DNA from: Actinomycetota bacterium
Lineage (GTDB): Bacteria; Actinomycetota; Actinomycetes; Actinomycetales; Dermatophilaceae
Length of the DNA: 64,000 nucleotides
Assembly (NCBI GenBank): GCA_020161845.1
Contig: JAIUNK010000003.1
Coordinates: forward strand, 62,001 to 126,000
Reading direction: 5' to 3'
Below are positions 1 through 64,000 of the stretch, piece after piece. The notes beneath the pieces were generated by a model. The model was not told the origin of the DNA and ran no database searches. It was given only the letters and a program-made list of their open reading frames with translations. The stretch's first letter is position 1. Each line of letters begins with the position of its first letter. Both the position numbers and the translations under genes were made by a program.

Positions 1-1
1 G

Positions 2-334
2 ACGTTCGAACGAGCCTGCGCCCTGACCGACCTGCCCGAGCTGGGGGCTCGTCGGGTGGATCTGAGCGGTACGCCGGTCGCGGTGGTCCGCGACGGCGAG
101 GGCACGATCCGCGCCGTCGAGGACACCTGCACCCACGGCGCCGTCAGCCTGTCCGAGGGCGAGGTCGAGGGCTGCCTGATCGAGTGCTGGCTGCACGGCT
201 CGCAGTTCGACCTGCGCACCGGCATCCCGCGGACCCCGCCCGCCACCGCCCCCCTGTATGTCTTCCCGGTCCGCATCGAGGGCGAGGACGTCTATGTCGA
301 CGTCGCCGCCCCGATCAACGGCCCGACCCGCTGA
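2..334 (+). CDS. Rieske [2Fe-2S] ferredoxin of the SUF operon, 5'-truncated by window edge
   Basis: The frame is open from base 2, so the true start lies left of the window; the in-frame GTG at 56 falls inside the conserved domain and is not the start. The Rieske ligand pairs are both visible: C-T-H (Cys codon at 128) and C-W-L-H (Cys codon at 185), 17 residues apart as in bacterial Rieske-type ferredoxins. In actinobacterial suf operons a small Rieske protein lies between sufD and sufC, and sufC starts 24 bases downstream here. Its role is probably electron delivery or a scaffold function in cluster assembly; that is inferred from context. Confidence 0.9.
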   Translation, partial: TFERACALTDLPELGARRVDLSGTPVAVVRDGEGTIRAVEDTCTHGAVSLSEGEVEGCLIECWLHGSQFDLRTGIPRTPPATAPLYVFPVRIEGEDVYVDVAAPINGPTR

Positions 335-358
335 ACGACCCAGCACGAGGAGATTGAC

Positions 359-2535
<2,177 letters not shown>

Positions 2536-2539
2536 GTTC

Positions 2540-3037
2540 GTGGACCTCTATCAGGAGCTGATCCTCGACCACAGCAAGCACCCGCAGCATGCGGGCCTGC
2601 GGGAGCCGTACGACGCGCAGGTGCACCACGTGAACCCGACCTGCGGCGACGAGGTGACGCTGCGGGTGCATCTGGCCGACGCGGCCAACGGAGGGGCCGC
2701 GACCGTCGCGGACATCAGCTACGACGCGTTGGGCTGTTCCATCTCGATGGCCAGCACCTCGATCCTGGCCCAGGAGTGCCTGGGGCATTCCGTGGCGGAG
2801 GTCCTGCAGACGTACGCCGCGATGAAGGCCATGCTGACCTCCCGCGGGCAGGATGCCGGCGACGAAGAGGTCATCGGCGACGGGGTGGCCCTGGCCGGCG
2901 TCGCCAAATACCCCGCCCGGGTGAAGTGCGCCCTGTTGTCCTGGTCGGCGCTCGTGGACGCGATGGCCCGTGCGGGCGCCGACCTGGCCGCCATGACCGA
3001 CGAGGATTCCCTGCCGACCCTGGAGGAGACCCGATGA
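2540..3037 (+). CDS. sufU: SUF sulfur-relay protein SufU
   Basis: This 165-residue SufU/IscU-family protein accepts persulfide sulfur from SufS. The zinc/sulfur ligands are visible: C35 and D37 in NPTCGD, C66 in LGCSIS and C130 in VKCALL. The insertion between the second and third cysteines is typical of SufU as opposed to IscU. GTG at 2540 is chosen because family similarity begins at once (DLYQELILDHSKHP); the same frame is open far upstream but only as antisense-like high-GC sequence. The stop overlaps the next ATG by 4 bases. Confidence 0.96.
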   Translation: MDLYQELILDHSKHPQHAGLREPYDAQVHHVNPTCGDEVTLRVHLADAANGGAATVADISYDALGCSISMASTSILAQECLGHSVAEVLQTYAAMKAMLTSRGQDAGDEEVIGDGVALAGVAKYPARVKCALLSWSALVDAMARAGADLAAMTDEDSLPTLEETR

Positions 3038-3417
3038 GCGAGACCAGCACCGATCCCGGCGCGGCCGAGGCCACCTCGGCCGACTCGGCCACCTCTGCCG
3101 ACGAGGCGCCGGTCAACGTCTACGACATCGAGGAGGCGCTGCGCGACGTCGTCGACCCCGAGTTGGGGATCAACGTCGTCGACCTGGGGTTGATCTACGG
3201 GGTGCACATCGACTCCGGCGCCCACGCCGTGATCGACATGACCCTGACCTCGGCGGCGTGCCCACTGACCGACGTGATCGAGGACCAGACGGCGCAGGCG
3301 CTGGAGGGTCTGGTGGCCAGCCACCGGATCAACTGGGTGTGGATGCCGCCCTGGGGCCCGGACAAGATCACCCCCGACGGTCGGGAGCAGTTGCGCGCCC
3401 TCGGCTTCAACGTCTGA
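3034..3417 (+). CDS. sufT: MIP18/PaaD-family Fe-S cluster assembly factor (SufT-like)
   Basis: This is a 127-residue protein with a low-complexity Ala/Ser/Thr/Glu N-terminus (residues 1-25) followed by a complete MIP18 (DUF59) domain: EEALRDVVDPELGINVVDLG, then the single conserved cysteine in SAACPLT. The family helps mature Fe-S proteins and is the usual last gene of actinobacterial suf operons. The ATGA overlap with sufU supports the start and co-translation. The biochemical role is inferred from family and position. Confidence 0.92.
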   Translation: MSETSTDPGAAEATSADSATSADEAPVNVYDIEEALRDVVDPELGINVVDLGLIYGVHIDSGAHAVIDMTLTSAACPLTDVIEDQTAQALEGLVASHRINWVWMPPWGPDKITPDGREQLRALGFNV

Positions 3418-3432
3418 GCGGTTCGGCCACCG

Positions 3433-4056
3433 GTGAGCGTCTTTGCCGGCCAGGACCCGGCGCTACCCGCCGAGAAGGCCACCATCGCCCTGCTCCCCGA
3501 TGCCGCCCGGGCCGTCACGGCGGTGGTCGAGGCGATCGGTCCGACCGCCTGGGCGGCCCCCTCGCCGTGCCAGGGCTGGTCGGTCCGCGATGTGCTCAAC
3601 CACCTCGTCGCCGAGCACCGGTGGGCGCCCCGACTGCTGGCCGGGGAGAGCCTGGCGCAGGTCGGCGACGCCTACGACGGCGACGTGCTGGGCGTCGATC
3701 CCGTCGCGGCGTGGCGTCGGGCGATGCCGCTCTCGCTGCTGGCCTGGGCGCAGGCCGACCCGACCGGGCAGGTGCACAGCTCGATGGGTCCGCTGGGCGT
3801 GGGGGAGTATGCCCATCAGATGCTTCTCGATCTCACCGTGCACGGGTGGGACCTGGCGACAGGCGCCGGCGTGGCCTACCGGCCGGTGGCCGACGCGATC
3901 GAGGACGGCATCGCCTATGAGCAGCCGTTGGTGCAGGCCGGTCAGAAGACCGCCATCTTCGCCGCCCCCACCGGCTACCGCGGTCCGGACCGGCTCGGGG
4001 TCCTGCTGGCGCTCACCGGCCGGGACCCCGCCCGGGCGCCCGGTTCGCCGCGCTGA
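3433..4056 (+). CDS. TIGR03086-family (DinB/MDMPI-like) protein
   Basis: This 207-residue protein has the actinobacterial TIGR03086 pattern: PSPCQGWSVRDVLNHLVAEH near residues 43-62, a middle GPLGVGEYAHQMLLDLTVHGWDLA segment with the metal-binding histidines, and a C-terminal EQPLVQAG-type helix. The superfamily includes maleylpyruvate isomerase and mycothiol S-transferases, so a thiol-linked role is possible, but no substrate can be assigned. GTG at 3433 lies 15 bases after the sufT stop, so it may be transcribed with the suf operon. There is no signal peptide or membrane segment. Confidence 0.8.
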   Translation: MSVFAGQDPALPAEKATIALLPDAARAVTAVVEAIGPTAWAAPSPCQGWSVRDVLNHLVAEHRWAPRLLAGESLAQVGDAYDGDVLGVDPVAAWRRAMPLSLLAWAQADPTGQVHSSMGPLGVGEYAHQMLLDLTVHGWDLATGAGVAYRPVADAIEDGIAYEQPLVQAGQKTAIFAAPTGYRGPDRLGVLLALTGRDPARAPGSPR

Positions 4057-4162
4057 GGACCCGCACGGATTTCCGGAAAGGCCCGGGACCTGCGCAGACG
4101 GCACGCGTATGCTGGACCGCCGGCAGCGGCTCCGATCGATGCAGCGCCGGCAAGGGGGATCG

Positions 4163-5077
4163 GTGGGTGCAGATGAGGGGACGCGACGCCCGGAATTGAC
4201 GATGTTCGCGGTCCAGCTCGGGCGTGCGATGGAGGCCCGTGGCCTGTCCCTGGAGCGGATCAGCGCGCACCTGCGCGCCCGGGGGCACCGCATCAGCGTC
4301 GCCACCCTGAGCTACTGGAAGACCGGACGCAGCATTCCCGGCCGGACCCCCTCGATCCGGGCCGTCGGCGCCCTCGAAGAGGTCCTGCAGGTGCCGCGCG
4401 GCAGCCTGGCCCGGCTGATCCCGCGGGCCGTGGCCGGTCCGGCGGCGTCGGCGACGGTTCGGATCGTCGATCTCTTCGAACAACAGCGGCTGGTCGATGA
4501 GATGGTCCGGGATCTCGGCCGGACCTGGGACGAGGGCGTCGAGCTGGTGGCCATGCACGCGGTGTCCACCGTCGACGAGCGCGGCCTGCTGGTCGCGACG
4601 ACCTGCCGGGAGGTGCTCCGTGTGGTGCGCGAGGACACCGACAGCTACCTGATCGGCCTGGGCTACCCGCTGGGCGGGTGCCTGCCGACGATCGCGGCGG
4701 TCAGCGGCTGCCGCGAGGGTCGGTGGCGCTATGCGGCCGCGGAGTCGACGGCGGTGCGGGAATTGATGCTGCCCATGCTCGGGGTCGGTGCCACCCACGT
4801 CATCGACTACGACATCAGCTACGACGTACCCTCGCCCGCCGTCGTCGTCCCGATGGCCTACGTCCTCGGGACGACCTCCCCGGTCCGGGAAATCTACGTC
4901 GAGGTGCGGTTCACGCCGGGGGCCGAACCCGCCGAGGTCTCCACCATCGAGATGACCCCGGAGGCGGAATCGCTGCAGCGCAGCCCCGGCCGGGACCGGA
5001 TGGCCTTGCACCGGCGGCTGTTCGGCCCTGGCAAGCTGGGCTTCGAGTGGGAGAGCCACCCGCCCGAGGAGGACTGA
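4163..5077 (+). CDS. XRE-like helix-turn-helix regulator with large C-terminal domain
   Basis: The predicted 304-residue protein starts with GTG at 4163 behind a good AAGGGGG site (4152-4158); upstream ATGs at 4109 and 4139 lack one. Residues about 14-75 form an XRE-like domain (FAVQLGRAMEARGLSLERIS, then SVATLSYWKTGRSIP), the format in which the last helix holds a conserved SYWKTGRS. The remaining 220 residues match no ligand-binding fold I can name. TGATG couples it to the zinc dehydrogenase, suggesting local control. A 106-base gap precedes the gene. Confidence 0.75.
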   Translation: MGADEGTRRPELTMFAVQLGRAMEARGLSLERISAHLRARGHRISVATLSYWKTGRSIPGRTPSIRAVGALEEVLQVPRGSLARLIPRAVAGPAASATVRIVDLFEQQRLVDEMVRDLGRTWDEGVELVAMHAVSTVDERGLLVATTCREVLRVVREDTDSYLIGLGYPLGGCLPTIAAVSGCREGRWRYAAAESTAVRELMLPMLGVGATHVIDYDISYDVPSPAVVVPMAYVLGTTSPVREIYVEVRFTPGAEPAEVSTIEMTPEAESLQRSPGRDRMALHRRLFGPGKLGFEWESHPPEED

Positions 5078-6132
5078 TGCGCGCGGTCTGCTACGCGTCG
5101 TACGGCGCCCCACCGCGCCTGACCGAGCTGCCCGATCCGGACTGCCCGGCCGACGGCGTGGTGCTGCGGGTCGCGGCGACCGGGGTGTGTCGCTCCGATT
5201 GGCACGCCTGGCAGGGCCATGATCCGGTGCCGCTGCCGATGGTTCCGGGCCACGAGCTGGTCGGCGAGATCATCGAGGTCGGACGGGAGGTGCGGCGCTG
5301 GGCGCCGGGGGCCCGGGTGACCGTCCCCTTCGCGTGCGGATGCGGCCGCTGCGAACACTGCGCCGCCGGCGCCACCCAGGTGTGTCCCGCGCAGACCCAA
5401 CCGGGCTTCACCCGCTGGGGTTCGTTCGCGGACTACGTGGCGATCGAGTCGGCGGACGCCAACCTCGTCGCCCTGCCGCCGGAGCTCACCTCGATCGAGG
5501 CGGCGGCGCTCGGGTGCCGGTTTGCCACCGCGTACGGCGCGCTGCGGCACCTCGGCGGGGCCGGCGCCGGTCCGGGCTCGGGGCTGGTGATCTGGGGCTG
5601 CGGCGGGGTGGGCCTGTCGGCGATCGCGCTGGCGGCGGCGACCGGCGCCCGCATCGTGGCCGTGGACCCCTCGGAGGCGGCCCGCGAGGCCGCAGCGGGC
5701 CTCGGGGCGATGGCCGGTCTCGATCCGAGCGGGCTGACTCCGGCCGCGGCGGCCGACGCGGTGCGCGACCTGCTGGGCGGCGGCGCACACGGCAGTATCG
5801 ACGCCGTCGGCCGGCCCGAGCTGCTCGCCGCCGGCGTGCTGGCGCTGCGACCGCGGGGCCGGCACGCGCAGGTCGGACTCCTGCTGGGCGACGATGCCGC
5901 GACGGCCGTGCCGATGGGGCCCGTGATCGCCCGGGAACTGCAGATCCGCGGCGTGCATGGTCTGGCCGCCCAGCACTATCCGGCGCTGCTGGACCAGGTG
6001 CGCACCGCGGCCATCGATCTTTCCCGACTGATCGGTCGGGTCGTCGGCCTGGCCGAGGCCCCCGCCGCGCTGGCCGCGATGAGCGCGCCGGGCGCGGTCG
6101 CCGGGCTGACGGTGCTCGACCTCAGCCGATGA
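5077..6132 (+). CDS. Zinc-dependent medium-chain alcohol dehydrogenase
   Basis: This 351-residue MDR-family oxidoreductase shows the catalytic zinc ligand region GVCRSDWHAW, the GHE motif in VPGHELVGEI, a structural zinc cluster (CGCGRCEHCAAGATQVC) and the Rossmann motif GCGGVG. The family oxidises alcohols with NAD(P); the substrate cannot be read from sequence. ATG at 5077 overlaps the stop of the upstream regulator, and its own stop overlaps the start of the DUF2520 gene, so all three are probably one transcript. Confidence 0.9.
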   Translation: MRAVCYASYGAPPRLTELPDPDCPADGVVLRVAATGVCRSDWHAWQGHDPVPLPMVPGHELVGEIIEVGREVRRWAPGARVTVPFACGCGRCEHCAAGATQVCPAQTQPGFTRWGSFADYVAIESADANLVALPPELTSIEAAALGCRFATAYGALRHLGGAGAGPGSGLVIWGCGGVGLSAIALAAATGARIVAVDPSEAAREAAAGLGAMAGLDPSGLTPAAAADAVRDLLGGGAHGSIDAVGRPELLAAGVLALRPRGRHAQVGLLLGDDAATAVPMGPVIARELQIRGVHGLAAQHYPALLDQVRTAAIDLSRLIGRVVGLAEAPAALAAMSAPGAVAGLTVLDLSR

Positions 6133-7022
6133 AGGTCGGAATCTACGGGACGGGCCGGGTGGCCGGCTCCCTGGCGCGCGCGCTTAGCGCGCTGCCGGGC
6201 GTGGCTGTCGTCGGGCTGGCCGGTCGCCGGCCGGACCGGGTCGCCGCCCTCGCGCGCGCCACCGGGGTGCCGGCCTGCTCCGCCGATGAGGTGACCCGGG
6301 CCGCGGACCTGCTGCTGATCCTGGTCTCCGACGGCGCGATCGGCCCGGTCGCGGCCGAGCTGGCCGCATCCGCCGACCTGCCCGGAGGCGACGACCAGGC
6401 GGGCCTGGCCGCGCGCTGGGTGGTGCACTGCGCCGGGTCGTGGGGGCCAGAGGTGCTCGCGCCCCTGACAGCGCGCGGCTGGGAGGCCGCGACATGGCAC
6501 CCGCTGCAGGCGTTCCCCACCGCCCAGAGCAGCCCGATGATCGGCGCGACCTGGACGATCACCAGCGACGACGAACCGCTGGCGGCCTACCTTGAGGCGC
6601 TCACCGGGCAGCTGCACGGCCGGCCGCATCGGCTGGCCGCGCAGCACCGCGCGGCGTACCACGCCGCCGCCGTCATGGCGGCCAACTACCCGGCCGCGCT
6701 GGTCGCTCACGCGGTGGCGGTGCTGGGGGACTGTGGTTTTCCCCCGGACCGCGCGGTGCAGGCACTGCTGCCGTTGGCCCACGGCGCGCTGGACGCCCTC
6801 GCCGAGGCGGGAGTGCCCGGCGGGCTCACCGGTCCCGTGATGCGCGGAGATGTGGCAACCATCACGTCCCACCTGCGAATCCTGGACGAGCGTCCGGACA
6901 CGGCGGCCCTCTATCGGGCGGCTGGCCTGGGAATTGTGCCGTTCGCGCAGGCCCAGGGGCTCCCCGAAGACGTCGCAGCGAGATTGCGGGCCGCCCTCAC
7001 GCCCTCGGAGAACCTCCCTTAA
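6129..7022 (+). CDS. Rossmann-fold DUF2520 protein; candidate ketopantoate reductase
   Basis: This 297-residue protein has an N-terminal NADP-binding Rossmann domain ([19 protein letters not shown], GxGxxxG) and a C-terminal helical DUF2520 region (HPLQAFP near residue 125, [15 protein letters not shown] near 175). It resembles 6-phosphogluconate dehydrogenase or ketopantoate reductase in layout. It overlaps the preceding dehydrogenase by 4 bases and lies 71 bases before panD. No panE or ilvC is present in the window, and DUF2520 genes neighbour panC in many actinobacteria, so a ketopantoate reductase role is a reasonable but unproven inference. Confidence 0.85.
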
Positions 7023-7093
7023 GCTCTGTCGGACCCGTTGCACCGTCGCGCGGGCCCCATCGCGAACGACATCGAGTTCCGTAGGAGAACGCC

Positions 7094-7576
7094 TTGCCAT
7101 TTCGCACCATGGTGACCGGCAAGATCCACCGCGCCCGCGTGACCGCCGCCGACCTGCATTACGTGGGGTCGATCACGATCGACGAGGATCTGCTCGACGC
7201 CGCGGGCATCCTGTCCTACGAACGGGTTCAAGTCGTCGACATCGACAACGGCGCCCGGCTGGAGACCTACACGATCCCCGGCGCGCGCGGCTCGGGGGAG
7301 GTCCAGCTCAACGGCGCCGCCGCCCGGCTGGTCTCGCCCGGCGATCTCGTCATCGTGATGGCCTACCAGCTCGTCGAGGCCCCGGTGGCGCCCGACTTCC
7401 ACCCCCGCGTCGTCCTGGTCGACCCCGCCGACAATTCGATCGACCGGCTCATCACCAGCCGGGACGACCCTCACGCGCTCGTCGGCGCGACGATGCTCGC
7501 CGCTGCGGAGCGGGACTTCGGGGCGGGCATGGTCGCGGAGGCCGTCGCCAGCGCCGGTGCGGAGCGGGAGGGCTGA
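7094..7576 (+). CDS. panD: Aspartate 1-decarboxylase precursor PanD
   Basis: This 160-residue pyruvoyl enzyme makes beta-alanine from aspartate. The self-cleavage site is G25-S26 in [10 protein letters not shown]; the N-terminal [14 protein letters not shown] and central VDIDNGARL match the family. TTG at 7094 is preferred over ATG at 7109: AGGAG (7083-7087) is spaced for the TTG, and the TTG start puts the cleavage serine at 26, close to the family's Ser25. The C-terminus is about 20-30 residues longer than in E. coli. TGATG couples it to panB. Confidence 0.96.
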
Positions 7577-8436
7577 TGCGCGTCACCATCGCCGAGGTGC
7601 ACCGGCGCTACGGTCGCGGGGAGCGGATCACGATGGTCACGGCGTACGACTACACCGCGGCCCGCATCGTCGACCGCACCGAGATCCCCCTGATCCTGGT
7701 GGGGGACTCCCTGGGGATGGTGGTCCAGGGGCACGACTCGACCCTGCCGGTCACCGTCGACGACATCGTCTACCACACGCGCGCCGTGGGGCGTGGGGCG
7801 CAGCGGGCCCTCGTCGTTGCCGACCTGCCGTTCCTGACGTATGCGACCGAGCAGGACGCGCTGCGCAACGCCGGGCGGCTGATGGCCGAAGGCGGCGCCC
7901 AGTCGGTCAAGCTCGAGGGGGGCGTGGCCGTCGAGACGACGATCCGCCGCGTAGTCGACGCCGGCATCCCGGTCATGGGGCACGTCGGGTTCACCCCGCA
8001 GTCGGTGCACAGCATCGGGTTGCGGGTGCAGGGCAAGGACGCGGCGCGCGCCCGCGAGGTGTTGCGCGATGCGTTGGCGGTGCAGCGGGCTGGCGCCTGG
8101 GCCGTGGTGCTGGAGCTCGTGCCGGCGCCGCTCGCGCGGGCCATCACCGAACGCCTGGAGATTCCGACGATCGGCATCGGCGCAGGGCCGGATTGCTCGG
8201 GCGAGGTGCAGGTCTGGCACGACGTCCTCGGGCTGTACGACGAGTTCACGCCGCGACACACCCGACGATTCGCTGCGCTGGCGGATGAGGCGGCGCGCGC
8301 GCTCACGGCGTACGACGTGGCGGTGCGCGAACGGAGCTTCCCCGCGGCGGAGAATTCCGCGGGCCTCGACGAGCAGGTGCTGGCGGCCGCGCTGACCGGG
8401 GCCGAGCCAGAGGGCGCGGAGCCCGACAGTGCCTGA
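7576..8436 (+). CDS. panB: Ketopantoate hydroxymethyltransferase PanB
   Basis: This 286-residue TIM-barrel enzyme transfers a hydroxymethyl group from methylene-tetrahydrofolate to ketoisovalerate. The N-terminal [12 protein letters not shown], metal-binding [26 protein letters not shown], and the later [15 protein letters not shown] and [18 protein letters not shown] are all intact. The start overlaps panD by one base, and its end overlaps panC by 8 bases. The last 30 residues are poorly conserved and Ala/Glu-rich. Confidence 0.97.
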
Positions 8437-9292
8437 CCTGCGCGTCGTCGTCCAGCGCGAGGAGATGCGCTCGGCCCGGGCGGCGCTGGGCGAAGTGGGC
8501 CTGGTGCCGACCATGGGCTATCTGCACGAGGGACACCTGTCGCTGGTTCGCCGCGCGCGGGCCGAGAACGACGCGGTGGTGGTGTCGATCTTCGTCAACC
8601 CGACCCAGTTCGGGCCCACCGAAGATCTGGCCGCCTACCCCCGCGACCTGGACCGTGACCTGGCCCTGCTGCGCGAGGCCGGGGTCGACCTGGTGTGGAC
8701 CCCCCGGGTGCAAGACGTTTATCCGCCGGGGTTCGCGACATCCGTCGACGTGGAGGGGGTCGCGGCTCCTCTGGAGGGGGCGCGCCGCCCCGGCCACTTC
8801 CGCGGGGTGGCCACCGTGGTCTCGATCCTGTTGGCGGTGACGACGCCGACCCGGGCCTACTTCGGGCAGAAGGACGCCCAGCAGGCGGCGGTGTTGCGGC
8901 GGATGGCGGCCGACCTCGGCTTCGGCGCGCAGGTCATCGTGGCGCCCACGGTCCGCGAGCCGGACGGCCTCGCGCTGAGCAGCCGCAATGTCTATCTGAG
9001 TGGTTCGGAGCGGGCGGCGGCGCGGTGCCTGTCTCAGGCACTGCGGGCCGTCGAGGAGGCCTGGGCGGCGGGGGAGCGGGATCCGGCCCGGCTGCGGGGC
9101 ACCGGCGCCGCCATCATCGGGGCGGAGCCGCTGGCCCACCCGGCATACTTCTCCGTCGCCGATCCGGACACGCTCGTCGAGATCGCCGACGGCGCGCTGG
9201 TCGACGCCACCCGGGGCGCGCTGGTGTCGACGGCGGTGCGGGTGGGCGCCCCGACGTTGATCGACAACACGGTGCTGTCCCCGCGCAGCTGA
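8429..9292 (+). CDS. panC: Pantothenate synthetase PanC
   Basis: This 287-residue ligase condenses pantoate and beta-alanine with ATP. Visible motifs are [18 protein letters not shown] with the HxGH nucleotide-binding signature, [18 protein letters not shown] and [11 protein letters not shown]. The GTG start at 8429 lies inside the end of panB. Together with panD and panB this gives three of the four pantothenate steps; the reductase step is missing unless the DUF2520 protein supplies it. Confidence 0.97.
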
Positions 9293-9365
9293 GGCGAACT
9301 GGTAGCGGGCGTCCCCGGACGACGGCAGGATGGGGGGGACCTCACCACAGTCAAGGACGCCTCTG

Positions 9366-10673
9366 ATGAGCCTCACCGGTCACCCCGTGCCCACCCCCGC
9401 CCCCGCCCCCGCCGCCGCCCGCGTCCCCTCGGGGCCCCCTCGACGCGTCGCCGTCGTCGGCGCGGGAATGGTCGGCCTCGCGACCGGATGGTTCCTGCAG
9501 GAGCACGGGGTCGAGGTGACGGTCCTGGAGCGTACCGGCGTCGCGGCCGGCGCCTCCTGGGGGAACGCCGGGTGGCTGACGCCCGGCATCACCACGCCGC
9601 TGCCCGAGCCAGCGGTGCTGCGCACCGGCGTCCGCGCGGTGTTCTCCCCGAGCTCGCCCGTCTATGTCCCGCCGCGGGCGGATACCAACCTGGTGCGCTT
9701 CGTCGCCGGATTCACCCGCAACAGCACCGGCGCGGCGTGGCGGCGCAATATGGCGGCGTTGGTGCCGTTCAACGACCTGGCGCTGCCGGCGTTCGATGAG
9801 TTGGCCGCGGGCGGGGTCGCCGAGCCCACCCATGAGGCGCGATCGTTCATCGCCGGCTATCGGCGCGAGGAAGAGCGCGCCACCCTGCTGCAGGAGATCG
9901 AGCACATCAAGGATGCCGGCCAGAGGATGGCCTTCGAGGTGCTCTCCGGCGAGCAGGCGAGGTCCATCGAGCCGGTGCTGAGCGAGGCGGTGACCGCGGC
10001 GATCCTGCTCAAGGACCAGCGGTTCATCGACCCGGGGGCCTACCTGGCCGCCCTTGCCGAGTCGTTCGTCGCGCGCGGCGGGCGCCTCGAGACGGGCCTG
10101 GAGCTGATGGGCCTGGAGGCGCGCGCCGGCGAGGTCTTGCTGCACGGCACGCGCGGCTGGGCCGGTGACTTCGACGCCGTGGTCCTGGCCACCGGGGCGT
10201 GGCTCGGCGCGCACGCCCGCGCATTCGGGGTGCGCCGCGTCGTTCAGGGTGGGCGCGGCTACTCGTTCTCGGTGGCGGTCGAGCACCTGCCGAACGGGCC
10301 GGTCTACCTGCCCGCGGCCCGGGTGGCGTGCACGCCGATCGGCACCAGGCTGCGGGTCGCCGGGATGATGGAGTTCCGCCGCCCGGACGAGGCGCTCGAT
10401 CAGCGCCGCATCGCCGCCATCGTGGCGGCCGCGCGGCCCCTGCTGCGCGGGGTGGCGCTGGATCAGCGCACCGACGAATGGGTCGGCTCGCGCCCGTGCA
10501 CGGTCGACGGCCTGCCGCTGATCGGGGCCACCCGCAGCCCGCGGGTCTTCGTGGCGGGCGGGCACAGCATGTGGGGGATCAGCCTCGGCCCGGTGACCGG
10601 CAAGATGCTTGCCGAACAGATCGCGACCGGCCGGCGCCCGCCGGTGCTGGCGCCCTTCGACCCGCTGCGCTGA
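9366..10673 (+). CDS. FAD-dependent oxidoreductase, D-amino-acid dehydrogenase (DadA)-like
   Basis: The predicted protein has 435 residues from ATG 9366, preceded by an AAGGA site at 9353-9357; a frame opening at 9330 is less likely. After a Pro/Ala-rich leader, the dinucleotide motif VVGAGMVGLATGWFLQEHGV is followed by GASWGNAGWLTPG, typical of DAO/DadA enzymes. The C-terminal RPCTVDGLPLIG and GGHSMWGISLGPVTGK complete the FAD fold. These enzymes oxidatively deaminate D-amino or imino acids; the substrate is unknown. It stands alone, convergent with the next gene. Confidence 0.85.
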   Translation: MSLTGHPVPTPAPAPAAARVPSGPPRRVAVVGAGMVGLATGWFLQEHGVEVTVLERTGVAAGASWGNAGWLTPGITTPLPEPAVLRTGVRAVFSPSSPVYVPPRADTNLVRFVAGFTRNSTGAAWRRNMAALVPFNDLALPAFDELAAGGVAEPTHEARSFIAGYRREEERATLLQEIEHIKDAGQRMAFEVLSGEQARSIEPVLSEAVTAAILLKDQRFIDPGAYLAALAESFVARGGRLETGLELMGLEARAGEVLLHGTRGWAGDFDAVVLATGAWLGAHARAFGVRRVVQGGRGYSFSVAVEHLPNGPVYLPAARVACTPIGTRLRVAGMMEFRRPDEALDQRRIAAIVAAARPLLRGVALDQRTDEWVGSRPCTVDGLPLIGATRSPRVFVAGGHSMWGISLGPVTGKMLAEQIATGRRPPVLAPFDPLR

Positions 10674-10795
10674 GACCGGTACCTGCGCGGGCCCACACCC
10701 GGCGAGCGTCAAACCGCTGCATGCCGACGCCCGTTGCGGGTGGCAACGGCCCCTGACCTACCACCGTGCGGCGCCGGCGCGGAGGCTGTCGGCTC

Positions 10796-10912
10796 CGGAC
10801 GTACAGTACTCGTCGGCAAGGACCTCGGCGCTGGCCTTGAAACCTTCTGACCTGCATGTCTGCAATACCGCCGGCAGCACAGCGAGCGTGCGGAGGCAGT
10901 ACTGTACGTTCG
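10796..10912. repeat. Inverted repeat with 10-bp identical cores
   Basis: The 10-mer GTACAGTACT at 10801-10810 recurs inverted at 10898-10907. Including flanks the arms match at about 14 of 15 positions (CG-AC next to the core). Each arm is itself near-palindromic (GTAC-A-GTAC). The arms are separated by about 87 bases. This could be a pair of regulator sites, a small miniature-element footprint or an RNA stem. Confidence 0.5.
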
Positions 10913-10976
10913 CAACCGACACCCTGCCGAGTGGGGCGTCGATCGTCGGTCAACGCCGAGCCCTCGCGAGATCGGC

Positions 10977-11006
10977 GGCGGTCCGCGGCGGTCCGCGGCG
11001 GTCCGC
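10977..11006. repeat. Three tandem copies of a 10-bp unit
   Basis: The unit GGCGGTCCGC is repeated exactly three times just past the HhH-GPD gene's stop. It is probably replication slippage in GC-rich DNA; no function is apparent. Confidence 0.7.
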
Positions 11007-11045
11007 GGGCGAGGCAGCGGGCGGTCTGTCCGGCCTGTCGTTGGC

Positions 11046-11642
11046 TCAGCCCTTCTTCGCGGCCTTGGCCTTCGCCTTGGCCTCCTGCTTGGTGGCCCGC
11101 ACCTTGGCCAGGCTGGCGTCGTCGAGCACGTCGGCGACCGATCGGAAACCGGCGGTGCCATAGTCGCCGGCCGCCCGCTCCCAGCCGTCGGGGGTCACGC
11201 CACGCTGCTTGCCCAGCAGCGCCACGAAGATCTTGGCCTTCTGCTCGCCGAACCCCGGCAGGTCCTTGAGGCGGGCGAGCAGTTCGGCGCCGGTGTCCAC
11301 GCCGGCCCAGATCTGGGCCGCGTCACCGCAGTACTGCTCGACGAGCCTCGCGCACAGGGTCTGCGTCCGCTGCGCCATCGAGGCCGGGTAGCGGTGCAGC
11401 GCCGGCGGCGTGCGGAACCACTCCTCCAGGCGGGCCGGGTCGGCGTCGGCGATCGCGCGCGCGTCGAGCGCGGGCCGCCCGCCGCTGCTGGTGCCCATCC
11501 GTTCGGCCAGGACGGCGGGGGAGGTGAACGCCTTCTCCATCGGCACCTGCTGGTCCAGCAGCATGCCGACGAGCAGCGCCAGGGGGTCGCGGTCGAGCAG
11601 GTCGTTGGCCTCGGGCGTGGTGGCGAGATGCATGGTCCCCAT
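11046..11642 (-). CDS. HhH-GPD-type base excision DNA repair protein
   Basis: This 198-residue protein is of the actinobacterial TIGR03252 type. It contains LVGMLLDQQVPMEKAF near residues 24-39 and the helix-hairpin-helix-like LKDLPGFGEQKAKIFVALLG near 127-146; a basic Lys/Ala-rich tail (residues 184-198) may bind DNA. The fold belongs to DNA glycosylases, but the usual catalytic Lys/Asp pair is not clearly placed, so the substrate is unknown. ATG at 11642 sits 4 bases from the stop of the upstream phosphoesterase gene. Confidence 0.85.
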   Translation of the reverse strand: MGTMHLATTPEANDLLDRDPLALLVGMLLDQQVPMEKAFTSPAVLAERMGTSSGGRPALDARAIADADPARLEEWFRTPPALHRYPASMAQRTQTLCARLVEQYCGDAAQIWAGVDTGAELLARLKDLPGFGEQKAKIFVALLGKQRGVTPDGWERAAGDYGTAGFRSVADVLDDASLAKVRATKQEAKAKAKAAKKG

Positions 11643-11646
11643 CCTG

Positions 11647-12195
11647 TCAGCGGGCTGATCCGGTCAGCGGGAACGTCGACACGCGGCGCCAGGGCCCGCG
11701 GCCGCTGTCCAGCGGGGGACCGGACCACAGCTCGACGGCGCAGACGCGCTGGTGGATCGGCAGGCTGCGGCGTACGTCGTGCTCCGCCGCGCGCAACGCA
11801 TCCGGCTCGCCATGGCCGATCGTCACGTGCGGCACGACGTCGGGGTGGGCGCCACGGTACGGCGGGTAGGCGGGGAACACGCCCGCCACCAGCCGGGTCA
11901 GCGCGACGAGGGGGTCCGGGTCCTGCGGGGCGAGGTAGAGCACGTCGGCGCCGAACCATGCCGTCCGGGACAGGGTCAGCTCGACCGGCGGGGTGGTCGC
12001 GCACAGATTCTCCAGCACCCGTACGTCGTGCGCGGTGAGCACCTCGACCGGCTTGAACGGGTAGACGATCGTGGCGTGGGCGGGGACGCCGACGCGCGCG
12101 GCGGCGTCGTAGCGCTCCCGGTGCGCCCCGATGATCGGGTCGGCCGCCGGCACGGTGACGATCACGGCGGCCTCGCTGGCAACGTCCTGGAACAT
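11647..12195 (-). CDS. 2'-5' RNA ligase-family (2H phosphoesterase) protein
   Basis: This 182-residue protein carries the two His-x-Thr motifs that define the 2H superfamily: HATIVYP near residue 40 and HVTIGHG near residue 123. Family members hydrolyse or form 2'-5' or cyclic phosphodiester bonds in small nucleotides or RNA ends. It lies 4 bases upstream of the HhH-GPD repair gene on the same strand, so a nucleic-acid repair role is plausible, though not shown. Confidence 0.85.
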   Translation of the reverse strand: MFQDVASEAAVIVTVPAADPIIGAHRERYDAAARVGVPAHATIVYPFKPVEVLTAHDVRVLENLCATTPPVELTLSRTAWFGADVLYLAPQDPDPLVALTRLVAGVFPAYPPYRGAHPDVVPHVTIGHGEPDALRAAEHDVRRSLPIHQRVCAVELWSGPPLDSGRGPWRRVSTFPLTGSAR

Positions 12196-12276
12196 GCGGC
12201 CAGCCTGCTTCTTTGTCGGCCCCGTTTCAAGATCGGCCGGTCCCTGCGGCCGGCGTGGCGGCGGCCCGGTCGTGGC

Positions 12277-12802
12277 TCAGCGGGTCAGGCACACGACGTA
12301 CGTCCCGTCCGCCGCACCGGGCGCCGGGACGAAGCCGGCCCGCCGATACAGGCGCACGGCCGGATTGCCGTGCTCCACGCTGAGGCTGACCGACGGGATC
12401 CCGCGAGCGGTGGCCTCCTCCAGGGCCGCGGCGAGGAGGGCCTGGCCGACCCCGCGGCCCCGGAACTCAGCCCAGACGGTGAGACTCAGCTCCGGCACGC
12501 CGTCCGCGACGAAGCCATACCCGGGGTCGTCCGAGCCGAGGAAGACCAGCCACACGACGCCGAGTACCTGCTGCGTCGCCGGACCACCAACCGCGTCCGC
12601 CGCGGCAGCCGCCTCCGCGACGAGGGCGAAGTCGCCCCGCGACAGGTCGCAGCTGCACGTAATGGCGCAGGTCGTCCCGCTCGTCGACGTCCGTCTCCGC
12701 TAACCGCTCCTCGCCGGTCCAGTTGATGTTGATCCAGGTGGCGCTCCGGAGCAGGTCGCCCTCGCCCGCGGCGATGGGTCGGATTGTCCACGGCCGCGTC
12801 AT
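12277..12802 (-). pseudogene. GNAT acetyltransferase broken by a frameshift
   Basis: The N-terminal part (from ATG 12802) reads MTRPWTIRPIAAGEGDLLRS and on to HYVQLRPVAG in one frame; the C-terminal part reads GDFALVAEAA and continues in another frame through the acetyl-CoA motif FRGRGVGQALLAAALEEA and NPAVRLYRRAGF to the stop at 12277. Removing one base from the CCCC run at 12635-12638 joins them into one GNAT protein of about 174 residues. It is therefore either a recent pseudogene or a homopolymer sequencing error. A TAGGCT box 8 bases before the ATG suggests a leaderless promoter. Confidence 0.8.
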
Positions 12803-12870
12803 GGCGCCAGAGCCTACGGCGTACCGATTCCTTCAAGCCGCGCTCGGGGCCGCTCGGGCAGCCTTGCCTC

Positions 12871-13290
12871 ATGGACATCATCTCGATCACCCCGAAGCTG
12901 CCGGTCCGCGACGCGGGAGCCGCGTTGGCGTATTACGCGGCGGCGCTGGGCGCCGAGGTCACCCAGCGGTACGAGCACGCCGGAGCGGTGGTCTTCGCGG
13001 AGCTGCGACGAGGCGCGTTGGCGGTGCAGGTCAAGGACGGGGATGCGGTCGACCCGGCGCCCGAGCCGGGCCGTCGTTCCGGGGTGCTGCTCGACGTCGG
13101 CACGCCGGACCCCGACGGGCTGGCCGAGGCGTTCCTGGCCGGGGGCGGCGAGGTCGTGTTCCCGATGGCGGACCAGCCGTACGGCGTGCGCCAGGGTCGC
13201 ATTCGTGACCCGTTCGGACACGAATGGATCATCGGCAGCCCGAACACCATGACTCCCGCTCAGGTGCAGGCGGCCCTGGAAGACACCTGA
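12871..13290 (+). CDS. VOC (glyoxalase/bleomycin-resistance fold) protein
   Basis: This 139-residue single-domain VOC protein has ITPKLPVRDAGAALAYYAAA at the start, a central VVFAELRRGALAVQVKDG strand pair, and the terminal IRDPFGHEWIIGSP. It resembles PhnB-type VOC proteins of unknown substrate. ATG at 12871 is chosen because similarity begins there; upstream in-frame sequence overlaps the divergent acetyltransferase. Confidence 0.8.
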   Translation: MDIISITPKLPVRDAGAALAYYAAALGAEVTQRYEHAGAVVFAELRRGALAVQVKDGDAVDPAPEPGRRSGVLLDVGTPDPDGLAEAFLAGGGEVVFPMADQPYGVRQGRIRDPFGHEWIIGSPNTMTPAQVQAALEDT

Positions 13291-13347
13291 GTGCTGCCTG
13301 ACCGTGAACCGCAGTCCTTGTTGGGCAGGGGATGGAGAGTCGCGGCG

Positions 13348-13593
13348 TCACGCCGAGTGGAGGTAGGCGGTGAGGGCCTCACGGACGATGTCCGCAGGGC
13401 TTTGACCGTCGCGCCGAGCACGCTCGTCAATGGCCTCAAGGAGGTCGGCTGGAACGAGCGCACGACGCTGAGAGTGCGGATTCGTCGTGGTGGACAATTC
13501 GCCCAGTTCGTATCCGGCTTCCGCCTCCGCGACGAGTTCAGCGACTCGCTCGTCGGTGACTCCGGGGACGTGGTCGATTATCTCGAAGCTCAC
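13348..13593 (-). CDS. Ribbon-helix-helix antitoxin-like protein
   Basis: This 81-residue protein has a C-terminal RHH/CopG-like segment (RALVPADLLEAIDERARRDG, then SPADIVREALTAYL) after an acidic N-terminus. The GTG start at 13593 overlaps by 4 bases the stop of the upstream toxin-like gene. The order is toxin then antitoxin, the reverse of the commonest arrangement. Since the toxin frame carries a stop codon, this may be an orphaned antitoxin. Confidence 0.7.
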   Translation of the reverse strand: MSFEIIDHVPGVTDERVAELVAEAEAGYELGELSTTTNPHSQRRALVPADLLEAIDERARRDGQSPADIVREALTAYLHSA

Positions 13594-13832
13594 TGCCTTC
13601 CTCCTTTCGGTTGATACCGCTTCCGCAGCTTCATGGCGTGGATGATGACCTCCTGACCATCATCGGCCAGGAGACTGACGATTTCCAGGTGCCGTCAGGC
13701 AGCATCCACGCCGACATAGGGCCAGCGGGTCGGGTCTTCACCGAGCCGTGTTCTCCGCAGGCCTGTCGCGACGGCATGGGCGATCTGCTCGGCCGTGCAC
13801 CCGTGTTTGAACGCAGAACGAACGATCTGCAC
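13590..13832 (-). pseudogene. Small toxin-like gene interrupted by an in-frame TGA
   Basis: Reading from GTG 13832 gives MQIVRSAFKHGCTAEQIAHA, then a segment ending WPYVGVDAA, then a TGA at 13697-13695 (codon 46), then in the same frame RHLEIVSLLADDGQEVIIHA and MKLRKRYQP to the stop at 13590. The pattern (KHG at the N-terminus, LEIVxLLxDDG and VIIHAMxxR at the C-terminus) is that of small proteins paired with RHH antitoxins. A single base change (GGA to TGA) would explain the break. The intact length would be 80 residues. No standard family name is assigned. Confidence 0.65.
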
Positions 13833-13892
13833 CGTTGGAGACTGGCGCAGAGGTCGGACATCGCACAGCCCGCGAAGCGGTTCGAGCGGTCG

Positions 13893-14216
13893 TCAACGCA
13901 GCAAGGGCACAGAGAGGTCGAACGCCAGAACCAGCGCCCTAGCAAGCGAGTCTTCTTGATCGCCGTGAAGAAACCCGATGGTACGCCCGAGATCAGCACC
14001 ATCGATCGTCACGACATTGTCGAGGGAGACGGCGCAGACGTGGTCCAAGCCGTTCTCTGGCCCGACGATCACCTCGCTGGAGAGGCCGCGCACGGTGCCG
14101 GTGATGGGAGCCACCGTCACTTTGGTCATCGCGGCGCGGGCGGCTTCCCGGGTGAGCACCAGCACGGGTCGCGTCTTGTCGAGCCGGGCCAGGCAGATCT
14201 CCCGCACGTCAGTCAT
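13893..14216 (-). CDS. mazF: MazF/PemK-family mRNA interferase toxin
   Basis: This 107-residue protein has the MazF layout: REICLARLDKTRPVLVLTRE at the N-terminus, VTVAPITGTVRGLSSEV in the middle, and LDNVVTIDGADLGRTIGFL near the C-terminus. The PxxPVLVL and APIT elements form the CcdB/MazF barrel. It would cleave single-stranded RNA unless bound by its antitoxin. The ATG at 14216 lies inside the end of the antitoxin gene (8-base overlap), so production is coupled. Confidence 0.88.
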   Translation of the reverse strand: MTDVREICLARLDKTRPVLVLTREAARAAMTKVTVAPITGTVRGLSSEVIVGPENGLDHVCAVSLDNVVTIDGADLGRTIGFLHGDQEDSLARALVLAFDLSVPLLR

Positions 14217-14442
14217 CCATGGTGAAGTTCTTTGCCGTCCAGGCGACGAGATCGTCGAGATCCTGGTCAGGCCCCTGCGCCCGCAGAATGTCCACGTCAC
14301 GCAGCGCAGCCTGGCGACGCATCTCTCGCTCCAGCGCCGTCGCCACGAGGGCTGCCCTGCTCGGGGCCACACCGTCAGCAACGCTGCGGTCGAGAAATGC
14401 GACGACCTCATCGGGGAGGCGCACGGCGATCTGAGTACTCAT
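14209..14442 (-). CDS. Ribbon-helix-helix antitoxin partner of MazF
   Basis: This 77-residue protein opens with the RHH signature MSTQIAVRLPDEVVAFLDRS, followed by a helix ending LERE and an acidic, partly disordered tail (DLDDLVAWTAKNFTMDD) of the kind that wraps the toxin. ATG 14442 is chosen over an upstream in-frame start at 14502 because the RHH strand begins here. A palindromic operator candidate lies just upstream. Confidence 0.85.
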   Translation of the reverse strand: MSTQIAVRLPDEVVAFLDRSVADGVAPSRAALVATALEREMRRQAALRDVDILRAQGPDQDLDDLVAWTAKNFTMDD

Positions 14443-14452
14443 CACGCCATCA

Positions 14453-14477
14453 TACCGAAACGAATCCCGATTCGGTA
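14453..14477. promoter_or_regulatory. Palindromic operator candidate for the MazEF module
   Basis: TACCGAA (14453-14459) and TTCGGTA (14471-14477) are perfect inverted arms around an 11-base centre that itself contains CGAAT/ATTCG. It lies 11 bases upstream of the antitoxin ATG, where autoregulating RHH antitoxins bind. Confidence 0.55.
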
Positions 14478-14586
14478 CCCACCTACCATCCAGGGCGGAC
14501 AACGTGCAGGTTGTCTCAGCGTGCAGGCTTCACTGCGAACGGTGCAGCGATTCGGCGCTCGCGGTTTCGAGGTCTTGCCACTCGCC

Positions 14587-15465
14587 CTACGGCTTGGCGT
14601 AGGCGCCCACGTCCAGCATGAACGCGCCGATCTGGGCGCCGAACTCCGGGGCACCCTCCATGATCAGCTTGCCCGCAGCCGTCGATTCGAGCATGTCGTC
14701 GGTGTCCAGCAGGATCCCCAGCGCGGAATCCAGGGTGTCGAAGCGCAGCGTGAAGAACGGCTTGCTGCGCCGGTACTCCCCGCGGGCCGCCTTCGTCCGG
14801 CCCGCCTTGACCCGCAGGTACGCCGCGACCTCCGGATGCCCATCGACCGCCCACGCGTAGACCCGATCGGGGGAGCGGGCGGCCCACGCCGCGATGTTGG
14901 GGTGGCCGGCCTTGTTCAGGCCGCTGATGCCGGCGGACAGCAGCGCGAAGTACATGCGCACCACCAGCACCTTCCTCGCCTCGTCCGGCGGCGGCTCCGT
15001 GGCCCCCAGCAGCGAGGACATGACCAGCAGCGTGCGCAGGAAGGACGCGAACAGCGCGATCCGCCGGGGTGAGCGCAGTCCGCGGATGGCCGGCAGCCGC
15101 TTGCTCGTGCCGCGGAAGAAACCGTTGAACGCCGCCAGCGAACCGAAGCGCAGCTCGACGTCCGGCCTCTCGTACGCCCCGAGCCGCACCTGCACCCCGC
15201 CGTCGATCACGACGAAGTGCACCGCCTGCAGGTCACCCTGGTGGCGCGCTGACACCTGCACGATCCCGTTCTTGCCCCGCCAGGCCGACCGCAGCCCCGG
15301 CTCCTGCTCAGCCAGGATCTTCACCAGCGGCAGGACGCCGCGGAAGAAGACGACGCTGGCGAGCTCGACCTCGCTGGGCTGACCGTTCGGCGCACCTCTC
15401 TCCATACCGTGGTATGAGGGGGGCAGCGGCGAACGGTCCGCAGATCTTGGAGGCGGCGCGGCCAT
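14587..15465 (-). CDS. SCP2-like (sterol-carrier/lipid-binding fold) protein B
   Basis: The predicted cytosolic protein has 292 residues from ATG 15465, which overlaps the stop of the transketolase subunit gene (TGATG). It resembles by eye the other SCP2-like gene of this operon (18752-19522). Both have a hydrophobic N-terminal half with a G-R/K-x-x-P-x-x-R-G element, a shared helix (Y-x-A-L-x-x-x-G), and a C-terminal half in which a small hydrophobic helix ends in a Leu/Ala-rich tail. SCP2-type domains bind lipids or present hydrophobic substrates. No catalytic residues are visible. The family assignment is by pattern and needs profile confirmation. Confidence 0.55.
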   Translation of the reverse strand: MAAPPPRSADRSPLPPSYHGMERGAPNGQPSEVELASVVFFRGVLPLVKILAEQEPGLRSAWRGKNGIVQVSARHQGDLQAVHFVVIDGGVQVRLGAYERPDVELRFGSLAAFNGFFRGTSKRLPAIRGLRSPRRIALFASFLRTLLVMSSLLGATEPPPDEARKVLVVRMYFALLSAGISGLNKAGHPNIAAWAARSPDRVYAWAVDGHPEVAAYLRVKAGRTKAARGEYRRSKPFFTLRFDTLDSALGILLDTDDMLESTAAGKLIMEGAPEFGAQIGAFMLDVGAYAKP

Positions 15466-16475
15466 CAGAACTCGTCGTCCCAGTCGTCGGTGTCCTCGAA
15501 GTCCAGCTTCATCACCTCGCGGACCGAGGCCATGATCCCCGCCGTGTCGAACCCGTGGTAGCTCATCAGGTCCTCGTGCAGCCCGATGGGGGAGAACCGG
15601 TCCTGCAAGCCGAGGCGCCGGAACGCGCACGCCTTGCCGCCCTCGGCGATCACCTCGGCGACCGCGCCGCCCAGCCCGCCCAGCACCGTGTGGTCCTCGA
15701 CCGTGATGATGCGCCGGGTCTCCTGCACGGCGGCCCGGATCGCGTCAGCGTCGATCGGCTTGATCGTGTGCATGTTCAGCACGCGAACGCGGACCCCGTC
15801 CGTGGCCGCCAACTCCCGCGCCGCCTGCAGCGCCTGGAAGACCGCCGACCCGCACGCGATCAGCGTCAGGTCGGTGCCCTCGTGCAGCTGCACGGCCCGT
15901 CCGATTTCGAAGCCGTAGTCCATCGCGTCGTAGACCACCTGGTCGAAGCCGCGGTTGATGCGCAGATACACCGGCCCGAACCGCTCGTACGCCGCGACCA
16001 CCGCATTCGCCGTCTCGATCCCGTCGGCCGGGCAGATTACGGTGAGATTGGCCATCGACCGCATGATGGCCAGGTCCTCGGTGCAGTGGTGGGTCGAGCC
16101 CGCCTGGCCGAAGCTCAGCCCGGCGTGCGAGCCGATCATCTTGACGTTGAGGTTCGGGTAGCAGACGTCGGTGTGCACCTGGTCCAGCGCCCGCATCGAG
16201 TTGAAGATCGCAAAACTGGAGGTGAACGGCACCAGCCCGCAGGCCGCCATCCCCGCCGCCGCGCCGATCATGTTCGCCTCGGCGATCCCGAAGTTGTAGA
16301 ACCGCTCCGGGAAGCGCTCGGCGAACACCCCCACCTTCGTCGACTTCGCCAGGTCCGGGGTCAGCGTGACGATCTCGGGGTGCTCGGCCGCCAGGTCGGC
16401 CAAGACCGTGGCGTAGATCTCCGCCGTCGACAGCTTCGTGGTCTCCTCGACCGTGTAGGTCAACCCGCCGGCCAT
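15465..16475 (-). CDS. Transketolase C-terminal subunit (pyrimidine-binding half)
   Basis: This 336-residue protein equals the Pyr and C-terminal domains of transketolase. The catalytic glutamate that activates thiamine diphosphate is E66 in FGIAEANMIG; GSHAGLSFGQAGSTHHCTED and ICPADGIETANAVV are typical of split transketolases. ATG 16475 follows the N-terminal subunit's stop by one base, so a 1:1 complex is expected. The enzyme would move two-carbon ketol units; donor and acceptor are unknown. Split transketolases of this sort often serve specialised sugar pathways rather than the pentose phosphate cycle. Confidence 0.88.
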   Translation of the reverse strand: MAGGLTYTVEETTKLSTAEIYATVLADLAAEHPEIVTLTPDLAKSTKVGVFAERFPERFYNFGIAEANMIGAAAGMAACGLVPFTSSFAIFNSMRALDQVHTDVCYPNLNVKMIGSHAGLSFGQAGSTHHCTEDLAIMRSMANLTVICPADGIETANAVVAAYERFGPVYLRINRGFDQVVYDAMDYGFEIGRAVQLHEGTDLTLIACGSAVFQALQAARELAATDGVRVRVLNMHTIKPIDADAIRAAVQETRRIITVEDHTVLGGLGGAVAEVIAEGGKACAFRRLGLQDRFSPIGLHEDLMSYHGFDTAGIMASVREVMKLDFEDTDDWDDEF

Positions 16476-16476
16476 G

Positions 16477-17433
16477 TCAGCCCACCCCTCCCGCGGTACG
16501 CACCGGCTCTCCAGTGCTAACACCAGCAAGCGGTACGCCGGGTGCCGGCGCCGCCCCACCCACAGCCCCAGCCGGGGCGTCCACCGCGGCGAGCCGAGCC
16601 GCGGCGTACTCCTCCAGCGCCGCCACACACCGCCCGTGCATGTCCTCGTTGATCGCCCCGTAATGCCAGCGGTAGTCCCCGGCCATGAAGTCGATCCCGT
16701 TGGCCTTGACCGTGTCGGCGACGATGCAGAACGGCCGGCCCGAGCAGACCTTGGCCGCCTCGAACGCCTCGTGCAGCGCGTCGTAGTCGTGCCCGTCGAC
16801 CCGACGTACCTCGAAGCCGAACGCCGCGAACTTGGCGTCGATCGGCTCGATCCCCATCACGTCCTCGGTGGGGCCGTCGATCATGCACCGGTTCCGGTCC
16901 ACGATCACCACGAGGTTGTCCAGCCGGTAGTGGGCCATCGCCATCGCGGCCTCCCAGTTGGACCCCTCGTTGAGTTCGCCGTCGCCGACCACGCAATAGG
17001 TCCGCCAGGACTGGCCCAGCTGTCGCGCCGCCAGCGCCATCCCCAGCGCGATCGACATGCCGTGTCCGAGCGAACCGGTGGACGCCTCGACCCCCGGCAC
17101 CTTCGTCGCATCCAGATGGATCCCGAGCCGCGACCCGGTCAGGTTGAAGGTCCGCAACTCCTCGGCGGGGATCCAGCCCAGGTCGGCGAGCACCCCGACG
17201 TAGGCGACCCCGCAGTGCCCCTTGGACAGCAGGAACCGGTCCCGGGTGGGGTCCGTCGGGTCGGCCGGGTTGACGTGCATCCCGTGGTAGTAGAGGTAGG
17301 TCAGCACGTCGTTGACGCTCAGCCCGCCGCCGAGGTGGGCCGATCCGGCCCAATAGGTCACGTCCACGGTCGACCGGCGCAGCTGCGCGGCCTTGTGCTC
17401 CAGCGCCAGGCGTTCGTCGCGGCTCAGTCCCAT
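16477..17433 (-). CDS. Transketolase N-terminal subunit (ThDP/Mg-binding half)
   Basis: This 318-residue protein has the thiamine diphosphate motif GDGELNEGSNWEA (150-162) with the downstream DRNRC metal-ligand region, plus GSAHLGGGLSVNDVL near residue 30 and LLSKGHCGVAYV near 69. The start ATG at 17433 has a strong GAGGAGG site and lies 10 bases from the aminotransferase stop; an open extension to 17478 is rejected. The last 25 residues are a Pro/Ala/Gly-rich tail. It pairs with the adjacent C-terminal subunit. Confidence 0.88.
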   Translation of the reverse strand: MGLSRDERLALEHKAAQLRRSTVDVTYWAGSAHLGGGLSVNDVLTYLYYHGMHVNPADPTDPTRDRFLLSKGHCGVAYVGVLADLGWIPAEELRTFNLTGSRLGIHLDATKVPGVEASTGSLGHGMSIALGMALAARQLGQSWRTYCVVGDGELNEGSNWEAAMAMAHYRLDNLVVIVDRNRCMIDGPTEDVMGIEPIDAKFAAFGFEVRRVDGHDYDALHEAFEAAKVCSGRPFCIVADTVKANGIDFMAGDYRWHYGAINEDMHGRCVAALEEYAAARLAAVDAPAGAVGGAAPAPGVPLAGVSTGEPVRTAGGVG

Positions 17434-17443
17434 GCCTGCCTCC

Positions 17444-18700
17444 TCAGCCCAGCTCGGGGTGGTTGGCCTTGACGACACCGAACGCCTCGTGCGCCACCTC
17501 GAGGGTGTGCGCGATGTCGGCGTCGGTGACCGCCAGGTTCATGAACAGGTTGTGATGGCTGGTGAAGAACACCCCGCGGCGCACGCACTCGGCGACCCAC
17601 TCCTGGTGCAGGACCAGGTTGTCGTCGTCGGTGATCCGCATGTACCACATCGACGGCTCCCCGGAGATCCGCAGGTCGAAGCCGTGCTCGGCGCCGGCCG
17701 CCCGCAGCCCGTCGGTGAGCGTCCGCCCCAGCGCCAGCATCCGCTGCGCGCCGTTCAGCTCCCGCAGCTTGCGCACGGTCGCGATGCCCGCGGCGAACGG
17801 GACCGCGCTGAGCCAGTACGAGCCGGTGTACATCACCGAACCCGCCGCCGACTTCAGCGACTCCACCCCGACCAGCGCGGACACATTCCAGCCGTTGGCC
17901 AGCGCCTTGCAGTAGCACTGCAGGTCGGCCTCGAAGCCGTAATGCGCGGCCGACCCGCGGTTGTCCAGCCGGAAACCGGCCCGCACGTCGTCGATGGCCA
18001 GCACGATCCCGTTCTCGGTGCACAGCTTGCGCACCTCCGCCCACCAACCCACGGGCGGCAGCTGGTTGTCCTCGAAGATCGGGTGGTGATATGGCGTGGC
18101 CATCAGGATCGCGATCTGACCCTTGTTGGCCTCGATCGTGCGGCGCAGAGCCCCCAGATCACCCCACGGGCAGTAGAGGTTGTTGGACACATCGGCCGCC
18201 GTGATGCCCGGGTGGCCGAGCTTCTGGGTCCACGGCGCCACGCCGTGGTAGTGGCCGTTGAACAGGATCGCCTTGTCCCGGCCGGTCGCCGCGCGGGCCA
18301 CCATCATGGCCAGCGAGGTCGTGTCGCCGCCGTTCTTGGCGAAGAACGCCCAATCCGCCCCGTCGATCGTGTCGCACAGCAGCTCCGCGAACTCGATCAT
18401 CTGCACGGTCGGCAGGGTCGTGCAGTTGCCGGTGTCGAGCTGGGCCCGAGCGGCGGCGTCGACCTCGGGGTCGCCGTAGCCGAGCACGTTCGGCCCGTAG
18501 GCGCACATGTAGTCGATGAACCGGTTGCCGTCGACGTCCCAGACGTAGGCTCCCTGGGCGCGGCTGGCGTAGAACGGATAGCTCGAGACTGGGATGAAGC
18601 ATCCCTCGCTGGGGCCGAGGTGGCCGTAGATCCCGGCGGGGATGACCTGCAGCGCGCGGGCGAACAGGTCGCGGCTGGTCGGGTAGTCATAGGTCTTCAT
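17444..18700 (-). CDS. Class III PLP aminotransferase, glutamate-1-semialdehyde aminomutase-like
   Basis: This 418-residue fold-I PLP enzyme shows YASRAQGAYVWDVDGNRFID near residues 44-63, NGGDTTSLAMMVARAATGR near 123-141, LAIDDVRAGFR with the cofactor aspartate, and the Schiff-base lysine K265 in CYCKALANG. It resembles HemL but lies in no tetrapyrrole context. Its place beside a split transketolase suggests amination of a ketose, aldose or a lipid-linked carbonyl; that is inference. ATG 18700 has an AGG-containing leader, and a 51-base gap separates it from the upstream SCP2-like gene. Confidence 0.82.
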   Translation of the reverse strand: MKTYDYPTSRDLFARALQVIPAGIYGHLGPSEGCFIPVSSYPFYASRAQGAYVWDVDGNRFIDYMCAYGPNVLGYGDPEVDAAARAQLDTGNCTTLPTVQMIEFAELLCDTIDGADWAFFAKNGGDTTSLAMMVARAATGRDKAILFNGHYHGVAPWTQKLGHPGITAADVSNNLYCPWGDLGALRRTIEANKGQIAILMATPYHHPIFEDNQLPPVGWWAEVRKLCTENGIVLAIDDVRAGFRLDNRGSAAHYGFEADLQCYCKALANGWNVSALVGVESLKSAAGSVMYTGSYWLSAVPFAAGIATVRKLRELNGAQRMLALGRTLTDGLRAAGAEHGFDLRISGEPSMWYMRITDDDNLVLHQEWVAECVRRGVFFTSHHNLFMNLAVTDADIAHTLEVAHEAFGVVKANHPELG

Positions 18701-18751
18701 GGGCGGCGACCTTTCGTCGATCCGGCTCGTGGCCAGCTCAGGGCTCGGGGC

Positions 18752-19522
18752 TCAGGCGAGATAGCGGGCGACGATCGCCAGCAGCTTGTTCATGTGGTCC
18801 AGCATCGGGATGTAGCCCGAGACCGCCAGCCGGCCGTCGCCGATGGCGGCGTAGGCGTCCAGCTCGCCGGTCAGGATGCCGCCGGCCGTCTTCAGGGAGT
18901 CGAAGACCATCCGGGCCCGCGCCGTCGCCGCGACGCCCTTCGTGACATTCAGCTGGCCCCCGCGGACGTGGAGCGTCACGCCGGGCCCGCCGGTGATGTC
19001 GACCGCGACGGCGCCGTCGGCCATCCGCGCGGCATTGGCGCGGCCCAGGGTGTCGAGGTTGCCCACCTCCGCGAGGGCGAAGAAGGCCGCGTACGCCGTG
19101 AGCACGGTCGCCAGGCGCTCGTCGTCGGGGGACCGTGGTGCCCCCGGGGCCGGCCGCAGCACCTCTTCCAGGCGCCCCGTCAGCGCCGTGAACTCCTTGG
19201 TCAGGAACCCCAGGCCGCGCCACCCGCGCAGCGGGATGGGCATGCCCTTGCCGGCGATCAGCGCGTTGACATGCGCCGGGCTGACGAAGCCGAGCTGAAT
19301 GTCGGTGTGGCCGGCGGGCAGGGGTCCCGGCCGGGCGCACGCCGTACAGCTGCCGTCGGTGAAGGTGAGCGACAGCGGGCGGATTCCGGGGACCCGGAAG
19401 GTGACCCGGGTGCGTGCGGTCGCCACGATCTGGCGCGCGACCGGGTCGAGCGCGACCAGGTCCTCCAGGTCGCGCAGGACGGCGTGCAGGTTGATGGCCG
19501 CGGCCACCGGTGGTTCGATCAC
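18752..19522 (-). CDS. SCP2-like (sterol-carrier/lipid-binding fold) protein A, first gene of the leftward operon
   Basis: The predicted protein has 256 residues from GTG 19522, which has a GGAGG site; an upstream GTG at 19570 has none. The C-terminal part (ARMVFDSLKTAGGILTGELD, AAIGDGRLAVSGYIPMLDHM) matches the SCP2 pattern of an acidic loop, a G-x-L-x-hydrophobic-x-G strand and a closing helix. The N-terminal half resembles the same fold, so it may be a degenerate duplicated domain. A CxxC pair (C-T-A-C) near residue 62 is absent from the paralogue. It probably binds or presents a hydrophobic substrate. Confidence 0.55.
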   Translation of the reverse strand: MIEPPVAAAINLHAVLRDLEDLVALDPVARQIVATARTRVTFRVPGIRPLSLTFTDGSCTACARPGPLPAGHTDIQLGFVSPAHVNALIAGKGMPIPLRGWRGLGFLTKEFTALTGRLEEVLRPAPGAPRSPDDERLATVLTAYAAFFALAEVGNLDTLGRANAARMADGAVAVDITGGPGVTLHVRGGQLNVTKGVAATARARMVFDSLKTAGGILTGELDAYAAIGDGRLAVSGYIPMLDHMNKLLAIVARYLA

Positions 19523-19650
19523 GGCGTCCTCCCTCCGCGCGGCGTCGCCGCGCACGGATCTCGTCGACACCAGCGTAGCTACTCACCAGTAGCCCTGTCC
19601 GGGACTTTGGTCGGACGTACCGTGATCGGGGGCCGAACCTGTCGAGCCGA

Positions 19651-19716
19651 GCGGGGCCCGATCAGGGCCCGAGCGGGGCCCGAGCGGGGCCCGAGCGGGG
19701 CCCGAGCGGGGGCTGA
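19651..19716. repeat. Six tandem 11-bp repeats in a divergent promoter region
   Basis: The unit GCGGGGCCCGA occurs at 19651, 19662 (variant), 19673, 19684, 19695 and 19706 (variant), followed by a decayed copy. Each unit contains the palindrome GGGCCC. The 11-bp period is close to one DNA turn, so sites would face the same side of the helix. The run lies between the divergent starts at 19522 and 19755 and ends about 26 bases before the ribosome site of the racemase gene. Confidence 0.8.
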
Positions 19717-19754
19717 GCAGGGCATCGACGCGGGACGTCCGGAGAGGAGCACCG

Positions 19755-20834
19755 GTGCATTTCCGCACGCCGCGGCTGGAGATCCACGGCGACCGCATCG
19801 CGGCGAACGCGCGGGCGGTCGTCGATCTCGTGCATGCCCACGGCGGCCGGGTGGCCGGTGTGGCCAAGGTAGCGTGCGCCCACCCCGCCGTGGTCGGCGC
19901 GTTGGTGGCCGGCGGCGTCGATGAGCTGGCGGACAGCCGGATCCTGAATCTGGTGGAGACGGGGGAGCGGGGCACCGGGCTGCGGCAGATGCTGCTGCGC
20001 ATCCCGGCGCCCAGCGCCGCGCCGGACGTCGTCCGGTCCGCCGATGTCACGCTCAACTCGAGCCTGCCCACGCTGCGGGTGCTCGATGCCGCGGCCGGCG
20101 CCGCGGGGCTGCACCACGAGGTGATCGTCATGGTCGACGTCGGCGATCTGCGCGAGGGGGTCTGGCCGGATCGCGCCGTGGACCTGGTCCGCGCCGCGGC
20201 GGACCTGCCGCATCTGGACGTGATCGGGTTGGGGGCCAATCTGGCGTGTTACGGCGGCGTGATCCCCAGCGAGGAGAACATGCGGGCCCTGATCGGGGTG
20301 CGCGACGCCTGCCGGGCCGCGACGGGCTTGGAGCTGGCCACCCTCTCCGGCGGCAATTCCTCCGCATTGCCGCTGCTGGCCGACGGTCGGATGCCCACGG
20401 AGGTCAACCACTTCCGCATCGGGGAGGCGATCGTGCTCGGACGCAACGTGCTGGATCGCCGGCCGTGGCCGGGCACGCGTCAGGACACCTTCCGGTTGGT
20501 CGCCGAGATCGTGGAGCTGGAACGCAAGCCCAGCGTCCCGATCGGCACGCGGGCGCAGAACGCCTTCGGGGAAAGTCCCGACTTCCCGGACCGCGGCCTG
20601 CGCTGGCGGGCGATCGTCAACATCGGCCGGCAGGATGCGGCCATCGAGGGTCTGACCCCGCAGGACGAGGGGGTCCTGCTGGTGGGCGCGAGCAGCGACC
20701 ACCTCATCCTCGACGTCGAGGACGCGGCGGGCGATATCCGGCTCGGCGGCGAGATAGGGTTTTGGCCGAACTACGCGGCGGTGCTGGCGTTGTCGACGTC
20801 CCGCTACGTGCAGAAGGTGGCGATGCGCGGATGA
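19755..20834 (+). CDS. Alanine/ornithine racemase-family PLP enzyme (Orr-like)
   Basis: This 359-residue fold-III PLP protein has the cofactor lysine K38 in GVAKVACAHP, ELADSRILNL, the family-specific GLGANLACYGGVIPSEEN, LSGGNSSALPLL and HFRIGEAIVLGRNVLDR. These are hallmarks of the ornithine/alanine racemase-like group, distinct from canonical Alr. It would racemise or epimerise an amino acid; the substrate is unknown. GTG 19755 has a GAGAGGA site, and its stop overlaps the alr start (ATGA). Confidence 0.85.
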   Translation: MHFRTPRLEIHGDRIAANARAVVDLVHAHGGRVAGVAKVACAHPAVVGALVAGGVDELADSRILNLVETGERGTGLRQMLLRIPAPSAAPDVVRSADVTLNSSLPTLRVLDAAAGAAGLHHEVIVMVDVGDLREGVWPDRAVDLVRAAADLPHLDVIGLGANLACYGGVIPSEENMRALIGVRDACRAATGLELATLSGGNSSALPLLADGRMPTEVNHFRIGEAIVLGRNVLDRRPWPGTRQDTFRLVAEIVELERKPSVPIGTRAQNAFGESPDFPDRGLRWRAIVNIGRQDAAIEGLTPQDEGVLLVGASSDHLILDVEDAAGDIRLGGEIGFWPNYAAVLALSTSRYVQKVAMRG

Positions 20835-22042
20835 CCCCCACCGAAGACCTCGACGCCGCGACGGCGGGCCCGATCGGGCTGCCCCGCGATGAGGATGGCC
20901 GGCCCCTGCTCTATGCCTCGCACGCGGTCGTGCACCTCGACGCCGTCGCCGACAACCTCCGGGCGATCCGGGCGCACGTGGCCCCCGCGCAGGTGCTCCT
21001 GGCGATCAAGGCCGACGGCTACGGCCACGGCGCCATCCCGATCGCGCGGCTGGTTGCGGAGCTGGGCCTGGCGGAGCGGCTCGGCGTCGCGACCCTGCCC
21101 GAGGGGATCGCGCTGCGCGAGGCCGGGATCACCCTGCCGATCCTGAAGTTCACGCCGGTCTTTGCGCACGAGGCGGCGGCCGCCGTCGCCCATGGCATCG
21201 ATGTCACCGTGGTGGACGAAGCGTCATTCCGATGCGTCGAGGCCGCGGCAGCCGCAGCCCACCACCGGGCGGCGGTGCATCTCAAGGTCGACACCGGGAT
21301 GCGCCGGATCGGCTGCGAACCCTCCGACGCGCCCAAACTTGCCGCGATGATCGAGGCCGACGGCCACCACGTGCATCTCGAGGGGATCTGCACGCATCTG
21401 CCGGTCAGCGACACGCCCGAGCAGGACGCCTTCACCGCCGCCCAACTCGCGCGGTTCGCGGCGGTGCGCTCGGCCGTCGAGGCCGTCCTGGGCCGGCGGC
21501 TGCTGGCGCACGCCGCCAATTCCGGGGGGGTGCTGGCGCATCCGTCGTCGTGGCTGGACATGGTTCGTCCCGGGGTCATGGTCTATGGCAGCTACCCCGA
21601 CCCCGCCGTACCGCGAACCGTCCCGCTGCGGCCCGCCCTGTCCTGGCGCTCGCGCGTGGCGTTCGTCAAGCGGGTCGCCACCGGCGAGACGGTCGGCTAC
21701 GGACGCACCTGGACCGCCCCCGCCTCGACCCGCATCGCGACGGTGCCGGTCGGCTACGGCGATGGCTACAACCGGCGCCTGTCCAACCGCGGCCGCGTCC
21801 TCATCGGCGGCCGGTCCTGCCCGATCGTGGGGCGGGTCTGCATGGACCAGCTGATGGTCGACGTCGGCACCGGCGCCCACGTGGCGGTCGGTGACCCGGT
21901 GACGCTCCTGGGCCGCGACGGGGCGGGGCAGATCACCGCGGCCGATCTGGCGGCCTGGCTCGAGACGATCCCCTACGAGGTCACCTGCGCGATCGCGCCG
22001 AGGGTGACTCGGCTGTACGACGGGGGCCCCGGCGAGCCCTGA
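20831..22042 (+). CDS. alr: Alanine racemase
   Basis: This 403-residue canonical fold-III racemase has the PLP lysine K60 in LLAIKADGYGHG, VHLKVDTGMRRIG, and the second-base tyrosine region GYGRTWTAP followed by VGYGDGYNRRLSN and VCMDQLMVDVG. It would supply D-alanine for peptidoglycan or a D-amino acid for the local pathway. Its first 27 residues are an unusual extension. A second racemase immediately upstream, in the same transcript, is atypical and suggests dedicated D-amino-acid chemistry. Whether it is the cell's only alr cannot be judged. Confidence 0.9.
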   Translation: MTPTEDLDAATAGPIGLPRDEDGRPLLYASHAVVHLDAVADNLRAIRAHVAPAQVLLAIKADGYGHGAIPIARLVAELGLAERLGVATLPEGIALREAGITLPILKFTPVFAHEAAAAVAHGIDVTVVDEASFRCVEAAAAAAHHRAAVHLKVDTGMRRIGCEPSDAPKLAAMIEADGHHVHLEGICTHLPVSDTPEQDAFTAAQLARFAAVRSAVEAVLGRRLLAHAANSGGVLAHPSSWLDMVRPGVMVYGSYPDPAVPRTVPLRPALSWRSRVAFVKRVATGETVGYGRTWTAPASTRIATVPVGYGDGYNRRLSNRGRVLIGGRSCPIVGRVCMDQLMVDVGTGAHVAVGDPVTLLGRDGAGQITAADLAAWLETIPYEVTCAIAPRVTRLYDGGPGEP

Positions 22043-22088
22043 GCGTCGGCCGGTCGGCGCCTGTTGCGGATCGCGCGCACCCGATCGG

Positions 22089-22126
22089 TGTGGCAAAGGG
22101 CGGTGCCGGCACCGCCTTTCGCCACA
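22089..22126. repeat. 38-bp palindromic intergenic repeat, copy 1
   Basis: Two 19-base arms meet without a loop around GGTGCC/GGCACC; one mismatch and one G-T wobble interrupt the pairing. A second copy lies at 43658-43695. The copies differ at the third base pair from the end by a T-A to A-T swap that keeps pairing. It lies after alr and before the acyl-CoA ligase gene, so it could end alr transcription, but it lacks a T-run. Confidence 0.8.
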
Positions 22127-22228
22127 GTCTGTGAGGCGGGGTGCCCGGCGTCGGGGAGAACCCGTGGTCACCCCAGGTACGGCCCGGTAACCTGGCGAGA
22201 ACCGCCCGACACGCCCTGAGGAGCCGTC

Positions 22229-23722
22229 GTGACCAACCTCGCCCGCCATCTCGCCGCCACTGCCGCCACGCACCCTGAGCGGATCGCGGTGAAGCAGGAC
22301 GAGCAGGCCTACACCTACGCCGAGTTCGAGCACCTGACCCAGATCCTCGCCGGGCACCTGCGGGCCAAGGGATTCGTCCCCGGCGACCGCCTGGCCCTGT
22401 CCCTTCCGAACATCACCGCGTTCCCGCTGGCCTATTACGCCGCGCTGCGCCTGGGCTGCGTGGTCGTCCCGATGAACCCGCTGTTCAAGGCACGCGAGGT
22501 GGAGTATTACCTGCGCGACTCCGGCGCGAAGCTGCTCATCGGGCTGCCGAACCCGGACACCAGCGCGGGGGCCGAGGCGGCCGGGGTGGAGTATTTCGAG
22601 GTCACCGGCCTGCCGCAGCTGCTGGCGACGCCGGTCGAGAAGGTCACCGAGATCGTCGACCGTGACGACGAGGACACCGCGGTGCTGCTCTACACCTCCG
22701 GCACCACCGGGGCACCCAAGGGCGCCGAGCTACGCCACCGCAACCTGAACTCCAACCAGGAGGTGGCCTCGCGCACCCTGCTGGAAGTGACGCCCGAGGA
22801 CACCCTGATGGGGTGCCTACCCCTGTTCCACGTCTTCGGCATGACCGCGGCCATGAATATCGCCGTCGCCACGGGCGCCTGCCTCACCCTCGTGCCGCGG
22901 TTCGACCCCGAGGCGGTGCTGCGCACCATCGAGCGCGATCGGGCGACGGTCTTCCTGGGCGTTCCGACGATGTACGGCGCGCTGCTGGGCGCCCAACCGC
23001 AGGTGCAGGCCGACGTCTCCACGCTGCGCCGGTGCATCTCCGGCGGGGCGTCGCTGCCGGTGGAGTTGATGCGCAAGTTCGAGGCGGCGTTCGACTGCAT
23101 GATCTTGGAGGGCTACGGCCTGTCCGAGACCTCGCCGGTCGCGTCGTTCAATCACCCGCACCTGGAGCGCAAGCCGGGTTCGATCGGCACCCCGATCGAG
23201 GGGGTCGAGATGGACCTGCACAACGAGGACGGCACCCCCACGCCCAAGGGCGAGATCGGGGAGATCGTGATCCGCGGCGACTGCCTGATGCGCGGCTACT
23301 GGAACAAGCCCGAGGCGACCGCGCAGGCCATCCGCGAGGGCGGCTGGTTCTACAGCGGGGACCTGGCCACCCGCGACGACGACGGCTACTACTTCATCGT
23401 GGACCGCAGCAAGGACATGATCATCCGCGGCGGCTACAACGTCTATCCGCGCGAGGTGGAGGAGGTCCTCTACACCCACCCGGATGTCGTGGAGGTCGCC
23501 GTGGTCGGCGTGCCGAACTCGCACCTGGGCGAGGAGGTGGCGGCGTACGTGGTGCTCCGCGAGGGCGCCACGGCCACGGAGGAGGACCTGCAGGCGTTCG
23601 CCAAGGAGCAGGTGGCGGCCTATAAGTACCCGCGGGCCATCCACCTGATCGACGCCCTGCCCAAGGGCGCGACGGGCAAGATCCTCAAGCGCGAGCTGCC
23701 CCGCCCCGCCGTCGGCGACTAG
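22229..23722 (+). CDS. Long-chain fatty-acid--CoA ligase (ANL superfamily)
   Basis: This 497-residue acyl-activating enzyme has P-loop-like LLYTSGTTGAPKGAE near residue 155, EGYGLSETSP near 294, GWFYSGDLATRDDDGYYFIV, DMIIRGGYNVYPREVEE and the catalytic lysine in LPKGATGKILKREL near the C-terminus. It forms acyl-adenylate, then acyl-CoA. GTG 22229 follows a GAGG site; TAACCT at 22188 could be the -10 box. Substrate chain length cannot be told. Its 3' flank is the insertion site of an IS element. Confidence 0.9.
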   Translation: MTNLARHLAATAATHPERIAVKQDEQAYTYAEFEHLTQILAGHLRAKGFVPGDRLALSLPNITAFPLAYYAALRLGCVVVPMNPLFKAREVEYYLRDSGAKLLIGLPNPDTSAGAEAAGVEYFEVTGLPQLLATPVEKVTEIVDRDDEDTAVLLYTSGTTGAPKGAELRHRNLNSNQEVASRTLLEVTPEDTLMGCLPLFHVFGMTAAMNIAVATGACLTLVPRFDPEAVLRTIERDRATVFLGVPTMYGALLGAQPQVQADVSTLRRCISGGASLPVELMRKFEAAFDCMILEGYGLSETSPVASFNHPHLERKPGSIGTPIEGVEMDLHNEDGTPTPKGEIGEIVIRGDCLMRGYWNKPEATAQAIREGGWFYSGDLATRDDDGYYFIVDRSKDMIIRGGYNVYPREVEEVLYTHPDVVEVAVVGVPNSHLGEEVAAYVVLREGATATEEDLQAFAKEQVAAYKYPRAIHLIDALPKGATGKILKRELPRPAVGD

Positions 23723-23776
23723 GGGCCCGCGACAGGCGCCGTACGGCGGGTGAGCCGGCCGCCAGGACGCCGCTAG

Positions 23777-25638
23777 GAGACTGCTGAACAATCCGCGTGG
23801 CGGGGACGGCGTGTGGTGGGGACCTGAAATCCTGCGGTGATGCAGGGTGAGTTGGATCGGCAGCGAGAGTTGCTTGACGTTGAGTCGGTGGCCGGGCACC
23901 TCCTGGAGCCGGGCAGCGTGTTCGCGTTGCTGGCCGAGCATCGTGATCGGTTGTTCCCGAGCGAGTTGTTCGCCGACTTGTTTCCCTCGGGTCGTGGCAG
24001 GCCCTCGATCCCGGGTGAGGTGATTGCTTCGGTGATCGTGTTGCAGGCGCTGTACGGGCATTCGGACCGGGAAGCGGTCGATGCGTTGACCTTCGACCTG
24101 CGGTGGAAGGCGGCGTGTGGGTACGCGATCGACGTCAAGGGTTTCGACCCTTCGACGTTGACCTATTGGCGGCGGCGGTTGGCGGCCAGTGACCGGCCGC
24201 AGCGGATCTTCGAGGTGGTCCGCGAGGTCATCACCGAAACTGGTGCGGTCAAGGGGAAGGCCCGTCGTGCGTTGGACTCCACGATCCTTGATGACGCGGT
24301 CGCCCGGCAGGACACCGTGACCCAGCTGGTCGCTCAGGTCCGTCGGGTTGGCCGCGAGGTGCCTGGCGCCAAGGAGCTGATCGCCACCGTGTGCACCCGG
24401 CTGGCCGCGCTGACCGGTCAGGACTACAGCACGCCGGGGAAGCCGCCGATCGCCTGGGATGACGCGGCTGCCCGCGAGGAGTTGGTGTCCGCGCTGGTGG
24501 GCGACGCCCTCGCTGTGCTCGCTGCGCTGGATGTCGACGCGATCAGCACGGCTGGTGGGAAGCCGGCCGAGGCCCTGGCGCTGTTGGCGCTGGTCGCCGG
24601 GCAGGATGTCGAACCGGCCGAGGACTCCGATGGCACTGATGGCCGGTGGCGGATCGCCCGCAGGACTGCGCCGGATCGGGTGATCTCGACGGTGGATCCC
24701 GAGGCACGGCACGCGCACAAGACCCGGGAACGCCGTCAGGACGGGTTCAAGGCCCATGTGGTCGTTGAGCCTGACACCGGCCTGACCACCGTGTGCGCGT
24801 TGACCAAGACCAACGGTGCTGAGAACTCCGACGCCACCGTGGGCGCCGAACTCGTCGTCGCCGACTCCACCATCACCGCGGACCAGCACCTCGACGAGCC
24901 CATCGAGGTACCTGTCGAGGTGTTGGGCGACTCGGCCTACGCCAGCGGCGACATGCTCCACACCCTGAAGCAGAAGAGCTGGATACCGCTGGTCAAGCCG
25001 TGGCCGACCAGGCCGGCCGTCGAGGGCGGCTTCACCATCGACGACTTCACCTACGACACCGCCACCGACACGCTGACCTGCCCCGGCGATGTCACCCGGA
25101 GTCCTTCATCGAAGGGGACCGTCACCTTCGGTGCCGCCTGCCGTGGCTGTCCGCTGCGCGAGCAGTGCACGACGGCAGCATCAGGACGCACGGTGTACCT
25201 CGGCAAGCACCACCAACTGCAACGCGAGCACCGGCAGCGAGCCGCCGACGAAGGCTTCCAGGCCCTCTACCGACGCCATCGGCCGATGGTCGAACGCTCG
25301 ATCGCCTGGCTCACCCGAGATGCTCGCCGGGTGCCCTACCGCGGAGTCGAGAAGAACAACAACTGGCTCCACCACCGCGTCGCCGCTCTCAACCTGCGCC
25401 GACTCCTGGCCCTGGGCCTCACCGTCCAGAACGGAACCTGGGTCCTGGCCTGAACTGGCCCCGCAGGGGCCTTGCCGGCCCCTGAGCCACATCGCGCACG
25501 GTGAGGCACAGGCGGGCGCAACGACCCCGTTGTCCCACCAGCGCGCTGACTCAAACTCGCCGCTCGACGGCCTTGGCGGCGTTCCGCCCGCCGCCCACGC
25601 CATCACTCACCCCAGGCAACGCCTTCTTCAGCAGTCTC
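23777..25638 (+). mobile_element. IS1182-family-like insertion sequence, complete
   Basis: The 1862-bp element has perfect 12-bp terminal inverted repeats (GAGACTGCTGAA at 23777-23788 and its complement at 25627-25638), continuing imperfectly inward. It is flanked by CTAG at 23773-23776 and 25639-25642, a palindromic 4-bp duplication typical of this family. One full transposase gene fills it. The intact ends, target duplication and reading frame indicate a recent, possibly active insertion. It separates the acyl-CoA ligase gene from the DrrA-like gene without breaking either. Confidence 0.93.
23837..25453 (+). CDS. IS1182-family transposase
   Basis: This 538-residue DDE transposase has the N-terminal DUF772-like region (FPSELFADLFPSGRGRPSIP, ALYGHSDREAVDAL), a central RRALDSTILDDAV with the first catalytic aspartate, a KTRERRQDGFKAHVVVEPDT segment, and VEVLGDSAYASGD with a second aspartate. 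A zinc-like cysteine cluster (CRGCPLREQC) follows, then MVERSIAWLTRDARRVPYRG with the catalytic glutamate. GTG 23837 is followed at once by an ATG, either of which may start. No frameshift or stop is present. Confidence 0.93.
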   Translation: MMQGELDRQRELLDVESVAGHLLEPGSVFALLAEHRDRLFPSELFADLFPSGRGRPSIPGEVIASVIVLQALYGHSDREAVDALTFDLRWKAACGYAIDVKGFDPSTLTYWRRRLAASDRPQRIFEVVREVITETGAVKGKARRALDSTILDDAVARQDTVTQLVAQVRRVGREVPGAKELIATVCTRLAALTGQDYSTPGKPPIAWDDAAAREELVSALVGDALAVLAALDVDAISTAGGKPAEALALLALVAGQDVEPAEDSDGTDGRWRIARRTAPDRVISTVDPEARHAHKTRERRQDGFKAHVVVEPDTGLTTVCALTKTNGAENSDATVGAELVVADSTITADQHLDEPIEVPVEVLGDSAYASGDMLHTLKQKSWIPLVKPWPTRPAVEGGFTIDDFTYDTATDTLTCPGDVTRSPSSKGTVTFGAACRGCPLREQCTTAASGRTVYLGKHHQLQREHRQRAADEGFQALYRRHRPMVERSIAWLTRDARRVPYRGVEKNNNWLHHRVAALNLRRLLALGLTVQNGTWVLA

Positions 25639-25672
25639 CTAGGCGCGAGAAAGCGTTGTCGGACCGGGCGGC

Positions 25673-25678
25673 TAGGGT
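25673..25678 (+). promoter_or_regulatory. Probable -10 box of a leaderless promoter for the DrrA-like gene
   Basis: TAGGGT ends 7 bases before the ATG at 25686, and no ribosome site is present. The same TANNNT spacing recurs before many genes here. It lies about 35 bases inside the flank of the IS element, so the insertion may have changed upstream control. Confidence 0.5.
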
Positions 25679-25685
25679 CGCCGTC

Positions 25686-26666
25686 ATGACGATCGAGAGA
25701 TCGACCCGCGGCGGGCCCGCGGTGGTGGCGGAGGCCTTGGCCAAGCGGTATGGCGACGTGGTCGCCGCCGACGGCATCTCCCTGGTGGTCCCCGAGGGCA
25801 CCGTGCTCGGCGTCCTGGGTCCCAACGGCGCCGGCAAGACGACCACGGTGCGTATGCTCACGACGCTGATCGCCCCGGACTCGGGGCAGGCGCGGGTGGC
25901 CGGCGCCGACATCATTCGGGAGGCCGCGACGGTTCGGGCGCGGATCGGGGTGTCCGGGCAGTACGCCGCGGTCGATGAATACCTGACCGGGTTCGAGAAC
26001 CTCGACATGATCGGGCGGCTCTATCACCTCGGGGCCGCGGCGTCTGCGGCGAGGGCCCGTGAGTTGCTGACGGACTTCCGCCTGGAGGACGCGGCGGACC
26101 GCCCCGCGAAGACCTACTCCGGTGGCATGCGCCGCCGCCTCGACCTCGCCGGCGCGCTGATCGCGCGACCGCCGGTGATCTTCCTGGATGAACCGACCAC
26201 CGGGCTTGATCCACGCAGCCGGGGCGAGATGTGGGGGGTGATCGCCGATCTCGTGCGGCACGGCACGTCGGTGCTGCTGACCACCCAATATCTCGAGGAG
26301 GCTGACCGGCTGGCCGACAACATCGTGGTCGTCGACCATGGCCGGGTCATCGCGGAGGGGACCGCCGACCAGCTCAAGGCCCAGGTGGGTGGGGAGCGGT
26401 TGCACGTCACCGTGGCGGATCCGGCTGACCTGGCGCGCGGACGGGAGCTACTGGCGCGACTGGCCGGGAGCCAGCACGCCGCGCACGTGGAGGTCGAGGA
26501 GCACACCCGCACCGTGACGGTGCCGGTGGATGGCGGCACGACCGCGCTCCTGGACGCCGTACGAGCCCTGGACGACGCAGGAATTGCCGCGCAGGACATC
26601 GGGATTCGGCGCCCCACGCTGGACGATGCGTTCCTGGCATTGACCGGAAAGGGGGCCGGCTCGTGA
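25686..26666 (+). CDS. DrrA-like ABC transporter ATPase (daunorubicin-type exporter)
   Basis: This 326-residue ATPase has Walker A GPNGAGKTTT, the Q-loop region IGVSGQYAAVDEYLTGFENL, the signature TYSGGMRRRLDLAGAL, Walker B VIFLDEPTTGLDPRSR and the H-loop substitute LLTTQYLEEADRLAD typical of DrrA. The C-terminal 90 residues form the DrrA-type extension. It energises export of a drug or lipid together with the permease, whose start overlaps its stop by 4 bases. The ATG is chosen for its leaderless -10 box; the long upstream open frame belongs to the IS. Confidence 0.92.
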   Translation: MTIERSTRGGPAVVAEALAKRYGDVVAADGISLVVPEGTVLGVLGPNGAGKTTTVRMLTTLIAPDSGQARVAGADIIREAATVRARIGVSGQYAAVDEYLTGFENLDMIGRLYHLGAAASAARARELLTDFRLEDAADRPAKTYSGGMRRRLDLAGALIARPPVIFLDEPTTGLDPRSRGEMWGVIADLVRHGTSVLLTTQYLEEADRLADNIVVVDHGRVIAEGTADQLKAQVGGERLHVTVADPADLARGRELLARLAGSQHAAHVEVEEHTRTVTVPVDGGTTALLDAVRALDDAGIAAQDIGIRRPTLDDAFLALTGKGAGS

Positions 26667-27490
26667 GCACCTTGATCAGCGACAGCCTGACCATCGCCCG
26701 CCGCAACCTCATCAAGATCAAACGGGTCCCGGACCTGATCGTGTTCACGACGCTGCAGCCGATCATGTTCATCCTGCTGTTCGGCTACGTCTTCGGTTCC
26801 CTGGCCGGAGCCGGCAACGGCGCGGCCTATCGCGAGTTCCTGATGGCCGGGATCTTCGCGCAGACCATCATCTTCGGCGCCACGATCACCGGCTCCAGCA
26901 TGGCCGAGGACATGCAGCGCGGGGTGATCGACCGGTTCCGCACGCTGCCGATGCACCAGGGCGCCGTCCTGACCGGACGCACCCTGTCCGACCTGCTCAA
27001 CAACGTGCTGGTGCTGATCGTCATGACCATCACCGGGCTCGCCATCGGCTGGCGGATCCACGACGGGGTCACCGGGGCGCTGATCGCCTACGCCCTGCTG
27101 CTCTTCTTCTCCTATGCGGTGAGCTGGGTGATGGCCTTCGCCGGCCTCATGGTGCGCGTCCCGGAGATCTTCAACAACGCGGTCTTCATCATCATCTTCC
27201 CGATCACGTTCGTGGCCAACACGTTCGTGCCGAGCGAAAACATGCCGGCGCTGCTGCGCACCGTGGCGGGGTGGAATCCGGTGTCCACCCTCACCCACGC
27301 CGCCCGCGACAACTTCGGCAACCTCTTCGCGCTGGCCCCGTCGGGGACGGCGGAGGGGGTACGTCGCCAGATCGAATACACCTGGGCGCTGCAGCACGCC
27401 GAGGTCTACACGCTGGGCTGGGCCATCTTGTTGCTGCTGATCTTCGTCCCGTTGTCGGTGCGCACCTACCGGCGCTCCGTCGCCCGCTAG
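26663..27490 (+). CDS. DrrB-like ABC-2 transporter permease
   Basis: This 275-residue ABC-2 permease has about six membrane segments. The DrrB/ODR motif lies around residues 30-50 (LIVFTTLQPIMFILLFGYVF), with later helices at IFAQTIIFGATITGSSM, VLVLIVMTITGLAIGW, ALLLFFSYAVSWVMAF and VFIIIFPITFVANTFV. The conserved NTFVPSENMPALLRTVAGWN loop precedes the last span. It forms the pore for the ATPase encoded just upstream. The substrate is unknown. Confidence 0.92.
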   Translation: MSTLISDSLTIARRNLIKIKRVPDLIVFTTLQPIMFILLFGYVFGSLAGAGNGAAYREFLMAGIFAQTIIFGATITGSSMAEDMQRGVIDRFRTLPMHQGAVLTGRTLSDLLNNVLVLIVMTITGLAIGWRIHDGVTGALIAYALLLFFSYAVSWVMAFAGLMVRVPEIFNNAVFIIIFPITFVANTFVPSENMPALLRTVAGWNPVSTLTHAARDNFGNLFALAPSGTAEGVRRQIEYTWALQHAEVYTLGWAILLLLIFVPLSVRTYRRSVAR

Positions 27491-27497
27491 AGCGCTA

Positions 27498-27518
27498 TGT
27501 AGCACGCCAAGTGCTACA
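27498..27518. promoter_or_regulatory. Palindromic operator overlapping the -10 box of the Phd/PIN module
   Basis: TGTAGCAC (27498-27505) and GTGCTACA (27511-27518) are perfect 8-bp arms around a 5-base centre. The right arm overlaps TACAGT (27515-27520), a -10-like box 7 bases before the antitoxin ATG. Antitoxin bound here would block its own promoter. Confidence 0.7.
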
Positions 27519-27527
27519 GTTTGATGC

Positions 27528-27815
27528 ATGGTGCAGAGCATCGGGATCCGCGACCTTCGACAGGCCGCCAGCGAACACTTGCGCGCCGTCAGTGGAGGTG
27601 AGCAGTTCATCATCACCGAACGTGGCCGTCCCGTCGCGCGGTTGGTGCCGGCTTCGATCCTCGACCAGAAGGAGGCCGAGCTGCTGCGGGATCAGCGACT
27701 CATCCCTGCGAGCCGACCCCGGCGCCGGTTCAGCGACACCCGACGCCTCCCCGGGACCGGACTGAGCGACCTTGTCGAGCAGGACCGTGAGGATCGGGCC
27801 GTGTACGGCGCATGA
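27528..27815 (+). CDS. Phd/YefM-type antitoxin
   Basis: This 95-residue antitoxin has the Phd/YefM DNA-binding half: SIGIRDLRQAASEHLRAVSG, then EQFIITERGRPVARLVPAS. The C-terminal 40 residues are basic, then acidic (DLVEQDREDR), and would wrap the toxin. ATG 27528 has no ribosome site and sits 7 bases after the -10 box, consistent with a leaderless transcript. The stop overlaps the toxin ATG (4 bases). Confidence 0.88.
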   Translation: MVQSIGIRDLRQAASEHLRAVSGGEQFIITERGRPVARLVPASILDQKEAELLRDQRLIPASRPRRRFSDTRRLPGTGLSDLVEQDREDRAVYGA

Positions 27816-28201
27816 TCTACGTCGATACCTCGGCCCTGGCCAAACTTGTCGTCGACGAAGCGGAGTCAGCCGCGCTTTCGGCCTGGCTGGACGAGCGCGC
27901 CGACGAAATCTTGGCCACGAGCATCCTGACGAGAGTCGAACTCGTCCGGGCCGCGACCCGGCATTCTGCCCAGGCGCGTCTCGCGGCGCTCGCGCTGCTG
28001 GGCGAGCTGGCGCTCATCCCGCTCGACCCCGTGGTCGCCGACATCGCGTGGGCGCTCGAACCCGCCACCCTTCGCAGCCTCGACGCCATTCACGTCGCGA
28101 GTGCGACGACGCTGAGCGGGGACGCGGTGATGGTCGCGTACGACGAACGGCTCTTAGCGGCCGCCCGAAACGCCGGTCTGGCGTGCGAATCGCCGCGCTG
28201 A
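27812..28201 (+). CDS. vapC: VapC-type PIN-domain ribonuclease toxin
   Basis: This 129-residue PIN domain protein has the first acidic residue in MIYVDTSALAKLVVDE (D5), a second in TRVELVRAA (Glu), and the third and fourth in SLDAIHVASA and AYDERLLAAA. All four metal-binding acids are present, so it should be active. It cleaves RNA, in many VapCs tRNA or rRNA. It is translationally coupled to the antitoxin. Confidence 0.9.
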   Translation: MIYVDTSALAKLVVDEAESAALSAWLDERADEILATSILTRVELVRAATRHSAQARLAALALLGELALIPLDPVVADIAWALEPATLRSLDAIHVASATTLSGDAVMVAYDERLLAAARNAGLACESPR

Positions 28202-28240
28202 GGGGCCCCGTCTACATCCCAGAGCCACATCGAGGGTCCT

Positions 28241-28264
28241 GGGGACACCCTTTTTGGTGGCCCC
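28241..28264. terminator. Hairpin between convergent genes
   Basis: GGGGACACC (28241-28249) pairs with GGTGGCCCC (28256-28264) with one mismatch, around the loop CTTTTT. It lies 40 bases past the vapC stop and may end that transcript. Confidence 0.45.
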
Positions 28265-28280
28265 TCGCCTGCACAAGGTG

Positions 28281-28307
28281 CCCCTGGGACGCAGACGTGT
28301 CCAGGGG
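28281..28307. terminator. Hairpin just past the zinc peptidase stop
   Basis: CCCCTGG (28281-28287) pairs with CCAGGGG (28301-28307) around a 13-base loop. It lies directly beyond the leftward peptidase stop and is a likely terminator for that gene, although no T-run is present. Confidence 0.45.
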
Positions 28308-29285
28308 TCAGAGCTGAGCCGCGCGTAACGTGTTGCAGCTGTTGATGTTCTGGCTGTTGTAGCCGTTCATGAACCAGCGCATCCGCTGCTCCGAGGTGCC
28401 GTGCGTGAAGTTCTCGGGGCTGACCCGGCCCTGCGTCTTCTTCTGGATCCGGTCGTCGCCGACGGCGCTGGCCGCCGACAGGGCGTCCTTGATCTGCTGC
28501 TGCGTGATCGGCTTGAGCAGTGTCGTGCCGTTGGCGTCCTTGGTGGTGGAGGCGTCCTTGACCCACATGCCGGCCAGGCAGTCGGCCATCAGCTCGACCC
28601 GGACCCCGCCGCTGGCCGGGCCCTGCGGGTCCTGCTGGGCGGCATCCAGGACACCGAGTCGGTCCTGCACCGCGTGACCGTATTCGTGGGCCACGACGTA
28701 CATCTGCGCGAGCGGGCCGCCGCTGGAGCCGAACCGCTGCTGCAGGATCTGGAAGAACGACGCGTCGATGTAGATCGACTTGTCCAGGGGGCAATAGAAC
28801 GGGCCGACCTGGTTGGACGCCGTGCCGCAGGCGGACTGGGTCTGGCCGCTGTAGACGATGGTCTTCGGCGCCTGCCACGGGGGGTTCCCCTTCACCGAGG
28901 CCGGATAGACCTTGGTCCAGTAGTCGAACAGGCTGTTCTCGGTGGCGATGATCCGGCACTCGTCGTCGCGGTTGGCGTCGGCGCCGGTCTTGCACTTGGT
29001 GGCCAGCGCACCCGCATTGACCTGACCGGCGCCGCCGACGCGGGAGGGGTTCAGCGCGTTGCCGCCGCGGCCGAGGTCCCCGCCGCCCTGGGTCTGCTGG
29101 GGTTGCGGCGCCGGCTGGGACTGGCTGGTGGTATCGGGGTTGCCGCCCATCAGCAGGTACAGAATCAGGGCGATCACGCCGAGGATGCCGCCACCCCCGC
29201 CGATGACCATGCCCCCGCGGCCCCTGCCGCCGCCCCCGGTGCCGATCCGCGAGGTGTCCAGCTGGGCGTCGTCGTTGAAGGTCAT
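28308..29285 (-). CDS. Neutral zinc metallopeptidase (YpfJ/KPN_02809 family), membrane-anchored
   Basis: This 325-residue protein has a Gly/Arg-rich N-terminus, one membrane segment (about residues 31-47, GGGGILGVIALILYLLMGG), a Gln/Pro/Gly-rich linker, then the extracellular domain. It contains FYCPLDKSIYIDASFF and the zinc motif HEYGH at 200-204, with the third ligand probably in VELMADCLAGMWV. ATG 29285 is chosen for the adjacent AGGAGG; the frame remains open to 29576 but only as a shadow. Function in bacteria is unknown; the family is common in actinobacteria. Confidence 0.9.
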   Translation of the reverse strand: MTFNDDAQLDTSRIGTGGGGRGRGGMVIGGGGGILGVIALILYLLMGGNPDTTSQSQPAPQPQQTQGGGDLGRGGNALNPSRVGGAGQVNAGALATKCKTGADANRDDECRIIATENSLFDYWTKVYPASVKGNPPWQAPKTIVYSGQTQSACGTASNQVGPFYCPLDKSIYIDASFFQILQQRFGSSGGPLAQMYVVAHEYGHAVQDRLGVLDAAQQDPQGPASGGVRVELMADCLAGMWVKDASTTKDANGTTLLKPITQQQIKDALSAASAVGDDRIQKKTQGRVSPENFTHGTSEQRMRWFMNGYNSQNINSCNTLRAAQL

Positions 29286-29394
29286 GCGCGAGGTCCTCCT
29301 GATCGGCGCCCGATGCGGAGTGCAGGGGCCTGACCAGTAGAGTAGCCAGGCGTGCCGCACCTCGCATCGCGGCGGACCGACAGGAGAGGGCCCC

Positions 29395-30993
29395 GTGATC
29401 ACCGCGACCGGCATCGAACTACGCGCCGGGAGCCGGCTGTTGCTGTCGGAGGCCACTTTTCGCGTCGGTGCGGGGGACCGGATCGGCCTGGTCGGCCGCA
29501 ATGGCGCCGGAAAGACGACCCTGACCAAGGCCCTGGCCGGGTGGAACCAGCCCGCCGCGGGCACGGTCACGCGCACGGGTGACGTCGGCTACCTGCCGCA
29601 GGACCCCCGCGACGGCGACCTGCACGTGCTGGCGCGGCACCGGATTCTCTCGGCGCGCGGCCTCGATGAGATCGTCCGCGCGATGCACGAGACCGAAGGC
29701 GCGATGGCCAGCGCGGATCCGCAGACGCACGAGCGGGCGATGGCCCGCTACCCCAAGCTGCAGGCGCGCTTCGACGCCGCCGGGGGGTATGCCGCCGAGT
29801 CCGAGGCCGCGACGATCGCCGCCGCGCTCGGGCTCGAGGACCGGGTGCTCGGGCAGCGCTTGGAGACGCTGTCCGGGGGCCAGCGGCGGCGCGTGGAGCT
29901 CGCCCGGATCCTGTTCTCCGGGGCCCCCACGCTGCTGCTCGACGAGCCCACGAACCACCTCGACGCCGACTCGATCGCCTGGCTGCGGGACCATCTCAAG
30001 GTCTCCAAGGGCGGCCTCATGGTCATCAGCCACGACGTCAACCTGCTCGATGAGGTGGTCAACAAGGTCTACCACCTGGATGCCAACCGGGCCGAGCTGG
30101 ACCAATACAACGTCGGCTGGAAGACCTACCTGACCCAGCGCGAGACCGACGAGAAGCGCCGCAAGCGCGAGCGCGCCAACGCCGAAAAGAAGGCCGGCGT
30201 GCTGATGGCCCAGGCCGACAAGATGCGCGCCAAGGCGACTAAGGCGACCGCGGCCCAGAACATGGCCCGCCGCGCCGAGCGGCTGCTGGCGGGCGTGGAG
30301 GGGGAGCGGCAGCACGACAAGGTCGCCCGGCTGCGGTTCCCCGACCCCGCGCCCTGCGGCAAGACGCCACTACGAGCCTCCGGCCTGTCCCGCAATTACG
30401 GCTCGCTGGAGGTGTTCACCGACGTCGACCTGGCCATCGACCGGGGCAGCAAGGTCGTCGTGCTCGGGCTCAACGGCGCCGGGAAGACGACGCTGCTGCG
30501 CATCCTTGCCGGCCTCGACACCCCCGACACCGGGCAGGTCGAGCCGGGCCACGGGCTGAAGATCGGCTACTACGCCCAGGAGCACGAGAACCTCGACATC
30601 GAGCGCACCGTGCTGGAGAACATGAAGACGGCGGCGCCGGACCTCGGCGAAACCGACGTCCGCAAGATCCTGGGCAGCTTCCTGTTCTCCGGGGACGACG
30701 TGGACAAGCCCGCCGCGGTGCTCTCCGGCGGGGAGAAGACCCGCTTGTCCCTCGCCACCCTCGTCGTGAGCAGCGCGAACGTGCTGCTGCTCGACGAGCC
30801 GACGAACAACCTCGACCCCGCCAGCCGCGCCGAGATCCTCGGCGCGTTGCGCACCTTCGCCGGGGCCGTCGTGCTGGTCAGTCACGACGAGGGCGCGGTG
30901 GCCGCGCTCGAACCCGAGCGAGTGCTGCTGCTGCCCGACGGTGTCGAAGACCTCTGGAACGAGGACTACCTCGACCTCATCGCCCTCGCCTGA
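29395..30993 (+). CDS. ABC-F family ribosome-associated ATPase
   Basis: This 532-residue protein has two ABC cassettes and no membrane spans. Cassette 1 has GRNGAGKTTL (about 40-49) and LSGGQRRRVELARIL; cassette 2 has GLNGAGKTTL (about 358-367) and LSGGEKTRLSLATLV. Between them lies the charged helical P-site tRNA-interaction linker (EKRRKRERANAEKKAG and following). ABC-F proteins act on the ribosome, from translation control (EttA, Uup) to antibiotic protection. Which applies cannot be told from sequence alone. GTG 29395 follows an AGGAGAGGG site. Confidence 0.92.
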   Translation: MITATGIELRAGSRLLLSEATFRVGAGDRIGLVGRNGAGKTTLTKALAGWNQPAAGTVTRTGDVGYLPQDPRDGDLHVLARHRILSARGLDEIVRAMHETEGAMASADPQTHERAMARYPKLQARFDAAGGYAAESEAATIAAALGLEDRVLGQRLETLSGGQRRRVELARILFSGAPTLLLDEPTNHLDADSIAWLRDHLKVSKGGLMVISHDVNLLDEVVNKVYHLDANRAELDQYNVGWKTYLTQRETDEKRRKRERANAEKKAGVLMAQADKMRAKATKATAAQNMARRAERLLAGVEGERQHDKVARLRFPDPAPCGKTPLRASGLSRNYGSLEVFTDVDLAIDRGSKVVVLGLNGAGKTTLLRILAGLDTPDTGQVEPGHGLKIGYYAQEHENLDIERTVLENMKTAAPDLGETDVRKILGSFLFSGDDVDKPAAVLSGGEKTRLSLATLVVSSANVLLLDEPTNNLDPASRAEILGALRTFAGAVVLVSHDEGAVAALEPERVLLLPDGVEDLWNEDYLDLIALA

Positions 30994-31011
30994 GGCTCGC
31001 CCGGACGGGCA

Positions 31012-31017
31012 TAGGCT
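31012..31017 (+). promoter_or_regulatory. Probable -10 box of a leaderless promoter
   Basis: TAGGCT ends 6 bases before the GTG start at 31024, with no ribosome site. It lies in the 30-base gap after the ABC-F gene, so the enoyl-CoA hydratase-like gene has its own start of transcription. Confidence 0.5.
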
Positions 31018-31023
31018 CGGAGG

Positions 31024-31884
31024 GTGACCGAGCACCCGTCGTACGACGCCGCCGAACACCGCCCCCACCCGCACCTGGCCGTACGTCGGGAGGGGCCCGT
31101 CCTGCACGTGCGGCTCGACAACCCCACCCGCCTCAACGCGCAGACCCCCTCGCTGTGGCTGGCGCTGGCGGAGGTGGCGCGCACGATCCCGGACGACGTC
31201 CGCGTGGTGGACCTCACCGGGACCGGTCCGACCTTCTCGGCCGGGCTGGACCGGTCGATGCTGACCCCCGGCGGGGTGACCGGCGAGCCGGACCTCATCG
31301 CCATGTGCGTCACCGACCCGGACGGCGCGGCGACCACCATCGGGCGTTACCAGGAGGCGTTCACGCTCTGGCGGGACGCCAAACCTCTCGTCGTCGCCGC
31401 CGTCCAGGGTCACGCCGTCGGGGCCGGCTTCCAGCTCGCGCTCGGCGCCGACCTGCGCATCGTTGCCGACGATGTCCAGTTCCGGATGGCCGAGACGAGC
31501 TTGGGGCTGGTGCCGGACCTCGGTGGTACGGCGGCGCTGGTGGAGCTCTTGGGCTACCCGCGGGCCCTCGAGCTCTGCGTGACTTCGCGGTCGATGGGCG
31601 CGGCCGAGGCGGTCGCCACGGGGTTGGCCACTCTCGCCGTGCCCGCCGCGGAGTTGGCCTCGGCCACGGCCGATCTGGTCGCGGCCCTGTTGGCCGCGCC
31701 CCCGGCGGCGGCCGTCGCGACGAAGCTGCTGCTATCCCGCGCCGGCTCGACCCCGCGCGCGCAGCAGCTCGCGGCGGAGCGGTCCGCCCAGACCGTGCTC
31801 ATCGGCACGATGGCGCGGGCGATGCGGGGCATGGCAACCGGCGGCGGCACGGACGACGCGGCCGATGCTGGGGGCGCTCGGTGA
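31024..31884 (+). CDS. Enoyl-CoA hydratase/isomerase-family protein
   Basis: This 286-residue crotonase-fold protein has VRLDNPTRLNAQTPSLW at the N-terminus, GTGPTFSAGLDRSML (oxyanion region) near 66-80, and VAAVQGHAVGAGFQLALGAD near 126-145, followed by MAETSLGLVPDLGGTAALVE. The typical glutamates are partly replaced (ETSLGLVPD holds one), so hydratase or isomerase activity cannot be decided. It overlaps the ABC exporter gene by 4 bases, an odd pairing that may only reflect transcript economy. Confidence 0.88.
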   Translation: MTEHPSYDAAEHRPHPHLAVRREGPVLHVRLDNPTRLNAQTPSLWLALAEVARTIPDDVRVVDLTGTGPTFSAGLDRSMLTPGGVTGEPDLIAMCVTDPDGAATTIGRYQEAFTLWRDAKPLVVAAVQGHAVGAGFQLALGADLRIVADDVQFRMAETSLGLVPDLGGTAALVELLGYPRALELCVTSRSMGAAEAVATGLATLAVPAAELASATADLVAALLAAPPAAAVATKLLLSRAGSTPRAQQLAAERSAQTVLIGTMARAMRGMATGGGTDDAADAGGAR

Positions 31885-33857
31885 CCGTTTCCCCCTTCAT
31901 GACCATGCGGTCCATGTCCCGGGACCGCCTGTCCGGCAAGCGGCTCAAGGACGGCACGATCCGTCGCGTGGTCGGCTACGCCAGCCGCATGCGCGGCCGG
32001 ATCGCGGCCTTCCTGGTGCTCGTCGTGGCGGACTCGCTGCTGGTGGCGGTGCCACCGCTGCTCCTGAAGTCCATCGTGGACCGCGGCGTGCTGGGTGGCG
32101 ACAGCGGACTCGTCGTACGGCTGTCCCTCGTCGTCGCCGTCGTCGCCGTCGCGGAGGCGATCCTCACGGTGGCGCAGCGCTGGTGCTCCAGCACGATCGG
32201 CGAGGGCCTCATCTACCGCCTGCGCACCCAGGTCTTCGACCACGTCTCCAACCAGCCGATCGCGTTCTTCACCCGCGCCCAGACCGGCGCGCTGGTCTCG
32301 CGGCTCAACACCGACGTCATCGGCGCCCAGCAGGCGTTCACCTCGACGCTGTCCGGGGTGGTCAGCAACTCCGTGGTGCTCGTGGTGATCGTCGCGACGA
32401 TGGCCACCTTGTCCTGGCAGCTCACGCTGGCCTCCGTCCTGCTCTTCCCGCTGTTCCTGATCCCGGCCCGGCGGATGGGCACCCGGCTGTCGGAGCTGAC
32501 CCGGCAGTCGATGAACCTCAACGCCGACCTCGGCAACCGGATGACCGAGCGGTTCAACGTCGCCGGGGCGCTGCTGGTGAAGCTGTTCGGTCGGCCCGCG
32601 CAGGAATCGGGGGAGTACGCCGAGCGCGCCGGGGCCGTCCGCGACATCGGCGTCCGGATCGCGATGAACCGGTCGGTGTTCATGGTGCTGCTGACGCTGC
32701 TGGCCTCGCTGGCGACGGCGCTCGTGTACGGCGTGGGGGGCGTGCTCGCCGTGCAAGGCGGTCTCACCGTGGGCACCCTGTTGGCCCTGACCGCGCTGCT
32801 GGCCCGGCTCTATTCCCCCCTGATCGCGCTCTCCAACGTGCGGGTCGACGTGCTGACGGCGCTGGTCAGCTTCGAGCGGGTCTTCGAGGTGCTCGACCTG
32901 CCGCCGCTGGTCGCCGAGCACCCCCATCCCGTCGCGTTGCCCGATCGGGTGCTGGACGTCGAGTTCGACGCGGTGTCCTTCCGCTACCCCAGCGCCGACG
33001 AGATCTCGCTGGCCTCGCTGGAGGGGACCGCGACGGGGGACCGGGCCGGCGGCGGCGAGGTGCTGCGGGACGTCGCGTTCCGGGTCGCACCCGGCCAGCT
33101 GGTCGCCCTGGTCGGGCCGAGTGGCGCCGGCAAGACGACGATCACCTCGCTGGTGTCCCGGCTCTACGACCCGACCGGGGGCGCGGTGCGGATCGGCGGC
33201 GTCGACCTGCGCGAGGCGTCCTTCGCGAGCCTGCGCGCCGGCGTCGGAGTGGTCACCCAGGAGGCGCACCTGTTCCACGACACGATCGAGGCGAACCTGC
33301 GGTACGCCCGACCGGAGGCGACCGAGGCCGAGCTGGTGGCGGCCCTGCGCGCGGCCCAGGTGTGGGAGCTGGTCGCGAGTCTGCCGGAGGGGCTGGCGAC
33401 GGTGGTCGGGGATCGAGGCCATCGGCTGTCCGGTGGGGAGAAGCAGCGCCTGGCCATCGCGCGGCTGCTGCTCAAGGGGCCCGGGGTCATCGTGCTCGAT
33501 GAGGCCACCGCGCACCTGGATTCGGAGTCCGAGGCCGCGGTCCAGCAGGCCCTCGACGCGGCCCTGTCCGGGCGCACGGCCCTGGTGATCGCCCACCGGC
33601 TCTCGACGGTTCGCGATGCCGACCAGATCCTGGTGGTGGCCGGCGGAAGGATCGTGCAGCGCGGCACCCACGAGGAGCTGCTGGCCACGGGCGGCCTGTA
33701 TGCCGACCTCTACACCACCCAGTTCCGGGACGCACCCTCGACGACCGAAGCCACAGGCGTGGCCGCGGGGGGCGTCCACACCTACAGCGGGCGGCCCCGG
33801 GTCCGGATCGACACGCCGACTGCCGATCTCTTAGACGACCTGCGAGGCGACCGGTGA
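31881..33857 (+). CDS. ABC exporter, fused membrane and ATPase domains (MsbA/LmrA type)
   Basis: This 658-residue half-transporter has six membrane spans in residues about 38-320 (from AAFLVLVVADSLLVAVPPLL to LALTALLARLYSPLIALSNV) and a cytosolic ATPase. The ATPase carries Walker A GPSGAGKTTIT, Q-loop VVTQEAHLFHDTIEANLRYA, signature RLSGGEKQRLAIARLLL, Walker B VIVLDEATAHLD and H-loop IAHRLSTVRD. It should homodimerise. GTG 31881 overlaps the previous stop (GTGA); an ATG at 31899 is the alternative. Substrates of this class are lipids or drugs. Confidence 0.93.
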   Translation: MTVSPFMTMRSMSRDRLSGKRLKDGTIRRVVGYASRMRGRIAAFLVLVVADSLLVAVPPLLLKSIVDRGVLGGDSGLVVRLSLVVAVVAVAEAILTVAQRWCSSTIGEGLIYRLRTQVFDHVSNQPIAFFTRAQTGALVSRLNTDVIGAQQAFTSTLSGVVSNSVVLVVIVATMATLSWQLTLASVLLFPLFLIPARRMGTRLSELTRQSMNLNADLGNRMTERFNVAGALLVKLFGRPAQESGEYAERAGAVRDIGVRIAMNRSVFMVLLTLLASLATALVYGVGGVLAVQGGLTVGTLLALTALLARLYSPLIALSNVRVDVLTALVSFERVFEVLDLPPLVAEHPHPVALPDRVLDVEFDAVSFRYPSADEISLASLEGTATGDRAGGGEVLRDVAFRVAPGQLVALVGPSGAGKTTITSLVSRLYDPTGGAVRIGGVDLREASFASLRAGVGVVTQEAHLFHDTIEANLRYARPEATEAELVAALRAAQVWELVASLPEGLATVVGDRGHRLSGGEKQRLAIARLLLKGPGVIVLDEATAHLDSESEAAVQQALDAALSGRTALVIAHRLSTVRDADQILVVAGGRIVQRGTHEELLATGGLYADLYTTQFRDAPSTTEATGVAAGGVHTYSGRPRVRIDTPTADLLDDLRGDR

Positions 33858-33886
33858 GCCTCTGGCACCTGCCTCGTCGCGAAAAG

Positions 33887-34297
33887 TCAGCGCGACGTGG
33901 GCTGGGTCGTGACGAGTTCGATGCTGCACAACGGACCTGGAGCCCGGGCAATCCGGCGGTCTCCCGTGATGAGCGCTGCCTGCATGGCCTCGGCTAACGC
34001 GACATATGACGCGTCGTAAACCGTGAGGTCCTCTCGCAGCTCCCAGCAGCGCTCGATCAGCACGGTGGGGTCGACGCGCTGCAGCGGCAGCACCCGCAGA
34101 TCGTCCACAGCAAGTGCCGCCCGGCGAGCGTCCAGCTGACCGCTGCGGGCAAGGCCCCGCCAGACGGAGAGCACCTCGAGGTCGATGATGCTCGGGGCCG
34201 CGAGGTCCTCACCACGCAGCCGGGCCCGCAGTGCGTCGCCATTCGCGCCGTCATCGAGAAGCGCGACGGCGAGGATACTGGCGTCAACGACGAGCAC
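33887..34297 (-). CDS. vapC: VapC-type PIN-domain toxin
   Basis: This 136-residue PIN protein has D5 in MLVVDASILAVALLDDG, the second acid in SIIDLEVLSVWRGLA, and DASYVALAEAM plus ITGDRRIARAPG with the remaining acidic positions, so the metal site looks intact. GTG/ATG-proximal sequence overlaps the antitoxin's 3' end by 14 bases. It converges with the ABC exporter gene, with only 29 bases between stops. Confidence 0.88.
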   Translation of the reverse strand: MLVVDASILAVALLDDGANGDALRARLRGEDLAAPSIIDLEVLSVWRGLARSGQLDARRAALAVDDLRVLPLQRVDPTVLIERCWELREDLTVYDASYVALAEAMQAALITGDRRIARAPGPLCSIELVTTQPTSR

Positions 34298-34514
34298 GCT
34301 CGAACCGCAGCGCGCTCACTGCGTCCGTCAGGGCCAGCTTCCCGCCCGCGCGGCTACCGGCCCGGTCGAAGATCTCCTCCAGCGTCGGCTGCGAAGCCTC
34401 CCGGATGAGCCGCGACCGCAAGTACTCCTGCAGCGATTGGCCCGCTGCAGCAGCTCGCGCTCGGAGCACGGCGTGAGTCTCCTCGGGGACATCCTTGATC
34501 TGAACGTTCGGCAT
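34284..34514 (-). CDS. FitA/VapB-type ribbon-helix-helix antitoxin
   Basis: This 76-residue protein begins MPNVQIKDVPEETHAVLRAR and continues AAAAGQSLQEYLRSRLIREA, the RHH pattern of FitA-like antitoxins; the tail (FDRAGSRAGGKLALTDAVSA) contacts the toxin in relatives. ATG 34514 is preferred over 34553 since the RHH strand starts here and GGAG lies just upstream. A direct repeat GGAGCCATG flanks the start, which could confuse initiation between two ATGs. Confidence 0.85.
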   Translation of the reverse strand: MPNVQIKDVPEETHAVLRARAAAAGQSLQEYLRSRLIREASQPTLEEIFDRAGSRAGGKLALTDAVSALRFERARR

Positions 34515-34625
34515 GGCTCCATCATGGCTCCGTCCCAGCCAGAATGGAACCACACGGCCACCGCTACGGGCCCGGGCGCATGCCCAGGCGCAGTTGAGTG
34601 CGACTTTCGTCGAGGGGCAGGTGCC

Positions 34626-35825
34626 CTATGGCGGGTCGCCGACGCGATCGACATGGATGTGCCCGGTGGTTCCGTCCATCGTGACCAGGGTGCCGTCGGG
34701 GTAGCGGGTGGTGGCGTTCGGGACGGCGAGGATGGCTGGGATGCGGAGTTCGCGGGCGACGATCGCCGCATGAGAGAGCGCCCCGCCGGCCTCGGTGATG
34801 ATTCCGGCGGCGTGAGCGAACAGGGGCGTCCAGGCGGGGTCGCTGGCCTGACAGACGATGATGTCCCCTGGTCGCATTCGGTGGAAGTCGCGCGGTCCGG
34901 TCAGGACGCGAGTGGGGCCGGTCGCCGAACCCGGGCTTGCCGGGACGCCCGCGGTCGGTGAGCCGAGCGAGCATGGCCGATCGGCGTGCCGTTCCGGCCC
35001 GGTGAGGTGGGCGGTGATGGGTCGGGCCTGGAGGGTATGGATGCGCCCGCGGGAGATGGCCCACTCGATGTCTGCGGGGTAGCGGAGGACCGTCGTGATG
35101 TCAGCTCCGAGGCGGTCGAGCTCACGCACGGTGACGTCGTCGAGGCATGGTCGTTGTGCGGCCGGTAGCGGTGTGAGCCGAAGGGTGTCGCCGCACCGAT
35201 CGAGCCTGCTCCTGATGGTCCCCGCTCGGCGGCTCGTGATGCCGGTGTCGTCGAGGGTCCACGAGTCCGGGGTGATGGCCCCGCTGACGAGAGGGTCGCC
35301 AAGGCCGTGGGTGGCTTCGATGACGCGCGGGTGGTGGGTGAACACGACGCCTGAGACGTCCGCGTCGATGAATCGCTGGACCAGCACCGCCATCGCGGGC
35401 GGACCGCTTGCCGGGGTGGATTGGTGGTCGCGGTAGGCCATGGCTCGCGGCGACCGCAGCGAGGCCCAGCACCGAGCCACCGCCGCCGCGACGGCGTGGG
35501 TGCCCCGGACGGCCAAGATGGTGTCGTGCTGTCCGGCCCCCGAGGAGTGGGACCCGTCTTCCGTCGTACTCGAGGAGCGTACGGCCACGAACCCCTCGTC
35601 GGCTCCGCCCAGAAGGCGGGACAGGTGGACCTCGATGGCGGCCTGCAGCGCCGCGTCCGGTCGGTGCAGCGGGCGGGGCTCGGCGGTGTGGTGGCGTCGG
35701 TACTCGCTGAGCGGGATGACGAATCCGTCGGGGACATCGAAGCCGGCCCGCTGGAGTTGTGCCAGGGCGCTCGCTTTGCGACCGCTCGTGGCCGGCGTGG
35801 CCTCGCGCAGCGTCAGGAGGGTCAT
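34626..35825 (-). CDS. Compact PEP-utilising enzyme (PPDK/PEP-synthase-like) without a central domain
   Basis: This 399-residue protein joins an ATP-grasp PEP/pyruvate-binding domain (residues about 1-275) to a phosphohistidine swivel domain (about 305-395). The ATP-grasp half shows GRKASALAQLQRAGFDVPDG, FVAVRSSSTTEDGSHSSGAG, VLVQRFIDADVSGVVFTHHP and DIEWAISRGRIHTLQARPIT; the swivel half shows the phospho-acceptor H352 in TEAGGALSHAAIVARELRIP. PEP synthase and rifampin phosphotransferase are twice as long because they have a third, substrate-binding domain, absent here. It probably transfers phosphate from ATP to an unknown acceptor. Its ATG overlaps the phosphatase stop (ATGA). Confidence 0.85.
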   Translation of the reverse strand: MTLLTLREATPATSGRKASALAQLQRAGFDVPDGFVIPLSEYRRHHTAEPRPLHRPDAALQAAIEVHLSRLLGGADEGFVAVRSSSTTEDGSHSSGAGQHDTILAVRGTHAVAAAVARCWASLRSPRAMAYRDHQSTPASGPPAMAVLVQRFIDADVSGVVFTHHPRVIEATHGLGDPLVSGAITPDSWTLDDTGITSRRAGTIRSRLDRCGDTLRLTPLPAAQRPCLDDVTVRELDRLGADITTVLRYPADIEWAISRGRIHTLQARPITAHLTGPERHADRPCSLGSPTAGVPASPGSATGPTRVLTGPRDFHRMRPGDIIVCQASDPAWTPLFAHAAGIITEAGGALSHAAIVARELRIPAILAVPNATTRYPDGTLVTMDGTTGHIHVDRVGDPP

Positions 35826-36436
35826 GGCGGGGCCGTGTGGCTCGGGTCGGCGTCGGCAGCTGTCACGAGATGGCTCCGATCGTTGACGCAGACGACCGCC
35901 GCCGGCTCGCCCTCGACGTACTCGATGATGGTCAGCCCGGTATTGGCGATCCGCGCGAGGGAGAGCCACGCCCGAGGTGGCGCCTCGAGCGCCTCGCGAA
36001 CCAGCCATCCGACCGGGTAGGCATGCGTCACGAGCAGCTCGTGGGTGGAGCGTTGCCCCGGGCGAGGCGGCCGAGCAAACCTGCGCGTCAACCGGTGCGC
36101 GACAGCCGCATCCGCGGCGGCTTCGTGTTCGGAGTAGCCGTCGAAGAAGCCGGCCCACTCCGAGCTCCGGTCGGCGACCTTCGGCACGTGCGGGACGTGG
36201 TCGACCAGCTCGGTCGCCTCGTCGAGAAGAGCGCGCGGGAAGGTGGCGGCGATGATCGCGGCACTGTCGCGGGCTCGGGGCAGCGGTGAGTGCCAGATCG
36301 CATCGAGGGGGACCCGGCGCAGGCGATGGGCCAGCAGCTCGCACTGGACCCGGCCCTCATCGAGCAGGGTGCCGAGGGCGTCGGCCGCTCCGTGCCGTGC
36401 GATGTAGAGCGTGCGTACCGGCAAGGCGCTCACCAT
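35822..36436 (-). CDS. Histidine phosphatase (phosphoglycerate mutase-like) family protein
   Basis: This 204-residue protein has the catalytic RHG motif in TLYIARHGAADALG (R15-H16-G17), the conserved RxR region LPRARDSAAIIAATFP, and the second histidine in LLVTHAYPVGWLVREA. All catalytic residues for a phosphohistidine intermediate are present. It overlaps the gene on either side and is thus stoichiometrically linked to the PEP-utilising enzyme. A kinase/phosphatase couple acting on one metabolite or protein is an attractive reading but is inference. Confidence 0.88.
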   Translation of the reverse strand: MVSALPVRTLYIARHGAADALGTLLDEGRVQCELLAHRLRRVPLDAIWHSPLPRARDSAAIIAATFPRALLDEATELVDHVPHVPKVADRSSEWAGFFDGYSEHEAAADAAVAHRLTRRFARPPRPGQRSTHELLVTHAYPVGWLVREALEAPPRAWLSLARIANTGLTIIEYVEGEPAAVVCVNDRSHLVTAADADPSHTAPP

Positions 36437-37080
36437 CCGGCGTCGCGATGGCGATCGCGGCCCAGGCTACTGAGCAGATCCTGGTGCAGCTCCGCCCACA
36501 GGATGTGACACGACAGCAGCCCCACTCCGGTGACCCAGCGCAGCCCGTCGTCCCTGGCGCGCTCGATCGCAGCCTGGAACTGGGCGGGGTACCTGCCGAA
36601 CCTCGGCAACGTCACGATCAGCGGTGCAAGGACCTGCCGAAGCTCACCACCCATCGAGGACAACGAGCTGAGCAGCGCGGCGACGTCGTCCGTCCCGGAG
36701 GTTCCGAAGCCAGTGGTCGCCGCCGAGGTGGACTGCAGCTGCCATCGGGAGACGGTGCCCACGAACCGGTCGTTGAGCGGATCGAAGGCGTCGAGTGTGG
36801 CCCCAAGCACTCGCCCGGCATCACCACGGGCGGCCTCCGCGCGAAGGAGGGTCGCAAGCCGTAACGAGCCGGATTCGGTGATGATCCAGCCCGAACTGTC
36901 CCCGAAGGTGAACCGCTCGATGTGTCCGGCGGCCTCTGCGCGGCTCAGGGTGCGGTCGAGGACCGCATCAGCGACGAAGGCACGATCCACGATCGCGTCC
37001 CGGTCGGCGACCCCGGTCAGCCGGACCGACTGGAGCACCAACAGCTCCGGCTGGCCGGCCCGGTCAGGCACGAGCCGCAC
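36430..37080 (-). CDS. Unknown protein with winged-helix-like N-terminus
   Basis: This 216-residue protein overlaps its neighbours by 7 and 17 bases, so it is clearly part of the operon. Residues about 13-80 (LVLQSVRLTGVADRDAIVDR, then AAGHIERFTFGDSSGWIITE) look like a MarR-type winged helix in which a wing strand ends GWIITESG. The middle has a conserved-looking LDAFDPLNDRFVGTVSRWQL, and the rest is helical. I recognise no enzyme motif. It may sense the substrate or scaffold the two enzymes downstream. Confidence 0.6.
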   Translation of the reverse strand: MRLVPDRAGQPELLVLQSVRLTGVADRDAIVDRAFVADAVLDRTLSRAEAAGHIERFTFGDSSGWIITESGSLRLATLLRAEAARGDAGRVLGATLDAFDPLNDRFVGTVSRWQLQSTSAATTGFGTSGTDDVAALLSSLSSMGGELRQVLAPLIVTLPRFGRYPAQFQAAIERARDDGLRWVTGVGLLSCHILWAELHQDLLSSLGRDRHRDAGW

Positions 37081-37483
37081 CGCTGGAGGCGTCGGTGGCC
37101 GTATCCCGGGGGCGGTCCGACGTCCGCTGGAACCGCTGCTGGGCCGCCTGGGGGGATCGCAGGCCCATCGCCTGGGCGACCTGGCCCCAGGTCATCCCCT
37201 CCGCCCGCGCAGCGAACACCAAGGCCGTCTCCAGCGCGTCGAGATCGCAGCGAGCGGCGTCCACCAGCGCCAACCCAGCCTCGAGCTCCTCCTGCCGGAT
37301 CGGCTGCCGCTGGTCCATCGCTCTGGAAAGGGCAAAGCGCACCAGCACCTCATCGACTGGCGCTTCCTTCGGATGCTGCCACGGCCAGCGGGGCAGCGCC
37401 CGACCACCGGCCTCGAGCAGGATTTCTCGAGCCCCGGCGCGCCGCTTCTCCATGTCCGCCGTCATGGCCTCACAGCACACCAT
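37064..37483 (-). CDS. Small HTH DNA-binding protein, first gene of the PEP-enzyme operon
   Basis: The predicted protein has 139 residues from ATG 37483. The C-terminal part carries a helix-turn-helix (GMTWGQVAQAMGLRSPQAAQ, then QRFQR), of the kind found in small actinobacterial DNA-binding proteins. The middle holds helices (EELEAGLALVDAARCDLDAL) that could dimerise. The tail is Asp/Thr/Ser-rich. An inverted repeat spans the start and suggests autoregulation. The exact start is uncertain: a TTG and a second ATG (37465) are also in frame. Confidence 0.65.
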   Translation of the reverse strand: MVCCEAMTADMEKRRAGAREILLEAGGRALPRWPWQHPKEAPVDEVLVRFALSRAMDQRQPIRQEELEAGLALVDAARCDLDALETALVFAARAEGMTWGQVAQAMGLRSPQAAQQRFQRTSDRPRDTATDASSGAARA

Positions 37484-37512
37484 CAACAGATCGTTGTCAA
37501 TGACTTGTTGAT
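37482..37512. promoter_or_regulatory. Inverted repeat at the start of the PEP-enzyme operon
   Basis: ATCAACA (37482-37488) and TGTTGAT (37506-37512) are perfect 7-bp arms. TTGACA, a -35-like hexamer, lies in the centre on the coding (minus) strand. It is a plausible operator for the HTH protein encoded immediately downstream. Confidence 0.5.
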
Positions 37513-37655
37513 TTCGGCGGTCGCTACCACAGTGGCTCGCCCGTCGCGGCGACGCGCTCTGGGACTCTCCTCCTGAGTGCCCAGATCGCGGCCGGGGACA
37601 GGACGAGCTCGCTGGGTGCTTCCGGGGCCGACCGCGAACTGATCCGCAGGATCTG

Positions 37656-37928
37656 TCAGCGTCTGCTGTATGCGTCGCGGCGATGCTCGATGCTGAGCAC
37701 CACGACTTCACGGCGGGCTTCGTTAATCCTGTAGAGGATGCGGTAGGTGCCTCGTCGAGCGGAATGGATCCCGGCAAGGTTGTCACGCAGCATTTTGCCG
37801 ACGCGCTGTGGGTTGTCGATCAGCGCCCCGGTCACGAACTCGAGGACAGCTGCGGCGACGGGCTCTGGGAGCCTTCCCCGGAGTGCTCGGATCGCCGGCG
37901 GGGTCAGGACGAGTTCGTAGGGCGTCAC
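37656..37928 (-). CDS. RelE/ParE-family toxin
   Basis: This 90-residue protein has the RelE-type ending RGTYRILYRINEARREVVVL followed by SIEHRRDAYSRR, with the catalytic Arg/Tyr/His set of ribosome-dependent mRNA cutters, and the N-terminal YELVLTPPAIRALRGRLPEP. ATG 37928 overlaps the antitoxin stop by 4 bases. It lies upstream of the PEP-enzyme operon on the same strand but is separated by 172 bases with its own promoter. Confidence 0.9.
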   Translation of the reverse strand: MTPYELVLTPPAIRALRGRLPEPVAAAVLEFVTGALIDNPQRVGKMLRDNLAGIHSARRGTYRILYRINEARREVVVLSIEHRRDAYSRR

Positions 37929-38191
37929 GGGCGAAGAGCTCGGACAGCCTCGACTCCTCGAACGACATCCCCTTCCCGATATGCCTGGTCGCCCTCGCGG
38001 ATGTCGGCAAGAGCCTCAGGATCGCTGAGCACAGCGAGGGTCTCCTCCAACTGCCCGAGGTCGTCGGGACTCAGGATGATGGCCGCGGCCTTCCCGTTGC
38101 GTGTGACGGTGACTCTGTCGTGCTCGCGCTGGACGCGGTCGATGACGTCGCTGAAGTGGTCGCGGACCTCGCGGAGGGACTCGATGCTCAT
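37925..38191 (-). CDS. Phd/YefM-type antitoxin partner of RelE
   Basis: This 88-residue protein begins MSIESLREVRDHFSDVIDRV and continues HDRVTVTRNGKAAAIILSPD, the Phd/YefM DNA-binding fold. The acidic C-terminal half (LEETLAVLSDPEALADIREG) would neutralise the toxin. ATG 38191 directly abuts a 16-bp palindrome and has no ribosome site. A longer open frame upstream on this strand is antisense to SURF1 and is not coding. Confidence 0.9.
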   Translation of the reverse strand: MSIESLREVRDHFSDVIDRVQREHDRVTVTRNGKAAAIILSPDDLGQLEETLAVLSDPEALADIREGDQAYREGDVVRGVEAVRALRP

Positions 38192-38207
38192 GGCCACAAT
38201 TGTGGCC
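38192..38207. promoter_or_regulatory. 16-bp perfect palindrome, operator of the RelE/YefM module
   Basis: GGCCACAA (38192-38199) is followed without a gap by TTGTGGCC (38200-38207). It touches the antitoxin start codon, where Phd/YefM dimers commonly bind to repress their own operon. Confidence 0.65.
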
Positions 38208-38259
38208 CGCGCAGCATCGAGAGCGCAACGGGGGCCCTCATCCGGTCGTACATCTCGCC

Positions 38260-39063
38260 TCAGCCGTCTTCCTCGTCCCAGATCCGCTGCTTCTTCGGGC
38301 GCCGCTCCTTGAGCTGGGCCCGGCCCTCCAGGACCGCCCGGTCGTGCAGTTCCCGACGCAGGTAGACGATCGTGATCACGAATCCCACGACCGACCCGCC
38401 CCACCACTGCAGCGCGTAGGCGAAGTGCGGCCCGGTGTCGGTGTCGGGGGGGAGTAGGGCGGCCGGTCGCGGCGGGGACGTGCCGCTGCCGTCGTCCTCG
38501 CTCTGCAACACCAGATAGGCGCGCCGCGGCGTCGTACCGGTCGCCTGCGCCGCCTCGTCCAGATTGATCGACGCCAGCTGCCCGGAGGGCAGCGTGCGGT
38601 CCAGGCTGTCCTCGCCCTGCCGCAGCCAGCCGGTGACGGTGACGGGTCCGGACGGCGCAGGCGGTACGTCGGGAAGGGTGGTGGCGGTCTCCGCATTGCG
38701 CACCCACCCGCGATCGACGAGCAGGGCGGTCCCGTCCGGGAGCCGCAGCGGGACGATCACCTCGTAGCCGTAGACGACGTTCTGGGGACGATTGCGCACC
38801 AGCTGCTGGGCGCCCCGGTCGTAGCTGCCGGTTGCGGTCACCCGGGTCCACAGCCGGTCCTCGGCGAGCGGGGCCCCCGCGGGAAGCACCCGGTCGAGCG
38901 GCACCGGCGCGGCATCGTAATTGCGGGTGACCGCCGCCGCATAGGCGCTGCGGTCCTCGTGCCGGCCCCACTGCCAGCGGCCGAGGAAGAGGCACACCAC
39001 GAAGAACGCGGTCGCCGCCGCGAACGCCGCCAACCAGCGCCGGGTTAGCAGGGTCCGCATCAC
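38260..39063 (-). CDS. SURF1-family cytochrome oxidase assembly protein
   Basis: This 267-residue membrane protein has the SURF1 topology: an N-terminal span (AAFAAATAFFVVCLFLGRWQ), a large external domain with LLVDRGWVRNAE and RRAYLVLQ, and a C-terminal span (HFAYALQWWGGSVVGFVITI) preceding YLRREL. The C-terminus is a basic cytosolic tail. SURF1 helps insert heme a into cytochrome oxidase. GTG 39063 is preferred because TAGCGT lies 7 bases upstream on the coding strand, as in other leaderless genes here; ATG 39060 is adjacent. Confidence 0.9.
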   Translation of the reverse strand: MMRTLLTRRWLAAFAAATAFFVVCLFLGRWQWGRHEDRSAYAAAVTRNYDAAPVPLDRVLPAGAPLAEDRLWTRVTATGSYDRGAQQLVRNRPQNVVYGYEVIVPLRLPDGTALLVDRGWVRNAETATTLPDVPPAPSGPVTVTGWLRQGEDSLDRTLPSGQLASINLDEAAQATGTTPRRAYLVLQSEDDGSGTSPPRPAALLPPDTDTGPHFAYALQWWGGSVVGFVITIVYLRRELHDRAVLEGRAQLKERRPKKQRIWDEEDG

Positions 39064-39082
39064 AGGCTCGACGCTATCGTCC

Positions 39083-39088
39083 TACGCT
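39083..39088 (+). promoter_or_regulatory. Probable -10 box of leaderless moaA
   Basis: TACGCT ends 6 bases before the moaA ATG (39095). The divergent SURF1 gene has its own TAGCGT box at 39071-39076 on the minus strand, so the two promoters lie back to back in about 30 bases. Confidence 0.5.
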
Positions 39089-39094
39089 GGGCTC

Positions 39095-40189
39095 ATGTCC
39101 GCAGACCCGACCCGGCCGCCCGAGACGGCCAGCGAGCACCCCGACGCGGTCGGGCCTCAGCGTCTCGTCGCGGTCGGACGTCGTCCGGTCACCCCGCGGG
39201 TGGGCCTGGTCGACTCGTTCGGTCGGGTGGCGACGGACCTGCGCGTTTCGCTGACCGACCACTGCAATCTGCGGTGCACCTATTGCATGCCCGCCGAGGG
39301 CCTGCCGTGGATGGCCCCGCCGCAGATGCTCTCGGACGACGAGATCGTCCGGGTGGTGGGCCTGTTCGTCGGGCTCGGCGTCACGAAGCTGCGGCTGACC
39401 GGCGGCGAGCCGCTGCTGCGGGCCGGGCTGCCCGAGCTGATCGGGCGCCTGGGCGCCCTGGAGCCGCGACCGCACCTGGCGATGACGACGAACGGGCTGG
39501 GGTTGGCACGGCTGGCCCCGGCGCTGGCGACGGCCGGCCTGGACCGCGTCAACGTCAGCCTGGACACCGTGGACCGGGCGGAGTTCGCCGCCCTGACCCG
39601 CCGGGACCGCTTGCCGGACGTCATCGCGGGTCTGGCCGCCGCCGACGCCGCCGGACTTCGCCCGGTGAAGGTGAACGCGGTGGCGATGCGCGGGGTCAAC
39701 GACCACGGCGTGGCCGACCTGCTCGACTGGTGCCTGGAGCGCGGCTACGAGCTGCGGTTCATCGAACAGATGCCGCTGGACGCGCAGCACAGCTGGCAGC
39801 GCTCGGCCATGATCTCGGCGGCGGAAGTCCGCGAGCGACTGTCGACTCGGCACGAGTTGACGGCGCTGCCGGACGTGGCACGAGGCAGCGCTCCGGCCGA
39901 ATTGTTCCTGGTGGACGGGGGCCCGGCGACGGTGGGGATCGTCGCCTCGGTGACCGCCCCCTTCTGCGGGGCCTGTGATCGGGTGCGGCTGACGGCCGAC
40001 GGGATGGTCCGCAACTGTCTGTTCGCCCGCGGCGAGGTCGACCTGCGCGGGCCCCTGCGCGACGGCGCGGACGACCAGGAGCTGGTTCGGCTGATCCGCG
40101 GTGAGATGTGGCGCAAGGCCCGAGGCCACGGGATCGGTGCCCCGGACTTCACCCAGCCGGCCCGTCCGATGAGCGCCATCGGCGGCTGA
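39095..40189 (+). CDS. moaA: GTP 3',8-cyclase MoaA (molybdenum cofactor)
   Basis: This 364-residue radical SAM enzyme makes the first intermediate of molybdopterin from GTP. The N-terminal cluster motif CNLRCTYC has C57, C61 and C64; the second cluster lies in PFCGACDRVRLTADGMVRNC near the C-terminus. LRLTGGEPLLR and VNVSLDT are also conserved. An N-terminal extension of about 35 residues precedes the catalytic domain. The C-terminal Gly-Gly (IGG) needed by MoaA is present. No other moa gene is nearby. Confidence 0.96.
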   Translation: MSADPTRPPETASEHPDAVGPQRLVAVGRRPVTPRVGLVDSFGRVATDLRVSLTDHCNLRCTYCMPAEGLPWMAPPQMLSDDEIVRVVGLFVGLGVTKLRLTGGEPLLRAGLPELIGRLGALEPRPHLAMTTNGLGLARLAPALATAGLDRVNVSLDTVDRAEFAALTRRDRLPDVIAGLAAADAAGLRPVKVNAVAMRGVNDHGVADLLDWCLERGYELRFIEQMPLDAQHSWQRSAMISAAEVRERLSTRHELTALPDVARGSAPAELFLVDGGPATVGIVASVTAPFCGACDRVRLTADGMVRNCLFARGEVDLRGPLRDGADDQELVRLIRGEMWRKARGHGIGAPDFTQPARPMSAIGG

Positions 40190-40254
40190 TCGTCCTCTCG
40201 ACGCGCCAGCGCCACGGAGCCATCGCTGGGTCGCCGGCGCCGGCGGGGACGCGG

Positions 40255-40599
40255 CTACCAGTGTTCCCCGGCTCCGGGGGACCGTTCCTGGTCTTCCGTC
40301 GTGCCGATCTGCTGAGTCGGGGTCGCGGGAACGATGAAGTGGGACTGCCGGTTGCCGCTGTTGTTCGCGAGCACGACCGCCGGATACGGCAGGATCACGG
40401 CGGCGACGGACAGCACCAGGGTGAGCCAGACCCAGCCGGTAGCGACGAAGGCGACGGCAGCGGCGACGAAGCAGAGGGTGCGAATCCCCATCGAGATCAG
40501 ATAGGTGCGCATGCGGGCGCTCTGGTCGTCGGCGATCGACGTCGGCACCGTCGAGATCGAGTGCACCGGCTTGGTGGGTTCCTTTTGGCGGCGGACCAC
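40255..40599 (-). CDS. DUF3099 membrane protein
   Basis: This 114-residue protein has two close membrane segments (TLCFVAAAVAFVATGWVWLT and LVLSVAAVILPYPAVVLAN) after the DUF3099-type SISTVPTSIADDQSARMRTY leader. Function is unknown; the family is actinobacterial and often neighbours fabG/fabI, as here. It is transcribed away from fabG. Confidence 0.82.
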   Translation of the reverse strand: MVRRQKEPTKPVHSISTVPTSIADDQSARMRTYLISMGIRTLCFVAAAVAFVATGWVWLTLVLSVAAVILPYPAVVLANNSGNRQSHFIVPATPTQQIGTTEDQERSPGAGEHW

Positions 40600-40839
40600 A
40601 AGCTCAGGGTAGTTCCTTCGTGCGCGCCCTCCGTGGGGGGTCCCTGCTTCTTTTCGTTACGTTCGCTGCAGGGCCTCCCGGTGCACCCCGGCAGCACGCT
40701 CGGCGTGCTTGCAGAAGTTCACTGCGCGCGCGTCGCACGAGTTCGCTGCGCGCGGTGAACCCGCCGGCGACGCGGGGTCCGCTTCGGTCGTGCCATCCCG
40801 GTGCGGCAGGGTTTCGTGGAAAGGACATGGAGCATCCTC

Positions 40840-41565
40840 ATGGCGAACGATGACACGACGGCGCGCACGGCGTTGGTGACCGGCGGCAATCGCGGCATCG
40901 GCCTGGCGATCGCGAGGGCGCTCGCCGCGGACGGCGTCCGGGTGGTGGTCGGCAGCCGGTCCGGGCAAGCCCCGGACGGGCTGGCCGCGGTGCCCCTGGA
41001 CGTGACCGACTCGGCGTCGGTGGACGCCGCCTTCGACGCGGCGGAGCAGCTGCTGGGCGGGCCGGTGGAGATCCTCGTCGCGAACGCCGGGGTCACCCGG
41101 GACCAGTTGCTGATGCGCCTGTCCGACGACGAGATCGACGCGGTCGTGCAGACCAACCTGGTGGGCGCGATCCGCTGCGCCCGCCGGGCCAGCCGCGGCA
41201 TGATCCGACTCAAGCGGGGCCGGATGATCTTCATCTCCAGCGTCGTCGGGCTCAACGGGTCGCCGGGCCAGGTCGGCTATGCGGCCACCAAGGCCGCCCT
41301 GGTGGGCGTCGCCCGCTCGATCACGCGCGAACTCGGGGGCCGAAGGATCACCGCGAACGTCGTCGCCCCCGGGTTCATCGACACGGACATGACCGCCGAG
41401 CTGGGCGAGGACCTGCGCACGACGTACCGCTCCCAGATCCCCGCCGGGCGCTTCGGCGACCCCGCCGACGTCGCCGCGGCCTGCGTCTTCCTCGCCTCGC
41501 CCGACGCGGCGTACGTCAGCGGTGCCGTGCTGCCCGTCGACGGTGGGCTCGGCATGGGGCACTGA
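40840..41565 (+). CDS. fabG: 3-oxoacyl-ACP reductase FabG
   Basis: This 241-residue SDR enzyme has the cofactor motif TGGNRGIGLAIA near the start, NAGVTRDQLL, the catalytic Ser in FISSVVGLNG and YAATKAALVG with the YxxxK pair, then VAPGFIDTDMT. It reduces beta-ketoacyl-ACP with NADPH. ATG 40840 has GGAG 7 bases upstream; longer frames to 40801 lack support. The 240 bases upstream contain an imperfect GTTCACTGCGCGCG hairpin and no gene. fabI follows 107 bases later. Confidence 0.93.
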   Translation: MANDDTTARTALVTGGNRGIGLAIARALAADGVRVVVGSRSGQAPDGLAAVPLDVTDSASVDAAFDAAEQLLGGPVEILVANAGVTRDQLLMRLSDDEIDAVVQTNLVGAIRCARRASRGMIRLKRGRMIFISSVVGLNGSPGQVGYAATKAALVGVARSITRELGGRRITANVVAPGFIDTDMTAELGEDLRTTYRSQIPAGRFGDPADVAAACVFLASPDAAYVSGAVLPVDGGLGMGH

Positions 41566-41672
41566 CCGCCGACCCGCCGGGGCTACGGTCGCGGTCCCGC
41601 CGGGACCGCCACCCGATCTCCGAACCGTCGCCCCGGACCGTCCGGTGCGACGCACTTCCTGGAAGGACGTCC

Positions 41673-42431
41673 ATGGCTTTGCTTGAGGGCAAGAGGATCC
41701 TTGTCACCGGCGTGCTCACCGAATCCTCGATCGCGTTCCACGTGGCGCGGCTCGCGCAGGAGGAGGGTGCGACGGTCGTCCTGACCTCCTTCGGGCGGGC
41801 CGCGAAGATCACCTCGGCGATCTCGCGGCGGCTGCCGGACGCCGCGCCTGTCGTCGAGCTCGACGCCGCCAGCCAGGACGACTTCGACGCGCTGGCGGGT
41901 CGCCTGCGCGAGCACATCGACGGCCTGGACGGGGTGCTGCATTCGATCGGGTTCGCGCCCCAGCCGGCGTTCGACTTCACGGCGGCGACCTGGGAGGACG
42001 TGGCCCCGGCGCTGCAGATCTCCGCGTACTCGCTCAAGCCGCTGGTCGCCTCCTGCGCCCCCCTGATGCCCGGCGGGGGAGCGGTCGTCGGGCTGACCCT
42101 CGACGCGAGCGTGGCCTGGCCGGGCTACGACTGGATGGGGGTCGCCAAGGCCGCGTTCGAGGCGACGAACCGCTATTGCGCGCAGTCGTACGGCGCGGCC
42201 GGGATCCGCTGCAATCTGGTGGCGGCCGGGCCGATCAGCACCACCGCGGCGAAGTCGATCCCGGCATTCGGCCGGTTCGCGGAATGGGGCCAGCACGCCC
42301 CGCTGGGCTGGAACCAAACGGACCCGACGCCCGCCGCCAAGGCGTGCGTGGCATTGCTCTCGGATTGGTTCCCGGCGACCACCGGCGAGATCGTGCACGT
42401 CGACGGCGGGTTCCACTGCACCGGAGGCTGA
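41673..42431 (+). CDS. fabI: Enoyl-ACP reductase FabI/InhA-type
   Basis: This 252-residue SDR has the atypical glycine motif ILVTGVLTESSIAFHVARLA, LHSIGFAPQPAFD, and the Y-x6-K catalytic pair in YDWMGVAKAAFEA, followed by VAAGPISTTAAKSIPAF. The pattern is that of mycobacterial InhA rather than E. coli FabI. It performs the last reduction in fatty acid elongation with NADH. It has GGAAGGA 9 bases before the ATG. Isoniazid or triclosan sensitivity cannot be predicted from sequence. Confidence 0.94.
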   Translation: MALLEGKRILVTGVLTESSIAFHVARLAQEEGATVVLTSFGRAAKITSAISRRLPDAAPVVELDAASQDDFDALAGRLREHIDGLDGVLHSIGFAPQPAFDFTAATWEDVAPALQISAYSLKPLVASCAPLMPGGGAVVGLTLDASVAWPGYDWMGVAKAAFEATNRYCAQSYGAAGIRCNLVAAGPISTTAAKSIPAFGRFAEWGQHAPLGWNQTDPTPAAKACVALLSDWFPATTGEIVHVDGGFHCTGG

Positions 42432-42552
42432 GCGTCCTGGACGGGATTGTCTTCAGCCCCAGCGCGGGTCGCCGATGAGGAGGGAGACCGGGCGGCGGCG
42501 TACGCCGTGTCCGGCTGCCACCGACGGCGCAAGCCACGCACGAGGAGTCCCG

Positions 42553-43239
42553 ATGACCGCCACCGCGACCGAGCCCTGGACCACGGCCCGCCACCCGCTG
42601 GCCCGGCTCCTGCGCGGCGTCGCGGCGGGCCAGTTCCCGCAGGCCGACGGCGCGTGGACGCGGGTGTCGCCGTGGATCCCGACCCTGCAGGCGATCGTCG
42701 GCTTCACCGGGCACACGATCCTCGCGGTTACCTACGACGTCTCCGACGATGCGCTGATCGACATGGGCGCCACCGGCAACGAGGGCCCCTTCTCGGCACG
42801 CGTCGTGACCGGCCTGGCCGGGGCCACGGGGTGGATCGGGCCGCAGCAGGTGCTCCTGTCCGCCCTGGGCACCGGCTCGGGGAACAGCGGTGAACTGGTG
42901 GCGCGACCGGACCTGGCCCGGCACCCGTTCGTGGAGAACGCCAAGCGCATCCGCCAGGACATCCAAGTGCTCGGCACCACCGACGCCGAGCCGGACATCG
43001 TCGTGCTCGGTCGCGGCGTGGCCGGGGTGCGTGAGGTCAGCGTTCACGTGCAGCGCACCGGCCACGGCCGAGGAGCCTCCCTGTTCACGGCCGCCCTGGC
43101 GACGGTGCCGGAGGCGGAGGTCGTGTTGGCGACCACGCCGGTGAACGACGGGCACATCCTCAGCAGCGCCATCGCCGGGGGATTCCGCCCGATCGGCGGG
43201 GTGCAGCTGTTCAGCAACCGCCCCGAGCACAAGCTCTAA
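42553..43239 (+). CDS. Putative GNAT-fold acetyltransferase
   Basis: The predicted protein has 228 residues from ATG 42553 (GAGG site upstream). The C-terminal 100 residues resemble an acetyl-CoA-binding GNAT half: VSVHVQRTGHGRGASLFTAA, then LATVPEAEVVLATTPVNDGH and IAGGFRPIGGVQLFSNRPEH. The N-terminal half (HTILAVTYDVSDDALIDMGA) has no clear match. Acetyltransferase activity is a guess by fold; the gene is a frequent neighbour of fabI in related bacteria in my recollection, which I cannot check here. Confidence 0.55.
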   Translation: MTATATEPWTTARHPLARLLRGVAAGQFPQADGAWTRVSPWIPTLQAIVGFTGHTILAVTYDVSDDALIDMGATGNEGPFSARVVTGLAGATGWIGPQQVLLSALGTGSGNSGELVARPDLARHPFVENAKRIRQDIQVLGTTDAEPDIVVLGRGVAGVREVSVHVQRTGHGRGASLFTAALATVPEAEVVLATTPVNDGHILSSAIAGGFRPIGGVQLFSNRPEHKL

Positions 43240-43483
43240 GGAAGCGCTGACTTCTGGTGATGAGGCAGTTGGGCTGCCCATCTGGGCTCGCCCTGGCCGG
43301 TCGGGAGTCTTCCGCATGCTGACGGGAGCCGCGAAGCTCATCCATGTCGGCGCGCCGCAGTCCAGCCATCGACGATTGACCTGCGCGTTCACCGTCCAAC
43401 ATCAGGGCTCCGACATCGATAGGGATGGGGTTCGTGCCGCTGGGCACGTCGCATCATGGGCACTCGACAGCATCCGGCCACAC

Positions 43484-43545
43484 CGACCGTTCGTGACCTG
43501 CCCTTTTGGCACCATGGTGCCAAAAGGGCAGGTCACGAACGGTCG
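43484..43545. repeat. 62-bp perfect palindrome
   Basis: Two 31-base arms, 43484-43514 and 43515-43545, are exact reverse complements with no loop; the centre is CCATGG and the arms contain GTGACCTGCCCTTTTGGCAC. Pairing stops sharply at both ends. It is far longer and more perfect than a terminator stem and has no T-run. Its abrupt ends suggest two abutted terminal repeats or a hairpin mobile repeat. Confidence 0.95.
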
Positions 43546-43657
43546 CCCTGTGGATAACCGCGGGTGACGTACGACCACAAGCATTGGGCGGACTCAGCGT
43601 GGGCCTGGTCGAGCGTCGACCAGTCAAGGTCCCAGGTGTGGCTCAGGCCCCAGATGT

Positions 43658-43695
43658 TGAGGCGAAAGGGGGTGCCGGCACCGCGTTTCGCCTCA
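43658..43695. repeat. 38-bp palindromic intergenic repeat, copy 2
   Basis: It is the same length, centre (GGTGCC/GGCACC) and end pattern (TGNGGC/GCCNCA) as 22089-22126. Here the outer variable pair is A-T instead of T-A and the inner stem has two G-G mismatches that are paired in copy 1. It lies 113 bases right of the large palindrome. Confidence 0.8.
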
Positions 43696-43705
43696 GCCAA
43701 CGGGG

Positions 43706-43741
43706 TTTTCGGCCCGGATGATTCGCCACACCGGCCGAAAA
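43706..43741. terminator. Hairpin 3' of serB
   Basis: TTTTCGGCC (43706-43714) pairs exactly with GGCCGAAAA (43733-43741), with further CCGG/CCGG pairing inside. It lies 85 bases beyond the leftward serB stop and may terminate that transcript. Confidence 0.4.
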
Positions 43742-43826
43742 TCAGTGCCCCCCTAAGCCCCGCGCCGGCCCTTTGCGCCGGCCCACCGCAGCGGCGCACT
43801 CGGCACGCCGACCCAGCGGACCCCAC

Positions 43827-44774
<948 letters not shown>

Positions 44775-44782
44775 TCAGGCGC

Positions 44783-46042
44783 TCAGCCGTTGCGGATGTG
44801 CGCGCCCTTGGGCACGACCACGATGCCGTTGTCGCTGATGTAGAGGCCACGACGCCGGTCGACATCGTGGTTGACGCCGATCTCGACGCCGTCGTCGACG
44901 ATGACGCCCTTGTCGAGAATGGCCCGGTGCACCAGGGCCTTGCGGCCGACCTGAACGCGGTCCAGCAGCACCGAGTCGGTCACCTGGGCGTAGCTGTGAA
45001 TGAAGCAGCGGGGGGACAGGACCGAACCCTCCACGTGCGCGCCGGAGACCACGGTGCCCGCGGACACCATCGAGTTGACCGCGGTGCCCAGGCGGCCGGT
45101 CTCGTTGTGCACGAATTTCGCCGGAGGCTGGGCGTGCTCGCCCATCGTGTAGAGCGGCCAGTCCTCGTTGTAGAGGTTGAACACCGGGTGGATAGAGATG
45201 AGGTCCAGGTGCGCGTCGTAATAGGCGTCGATGGTGCCGACATCGCGCCAGTAGGCGCGGTCCCGATCGGTCGCCCCGGGGATCGAGTTGCCGTTGAAGT
45301 CGTAGACATAACCCTCGCCCTTGGCCACGAAGTACGGCACGATGTCGCCACCCATGTCATGGCTGCTGCTGTCGTCGTCGGCGTCGGCCGTGACGGCCTC
45401 GCGCAGCACGTCGGCGTCGAAGACGTAGTTGCCCATGGACGCCAGCACCTCGTGGGGAGCGTCGGGCAGCCCGATGGCGTCGGTCGGCTTCTCCCGCCAC
45501 CGACCGATCTTGCGAACGTCGGTGGGGTCGACCTCGATCACGCCGAACTGGTCGGCCAGCGCGATGGGCTGCCGGATGGCCGCCACCGTGATGCCGGCGC
45601 CGGTCTCGATGTGTTGGGCCACCATCTGGCTGAAGTCCATGCGATAGACGTGGTCGGCCCCGACCACCACGACGATGTCGGGACGCTCGTCTTCGAGGGC
45701 GTTCAAACTCTGATAAATCGCGTCGGCGCTGCCCATATACCACTGCTTGCCGCGGCGCTGCTGCGCCGGGATCGGCGCGACGTAATTGCCCAGCATCGTC
45801 GACATCCGCCAGGTGCGCGTGACGTGCCGGTCGAGGCTGTGCGACTTGTACTGCGTGAGCACGACCACCTTGAGATAGCCCGAGTTCACGATGTTGCTCA
45901 GCGCGAAGTCGATGAGGCGATAGATGCCACCGAACGGCACTGCCGGCTTGGCGCGGTCGGCGGTCAACGGCATCAGGCGCTTGCCCTCGCCGCCGGCGAG
46001 GACGATGGCCAGGACCTTGGAGGAACGAGGGGATCGCGGCAT
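44783..46042 (-). CDS. glgC: Glucose-1-phosphate adenylyltransferase GlgC
   Basis: This 419-residue nucleotidyltransferase makes ADP-glucose. [20 protein letters not shown] contains the P-loop; [48 protein letters not shown] and [18 protein letters not shown] are conserved. The C-terminal third is a left-handed beta-helix ([20 protein letters not shown]). ATG 46042 begins MPRSPRSSK; the frame's opening at 46108 is not needed. It is divergent from glgA with 143 bases between. Confidence 0.95.
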
Positions 46043-46172
46043 ACCCCGCAACGTACTCGGGGCGACGGCCGGAAGGTACCCAACAGCACCCTTGATTGGC
46101 CCGTTCACCGGATATTTTCCGGCGGGTCGACGCCGACCGCCGCGCAGTGCTCCGGAGCGCCGCCCGGAGCAC

Positions 46173-46178
46173 TAGATT
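46173..46178 (+). promoter_or_regulatory. Probable -10 box of leaderless glgA
   Basis: TAGATT ends 7 bases before the GTG at 46186, and no ribosome site is present. Confidence 0.55.
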
Positions 46179-46185
46179 CGCTCTC

Positions 46186-47388
46186 GTGCGAGTCGACATC
46201 ATGAGCAAGGAATACCCTCCGAACGTCTACGGCGGCGCGGGGGTGCACGTCGCCGAGCTCGTCAAGGCGCTCCGGGCGCGCGGGGACGTGGACGCCCAGG
46301 TGCGGGCCTTCGGCGAGGCCGCCAGTGAGCCGGGCACCACCGGCTACCCCGACCTACCTGAGCTGGCCGCGGCGAACGCGACCCTGCAGACCTTGGGCGT
46401 CGACCTGACCATCGCCGCCGACTGCGCGGGCACCGATCTGGTGCACTCGCACACCTGGTACGCCAACATGGCCGGGCACATCGCCGCCCTGTTGCACGGC
46501 GTGCCGCACGTCATCTCGGCGCACAGCCTGGAGCCGCTGCGGCCGTGGAAGGCCGAGCAGCTGGGCGGCGGTTATCGAGTGAGCAGCTGGGTGGAACGTA
46601 CGGCGTACGAGGCGGCCGCCGCCGTCATCGCCGTCAGCCACGGCATGCGCGCCGACATCCTGCGCTGCTACCCGGCCATCGACCCCGAGACGGTCCGGGT
46701 CGTGCACAACGGCATCGACGCGGACCTGTGGTCGCCGGACCGCAGCGACGCCGCGAAGGACGTGTGCCGCAGCCACGGCGTCGACCCGGATGGGCGCTCG
46801 ATCATCTTCGTCGGCCGCCAGACCCGCCAGAAGGGCCTGCCCTACATGCTGCGGGCCGCCGCCGAGCTGCCCGACGACGTCCAGCTGATCCTGTGCGCGG
46901 GGGCGCCCGACACCAAGGAGATCGGGGCCGAGATCCAGGGGCTCATCACCGAGCTGCAGCAGACCCGCAAGGGCGTGGTCTACATTCCGCAGATGCTGCC
47001 GCGGGCCCAGGTCATCGCGCTGGAGTCGCACGCGACGGCGTTCGCCTGCCCCTCCATCTATGAGCCGCTGGGCATCGTGAACCTGGAGGCGATGGCCTGC
47101 GAGGTGGCGGTCGTGGCCACGCGGACCGGGGGTATCCCGGAGGTCGTCGTCGACGGCGAGACCGGCTGGCTGATCGACATCGAGCAGGTCCAGGACGGCA
47201 CCGGCACCCCGCTGGACGACAAGAAGTGGGTCGCCGACCTGGCGGCCGCGATGAACGAGGCGGTCAGCGATCCCGAGCGGGCGCGGGCGTACGGCGTGGC
47301 CGGGCGCCAACGGGCCGTCGAGCAGTTCAGCTGGACCACCATCGGCGACAAGACCATGGAGGTCTACGCCTCGGTGCTCGGGCGCTGA
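46186..47388 (+). CDS. glgA: Glycogen synthase GlgA (actinobacterial GT4 type)
   Basis: This 400-residue GT4 glycosyltransferase begins with VRVDIMSKEYPPNVYGGAGV, the KxGG-like donor-site loop, then LVHSHTWYANMAGHIAA, AVSHGMRADI, FVGRQTRQKGLPYML and ACPSIYEPLGIVNLEAMACE with the conserved glutamates. It extends glucan or, in mycobacteria (GlgM), makes maltose-1-phosphate from ADP-glucose. GTG 46186 is chosen for the leaderless -10 box and because similarity starts there. The neighbouring glgC supplies its donor. Confidence 0.93.
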   Translation: MRVDIMSKEYPPNVYGGAGVHVAELVKALRARGDVDAQVRAFGEAASEPGTTGYPDLPELAAANATLQTLGVDLTIAADCAGTDLVHSHTWYANMAGHIAALLHGVPHVISAHSLEPLRPWKAEQLGGGYRVSSWVERTAYEAAAAVIAVSHGMRADILRCYPAIDPETVRVVHNGIDADLWSPDRSDAAKDVCRSHGVDPDGRSIIFVGRQTRQKGLPYMLRAAAELPDDVQLILCAGAPDTKEIGAEIQGLITELQQTRKGVVYIPQMLPRAQVIALESHATAFACPSIYEPLGIVNLEAMACEVAVVATRTGGIPEVVVDGETGWLIDIEQVQDGTGTPLDDKKWVADLAAAMNEAVSDPERARAYGVAGRQRAVEQFSWTTIGDKTMEVYASVLGR

Positions 47389-47427
47389 CTGAACCGATGC
47401 CGCGCTGACCGATCAGCGCCGGGCGCG

Positions 47428-48204
47428 TCAGTCCCGGTCGGGGCCGCGCCAGCCGGCCAGGTGCAGCGCAGCGACATTGGTGGCCGCCGCGAGGGCGTGA
47501 TCGCCCTCGCGGCGCAGCCGCAGCAGCTCCTCACGCCGCCGGGCGGTGACCTCGAGGCTGTGCGCGTCGCGGAGCTGGTCCAGACCGAGGTCGGCCACGG
47601 TGCCCAGCGTCGCGGCGCGCGCGATGACCCGCCGCGCCCGCTCCGAGAGTCCGTCCGGCAGCCCCCATCGCCCGCCCGCCAACCGGGCCTCGGCCAATTC
47701 GCGCAGGCCGTCGGTGGGCCAGGAGCGCGCATCCAGCGCCTCCAGCGTCGCGGTAGCCGTGACCAGGGTCTCGCCGAGCCCACGTTCCACCTCGCGCAGA
47801 TCCAGCGCATCGACCTCGTGCACCGGCACCGGATCCCCGGAATAGGCCGCCCAGCGCACCGATCCGATGCGGTCCAGCGGTGCCGCGTCGACCGGGCCGA
47901 GCTGGGCCAGGGTGGGCACCAGGGCATCGCCGAGCCCGGGCACGAACACGCATTCGCCCGCCTCCACCGCGGCGGCCAGCACCTCCCGCCCCCGAGGCAG
48001 CAACCCGGGCGCCCCGGGATGCGGCAGGGCCACCAGAACGGCGCGCTCGCCGAGGTCGTGCCAGGTCTGCAGCCGCTCGGTGCGTCCCCCGACGAGGTCC
48101 AGGTCGCCGGTGGCCGTGCGCAGGGCATCGGGCAGGGCCACCCGGCCGGCGTACGCGGCCGTCACCCACAGCGCGAGGCGTACGCTCACGGGCAGCTCGG
48201 ACAT
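47428..48204 (-). CDS. Conserved actinobacterial protein of unknown function
   Basis: This 258-residue protein has no recognised domain. It starts MSELPVSVRLALWVTAAYAG, contains GRTERLQTWHDLGERAVLVA, and a long central stretch rich in Ala, Leu and Arg, predicted soluble. Leaderless: TACGAT on the minus strand (48211-48216) ends 6 bases before ATG 48204. It diverges from the ABC ATPase gene. I cannot assign a role. Confidence 0.65.
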   Translation of the reverse strand: MSELPVSVRLALWVTAAYAGRVALPDALRTATGDLDLVGGRTERLQTWHDLGERAVLVALPHPGAPGLLPRGREVLAAAVEAGECVFVPGLGDALVPTLAQLGPVDAAPLDRIGSVRWAAYSGDPVPVHEVDALDLREVERGLGETLVTATATLEALDARSWPTDGLRELAEARLAGGRWGLPDGLSERARRVIARAATLGTVADLGLDQLRDAHSLEVTARRREELLRLRREGDHALAAATNVAALHLAGWRGPDRD

Positions 48205-48249
48205 CCGGCCATCGTAGGGGTCTTGCGCGAATCGACGCGGGACGTGCCC

Positions 48250-48255
48250 TAGGGT
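48250..48255 (+). promoter_or_regulatory. Probable -10 box before a mini-ORF
   Basis: TAGGGT ends 6 bases before the ATG at 48262, not before the ATPase start, so the transcript may begin at the mini-ORF. Confidence 0.5.
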
Positions 48256-48261
48256 CGAAGT

Positions 48262-48297
48262 ATGAACGCCGAGGAAGCGCGGGGCCGGCATGAGTGA
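48262..48297 (+). CDS. Possible 11-codon leader ORF overlapping the ABC ATPase start
   Basis: ATG 48262 opens MNAEEARGRHE, stopping at 48297, 8 bases inside the ATPase gene, in another frame. Its start fits a leaderless transcript from the box at 48250. It also contains the GAGGAA that serves the ATPase ATG at 48290. Translation of the leader could open that site by coupled reinitiation. No peptide function is implied. Confidence 0.35.
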   Translation: MNAEEARGRHE

Positions 48298-49279
48298 CGT
48301 GCTGGAGTTCGCTGGGGTCGGCGTCGTCCGCGGTGGGGCCTCGCTCCTGGACGGCATCGACTGGTCCGTCGAGGAGGGCGAACGCTGGGTCGTGCTGGGC
48401 CCGAACGGGGCCGGCAAGACGACGCTGCTCCAGCTCGCCGCCGCCCGGATGCACCCGACCCGAGGCGTGGCCTCGGTGCTCTCGGAGATCCTCGGCGCGG
48501 TCGACGTCTTCGAGTTGCGGCCGAGGATCGGCCTGGCCAGTAGCGCCCTCGCCGACCGGGTGCCCGGCAGCGAGCTGGTGCGCGATGTCGTGCTCACCGC
48601 GTCGTACGGCGTGGTCGGTCGCTGGCGCGAACACTACGAGCGGCTGGACGTCTCCCGCGCCCGCCGGCTGCTGCGTTCCCTCGGGGCCGAGCACCTCTCC
48701 GAACGGACCTACGGCACCCTCTCGGAGGGGGAGCGCAAGCGGGTCCTGATCGCCCGCGCCCTGATGACCGATCCCGAACTGATGCTGCTCGACGAGCCGG
48801 CGGCCGGGCTGGACCTGGCCGGTCGCGAAGACCTGGTCGCCCGGCTCGGGGAGATCGCCCGGGATCTCGAAGCGCCCGCGCTGGTTCTCGTGACGCACCA
48901 CGTGGAGGAGATTCCGCCCGGATTCACCGACGTGCTGCTGCTGCGTGGTGGCCGGATCGTGGCGGCCGGCCCGATCGGGATGACGCTCACCCAGGCCAAC
49001 CTCGAGGCGACCTTCGCGATGCCGCTGCACCTGGAGCGGTACGACGACCGGTGGGCCGCGCGCTCCCGGGTGCCGGAGCCGGGGGAGCAAGGGCCTTGGA
49101 CCCACCCGACCCCGGCGTCGTCGGGCGCTGCGGCGGAGCCCGCGCCGGGGGTTGCAGCGGGGCCCGCGTCGAGGCCCGTGTCGGGGCCGACCTCGGCCGA
49201 CGGAGAAGTCGCCACCGGCGCCGACGTACCGTCCGGTGCGTCCGACAGGGAACCCCAGGGCGTCCCCGAACGTCGATAA
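48290..49279 (+). CDS. ABC transporter-type ATPase (ModF/iron-type, no permease nearby)
   Basis: This 329-residue ATPase has Walker A GPNGAGKTTLL, signature TLSEGERKRVLIARALM, Walker B LMLLDEPAAGLDLAGR and H-loop LVTHHVEEIPPGF. The last 80 residues are a low-complexity Pro/Ala/Ser/Gly tail lacking in relatives. No permease or binding protein lies near. Proteins of this kind resemble the ModF group or single cytosolic ABC proteins, so a transport role is uncertain. Confidence 0.85.
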   Translation: MSDVLEFAGVGVVRGGASLLDGIDWSVEEGERWVVLGPNGAGKTTLLQLAAARMHPTRGVASVLSEILGAVDVFELRPRIGLASSALADRVPGSELVRDVVLTASYGVVGRWREHYERLDVSRARRLLRSLGAEHLSERTYGTLSEGERKRVLIARALMTDPELMLLDEPAAGLDLAGREDLVARLGEIARDLEAPALVLVTHHVEEIPPGFTDVLLLRGGRIVAAGPIGMTLTQANLEATFAMPLHLERYDDRWAARSRVPEPGEQGPWTHPTPASSGAAAEPAPGVAAGPASRPVSGPTSADGEVATGADVPSGASDREPQGVPERR

Positions 49280-49338
49280 GGACAGGCCCGGGGGTGCACG
49301 GCGCCCCCGAGCATCATTGCGAGAGAGGGGAGCTGCCG

Positions 49339-49818
49339 GTGGATTGGCTCGAATCCAACTCGTGGGCGGCCTGGCTCGCCCTGGCGCTGGCCCTGGGCGC
49401 GATCGAGGCCGCGACCGTTGATTTCGTCTTCATCATGCTCGCCGGCGGCGCCACCGCCGGGGCCGCAGCCGGCGCGCTGGGCGCCCCCTTCCCGGTGCAG
49501 GTCGTCGCCGCGGTCGCGGTGGCGGCGGCCCTGCTGGTGCTGGTGCGCCCCGAGATGAAGAAGCGCATGCTGGCCAGTTCCGCCCAGGTCGCCCTCGGCA
49601 CGGAGGCCTATCTGGGCCGGTCCGGTCGGGCCACCACCGAGGTGACCAGCACCGGTGGCCGCGTCAGCATCGGTGGTGAGGAGTGGTCGGCCCGGCTCGT
49701 CGAGGGCGCCCTGCCCGTCGCCAGTGGCGGCCAGGTTCAGGTCGTGTCCATCGACGGCGCCACCGCCGTCGTCGCTCCCGCGACCACACCAGAGGACGTC
49801 ATCGGCCCGGCCAGCTGA
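49339..49818 (+). CDS. NfeD-like membrane protein
   Basis: This 159-residue protein has two to three membrane segments (AAWLALALALGAIEAATVDF, then VFIMLAGGATAGAAAGALGA and VQVVAAVAVAAALLVLV) and a C-terminal OB-fold NfeD domain (YLGRSGRATTEVTSTGGRVS, GQVQVVSIDGATAVVAP). NfeD partners with SPFH proteins in membrane microdomain quality control, and the SPFH gene follows 34 bases later. GTG 49339 has a GAGG-rich leader. Confidence 0.85.
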   Translation: MDWLESNSWAAWLALALALGAIEAATVDFVFIMLAGGATAGAAAGALGAPFPVQVVAAVAVAAALLVLVRPEMKKRMLASSAQVALGTEAYLGRSGRATTEVTSTGGRVSIGGEEWSARLVEGALPVASGGQVQVVSIDGATAVVAPATTPEDVIGPAS

Positions 49819-49851
49819 CGCTGGACCGCAGACCATCGGGGAAGAGGAAAC

Positions 49852-51147
49852 ATGAATCTCACGCTCATCCTGCTGTTCCTGCTCGTCGTGTTCGGGGTGA
49901 CGGTCATCAGTCGGGCCGTCCGGATCGTGCCCCAGCAGACGGCGCTGATCATCGAACGCCTGGGTAGTTATCACGCCACCCTGCACGGCGGTATCCACCT
50001 GCTCTTCCCGTTCGTGGACCGGGTGCGCGCGAGCATCGATCTGCGCGAGCAGGTGGTCAGCTTCCCGCCGCAGCCGGTGATCACCTCCGACAACCTCGTG
50101 GTCAACATCGACACGGTCATCTACTACGCGGTCACGGATGCGAAGTCCGCGGTCTATGAGATCGCCAACTTCATCCAGGGCATCGAGCAACTCACGGTGA
50201 CCACGCTGCGCAATGTCATCGGCTCGCTCGACCTCGAGCAGACCCTGACCAGCCGCGACCAGATCAACGGTCAGCTCCGCGGCGTCCTTGACGAGGCGAC
50301 CGGCCGCTGGGGCATCCGGGTGGCGCGCGTCGAACTCAAGGCCATCGACCCGCCGCACAGCGTGCAGGACTCGATGGAGAAGCAGATGCGCGCCGAGCGC
50401 GACCGGCGCGCCGCGATCCTGACCGCCGAAGGCGTCAAGCAGTCGGCGATCCTGACCGCCGAGGGCGACAAGCAGTCCCAGATCCTGCGCGCCGAGGGTT
50501 CGGCGCAGGCCCGGATCCTGGAGGCCCAGGGCCAGGCCCGCGCCATCACCTCGGTGTTCGAAGCGATCCACCGCGGCAAGCCGGACCAGAAGCTGCTCGC
50601 CTACCAATACCTGCAGGTGCTCCCGCAGCTGGCCCGCGGCGACGCCAACAAGATGTGGATCGTCCCCAGCGAACTCACCGACGCGTTGCGCGGCATCAGC
50701 AGCGCCCTCGGTGGGCAGCAGCCGGCCCCGGTGGACGACAGCGAGCCGTGGGTGCCGACCCCGGAGCAGGACGACGCGTTCGCCAACACGATGCTGCAAA
50801 GCCCGGAAGAGGCCCTGGCGGAGGCGCGCAACGAGGCGGCGCGAACCTCCTCGGAGGCCGCCAACACCAGCGCTCAGGTGCGGGGCACCCATCGCGGTGA
50901 GGGCGCCGCGGGAGGCACCCGGCCCGCCGACCAGGGTTCGGCCCAGCCACGCCCGGCCCAGCCGCAGGAGGTCGCCGGCATGCCGGCCCCGGCGGGTCTG
51001 CCGCCGGCGCACGACGTACCGCCGCCCCCCGGTCCCAGCTCGGCGCCGCGGGTGGAGCAGCAGATGCCCGCGCGTCCGCCGTACCCGCCCCAGCAGGGTG
51101 ACCCCGGCGCCTGGGGTCGGCCGCCGCAGGGGCCCCAGCAGGGCTGA
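49852..51147 (+). CDS. SPFH/Band 7 (stomatin/flotillin-like) membrane protein
   Basis: This 431-residue protein has an N-terminal anchor (NLTLILLFLLVVFGVTVISR), the SPFH domain from IVPQQTALIIERLGSYHATL to about residue 190 (VARVELKAIDPPHSVQDSM), a charged coiled-coil helix with a repeated ILTAEG motif (ILTAEGVKQSAILTAEGDKQ), then a Pro/Ala/Gln-rich tail of about 130 residues. It oligomerises at the membrane and, with the NfeD protein encoded upstream, probably organises or checks membrane proteins. Confidence 0.92.
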   Translation: MNLTLILLFLLVVFGVTVISRAVRIVPQQTALIIERLGSYHATLHGGIHLLFPFVDRVRASIDLREQVVSFPPQPVITSDNLVVNIDTVIYYAVTDAKSAVYEIANFIQGIEQLTVTTLRNVIGSLDLEQTLTSRDQINGQLRGVLDEATGRWGIRVARVELKAIDPPHSVQDSMEKQMRAERDRRAAILTAEGVKQSAILTAEGDKQSQILRAEGSAQARILEAQGQARAITSVFEAIHRGKPDQKLLAYQYLQVLPQLARGDANKMWIVPSELTDALRGISSALGGQQPAPVDDSEPWVPTPEQDDAFANTMLQSPEEALAEARNEAARTSSEAANTSAQVRGTHRGEGAAGGTRPADQGSAQPRPAQPQEVAGMPAPAGLPPAHDVPPPPGPSSAPRVEQQMPARPPYPPQQGDPGAWGRPPQGPQQG

Positions 51148-51197
51148 CTTCCGAACCGGCCGCGAATCGGCACCCGCCCACCGTCTAAGGTGGGCGG

Positions 51198-52043
51198 GTG
51201 CCGCTGCTCGAGATCGTCGCCATCACGCTGGCGGGCGTCGCCGCGGGCACCATCAACGCCATCGTCGGATCCGGAACCCTGGTGACCTTTCCGACGCTGC
51301 TGATGCTCGGCTACCCCCCGCTGACCGCGAACATAAGCAACAGCCTCGGGCTGCTGCCCGGCGGGCTCGCCGGGGCCTATGGCTACCGTCGCGAACTGGC
51401 CGGTCACGGCGCGCTGGTACGCCGTCTGGTGCCGCCCGCCGTGCTCGGCGGGGTGGTCGGGGCCCTGCTGCTGCTGGTGCTGCCGTCCTCGGTGTTCGCC
51501 GCGGTGGTCCCGGCGCTGGTGCTCTTCGGGCTCATCATGGTGGTCGCCGGGCCGCGGTTGCAGCGGGCCAGCGCGGCCCGGGCCGCCCGCGCCGAACAGG
51601 CGGCCAGGGACGAACTGGCCCAGCAGGCGCACCAGGCCGAGCCCGGCCCCGCCGCCGATCACGCCGCCGGCCACCCCCGCCGCAGCCCCGCGGTGCCCAC
51701 CGTGGTGTTCCTGACCGGCATCTACGGCGGCTACTTCGGCGCGGCTCAGGGCATCATCCTGGTGGGGCTGCTCAGCGTGCTGTTGCCGGTGGGTCTGCAG
51801 AGCATCAATGCCGTCAAGAACGTCGTCGTCCCGCTGGTGAACCTGGTTTCCTCGATCCTGTTCATGGCCCTGCGCTGGGGCGAGATCTCCTGGGCGGCAG
51901 TGCTGCTGATCGGCATCGGCAGCGCCGTCGGGGGGCTGCTCGGCAGCGCCATCGGCCGGCGGCTGCCCCCGGCGGCGCTGCGCGGCGTGATCCTGGTCGT
52001 CGGCCTGGTCGCGTTGGCGCGCCTGACGATCTGGCCGGCGTGA
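51198..52043 (+). CDS. TSUP-family (TauE/SafE-like) membrane transporter
   Basis: This 281-residue protein has about eight membrane segments with the TSUP internal repeat: AGTINAIVGSGTLVTFPTLL near the start and GIYGGYFGAAQGIILVGLLS near residue 175. A cytosolic Ala/Gln/Arg-rich loop (about 120-160) separates the halves. The family moves sulfite, sulfonates or organic acids. GTG 51198 is 6 bases after TAAGGT (51186-51191), again leaderless. Confidence 0.9.
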   Translation: MPLLEIVAITLAGVAAGTINAIVGSGTLVTFPTLLMLGYPPLTANISNSLGLLPGGLAGAYGYRRELAGHGALVRRLVPPAVLGGVVGALLLLVLPSSVFAAVVPALVLFGLIMVVAGPRLQRASAARAARAEQAARDELAQQAHQAEPGPAADHAAGHPRRSPAVPTVVFLTGIYGGYFGAAQGIILVGLLSVLLPVGLQSINAVKNVVVPLVNLVSSILFMALRWGEISWAAVLLIGIGSAVGGLLGSAIGRRLPPAALRGVILVVGLVALARLTIWPA

Positions 52044-52105
52044 GGTCGGCGTGACCGGCCCCGATGTGCCTGGCGTGAGTGGCCGCTGCCGGTGAGGGAC
52101 CGACC

Positions 52106-52912
52106 GTGACCATTCCCGTCACCGACAGCCGCGACGAGCGCCTGGCGGACTACTTCGCGCTCACCGACGTGGCCCTGCGCCGCCGCCTCGACGTCGAGCG
52201 GGGGCTCTACCTCGCCGAGAGCGACAAGGTCATTCGCCGCGCGCTGGGGGCAGGACACCGGCCCCGTTCCTACCTGATGGCGCAGCGCTGGGTGCGCGAG
52301 CTCGCCGACCTGGTGGCCGCGGCGGAGGCGGCGGACGTGCCGGTGTACGTCGGCAGCGACGAGGTCATCACCGCGATGACCGGATTCCACCTGCACCGCG
52401 GCGCCATCGCGGCCATGCACCGGCCGCCGCCGACGCCGCTGGCCGAGGTGTTGGCCGGGGCGCGGCGCGTGGTCGTGCTGGAGGACATCGTCGACCACAC
52501 CAACGTGGGCGCGATCTTTCGCAGTGCCGCCGCCCTCGGCACCGACGCCGTCCTGGTGACCCCGCGCTGCGCCGACCCCCTCTACCGGCGCAGCATCCGG
52601 GTGTCGATGGGCACGGTGTTCCAGGTGCCTTGGGCCCGCATCGACCCGTGGCCCGGCGGGGTGGCCACCCTCGCGCAGGCGGGCTTCGTCGTGGCCGCGT
52701 TCGCGTTGGCGCCGGACGCGGTGCCGCTGGAGCAGCTGGCGGCCGACCCGCCGCAGCGACTCGCCCTGGTGATGGGCACGGAGGGGGACGGGTTGGGGCG
52801 CCGGACGGTGGCCGCCTGCGATCTGGTCATCCGGATCCCGATGGCCGGCGGCGTCGACTCACTCAATGTCGCCGCCGCCAGCGCCGTCGCGATGTGGGCG
52901 CTGCGGACCTGA
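52106..52912 (+). CDS. TrmH/SpoU-family RNA 2'-O-methyltransferase
   Basis: The predicted protein has 268 residues from GTG 52106 (AGGGAC upstream); GTG 52079 is also in frame. The N-terminal RNA-binding part (RRLDVERGLYLAESDKVIRR) is followed by the knotted SPOUT domain with DHTNVGAIFRSAAALGTDAV, LALVMGTEGDGLGRRTVAAC and IRIPMAGGVDSLNVAAASAV. These are the three SpoU motifs. It probably methylates 23S rRNA or tRNA; the target site is unknown. Confidence 0.92.
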   Translation: MTIPVTDSRDERLADYFALTDVALRRRLDVERGLYLAESDKVIRRALGAGHRPRSYLMAQRWVRELADLVAAAEAADVPVYVGSDEVITAMTGFHLHRGAIAAMHRPPPTPLAEVLAGARRVVVLEDIVDHTNVGAIFRSAAALGTDAVLVTPRCADPLYRRSIRVSMGTVFQVPWARIDPWPGGVATLAQAGFVVAAFALAPDAVPLEQLAADPPQRLALVMGTEGDGLGRRTVAACDLVIRIPMAGGVDSLNVAAASAVAMWALRT

Positions 52913-52958
52913 CCTGCCGGTGGCGGGGGCCGGACCCGAGAGCGCGCGAGCGCCAAGG

Positions 52959-53486
52959 TCAGGCGGCGTACAGTCCCGTCAGGAACGCCCGGCCCACGAC
53001 GTGCTGCAGCATCATGAAGCTGGCCTTGGCCGCGTGCGTGTCCGCCTCCAGATCCAGACGCTCCACGTCGAGGGCGGCGACGACGAACATGTATCGGTGC
53101 GGCCGATCGCCCTGGGGCGGCGCGGCGCCGCCGAAGTCGCGGGTGCCGAAGTCGTTGGCCAGCTGGATCGCCCCGTGCGGCAGCGACCCACCGTGCTCGA
53201 CGCCGGCGCCGGCGGGCAGCTGCGTGCAGTCGCCCGGGACATTGGCCACGAACCAGTGCCAGAACCCGGACGGCGTCGGAGCATCGGGGTCGTAGCAGGT
53301 CACGGCGTAGCTCTTGGTGCCCTCGGGGGCACCCGACCAGCGCAGCGCGGGGGAGGCGTTGCCCTTGGCGTAGACCTGGTCGTCGGGCAGTTGGCCGCCG
53401 TCGGCGAAGTCGCCTTCCAGGCTGAACGTGGCGACCTTCGGCAGGAACGAGTACGGGTCCGGGGGAGTCGGTCGGTCGAGGTTCAT
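52959..53486 (-). CDS. YbhB/YbcL-type PEBP (Raf kinase inhibitor-like) protein
   Basis: This 175-residue protein has the PEBP signature: NASPALRWSGAPEGTKSYAV, CYDPDAPTPSGFWHWFVANV and GPxPPxG-like GAAPPQGDRPHRYMFVVAAL. A ligand-binding pocket formed by the DPDAP and HWFV motifs is intact. Its role in bacteria is unclear; ligands may be phospholipid-like. No signal peptide is seen. Confidence 0.93.
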   Translation of the reverse strand: MNLDRPTPPDPYSFLPKVATFSLEGDFADGGQLPDDQVYAKGNASPALRWSGAPEGTKSYAVTCYDPDAPTPSGFWHWFVANVPGDCTQLPAGAGVEHGGSLPHGAIQLANDFGTRDFGGAAPPQGDRPHRYMFVVAALDVERLDLEADTHAAKASFMMLQHVVGRAFLTGLYAA

Positions 53487-53507
53487 GGGGGCAGCCTAGC
53501 GAGCCGG

Positions 53508-53888
53508 TCACCGCACCAGCAGGTCGACCAATCGGGACAATTCGGCGTCCGGATCTGCGCAGACCCCGCCGTGCACCGGGCCCGGCTGGACGATCGTGCT
53601 GCGCGGGGCGGCCAGCCATCCGAACCGGGCGCCGTCCCGACCCAGCCGGGGCCGCCCGCCACCCTCCCGGCCGGCACACACGTCGTCGATCACGGCGAGG
53701 GCGCCGCGCAGCTCGGCGGTCGGCAGGCCCGGGGCCAGGGCGGCCAGGCGGGCCTCGTCGACGGCCCACGCGCAGCGCAGGAAGCTCGCCTGCTGGCAAT
53801 ACAGCACCACCCCGACGTTGACGAATTCCTCCCGGTCGACGCGCGGCACGGCGCGCACCACGACGTACTGGTAGGGCAAGGTCGTCAC
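53508..53888 (-). CDS. DUF3037 protein, partner of the HipA-like kinase
   Basis: The predicted protein has 126 residues from GTG 53888, which overlaps the kinase stop (GTGA). It begins MTTLPYQYVVVRAVPRVDRE and continues EEFVNVGVVLYCQQASFLRC, the DUF3037 hallmark (Y-x-V-V-R-x-V-P ... E-x-V-N-x-G-V-x-L-Y). Function is unknown. In many bacteria the DUF3037 gene directly follows a HipA-like gene, as here, so they probably act together. Confidence 0.8.
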   Translation of the reverse strand: MTTLPYQYVVVRAVPRVDREEFVNVGVVLYCQQASFLRCAWAVDEARLAALAPGLPTAELRGALAVIDDVCAGREGGGRPRLGRDGARFGWLAAPRSTIVQPGPVHGGVCADPDAELSRLVDLLVR

Positions 53889-54658
53889 CGGGTCGCCCCC
53901 CGGTTCGGCAACCACGCGGCGGGCGCGGCCAGGCGGGCGGTGAGGTGTTGCAGGTACGCCGTGCGCACGGCGGCCGCATCGGGCAACCAGTCGGTCGGCT
54001 CCAGCCACTCCTGCGGCACATCGGCCACCACCGACTCCAGCACCGCCGCCGGGAGCCGCGCGGCGAGGCGGTCGTGCGCGGCGCTCACGTCGGCCGACAC
54101 CTCGGCCAGCACATGCCCACCGGCGTCGTACGGCTGGGCCGCGAACCGGGCCGCGTCCGGCGCCCGCCGGGGCCAGGAGTGGTGGAAATACAGGGCGGCG
54201 CCGGAGTCGATGGCCCAGGTGTGCCCGCCCCAGACCAGCAGGTTGGGGTTGGCCCAGGTGCGGTCCACGTTGGCGGTGAGCGCATCGAGCCAGACGATCG
54301 CCGCGGCCTCGTCGGGGTCCGGCGGCCGGGCGCCGTCGTAACCGAACGCCCCCGGCAGGAAGTCGATCCCCAAGTTGCTGCCCGGGGAGGCCGTGAGCAG
54401 GTCCTGGACCTCCTCGTCGGCCTCGTACCGCGCGATCGGCTCCGGCAGCGTGATCGTCACCAGGTCCGGGGTCCGCACCTGCAGGGCCCGGGCCAGGCCC
54501 GCGCAGATGACCTCGGCGACCAGCACCTTGAGGCCCTGGCCGGCGCCGCGGAACTTCACGACATACATGCCGAGGTCGGTCGCCTCCACCAGGCCGGGCA
54601 GCGAGCCGCCCTCCCGGAACGGGGCGACATACCGGGTGGCGTCGACATGCGGGAGCAC
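53885..54658 (-). CDS. HipA-like Ser/Thr kinase-fold protein
   Basis: This 257-residue protein has the HipA catalytic core in miniature: ATP-binding K35 in MYVVKFRGAGQG, catalytic loop TANVDRTWANPNLLVW (D132, N137 or N139) and the metal-binding D151 in WAIDSGAALYF. It is about half the length of HipA (440 residues) and lacks the N-terminal subdomain and the activation-loop region. No HipB-like antitoxin is nearby; the partner is DUF3037. HipA phosphorylates a tRNA synthetase, but this compact group is uncharacterised. Confidence 0.75.
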   Translation of the reverse strand: MLPHVDATRYVAPFREGGSLPGLVEATDLGMYVVKFRGAGQGLKVLVAEVICAGLARALQVRTPDLVTITLPEPIARYEADEEVQDLLTASPGSNLGIDFLPGAFGYDGARPPDPDEAAAIVWLDALTANVDRTWANPNLLVWGGHTWAIDSGAALYFHHSWPRRAPDAARFAAQPYDAGGHVLAEVSADVSAAHDRLAARLPAAVLESVVADVPQEWLEPTDWLPDAAAVRTAYLQHLTARLAAPAAWLPNRGATR

Positions 54659-54687
54659 GGCGTCAGGCTACTCGCGCCCGCGGACGC

Positions 54688-54693
54688 TAGTTT
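54688..54693 (+). promoter_or_regulatory. Probable -10 box of leaderless acyltransferase gene
   Basis: TAGTTT ends 7 bases before ATG 54701, and there is no ribosome site. Confidence 0.5.
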
Positions 54694-54700
54694 GGTCGCC

Positions 54701-55477
54701 ATGGATCGCTTCTACCGGGCCGTGGTCGACACCGGGCACGCCGTCTTCGCCATGCAGGGGCTGCGGTTCCGCATGACCGGCGTCGGGAACATCCCGCGCA
54801 CCGGCCCCGCCGTGATGGTGCTCAACCACACGAACTATCTGGACTTCATGTTCGGCGGGCTGGTCGCCGACGCCGCGGGCCGCTACGTGCGGTTCATGTG
54901 CAAGGAGTCGATCTTCCGGCACCCGATCGGCGGGCCGTTCATGCGCGCGATGAAGCACATTCCCGTCGATCGCGACGCGGGGGCGGCGTCGTTCGCCACG
55001 GCGCTGCGCGCGCTCAAGCAGGGCGAGATCGTCGGGGTGTTCCCGGAGGCCACGATCAGCCGAAGCTTCGAACTCAAGGAGTTCAAGTCGGGCGCGGTGC
55101 GGATGGCGCAGGCCTCCGGCGCGCCGCTGCTGCCCGTGGTGTCCTGGGGCGGCCAGCGGATCTGGTCCAAGGGCAAGCCCAAGCGCCTGGGTCGCACCAA
55201 GACGCCGGTCGGCATCCGGATCGGGGAGCCGTACGTCGTGCCCAAGGGCCAGTCGCCCGAGGACGCCAACGCCGAACTCAAACGCCGCATGCAGGAGCTG
55301 CTCGACGCCGAACAGCGCGACTATCCGGCCCTGACCGGCGCGGACCTGCAGTTCCTGCCGCACCGGCTGGGCGGCACCGCGCCGACGCTGGAGGAGGCGC
55401 GGGAGTTGGAGACCCGCGACGCCGAGCGGCGCCGGCAGGAGCGGGCCGCTCGGATCGCCCGCAAGGGCCGCAGCTGA
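54701..55477 (+). CDS. 1-acylglycerol-3-phosphate acyltransferase-family protein (PlsC-like)
   Basis: This 258-residue protein has the four acyltransferase blocks: VLNHTNYLDFMFGG with NHx4D, FMCKESIFRHPIGGPFMRAM, VGVFPEATISRSFELKEFKS (block III FPEG-like, with A in place of G) and ASGAPLLPVVSWGG. The C-terminus is a basic, Arg/Glu-rich helix. It acylates lysophosphatidate or a related lipid at the membrane. The frame is open far upstream, but the leaderless ATG at 54701 is where similarity begins. Confidence 0.92.
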   Translation: MDRFYRAVVDTGHAVFAMQGLRFRMTGVGNIPRTGPAVMVLNHTNYLDFMFGGLVADAAGRYVRFMCKESIFRHPIGGPFMRAMKHIPVDRDAGAASFATALRALKQGEIVGVFPEATISRSFELKEFKSGAVRMAQASGAPLLPVVSWGGQRIWSKGKPKRLGRTKTPVGIRIGEPYVVPKGQSPEDANAELKRRMQELLDAEQRDYPALTGADLQFLPHRLGGTAPTLEEARELETRDAERRRQERAARIARKGRS

Positions 55478-57597
55478 GCTCCTTCGGCGACCCATCGCAG
55501 GGCCTGGCCCCGGAGGTCCGCGCCATCGCCGATGCGGTGTTGGCGGCGCTGGCCGGTCCGGGCGCCCGACTGCGCCCGGATCAGGAGGAGGCGGTCGCCG
55601 GGCTGCTCGCGCCGGGCGCGCGGGTGCTGGTGGTGCAGGCGACGGGCTGGGGCAAATCCGCGGTGTATTGGGTCGCCGCGGCCGTCCTGCGCTCCCGAGG
55701 TCTGGGACCCGCCCTGGTCGTCTCGCCGCTGCTGTCGCTGATGCGCGACCAGGTCGCGGCGGCGCGCCGCGCGGGGCTGGTCGCGCAGACGCTCAATTCC
55801 GCCAACCGGGACGAGTGGGACCTGGTCGAGGCGGAGCTCGCCGCCGACCGCGTGGACGTGCTGCTCGTGTCGCCCGAGCGGCTGGCCAACCCGGTGTTCG
55901 GGCGCCGCGTGTTGGACCGCCTGACCGGCCGGCTGGGGCTGCTGGTGATCGATGAGGCGCACGCGGTCTCGGACTGGGGGCACGACTTCCGGCCCGACTA
56001 TCGTCGGGTCGCCGACGTGCTGCGCCACCTCAACCCGCAGACCCCGGTGTTGGCCACGACCGCCACCGCCAACGCGCGGGTCACCACGGACGTCGCCGCC
56101 CAACTCGGCCCCTCGACCCTGGTGCAGCGGGGGCCGCTGGCCCGCTCCAGCCTGGACCTCGCGGTGATCGGCGGGCTGGACCCGCTGGCCCGGTACGCCT
56201 GGATCGTCGAGCACCTGCCCGCCCTGCCCGGATCGGGAATCGTCTACACCCTCACGGTCGCCGACGCCGAGCGGCTCACCGCGGCGATCACCGCACGGCA
56301 CGGCGAGGCCCTGCCCGTCGCGGCGTACACGGGTTCCCTCGACGGGGGGCTGCGCGAACGGCTGGAGGACGACCTTCGCGGCAACCGCCTCAAGGCGCTG
56401 GTGGCGACGTCCGCGCTGGGCATGGGTTACGACAAGCCGGATCTCGGCTTCGTCGTGCACGTCGGCGCCCCGCCGTCGCCGGTGTCCTACTACCAGCAGG
56501 TGGGTCGCGCCGGTCGGGCCATCGACCGCGCCCTGGTGGCGCTGCTGCCGGCGGCGGCGGACGACCGCGTCTGGGAGTACTTCGCGACCGCCACGCTGCC
56601 GGTGCCCGCCGAGGTCGACCGGCTGCTGGCGGCCCTGCCGGGGCCGGGCGAGCCCGCCGCGTCCGGCCCGGCCCTGGAGGCGGAGACGGGTCTGCGCAGG
56701 ACCAAGGTCGAGCTCCTGCTCAAGCAGCTCGCGGTCGCCGAGGTGGTCGACCGGGACGTGGACGGCTGGCGCACCACCGGCCGCCCCTGGCACTACGACG
56801 CCGAGCACTACGCCGCGATCCTGGCCACGCGGCGCCGCGAGGCCGACCTGATGCGGCAGTACGTCGCGGGCCGGTCCTGCCTGATGGCCTTGTTGCAGAC
56901 GGCCCTGGACGACCCGAGCGCGGCCCCGTGCGGGCGCTGCTCGGTGTGTCGGGGGGAGCTGCTGCCGGGGTGGTCGGCGGCGCCGGCGCCGGCCACGGTC
57001 GAGGCGGTACGCCGGGTGCTGCGGGAACGATCGCACACGCTGGAACCCCGCAAGATGTGGCCGGGCGGGGCGTTCGGGGCCCGAGGCCGGATCCCCGCCG
57101 ATCTGGGCGTCGAACCCGGCAGGGTCCTGGTGCACGCCGACGCGCCGGAATGGCAGGCCGCGCTGACCGGCAGCCTGGCCGGTGCCGATCCCGCCGTGCC
57201 CGCCGAGCCGGAGCTGTTGGCCGCCGCGGTGGCCGCGCTGGTCTCCTGGCGACCGCACTGGCCCCAGCGCCCGGGGGCCATCGTCGCGTTTGACGCGGCC
57301 AGGGTGGGCCAGGTGGCCGCCCAGGTTGCCGAGCATCTCGGCGCGGTGGGTCGGCTCCCGGTGCAGCGCTGGACGTGGACCGGCACCCCGCCGTCGCGAG
57401 AGGCGTCCTCCGCAGACCAGGCGGCCGCCTGGCGCGACATCGTGCAGGCCGATCCGCCGCCGGCCACCGACGCCGACAGCGTCCTGCTCGTGGTCGATGC
57501 GAGCGCCTCCGGGTGGGCGATCACCCTGGCCGGTGCGGCGCTGCGCCGGGCCGGCGCCAGGGTGGTGCTGCCGCTGCTGGTGCATCGTCCGCTCTGA
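55474..57597 (+). CDS. RecQ-like DEAD/DEAH helicase with an unusual start
   Basis: This protein of about 707 residues has the Q-motif region LRPDQEEAVAGLL, Walker A QATGWGKSAVY, DEAH in LLVIDEAHAVSDWGHDFRPD, TATAN and the motif V/VI series ALGMGYDKPDLGFVVHVGAP and YYQQVGRAGRA. A cysteine set (CGRCSVC) forms a zinc-like knuckle. Similarity to relatives starts at EVRAIADAVLAALA, before any in-frame ATG, GTG or TTG except far upstream; CTG at 55474, overlapping the acyltransferase stop, is the likely start. GTG 55537 would trim conserved residues. Confidence 0.88.
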   Translation: MSSFGDPSQGLAPEVRAIADAVLAALAGPGARLRPDQEEAVAGLLAPGARVLVVQATGWGKSAVYWVAAAVLRSRGLGPALVVSPLLSLMRDQVAAARRAGLVAQTLNSANRDEWDLVEAELAADRVDVLLVSPERLANPVFGRRVLDRLTGRLGLLVIDEAHAVSDWGHDFRPDYRRVADVLRHLNPQTPVLATTATANARVTTDVAAQLGPSTLVQRGPLARSSLDLAVIGGLDPLARYAWIVEHLPALPGSGIVYTLTVADAERLTAAITARHGEALPVAAYTGSLDGGLRERLEDDLRGNRLKALVATSALGMGYDKPDLGFVVHVGAPPSPVSYYQQVGRAGRAIDRALVALLPAAADDRVWEYFATATLPVPAEVDRLLAALPGPGEPAASGPALEAETGLRRTKVELLLKQLAVAEVVDRDVDGWRTTGRPWHYDAEHYAAILATRRREADLMRQYVAGRSCLMALLQTALDDPSAAPCGRCSVCRGELLPGWSAAPAPATVEAVRRVLRERSHTLEPRKMWPGGAFGARGRIPADLGVEPGRVLVHADAPEWQAALTGSLAGADPAVPAEPELLAAAVAALVSWRPHWPQRPGAIVAFDAARVGQVAAQVAEHLGAVGRLPVQRWTWTGTPPSREASSADQAAAWRDIVQADPPPATDADSVLLVVDASASGWAITLAGAALRRAGARVVLPLLVHRPL

Positions 57598-57661
57598 GGC
57601 TTCGACTGGATCGCTGTGACGCTTCGGCTGGGTCGAGTGACGCAGCAGACACCCGACTTAC

Positions 57662-57680
57662 TTAGGTGAGCCTTACCTCG
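57662..57680. promoter_or_regulatory. DtxR/IdeR-type iron box upstream of feoABC
   Basis: The sequence TTAGGTGAGCCTTACCTCG matches the iron-box consensus (TTAGGTTAGSCTAACCTAA) at 15 of 19 positions, with both half-sites (TTAGG, CCT) intact. It lies 18 bases upstream of feoA and overlaps the promoter region, just before a -10-like TAACCT at 57686. Iron-loaded DtxR/IdeR would repress the operon. Confidence 0.85.
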
Positions 57681-57685
57681 TTGTG

Positions 57686-57691
57686 TAACCT
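57686..57691 (+). promoter_or_regulatory. Probable -10 box of leaderless feoA
   Basis: TAACCT ends 6 bases before ATG 57698, directly downstream of the iron box. Confidence 0.5.
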
Positions 57692-57697
57692 GGTGAC

Positions 57698-57934
57698 ATG
57701 CCGAGTCGCACCGTCGCCGATGCCCCGCTCGGGGCCACCCTGAGCGTTGCCTCCATCGCCGCCGAGGGCCCGGCACAACGCCGGCTCGCCGAGCTCGGCA
57801 TCCGACCCGGCGCCCGAGTGGCCGTCCTGCGCCGGACCGCCGGGGGCGGGCGCATCCTCGGCGTCGCCGACTCCCGGGTGGCCCTCGATGCCGGGACCGC
57901 ACGCACGATCACCCTGCTCGGAACGCCGGAATGA
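57698..57934 (+). CDS. feoA: Ferrous iron transport protein FeoA
   Basis: This 78-residue SH3-like protein has the FeoA pattern RRLAELGIRPGARVAVLRRT and GGGRILGVADSRVALDAGTA. It binds FeoB's cytosolic domain. ATG 57698 starts the operon under the iron box. Its stop overlaps feoB by 4 bases. Confidence 0.93.
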   Translation: MPSRTVADAPLGATLSVASIAAEGPAQRRLAELGIRPGARVAVLRRTAGGGRILGVADSRVALDAGTARTITLLGTPE

Positions 57935-59979
57935 GCGCCCCGGAGGAGGCTCCCGCCGCCCCGGTGCGGCGGGCCCAGCGCATCACCGAGCCGCCCTGTT
58001 GCGCGGACGGCGCCCAGGACTGGGCCGGGGCGGGCAGCCCCGTCATCGCGCTGGTGGGTGCCCCGAACGTCGGCAAGTCGACCCTGTTCAACGCGGTCAC
58101 CGGGGCCCGACGTACCGTCGGGAACTGGCCCGGCACCACCGTCGAGGTCGGCTCGGGAATTTGGCCCGCGCGCAGCGGTCTGGCCGGCGATGCGACGGTC
58201 TTGGACCTGCCCGGCGCCTACAGCCTGGACCCGCTCTCGCCCGATGAGGCCCTGACGCGCAACCTGCTCCTGGACACCCCGCCGGCGGACCGTCCCGATC
58301 TGGTCGTCGTCGCGGCCGACGCGGCCAATCTCGCCCGGAGCCTGCACCTCGTCGCCCAGCTTCGGGAGCACCCCTATCGCGTCGTCGTCGCCCTGACCAT
58401 GGTCGACGTGGCCGCGCGGCGTGGCGTCGAGGTCGATCCAGCGGCCCTGGCCGCCGCCCTCGGCACGCCGGTCGTGGCGCTCGACCCCCGGCATCGTCGC
58501 GGGCACGACGCCCTGGCCTCGACCGTCGCGCACGCCCTGCGCCACGGCGTGCCCACCCCACGGTTCACCGGGTCCGGCGCGCAGCCCGCCGCCGACGCGG
58601 GCATGGCGGGCATGGCGGGCATGGCGGGCATGGCGGAGAAGCCAGGCGACGACCTCGGCGTCGACGACGAGCGGTTCGCCTGGATCGAGGCGGCGGTGCG
58701 TGCCGGCACCCGACGTACCGGCACCGCCCGCCGCAGCCGTTCGGACCGGATCGACGCGGTGGTCACCCATCCCGTCGGCGGCCCGCTGGTCTTCCTGGCC
58801 GCGATGTGGCTCGTCTTCCAGATCACCACGACCGTCGCGAGCCCGCTGCAGGACCTGCTGGACGGGCTGTTCACCGGCCCGGTCTCCGACGGGGCCCGGG
58901 CGCTGCTCGACGCGGTCGGCCTGGGCGGCACCCCGGTGGTCGGCCTCGTGGTCAACGGCCTGATCGCCGGCGTCGGGATGCTGCTGACCTTCGTCCCGCT
59001 GATGGCGCTGATGTTCCTGCTGCTGGCGATCCTGGAGGACTCCGGCTACATGGCTCGAGCCGCCGTCGTGACCGACCGGCTGATGCGCCGGCTCGGGCTC
59101 CCCGGCAAGGCGTTCCTGCCACTGGTGGTGGGTTTCGGCTGCAATGTGCCGGCCATCGCGGCCACCCGGATTCTCGGCCAGGCGCGGCAGCGCATCCTGG
59201 TCGCCCTGTTGGTTCCGTTCACCTCCTGCAGCGCGCGGCTGACCGTCTACGTCATGCTCGCCACGATCTTCTTCCCCGATCACGCGGGCACGGTCGTCTT
59301 CGCCATGTATGTGGTCTCGATCGTCCTGGTCCTGCTGGTCGGGATGGCGCTGCGGCGTACGCTCTGGCGCACCATGGGCACCGAGCCGCTCATCCTCGAC
59401 CTGCCGCCCTATCAGCGGCCGACCCTGCGGCTGTCCCTGGCGGTGATGTGGGTGCGGCTGCGCGGCTTCCTCAGGACCGCCGGCGGCATCATCGTCGCGA
59501 CCGTCGTCGTCGTGTGGGCGTTGCAGTCGTGGCCCGCCCATGGCGGCCAGTTCGGCGAGGTGGCGATCGAGGACAGCGCGTACGGCGTCGCCGCGCAGGC
59601 CATCGCGCCGGTCTTCGAGCCCGCCGGCTTCGGGCAGTGGCAGACCGGCAGCGCGCTGGTCGTGGGATTCATCGCCAAGGAGGCGGTGATCTCCTCCTGG
59701 GCACAGACCTACGCCGTCGCCGACCCCGAGGGCGGGGGAGCGGATCATCTGGCCGAGCACATCACGACGGCCTTCCAGACCTCGTCCGGGGGGCACCCGA
59801 CGGCGGCGGTGCTGGCGTTCCTGGTGTTCCTGTTGGCCTATACGCCCTGTATCGCGACGCTGGCCGCGCAGCGCCGCGAAATCGGCGGGCGCTGGACACT
59901 TCTCGGGGTGGGCATCCAGCTCGTGGTCGCGTGGACGTTGGCCGTGGCCGTCTTCCAGATCGGTCGCCTGGTGACATGA
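57931..59979 (+). CDS. feoB: Ferrous iron transporter FeoB
   Basis: This 682-residue protein has an N-terminal GTPase (G1 GAPNVGKST at 43-51, G2 NWPGTTVEV, G3 LDLPGAYSLDPLSPDE), a linker with a four-copy GMA tandem repeat, then the Gate domains: VGFGCNVPAIAATRILG, LLVPFTSCSARLTVYVMLAT, VGFIAKEAVISSWAQTYAVA and TPCIATLAAQRRE. The Cys-containing Gate motifs are intact. It moves Fe2+ across the inner membrane. It is coupled to feoA and feoC by ATGA overlaps. Confidence 0.95.
   Translation: MSAPEEAPAAPVRRAQRITEPPCCADGAQDWAGAGSPVIALVGAPNVGKSTLFNAVTGARRTVGNWPGTTVEVGSGIWPARSGLAGDATVLDLPGAYSLDPLSPDEALTRNLLLDTPPADRPDLVVVAADAANLARSLHLVAQLREHPYRVVVALTMVDVAARRGVEVDPAALAAALGTPVVALDPRHRRGHDALASTVAHALRHGVPTPRFTGSGAQPAADAGMAGMAGMAGMAEKPGDDLGVDDERFAWIEAAVRAGTRRTGTARRSRSDRIDAVVTHPVGGPLVFLAAMWLVFQITTTVASPLQDLLDGLFTGPVSDGARALLDAVGLGGTPVVGLVVNGLIAGVGMLLTFVPLMALMFLLLAILEDSGYMARAAVVTDRLMRRLGLPGKAFLPLVVGFGCNVPAIAATRILGQARQRILVALLVPFTSCSARLTVYVMLATIFFPDHAGTVVFAMYVVSIVLVLLVGMALRRTLWRTMGTEPLILDLPPYQRPTLRLSLAVMWVRLRGFLRTAGGIIVATVVVVWALQSWPAHGGQFGEVAIEDSAYGVAAQAIAPVFEPAGFGQWQTGSALVVGFIAKEAVISSWAQTYAVADPEGGGADHLAEHITTAFQTSSGGHPTAAVLAFLVFLLAYTPCIATLAAQRREIGGRWTLLGVGIQLVVAWTLAVAVFQIGRLVT
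58597..58632 (+). repeat. Four 9-bp in-frame repeats in the feoB linker
   Basis: GCGGGCATG is repeated exactly four times, coding Ala-Gly-Met repeats between the GTPase and membrane domains. The unit is a multiple of three, so slippage changes linker length without breaking the frame. Confidence 0.9.
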
Positions 59980-60332
59980 CCGGGCCACTGTCGGCCGTCC
60001 TGGCCGCTTTCGAGGCGGGCGCCACCAGCCTGCCGGAGGTGCAGGAGCGCACCGGGCTGAGCGCGGATCTGGTCCGGGCCGGCGTGGACCATCTTGTGCG
60101 GATCGGGCGCCTGCAGGCCCAGGAACTGGCCCAGGGCTGCCCCTCGGGCGGCTGTGGCACCTGCGCCTCGGCCACGCTGGCGGGCGAGCCGGGGTGCGGG
60201 GCCGGCGCCCCGGGGCCACGGCGTACCGGCCCCGTGCTGGTGGCGCTCACACTGCCACCACGCTCTGCGGACCTTGCGCCCTCTGCGCGCCCTGCGCGCC
60301 TTCCGCACACTCCGCACCCCTCGCGCGGCTGA
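59976..60332 (+). CDS. FeoC-like winged-helix protein
   Basis: This 118-residue protein has a winged-helix N-terminus (SAVLAAFEAGATSLPEVQER, LVRAGVDHLVRIGRLQAQEL) followed by a cysteine cluster CPSGGCGTC, the pattern of FeoC proteins that bind an Fe-S or iron site. ATG 59976 overlaps the feoB stop. The last 50 residues are Pro/Arg-rich and Leu/Ala-rich with no clear match. It probably modulates FeoB or transcription of the operon. Confidence 0.75.
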   Translation: MTGPLSAVLAAFEAGATSLPEVQERTGLSADLVRAGVDHLVRIGRLQAQELAQGCPSGGCGTCASATLAGEPGCGAGAPGPRRTGPVLVALTLPPRSADLAPSARPARLPHTPHPSRG

Positions 60333-60403
60333 GCCGAGCCGATGCCGGCGGTCCTCAGGCCCCTCCCCGGGGTGCCGATGAGGTTCCTGAGGAGGTGGCA
60401 CGG

Positions 60404-60655
60404 TTGCCGCGACGTCGAACGATCGGCCTGTCCGCTCGGGACAAGGCCGTCATCGACCTTGAGCGCGAATGGGGCCAGAGCCAGCAGGTCCAGGAGTACA
60501 AGTACGAGGCCGCGATGAAACAACTCGGGTTGAATCCGAGCGGCTACGCGCTGGTGCTGAACGGCGTGATCGCGGACCCCGCCGCCTTGGCCTACGACCC
60601 CGAAACCATCCAGCGCCTCCGCCAGGTTCGCCAGAGCCGGCGATCCGGCGACTAG
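60404..60655 (+). CDS. DUF3263 protein
   Basis: This 83-residue helical protein has GLSARDKAVIDLEREWGQSQ and ends LAYDPETIQRLRQVRQSRRS, the DUF3263 form. TTG 60404 is chosen because GAGGAGG (60389-60395) is spaced 8 bases before it; upstream in-frame sequence is low-complexity. The family is short, conserved in actinobacteria and of unknown function. Confidence 0.82.
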   Translation: MPRRRTIGLSARDKAVIDLEREWGQSQQVQEYKYEAAMKQLGLNPSGYALVLNGVIADPAALAYDPETIQRLRQVRQSRRSGD

Positions 60656-60705
60656 TCCCACCCCACCCAGAGCCGTTCGCGGCCCCTCACCCAGGAGCAC
60701 ACCCC

Positions 60706-60936
60706 ATGAGCATGATGCAGGTCCGGTTGATCACGGTCGACGGAACCGAGTGGCTGACCAAGCCGTTCCAGGGCGACCCCAACGATCACCTGCAGCGGCT
60801 CATCCACGACGAGCACATCGACAGCTACGAGATCGTGGTCACCGGGACAACCCAGCGCACCTTCGCCGAGGCCGCCACCGTCAGCTTCACGCGCGACCAC
60901 ATCGTGGCGCTGTGGGTGGAGACCGTCGCCGCCTGA
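60706..60936 (+). CDS. Small unknown protein
   Basis: The 76-residue protein MSMMQVRLITVDGTEWLTKP continues through a DNDHLQRLIHDEH-like region and FTRDHIVALWVETVAA. It has an AGGAG site 10 bases upstream and GC-rich codon use like its neighbours. No family is recognised. It may be a small beta-sheet protein. Confidence 0.6.
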   Translation: MSMMQVRLITVDGTEWLTKPFQGDPNDHLQRLIHDEHIDSYEIVVTGTTQRTFAEAATVSFTRDHIVALWVETVAA

Positions 60937-61012
60937 CATCTGTCGCAACATCGCAGCGCCGGCACTGCCGTACGGCGGCGCTGTGCCCGGGAGTCCGCGA
61001 AGCCCGTGACAC

Positions 61013-61036
61013 TGATGTCATATTGTCTTAACATCG
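61013..61036. promoter_or_regulatory. AT-rich operator/promoter candidate for the IolE-like gene
   Basis: TGATGTCATATTGTCTTAAC is an AT-rich island in GC-rich DNA. GATGT (61014-61018) and ACATC (61031-61035) are inverted, spaced by 12 bases. It lies 69 bases upstream of the GTG at 61105. A GntR- or LacI-type regulator would be typical for sugar isomerase genes. Confidence 0.35.
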
Positions 61037-61104
61037 TGAGGTGCGGCGATGACGTCGCCGCCGGAGCCGCCACCCGGCCCCGCCCGACCCGCGAGGAGAC
61101 CCCC

Positions 61105-61977
61105 GTGCGCATCGCGACCGCGCCCTGCAACTGGAACAACGGCGACGTCCCGGAATACCGGCCCTACACGCCGTACGCGCAGATGATGGACGAGATGGTC
61201 GAGGCGGGCTACACGGCCACCGAGTGGGGCCCGGGCATGCCCGACGATCCGGCGACCGTGCGCGCGGAGTGCGCGAAGCGGAACCTGTCGATGGTCGGCG
61301 CGTTCGTGCGGCTGGGCTTCCGCGACAAGGACCGGTGGGAGCAGTCGTTCGCGGACGCCCTCGCGGTGGCCGAGCGGGTCAAGGCCGCGGGCGGCACCCT
61401 GATCGTCGCCGCCGAGCTGGGCGACGAGCGCCGGGACAACGAGGCCGGTCACGTCGATGAGGCGAACGGCCTGACCGACGATCAGTGGCGAAACTTCGTC
61501 GACGGTCTGCACGAGTGCGCCGACCGCCTGGCCCCGATGGGCATCACGGTCGTCCTGCACAACCACGTGGGCACCTACATCGAGACCCAAGCCGAGACGG
61601 TCCGGTTCCTGCAGATGAGCGACCCGACGAAGGTGGGCTGGTGCATGGACGTGGGTCACCTCGCCTACGGCGGCGGCAACGCCCTCGATCTGCTGCCGGA
61701 GTACGGCGACCGCGTCGCGCACGTCCACCTCAAGGACGTCGACCCGGCCGTGCTGCAGGCCGCCAAGGCGGAGGAGTGGAGCTTCGGCCGCGCCCTGAAG
61801 ACGTTCATCTTCCCGGCCTTGGGGAGCGGGATGGTCGACCTGCCGGCGATCGTGCGCGCGTTGCAGGCGCGGTCGTACGACGGCTGGGTCGTGCTCGAGC
61901 AGGACACCACCCCGGACGACCCGAAGGACGTGGCGAAGGCCAACCGGCTCTACTTGGAGGGCCTGCTCGCCGGCTGA
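61105..61977 (+). CDS. Sugar phosphate isomerase/epimerase, IolE/inosose dehydratase-like
   Basis: This 290-residue AP-endonuclease-2 TIM barrel has VVLHNHVGTYIETQAETVRF, CMDVGHLAYGGG, VAHVHLKDVDPAV and VVLEQDTTPDDPK, with the four metal ligands (Glu/His/Asp/Glu) in place. It resembles inosose dehydratase (IolE) but no other iol gene is nearby, so the substrate may be another polyol. GTG 61105 has GAGGAG upstream; the in-frame ATG at 61006 lies in the promoter island. Confidence 0.85.
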   Translation: MRIATAPCNWNNGDVPEYRPYTPYAQMMDEMVEAGYTATEWGPGMPDDPATVRAECAKRNLSMVGAFVRLGFRDKDRWEQSFADALAVAERVKAAGGTLIVAAELGDERRDNEAGHVDEANGLTDDQWRNFVDGLHECADRLAPMGITVVLHNHVGTYIETQAETVRFLQMSDPTKVGWCMDVGHLAYGGGNALDLLPEYGDRVAHVHLKDVDPAVLQAAKAEEWSFGRALKTFIFPALGSGMVDLPAIVRALQARSYDGWVVLEQDTTPDDPKDVAKANRLYLEGLLAG

Positions 61978-62079
61978 GCCTGGCGGCTGGGCGGCCGGCG
62001 GCGAATGAGTGCCTTACTGCCCGAACGTCATCCGCAGATGGCCTGTCGCGCCGCGGGGCGCCCCGACAAGATGGGGCCC

Positions 62080-63165
62080 ATGCGCCGTCGTACCTTCCTC
62101 GCCGCCACCGCCGCCGCCGCGGCATCCCCGCTGCTCACGGCGGCCCCGCGAGCCCTCGCGGCGGGCGCCCCGACCGTCCTCGGGGCGGCGACCGAGCGAG
62201 GCCTCACCGACGCCATGAACGCCTACGGTGACACGGGCGGGCGCTGGTCCGGCGCGGACGGTGCCTACAGCCTCCCGACGGACTACGGCACGCTGTGGCT
62301 CTTCTCCGACACGATCATGGGCACGGTCGCCAAGGACGGCTCCCGGCCGTGGACCAGCCCGTTCATCCACAACAGCATCATCGTCGACCGCGGCGGGGTC
62401 CTCACGACGCTGACGGGCGGTACGGTCGCCGCCCCCCGCTCGCTCTTCGCGCCGGAGGGCGCCGTGGAGGGGCAGCGCTGGTACTGGCTGGGCGACGCGA
62501 CCGCGCAGGGCCGCCGGCTCGACGTGATCCTGTATGAGTTCTTCCGCACCGGCAACGGCGTCTTCGACTTCGCCTATCGCGGTTGCGCCGTCGGCACCGC
62601 GGACCTCGCGACGGGGCAGATCGTGCAGGTCACGCCTCGTGCGGTGGTCGGCGTCCACTGGGGCGCGGCGATCATGGAGCTCGGGGACTGGCTCTTCATC
62701 TACGGCGTGGACGATCAGGTCTGGCGCAAGTTCCTGCACGTGGCCGTCGCCCCGAAGGGCGCGCTGGCCGACGCGCGGCAGTGGCGCTATTGGACGGGTT
62801 CGGCCTGGTCGAACGACGAGGCCGCCTCGCGGGCCGTCGTGGAGGGCGTGGGCAACGAGTTCTCGGTGATGCCGTTCCGCGGCGAATACTGGCTCGTCTC
62901 CAGCGACGCCCGCGAACCGCTCAGCGCGAAGATCCAGCTCATCCGCGCCGACCGGCCCCAGGGGCCGTTCTCCTCACCCACGCTGCTGGGCCGCACGCCG
63001 GAGTCCGGCGGCAACCTCTTCACCTACAGCTCGAAGGCGCACCCGCAGTACTGCACCAACGACAGCCTCCTCGTCAGCTACTGCGTCAACAGCACGCAGG
63101 TGGCCGACGTCTACGCCGACGTCCACAACTACCGTCCCCGGTTCGTCCGGGTGCGGTTGGGCTGA
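62080..63165 (+). CDS. Tat-exported protein, DUF4185/DUF5005-like beta-propeller
   Basis: The predicted 361-residue protein begins MRRRTFLAATAAAAASPLLT, a twin-arginine signal (RRxFL) with a hydrophobic stretch and an AxA-like cleavage site near residue 28. The mature part has repeated short motifs: YGTLWLFSDTIMG, HNSIIVDRGGVLTTLTGG, RWYWLGDATAQGRRLDVILY and WLFIYGVDDQVWRKFLHVAV. The layout suggests a five-bladed propeller related to glycan-active families, but no catalytic residues are assigned. ATG 62071 and 62005 are also in frame. Confidence 0.75.
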   Translation: MRRRTFLAATAAAAASPLLTAAPRALAAGAPTVLGAATERGLTDAMNAYGDTGGRWSGADGAYSLPTDYGTLWLFSDTIMGTVAKDGSRPWTSPFIHNSIIVDRGGVLTTLTGGTVAAPRSLFAPEGAVEGQRWYWLGDATAQGRRLDVILYEFFRTGNGVFDFAYRGCAVGTADLATGQIVQVTPRAVVGVHWGAAIMELGDWLFIYGVDDQVWRKFLHVAVAPKGALADARQWRYWTGSAWSNDEAASRAVVEGVGNEFSVMPFRGEYWLVSSDAREPLSAKIQLIRADRPQGPFSSPTLLGRTPESGGNLFTYSSKAHPQYCTNDSLLVSYCVNSTQVADVYADVHNYRPRFVRVRLG

Positions 63166-63180
63166 TCCGCCGTCATGGTG

Positions 63181-63300
63181 AGTGTCCGGAGGGGGACTTG
63201 AACCCCACCAGAACGGCACGTCGGCCACGACTTCGCAGGTCGCAGCGGTGCCCCACGGTGACTCGAACCCACTCGCGGACGCAAAACGCCTAGATGTGGT
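63181..63300 (-). other. tRNA-like fragments, degenerate
   Basis: The minus strand holds two T-arm-like segments: GGGGTTCAAGTCCCC (near 63193-63207) and GTGGGTTCGAGTCAC (near 63258-63272). Between them lies an anticodon-arm-like GCGACCTGCGAAGTCG. The expected 5' acceptor matching TCCGGAC is missing and no full cloverleaf forms. It could be a tRNA remnant or the attachment site of an excised element. The flanking 63166-63341 region carries no gene. Confidence 0.35.
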
Positions 63301-63550
63301 CCCCGGCGGGGACCACGCGAGAGCAGGGGGGAGAGGACGCCATGACGCTCGAACAGCTCGCCGTCTCGCAGCGGATCGCTCGCCGGCTCGCCGAGATCGA
63401 GGCTGAGCGCCGCGATCGTCGCACCGCGGACGCCGCCCGCCTCGCGAGGGCCGCGCGGTTGCGGGTGTTCAGCTGTAGCCACCGGGCGGCCATGTCGGAG
63501 TCGACCAGTACGACCGAGGTCGTGACCTTGCTGTGCGTGAGTGTGTCCAC
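63290..63550 (-). pseudogene. ParB-like (plasmid/phage type) gene, truncated
   Basis: The frame from GTG 63550 with a GGAAGGA site reads MDTLTHSKVTTSVVLVDSDM and AARWLQLNTRNR, which matches the start of plasmid/phage ParB-like proteins (V-x-P-x-x-A-x-x-W-L-x-x-N-T-x-N-R). After about residue 32 (63455) the frame turns into an Arg/Ser-rich sequence with no similarity, ending in TAG at 63290. The join looks like a deletion or integration point. Confidence 0.5.
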
Positions 63551-63632
63551 TTGCTATCCTTCCTGTGTGGCCGGGAGGCCGTCTGCGACCTGTTGGAGCA
63601 GGTCGATTGCTTCCAAGAGGCGCTGGCGATGA
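63342..63632 (+). pseudogene. Small gene with strong ribosome site, apparently truncated
   Basis: ATG 63342 follows GGGGGGAGAGGA at 63327-63338. The first 38 residues (MTLEQLAVSQRIARRLAEIE, then AERRDRRTADAARLARAA) form a charged amphipathic helix; after about 63455 the frame runs into Cys/Ser-rich, antisense-like sequence of the ParB-like gene. This is the same point where that gene is cut, so both are probably broken at one junction. Confidence 0.45.
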
Positions 63633-64000
63633 ACCGCCAGCGCCTCTTGCGCTTGGGGGTCACTGCTCGCGGCGGCGAAGATCCGCGCGGCGGTGTTGCC
63701 GAGGACGACGAGGGTGCGATTGATCTCGCCGAGGTAGGGCGCGATGCTGCCGCCGTTGCGGGGCAGGCGGTCGTCCTCGCCGAGACGCTCGACGCGGGCC
63801 GCCGCCTTGCTCAGCTCGAAGGCGGCGCTCCCCATCGCGTCGGGCAGCGGCCGGCGCCGGCGCTCGCGCGGCGCGTCGAGCACTTCGCCGGTGGCGGCGT
63901 CGACGACCTCGGGCGCGGGGCGCGGGGCGTAGGTGGCCGGGCGCTGCTGGCCGCGGGCATTGACGATCGGGGCGGCAGGAGTGAAACCCGCATTTGCGGT
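63554..64000 (-). CDS. Unknown plasmid/phage-like protein, 5' end beyond window
   Basis: The frame is open from 64000 to the stop at 63554, with no start inside that is clearly real (GTG 63883 is possible). The visible part has a Pro/Arg-rich segment (PEVVDAATGEVLDAPRERRR), then a helical region (AAFELSKAAARVERLGEDDR, GEINRTLVVLGNTAARIFAA, LLEAIDLLQQVADGLPATQE). I recognise no family. It lies 3 bases from the ParB-like start on the same strand, suggesting a plasmid-type operon. Confidence 0.55.
   Translation of the reverse strand, partial: TANAGFTPAAPIVNARGQQRPATYAPRPAPEVVDAATGEVLDAPRERRRRPLPDAMGSAAFELSKAAARVERLGEDDRLPRNGGSIAPYLGEINRTLVVLGNTAARIFAAASSDPQAQEALAVHRQRLLEAIDLLQQVADGLPATQEG

What the first reader, a model, noticed from the sequence alone, without database searches (positions are those of the whole stretch)
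14587..22042. Divergent locus pairing a split transketolase, aminotransferase and two racemases with two SCP2-like proteins
The leftward arm is SCP2-like A, class III aminotransferase (K265), transketolase N and C subunits (with E66 and GDG motif) and SCP2-like B. The rightward arm is an Orr-like racemase and alr. Neighbours overlap or are within 10 bases, except the 51-base gap after SCP2-like A, so each arm reads as an operon. Two-carbon transfer plus amination plus D-amino-acid formation, bracketed by lipid-binding-fold proteins, would fit an aminated sugar or polyol attached to a hydrophobic carrier. I know of no described system with this set. The SCP2 assignment rests on pattern.
Basis: partly seen in the sequence, partly recalled or inferred. 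Interest (0 to 1): 0.78.

Follow-up and report, generated by a model that had tools for sequence, protein, structure and literature searches.

The report
Possible fat-breakdown operon using a transketolase
A compact five-gene operon, conserved in scattered bacteria, pairs an aminotransferase and a split transketolase each with its own lipid-carrier-like protein, and may take apart (or build) the long-chain amino-alcohols at the core of sphingolipids by a route that has not been described as far as I could find.

Summary
The left arm is real and conserved: SCPB–AT–TkN–TkC–SCPA. All five genes are present in 46 of 84 loci (same genus, other Actinomycetota, Clostridia, a Spirochaete); SCPB abuts AT in 80, and SCPA follows TkC in 50 of 52. 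Both SCP proteins are homologous tandem SCP2 folds by AlphaFold and Foldseek, though the window copies fall below Pfam's cut-off. The racemases do not belong to the unit. AT's closest solved relative is FumI, which deaminates a sphinganine analogue. The transketolase keeps its catalytic residues, but every copy examined has lost the R91–D469 salt-bridge pair and gained aromatics at 262, 361 and 466. A minority of loci carry TetR, aldehyde dehydrogenase or ene-reductase genes; in two actinobacterial samples the module co-occurs with ceramidase, in Clostridia it does not. Best reading: sphingoid bases are deaminated to long-chain 1,3-dihydroxy-2-ketones; transketolase then passes C1–C2 to a sugar phosphate and frees a fatty aldehyde, with SCP2 proteins carrying the lipids. 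The reverse (biosynthesis) is not excluded. No step is shown biochemically. The rows listed by ten literature searches show no such pathway.

The parts
18752..19522 (-). SCPB: tandem SCP2-fold protein (256 aa), proposed carrier partner of the aminotransferase
   Evidence: AlphaFold model pLDDT 93.7; Foldseek matches to SCP2 proteins and alkylsulfatases, prob 1.00; immediately upstream of AT in 80 of 84 loci; Pfam SCP2 below cut-off in the window copy
17444..18700 (-). AT: class III (GSAM-like) PLP aminotransferase, catalytic K265; proposed sphingoid-base transaminase
   Evidence: Pfam Aminotran_3; best solved relative FumI 6hbs 326.9 bits vs 156.1 for the next, a GSAM; 5-sequence profile 376.7 vs 196.6
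16477..17433 (-). TkN: ThDP-binding half of a split transketolase
   Evidence: Pfam; best solved relative 6yak N-chain; H26, H66, H100, H261, D155, N185 kept; R91->N and G262->Y
15465..16475 (-). TkC: pyrimidine-binding and C-terminal half of the split transketolase
   Evidence: Pfam; best solved relative 6yaj C-chain; E411, H461, H473, S385, R520 kept; D469->A, R358->A, L466->F, S361->Y
14587..15465 (-). SCPA: tandem SCP2-fold protein (292 aa), proposed carrier partner of the transketolase
   Evidence: AlphaFold model pLDDT 89.5; Foldseek matches to SCP2 proteins and alkylsulfatases; present in 50 of the 52 loci with TkC, the other two running off the contig

Best explanation
A catabolic route for sphingoid bases (2-amino-1,3-diols such as sphinganine or sphingosine) that needs neither sphingosine kinase nor sphingosine-1-phosphate lyase. 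(1) Inferred: free base, released by ceramidases or taken from the surroundings, is lifted from the membrane by SCPB and presented to AT. AT moves the 2-amino group to a keto acid and leaves a long-chain 1,3-dihydroxy-2-ketone, in effect a ketose with a fatty tail. (2) Inferred: SCPA presents this ketone to the TkN/TkC enzyme. Its thiamine diphosphate cuts the C2-C3 bond, releases a fatty aldehyde, and hands the two-carbon ketol unit to an aldose phosphate, so the head group enters the pentose phosphate pathway. (3) Inferred, with linkage in a few genomes only: the aldehyde is oxidised by a class-3 aldehyde dehydrogenase, and the 2-enal expected from sphingosine is reduced by an ene-reductase. 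Shown here: operon conservation, SCP2 folds, catalytic residues, invariant specificity-residue changes, linked genes, co-occurrence. Not shown: any substrate, product or direction.
For: Conserved order in distant bacteria. AT nearest to FumI among solved structures; FumI moves the C2 amino group of a 2-amino-3-hydroxy long-chain compound to pyruvate (PMC2933618, passages). Transketolase, over the 60 TkN and 59 TkC sequences complete enough to align: H26, H66, H100, D155, N185, H261 in 60/60; E411, H473 in 59/59; R91 lost in 60/60, D469->A in 59/59, R358 lost in 58/59; G262->Y, S361->Y, L466->F in every copy. In E. coli transketolase D469T removes the R91 salt bridge and is the first step of a series evolved towards non-polar aldehydes (PMC5073344, passages). 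SCP2 folds of both partners; top Foldseek hits include SdsA1 entries solved with 1-dodecanol or 1-decane-sulfonate. Extended operons: VOC in 10 of 84 loci plus 8 of 8 further loci from the family of the Trueperella genome G072, TetR in 8 of 84, class-3 ALDH downstream in 3, ALDH divergent upstream in 2, FadH/OYE-like in 3. L084's ALDH matches fatty aldehyde dehydrogenase 4qgk (379 bits, sixth best). Ceramidase: of 151 genomes in the family of G072, 9 of 10 SCPB-positive and 2 of 141 SCPB-negative have a full-length copy. The SCPB-AT pair occurs without the TkN-TkC-SCPA block (25 of 72 well-flanked loci; no SCPA found in 31 such genomes), as expected if AT acts first.
Against: No biochemistry. 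The window's own genome has no ceramidase; of 31 further genomes, mostly Clostridia, none has a full-length one (10 have partial matches over the cut-off). The ceramidase association may be clade inheritance; the Fisher tests are not corrected for phylogeny. FumI-like aminotransferases also sit in quite different operons, and the two plasmid ones tested score higher against FumI than AT does. S385, H461 and R520, recalled as phosphate contacts, are kept; the evolved non-polar-aldehyde variant had changed S385 and R520. The linked enzymes' nearest NCBIfam models are not lipid enzymes: L041/L046/L084 ALDH nearest benzaldehyde dehydrogenase MdlD (below its cut-off), L055's ALDH passes the succinic semialdehyde dehydrogenase cut-off, the OYE nearest bile-acid and bilirubin reductases (below cut-off). 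These genes are linked in few loci and not in the window. Stereochemistry (recalled): ordinary transketolase makes and uses 3S ketols, whereas D-erythro bases would give the 3R ketone. SCPB-AT-only genomes need another fate for the ketone. TkN-TkC-SCPA without AT would have been missed by the AT-led scan.
Confidence: 0.42

Rival explanations
1. The same chemistry runs forward: a serine-palmitoyltransferase-independent synthesis of a sphinganine-like base. Transketolase adds a two-carbon ketol to a fatty aldehyde, AT aminates the 2-ketone, and the SCP2 proteins carry the hydrophobic intermediates.
For: Both reactions are reversible in principle. A transketolase-transaminase pathway to amino-alcohols has been built in E. 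coli, and (2S,3S)-2-aminopentane-1,3-diol has been made this way (two titles in the reference list of PMC5073344). Many module loci have no linked regulator or transporter by eye.
Against: TetR, aldehyde dehydrogenase and ceramidase links fit breakdown better, where present. SCPB-AT occurs without transketolase. Distribution is sporadic: SCPA in 1 of 396 genomes of the window's phylum, the window's own; SCPB in 2 of 291 genomes of the class of the Oscillibacter genome G073, one of them the anchor. I recognised no acyltransferase or head-group gene among the 45 largest neighbour clusters (by eye).
Confidence: 0.15
2. One reading: the enzymes make an aminated sugar or polyol attached to a hydrophobic carrier lipid that the SCP2 proteins handle.
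For: Transketolases and GSAM-like aminotransferases commonly act on sugars or small aldehydes (recalled); S385, H461 and R520 are kept. AT relatives sit near carbohydrate kinases and class II aldolases. A glycosyltransferase-like cluster occurs in 3 of 84 loci (by eye).
Against: R91 and D469 are lost and aromatics gained in every copy, R358 in 58 of 59. No sugar-transfer or carrier-lipid gene recurs beyond those 3 loci among the listed clusters (by eye). The racemases are not part of the unit.
Confidence: 0.16
3. Detoxification or remodelling of other long-chain amino-alcohols (fumonisin-like mycotoxins, 1-deoxysphingolipids, other lipid amines), sphingolipids being incidental.
For: FumI is the nearest characterised relative with a solved structure. 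Many hosts of the module are gut MAGs by record title.
Against: Transketolase needs a 1-hydroxy-2-ketone, which hydrolysed fumonisin (its 2-keto product is an icosane-2-one without a C1 hydroxyl) does not give.
Confidence: 0.1

Closest known systems
FumI, aminopentol aminotransferase of Sphingopyxis sp. MTA144 (PDB 6hbs/6hbv)
   Same: Class III PLP fold; best solved-structure match by a factor of about two in bits; acts on a 2-amino-3-hydroxy long-chain compound (PMC2933618 passages)
   Different: AT scores 326.9 bits against 6hbs, while two plasmid aminotransferases score 448 and 588, so AT is a more distant group; percent identity to FumI was not computed. In six plasmid regions around such relatives no gene is annotated as SCP2 or transketolase (that annotation is incomplete)
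Split transketolase of Carboxydothermus hydrogenoformans (PDB 6yaj/6yak)
   Same: Two-chain architecture; best solved match of both halves
   Different: In the printed alignments it keeps the EDG (D469) and FRK (R91) motifs, which the module enzymes have lost; no SCP2 partner is known to me (recalled)
Engineered transketolase + transaminase pathway to amino-alcohols (Ingram 2007; Smith 2010, titles only, in the reference list of PMC5073344)
   Same: Same two reactions, giving 2-amino-1,3-diols
   Different: Artificial, short-chain, synthetic direction, no lipid carriers (recalled beyond the titles)
Sphingosine kinase + sphingosine-1-phosphate lyase route (recalled)
   Same: Same overall task, cutting sphingoid bases at C2-C3 to a fatty aldehyde that is then oxidised
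   Different: That route phosphorylates first and releases phosphoethanolamine; this one would deaminate first and pass the two carbons to a sugar phosphate
SCP2-type domain of alkylsulfatase SdsA1 (PDB 2cfu/2cfz)
   Same: Top Foldseek hits; an enzyme that works on long alkyl chains and carries an SCP2-type domain (the domain assignment is recalled)
   Different: Fused to the enzyme there; here separate tandem-SCP2 proteins, one per enzyme

Membership tests
SCP2 (PF02036) for SCPA and SCPB | Score over Pfam's gathering cut-off (21.3 bits) | tested here: not met
   Window copies 17.6 and 19.1 bits, 19.4 for trimmed SCPB; the best homologue reaches E 1.1e-8. I therefore call them SCP2-fold proteins, not Pfam SCP2 members
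SCP2 (PF02036) for SCPA and SCPB | SCP2 fold | tested here: met
   Confident models, Foldseek probability ~1.00 to many solved SCP2 structures
SCP2 (PF02036) for SCPA and SCPB | Binds lipids | not testable with these tools
   No binding data
Transketolase (EC 2.2.1.1) | ThDP and catalytic residues (E. coli H26, H66, H100, D155, N185, H261, E411, H473) | tested here: met
   60 of 60 TkN and 59 of 59 TkC; G156 of the GDG motif is Ala in 2 of 60
Transketolase (EC 2.2.1.1) | Residues R91, R358 and D469 of the sugar channel | tested here: not met
   Lost in 60/60, 58/59 and 59/59; S385 (58/59), H461 and R520 (59/59) kept
Transketolase (EC 2.2.1.1) | NCBIfam equivalog score | tested here: inconclusive
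   245 and 260.8 bits for the two halves against NF004559 with cut-off 488 for a whole chain
FumI-type aminopentol aminotransferases | Class III fold with Schiff-base lysine and closest solved match to FumI | tested here: met
   K265 invariant in A2; FumI is the best solved match
FumI-type aminopentol aminotransferases | Falls inside the FumI clade | tested here: inconclusive
   326.9 bits to FumI vs 448 and 588 for two plasmid relatives points to a sister group; no tree was built
FumI-type aminopentol aminotransferases | Deaminates sphinganine-like substrates | not testable with these tools
   Needs enzyme assay
Glutamate-1-semialdehyde aminomutase (HemL) | NCBIfam equivalog score | tested here: not met
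   183 bits vs cut-off 527.3 for TIGR00713
Sphingolipid catabolism via S1P lyase | Sphingosine kinase and S1P lyase genes in the genome | not tested
   Not searched; only ceramidase PF04734 was

The most novel reading that the evidence does not exclude
Bacteria from several phyla carry a transketolase-based pathway for sphingoid bases: a dedicated aminotransferase turns the base into a 'fatty ketose' and a lipid-adapted split transketolase trades its head group into the pentose phosphate pathway (or the reverse, making sphinganine from fatty aldehyde and sugar phosphate). Each enzyme is served by its own tandem SCP2 carrier, so sphingolipid and sugar metabolism are joined directly.
Probability: 0.55. 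Interest if true: 0.92.

Novelty: categorically new. Interest (0 to 1): 0.8.

Why it matters
If true, it is a new way to cut, or make, the sphingolipid backbone without kinase, lyase or serine palmitoyltransferase. It would suggest how scattered gut and host-associated bacteria use ceramide-derived bases, give SCP2 folds a bacterial role as enzyme-specific lipid shuttles, and show that nature already has the transketolase-transaminase pairing that chemists assembled for amino-diols. It makes specific, easily assayed predictions.

Tried and rejected
Racemases as part of the system: rejected. tblastn of Orr and Alr found neither in L011-L014 and only Orr in L018 and L021 among the 80 loci, there beside genes that cluster with the ornithine aminomutase genes of L011. 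The window genome has an OAM alpha gene on another contig and a second alr.

FadD-like ligase at 22229 as a partner: rejected. Not found in L011-L014; matches near the module in L025, L111, L115 and L116 are 24-31% identical, and in L111, L115 and L116 they sit beside a gene that I read as valS.

Conserved neighbours beyond the block: none general. The commonest other cluster is ABC-transporter ATPases (18 of 84 loci, any position), the rest occur in 9 or fewer; VOC, TetR, OYE and ALDH only in subsets. Gene calls for these clusters came from a simple ORF script of mine, and ALDH matches weaker than E 1e-15 were not looked at. The partial PF04734 matches in Clostridia were not counted as full ceramidases.

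TkN-TkC-SCPA elsewhere in 31 genomes whose AT locus showed no transketolase (some of these loci end near a contig edge): 8 weak SCPA-profile matches, E 1e-7 to 6e-5; by their coordinates all 8 lie on the SCPB gene of the locus.

Solved-sequence search with the SCP profiles gave nothing useful. Literature: ten searches; I judged the listed titles and abstract starts only, and several lists were capped (15 of 292, 12 of 69, 25 of 197). Passages, not whole papers, were seen of PMC5073344, PMC2933618 and PMC9858248. The FumI characterisation paper PMC3136697 is not held, so whether FumI uses sphinganine is unknown to me.

Not done: no phylogenetic tree, no phylogeny-corrected test, no search for S1P lyase or serine palmitoyltransferase, no cavity analysis, no signal-peptide test of the ceramidases.

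Full report
What is there. Window 14587-19522 (- strand) holds five tightly packed genes in the order SCPB, AT, TkN, TkC, SCPA. Pfam and NCBIfam give a class III aminotransferase of the glutamate-1-semialdehyde-aminomutase type, far below the HemL equivalog score, and the two halves of a transketolase. The + strand arm is an ornithine-racemase-like protein and an alanine racemase. The window genome has four other places that match Transketolase_N, among them one long open frame and two pairs of halves, so this split enzyme is an extra copy.

Conservation. SCPA was found in 5 of 58 related genomes: the window's own, three of the same genus and one of another family of the order. Their loci show the same order; in two of them SCPB is not adjacent. 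Adding L011-L014 gives 84 loci (L014 and L081 have the same map and contig length and are probably one genome): 46 hold all five genes, and SCPB abuts AT in 80. The misses are L012 and L013, L072 at a contig edge, and L070, where the clustering does see SCPB. TkC is present in 52, and SCPA with it in 50; the other two (L019, L042) run off the contig. Of 72 loci with at least 900 bases before and 3,500 after AT, 43 are five-gene, 25 SCPB-AT only, 2 lack SCPB, 1 is AT alone by BLAST, and 1 (L075) has the order TkC-SCPA-SCPB-AT. Record titles are Clostridia and other Bacillota, Spirochaetes, Actinomycetota and one Myxococcota. The system is rare: SCPA in 1 of 396 evenly drawn genomes of the window's phylum, the window's own, and SCPB in 2 of 291 genomes of the class of the Oscillibacter genome G073, one of them the anchor and the other a partial match.

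Two cassettes. SCPB goes with AT, SCPA with the transketolase. In 31 genomes whose AT locus showed no transketolase, the only SCPA-profile matches are 8 weak ones that coincide with SCPB itself. So each enzyme appears to own one SCP2-type protein. The two SCP proteins are paralogues.

SCP2 relation. Sequence alone is weak: window copies are under Pfam's cut-off; 6 of 50 and 25 of 76 homologues match at E<=0.01. Structure prediction from alignments of 50 and 76 sequences is confident. Foldseek finds many solved SCP2 proteins and alkylsulfatases, some of the latter solved with a C10 or C12 alkyl compound. The order of helices and strands repeats twice in each model, so each looks like a tandem SCP2.

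Aminotransferase. Its best solved relative is FumI (6hbs), 326.9 bits against 156.1 for the next; with the 5-sequence profile 376.7 against 196.6. FumI moves the C2 amino group of hydrolysed fumonisin B1 to pyruvate (PMC2933618, passages); fumonisins resemble sphingosine and sphinganine (PMC9858248, passages). Against over-reading this: 14 plasmid records hold aminotransferases 36-42% identical to AT, the two tested score higher against FumI than AT does, and the six regions read have other neighbours.

Transketolase. Aligned with E. coli TktA (L099), the 60 TkN and 59 TkC sequences complete enough to use keep H26, H66, H100, D155, N185, H261, E411 and H473 without exception; G156 is kept in 58 of 60. 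R91 is Asn or Ser in 60 of 60 and D469 is Ala in 59 of 59. In the E. coli enzyme these two form a salt bridge that D469T removes, in a series evolved towards non-polar aldehydes (PMC5073344, passages). R358 is lost in 58 of 59. G262 and S361 are Tyr and L466 is Phe in all. S385 (58 of 59), H461 and R520 (59 of 59) are kept; the evolved variant had changed S385 and R520, so the likeness is partial. Controls in the window genome: the long-frame transketolase L001 keeps R91, R358 and D469; the split pair L002 keeps R91 and D469 (R358 not covered); the pair L003 lacks all three and has Tyr for H26, so it is a different enzyme. I read the module enzyme as one that still meets a sugar phosphate on one side of its ping-pong cycle but has a hydrophobic partner on the other.

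Linked genes. Downstream on the same strand: a VOC protein in 10 of 84 loci and in 8 of 8 further loci from the family of the Trueperella genome G072; TetR in 8 of 84; an FMN ene-reductase/FadH-like enzyme in 3; class-3-type aldehyde dehydrogenases in L041, L046 and L084. Divergent aldehyde dehydrogenases lie directly upstream in L023 and L055. With two aldehyde dehydrogenase queries at E<=1e-15, none was seen further out in the stretches held, up to 10 kb a side. The L084 enzyme matches class-3 enzymes, fatty aldehyde dehydrogenase 4qgk included (379 bits, sixth best). But its nearest NCBIfam model is a benzaldehyde dehydrogenase (below cut-off), L055's enzyme passes the succinic semialdehyde dehydrogenase cut-off, and the ene-reductase is nearest to bile-acid and bilirubin reductases, below cut-off.

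Ceramidase (PF04734). In 25 genomes with the module (5 of them with SCPB-AT only), 10 have a match, 8 over the cut-off, and 6 a full-length one (E<1e-100): three same-genus species, Vallitalea, Arcanobacterium and Trueperella, not the window's genome; control 0 of 14. In 31 more (25 with the transketolase block, 6 with SCPB-AT only), none is full-length; 10 have partial matches over the cut-off, all among the 25. Among 58 relatives, 3 of 5 module genomes and 3 of 53 others have a match, one of the latter only a 158-position piece (Fisher p 0.006). Among 151 genomes of the family of G072, SCPB is in 10, full-length ceramidase in 11 (17 with any match), both in 9 (Fisher p 6e-12). Neither test allows for shared ancestry. 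In G213 the ceramidase gene lies 5.3 kb upstream of the module on the same strand, with other genes between.

Mechanism. Sphingoid base -> (SCPB-AT) long-chain 1,3-dihydroxy-2-ketone -> (SCPA-TkN/TkC) fatty aldehyde plus a ketol unit on an aldose phosphate -> fatty acid. Every chemical step is inferred. Direction leans to breakdown because of the regulator, dehydrogenase and ceramidase links and because AT can occur without the transketolase; the latter argument is limited by the AT-led sampling. Synthesis by the reverse is the main rival. An open chemical question (recalled): ordinary transketolase is selective for 3S ketols while D-erythro bases give 3R, so altered selectivity at the R91/D469 site, or the VOC protein as an epimerase, would be required.

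Racemases. They are not in the loci L011-L014. Orr turns up beside the module in L018 and L021 next to genes that cluster with the ornithine aminomutase genes of L011; L011 itself has 2,4-diaminopentanoate dehydrogenase and D-ornithine aminomutase genes at that place. The window's Orr is best read as a relic or relative of that neighbour, not of the lipid module.

Comparison and novelty. The parts belong to known folds. The assembly, one tandem SCP2-fold protein per enzyme with a residue-shifted split transketolase and a FumI-related aminotransferase, did not appear in the rows listed by ten full-text searches, which cover open-licence papers only. The engineered transketolase-transaminase route to amino-diols (titles in the reference list of PMC5073344) is the closest thing in chemistry.

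Noticed in passing
window 19755-22042; L011:15122-18884; L018:11539-16312; L021:15480-20612: Ornithine-fermentation genes (Orr, OraS/OraE, diaminopentanoate dehydrogenase) adjoin the module in an actinobacterium, a Spirochaete MAG and a Vallitalea MAG, which hints at joint transfer of two unrelated catabolic sets. Pfam was run on the L011 genes and L018's Orr; the rest is by clustering.
   Followed up: partly
L125:8119-11263 (Novosphingobium plasmid): A close FumI relative (588 bits to 6hbs) sits between a class II aldolase and a carbohydrate kinase, as if the deaminated product were phosphorylated and cleaved like a ketose: a possible parallel route.
   Followed up: partly
L124 and L127 (Shinella, Agrobacterium plasmids): A FumI-like aminotransferase lies with a four-carbon acid sugar kinase, class II aldolase, acyl-CoA dehydrogenase and alpha-ketoacid dehydrogenase genes; function unknown.
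   Followed up: no
window 13896-14411 (-): A PemK/MazF-like toxin-family protein (E 4.4e-9) lies directly downstream of SCPA.
   Followed up: no
window 23837-25453 (+): ORF that looks like an IS transposase, beyond the acyl-CoA ligase gene; my reading of the sequence, no profile search.
   Followed up: no
L002 and L003 (window genome contigs C16, C26): Two further pairs of transketolase halves in the same genome; L003 has an in-frame stop in its N half and an altered active site (Y for H26).
   Followed up: partly
L024 and L027 (Paenibacillus): Two-gene form SCPB-AT preceded directly by what looks like an amino-acid permease gene (by eye), with no SCPA found in the genome: a possible shorter pathway.
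   Followed up: partly
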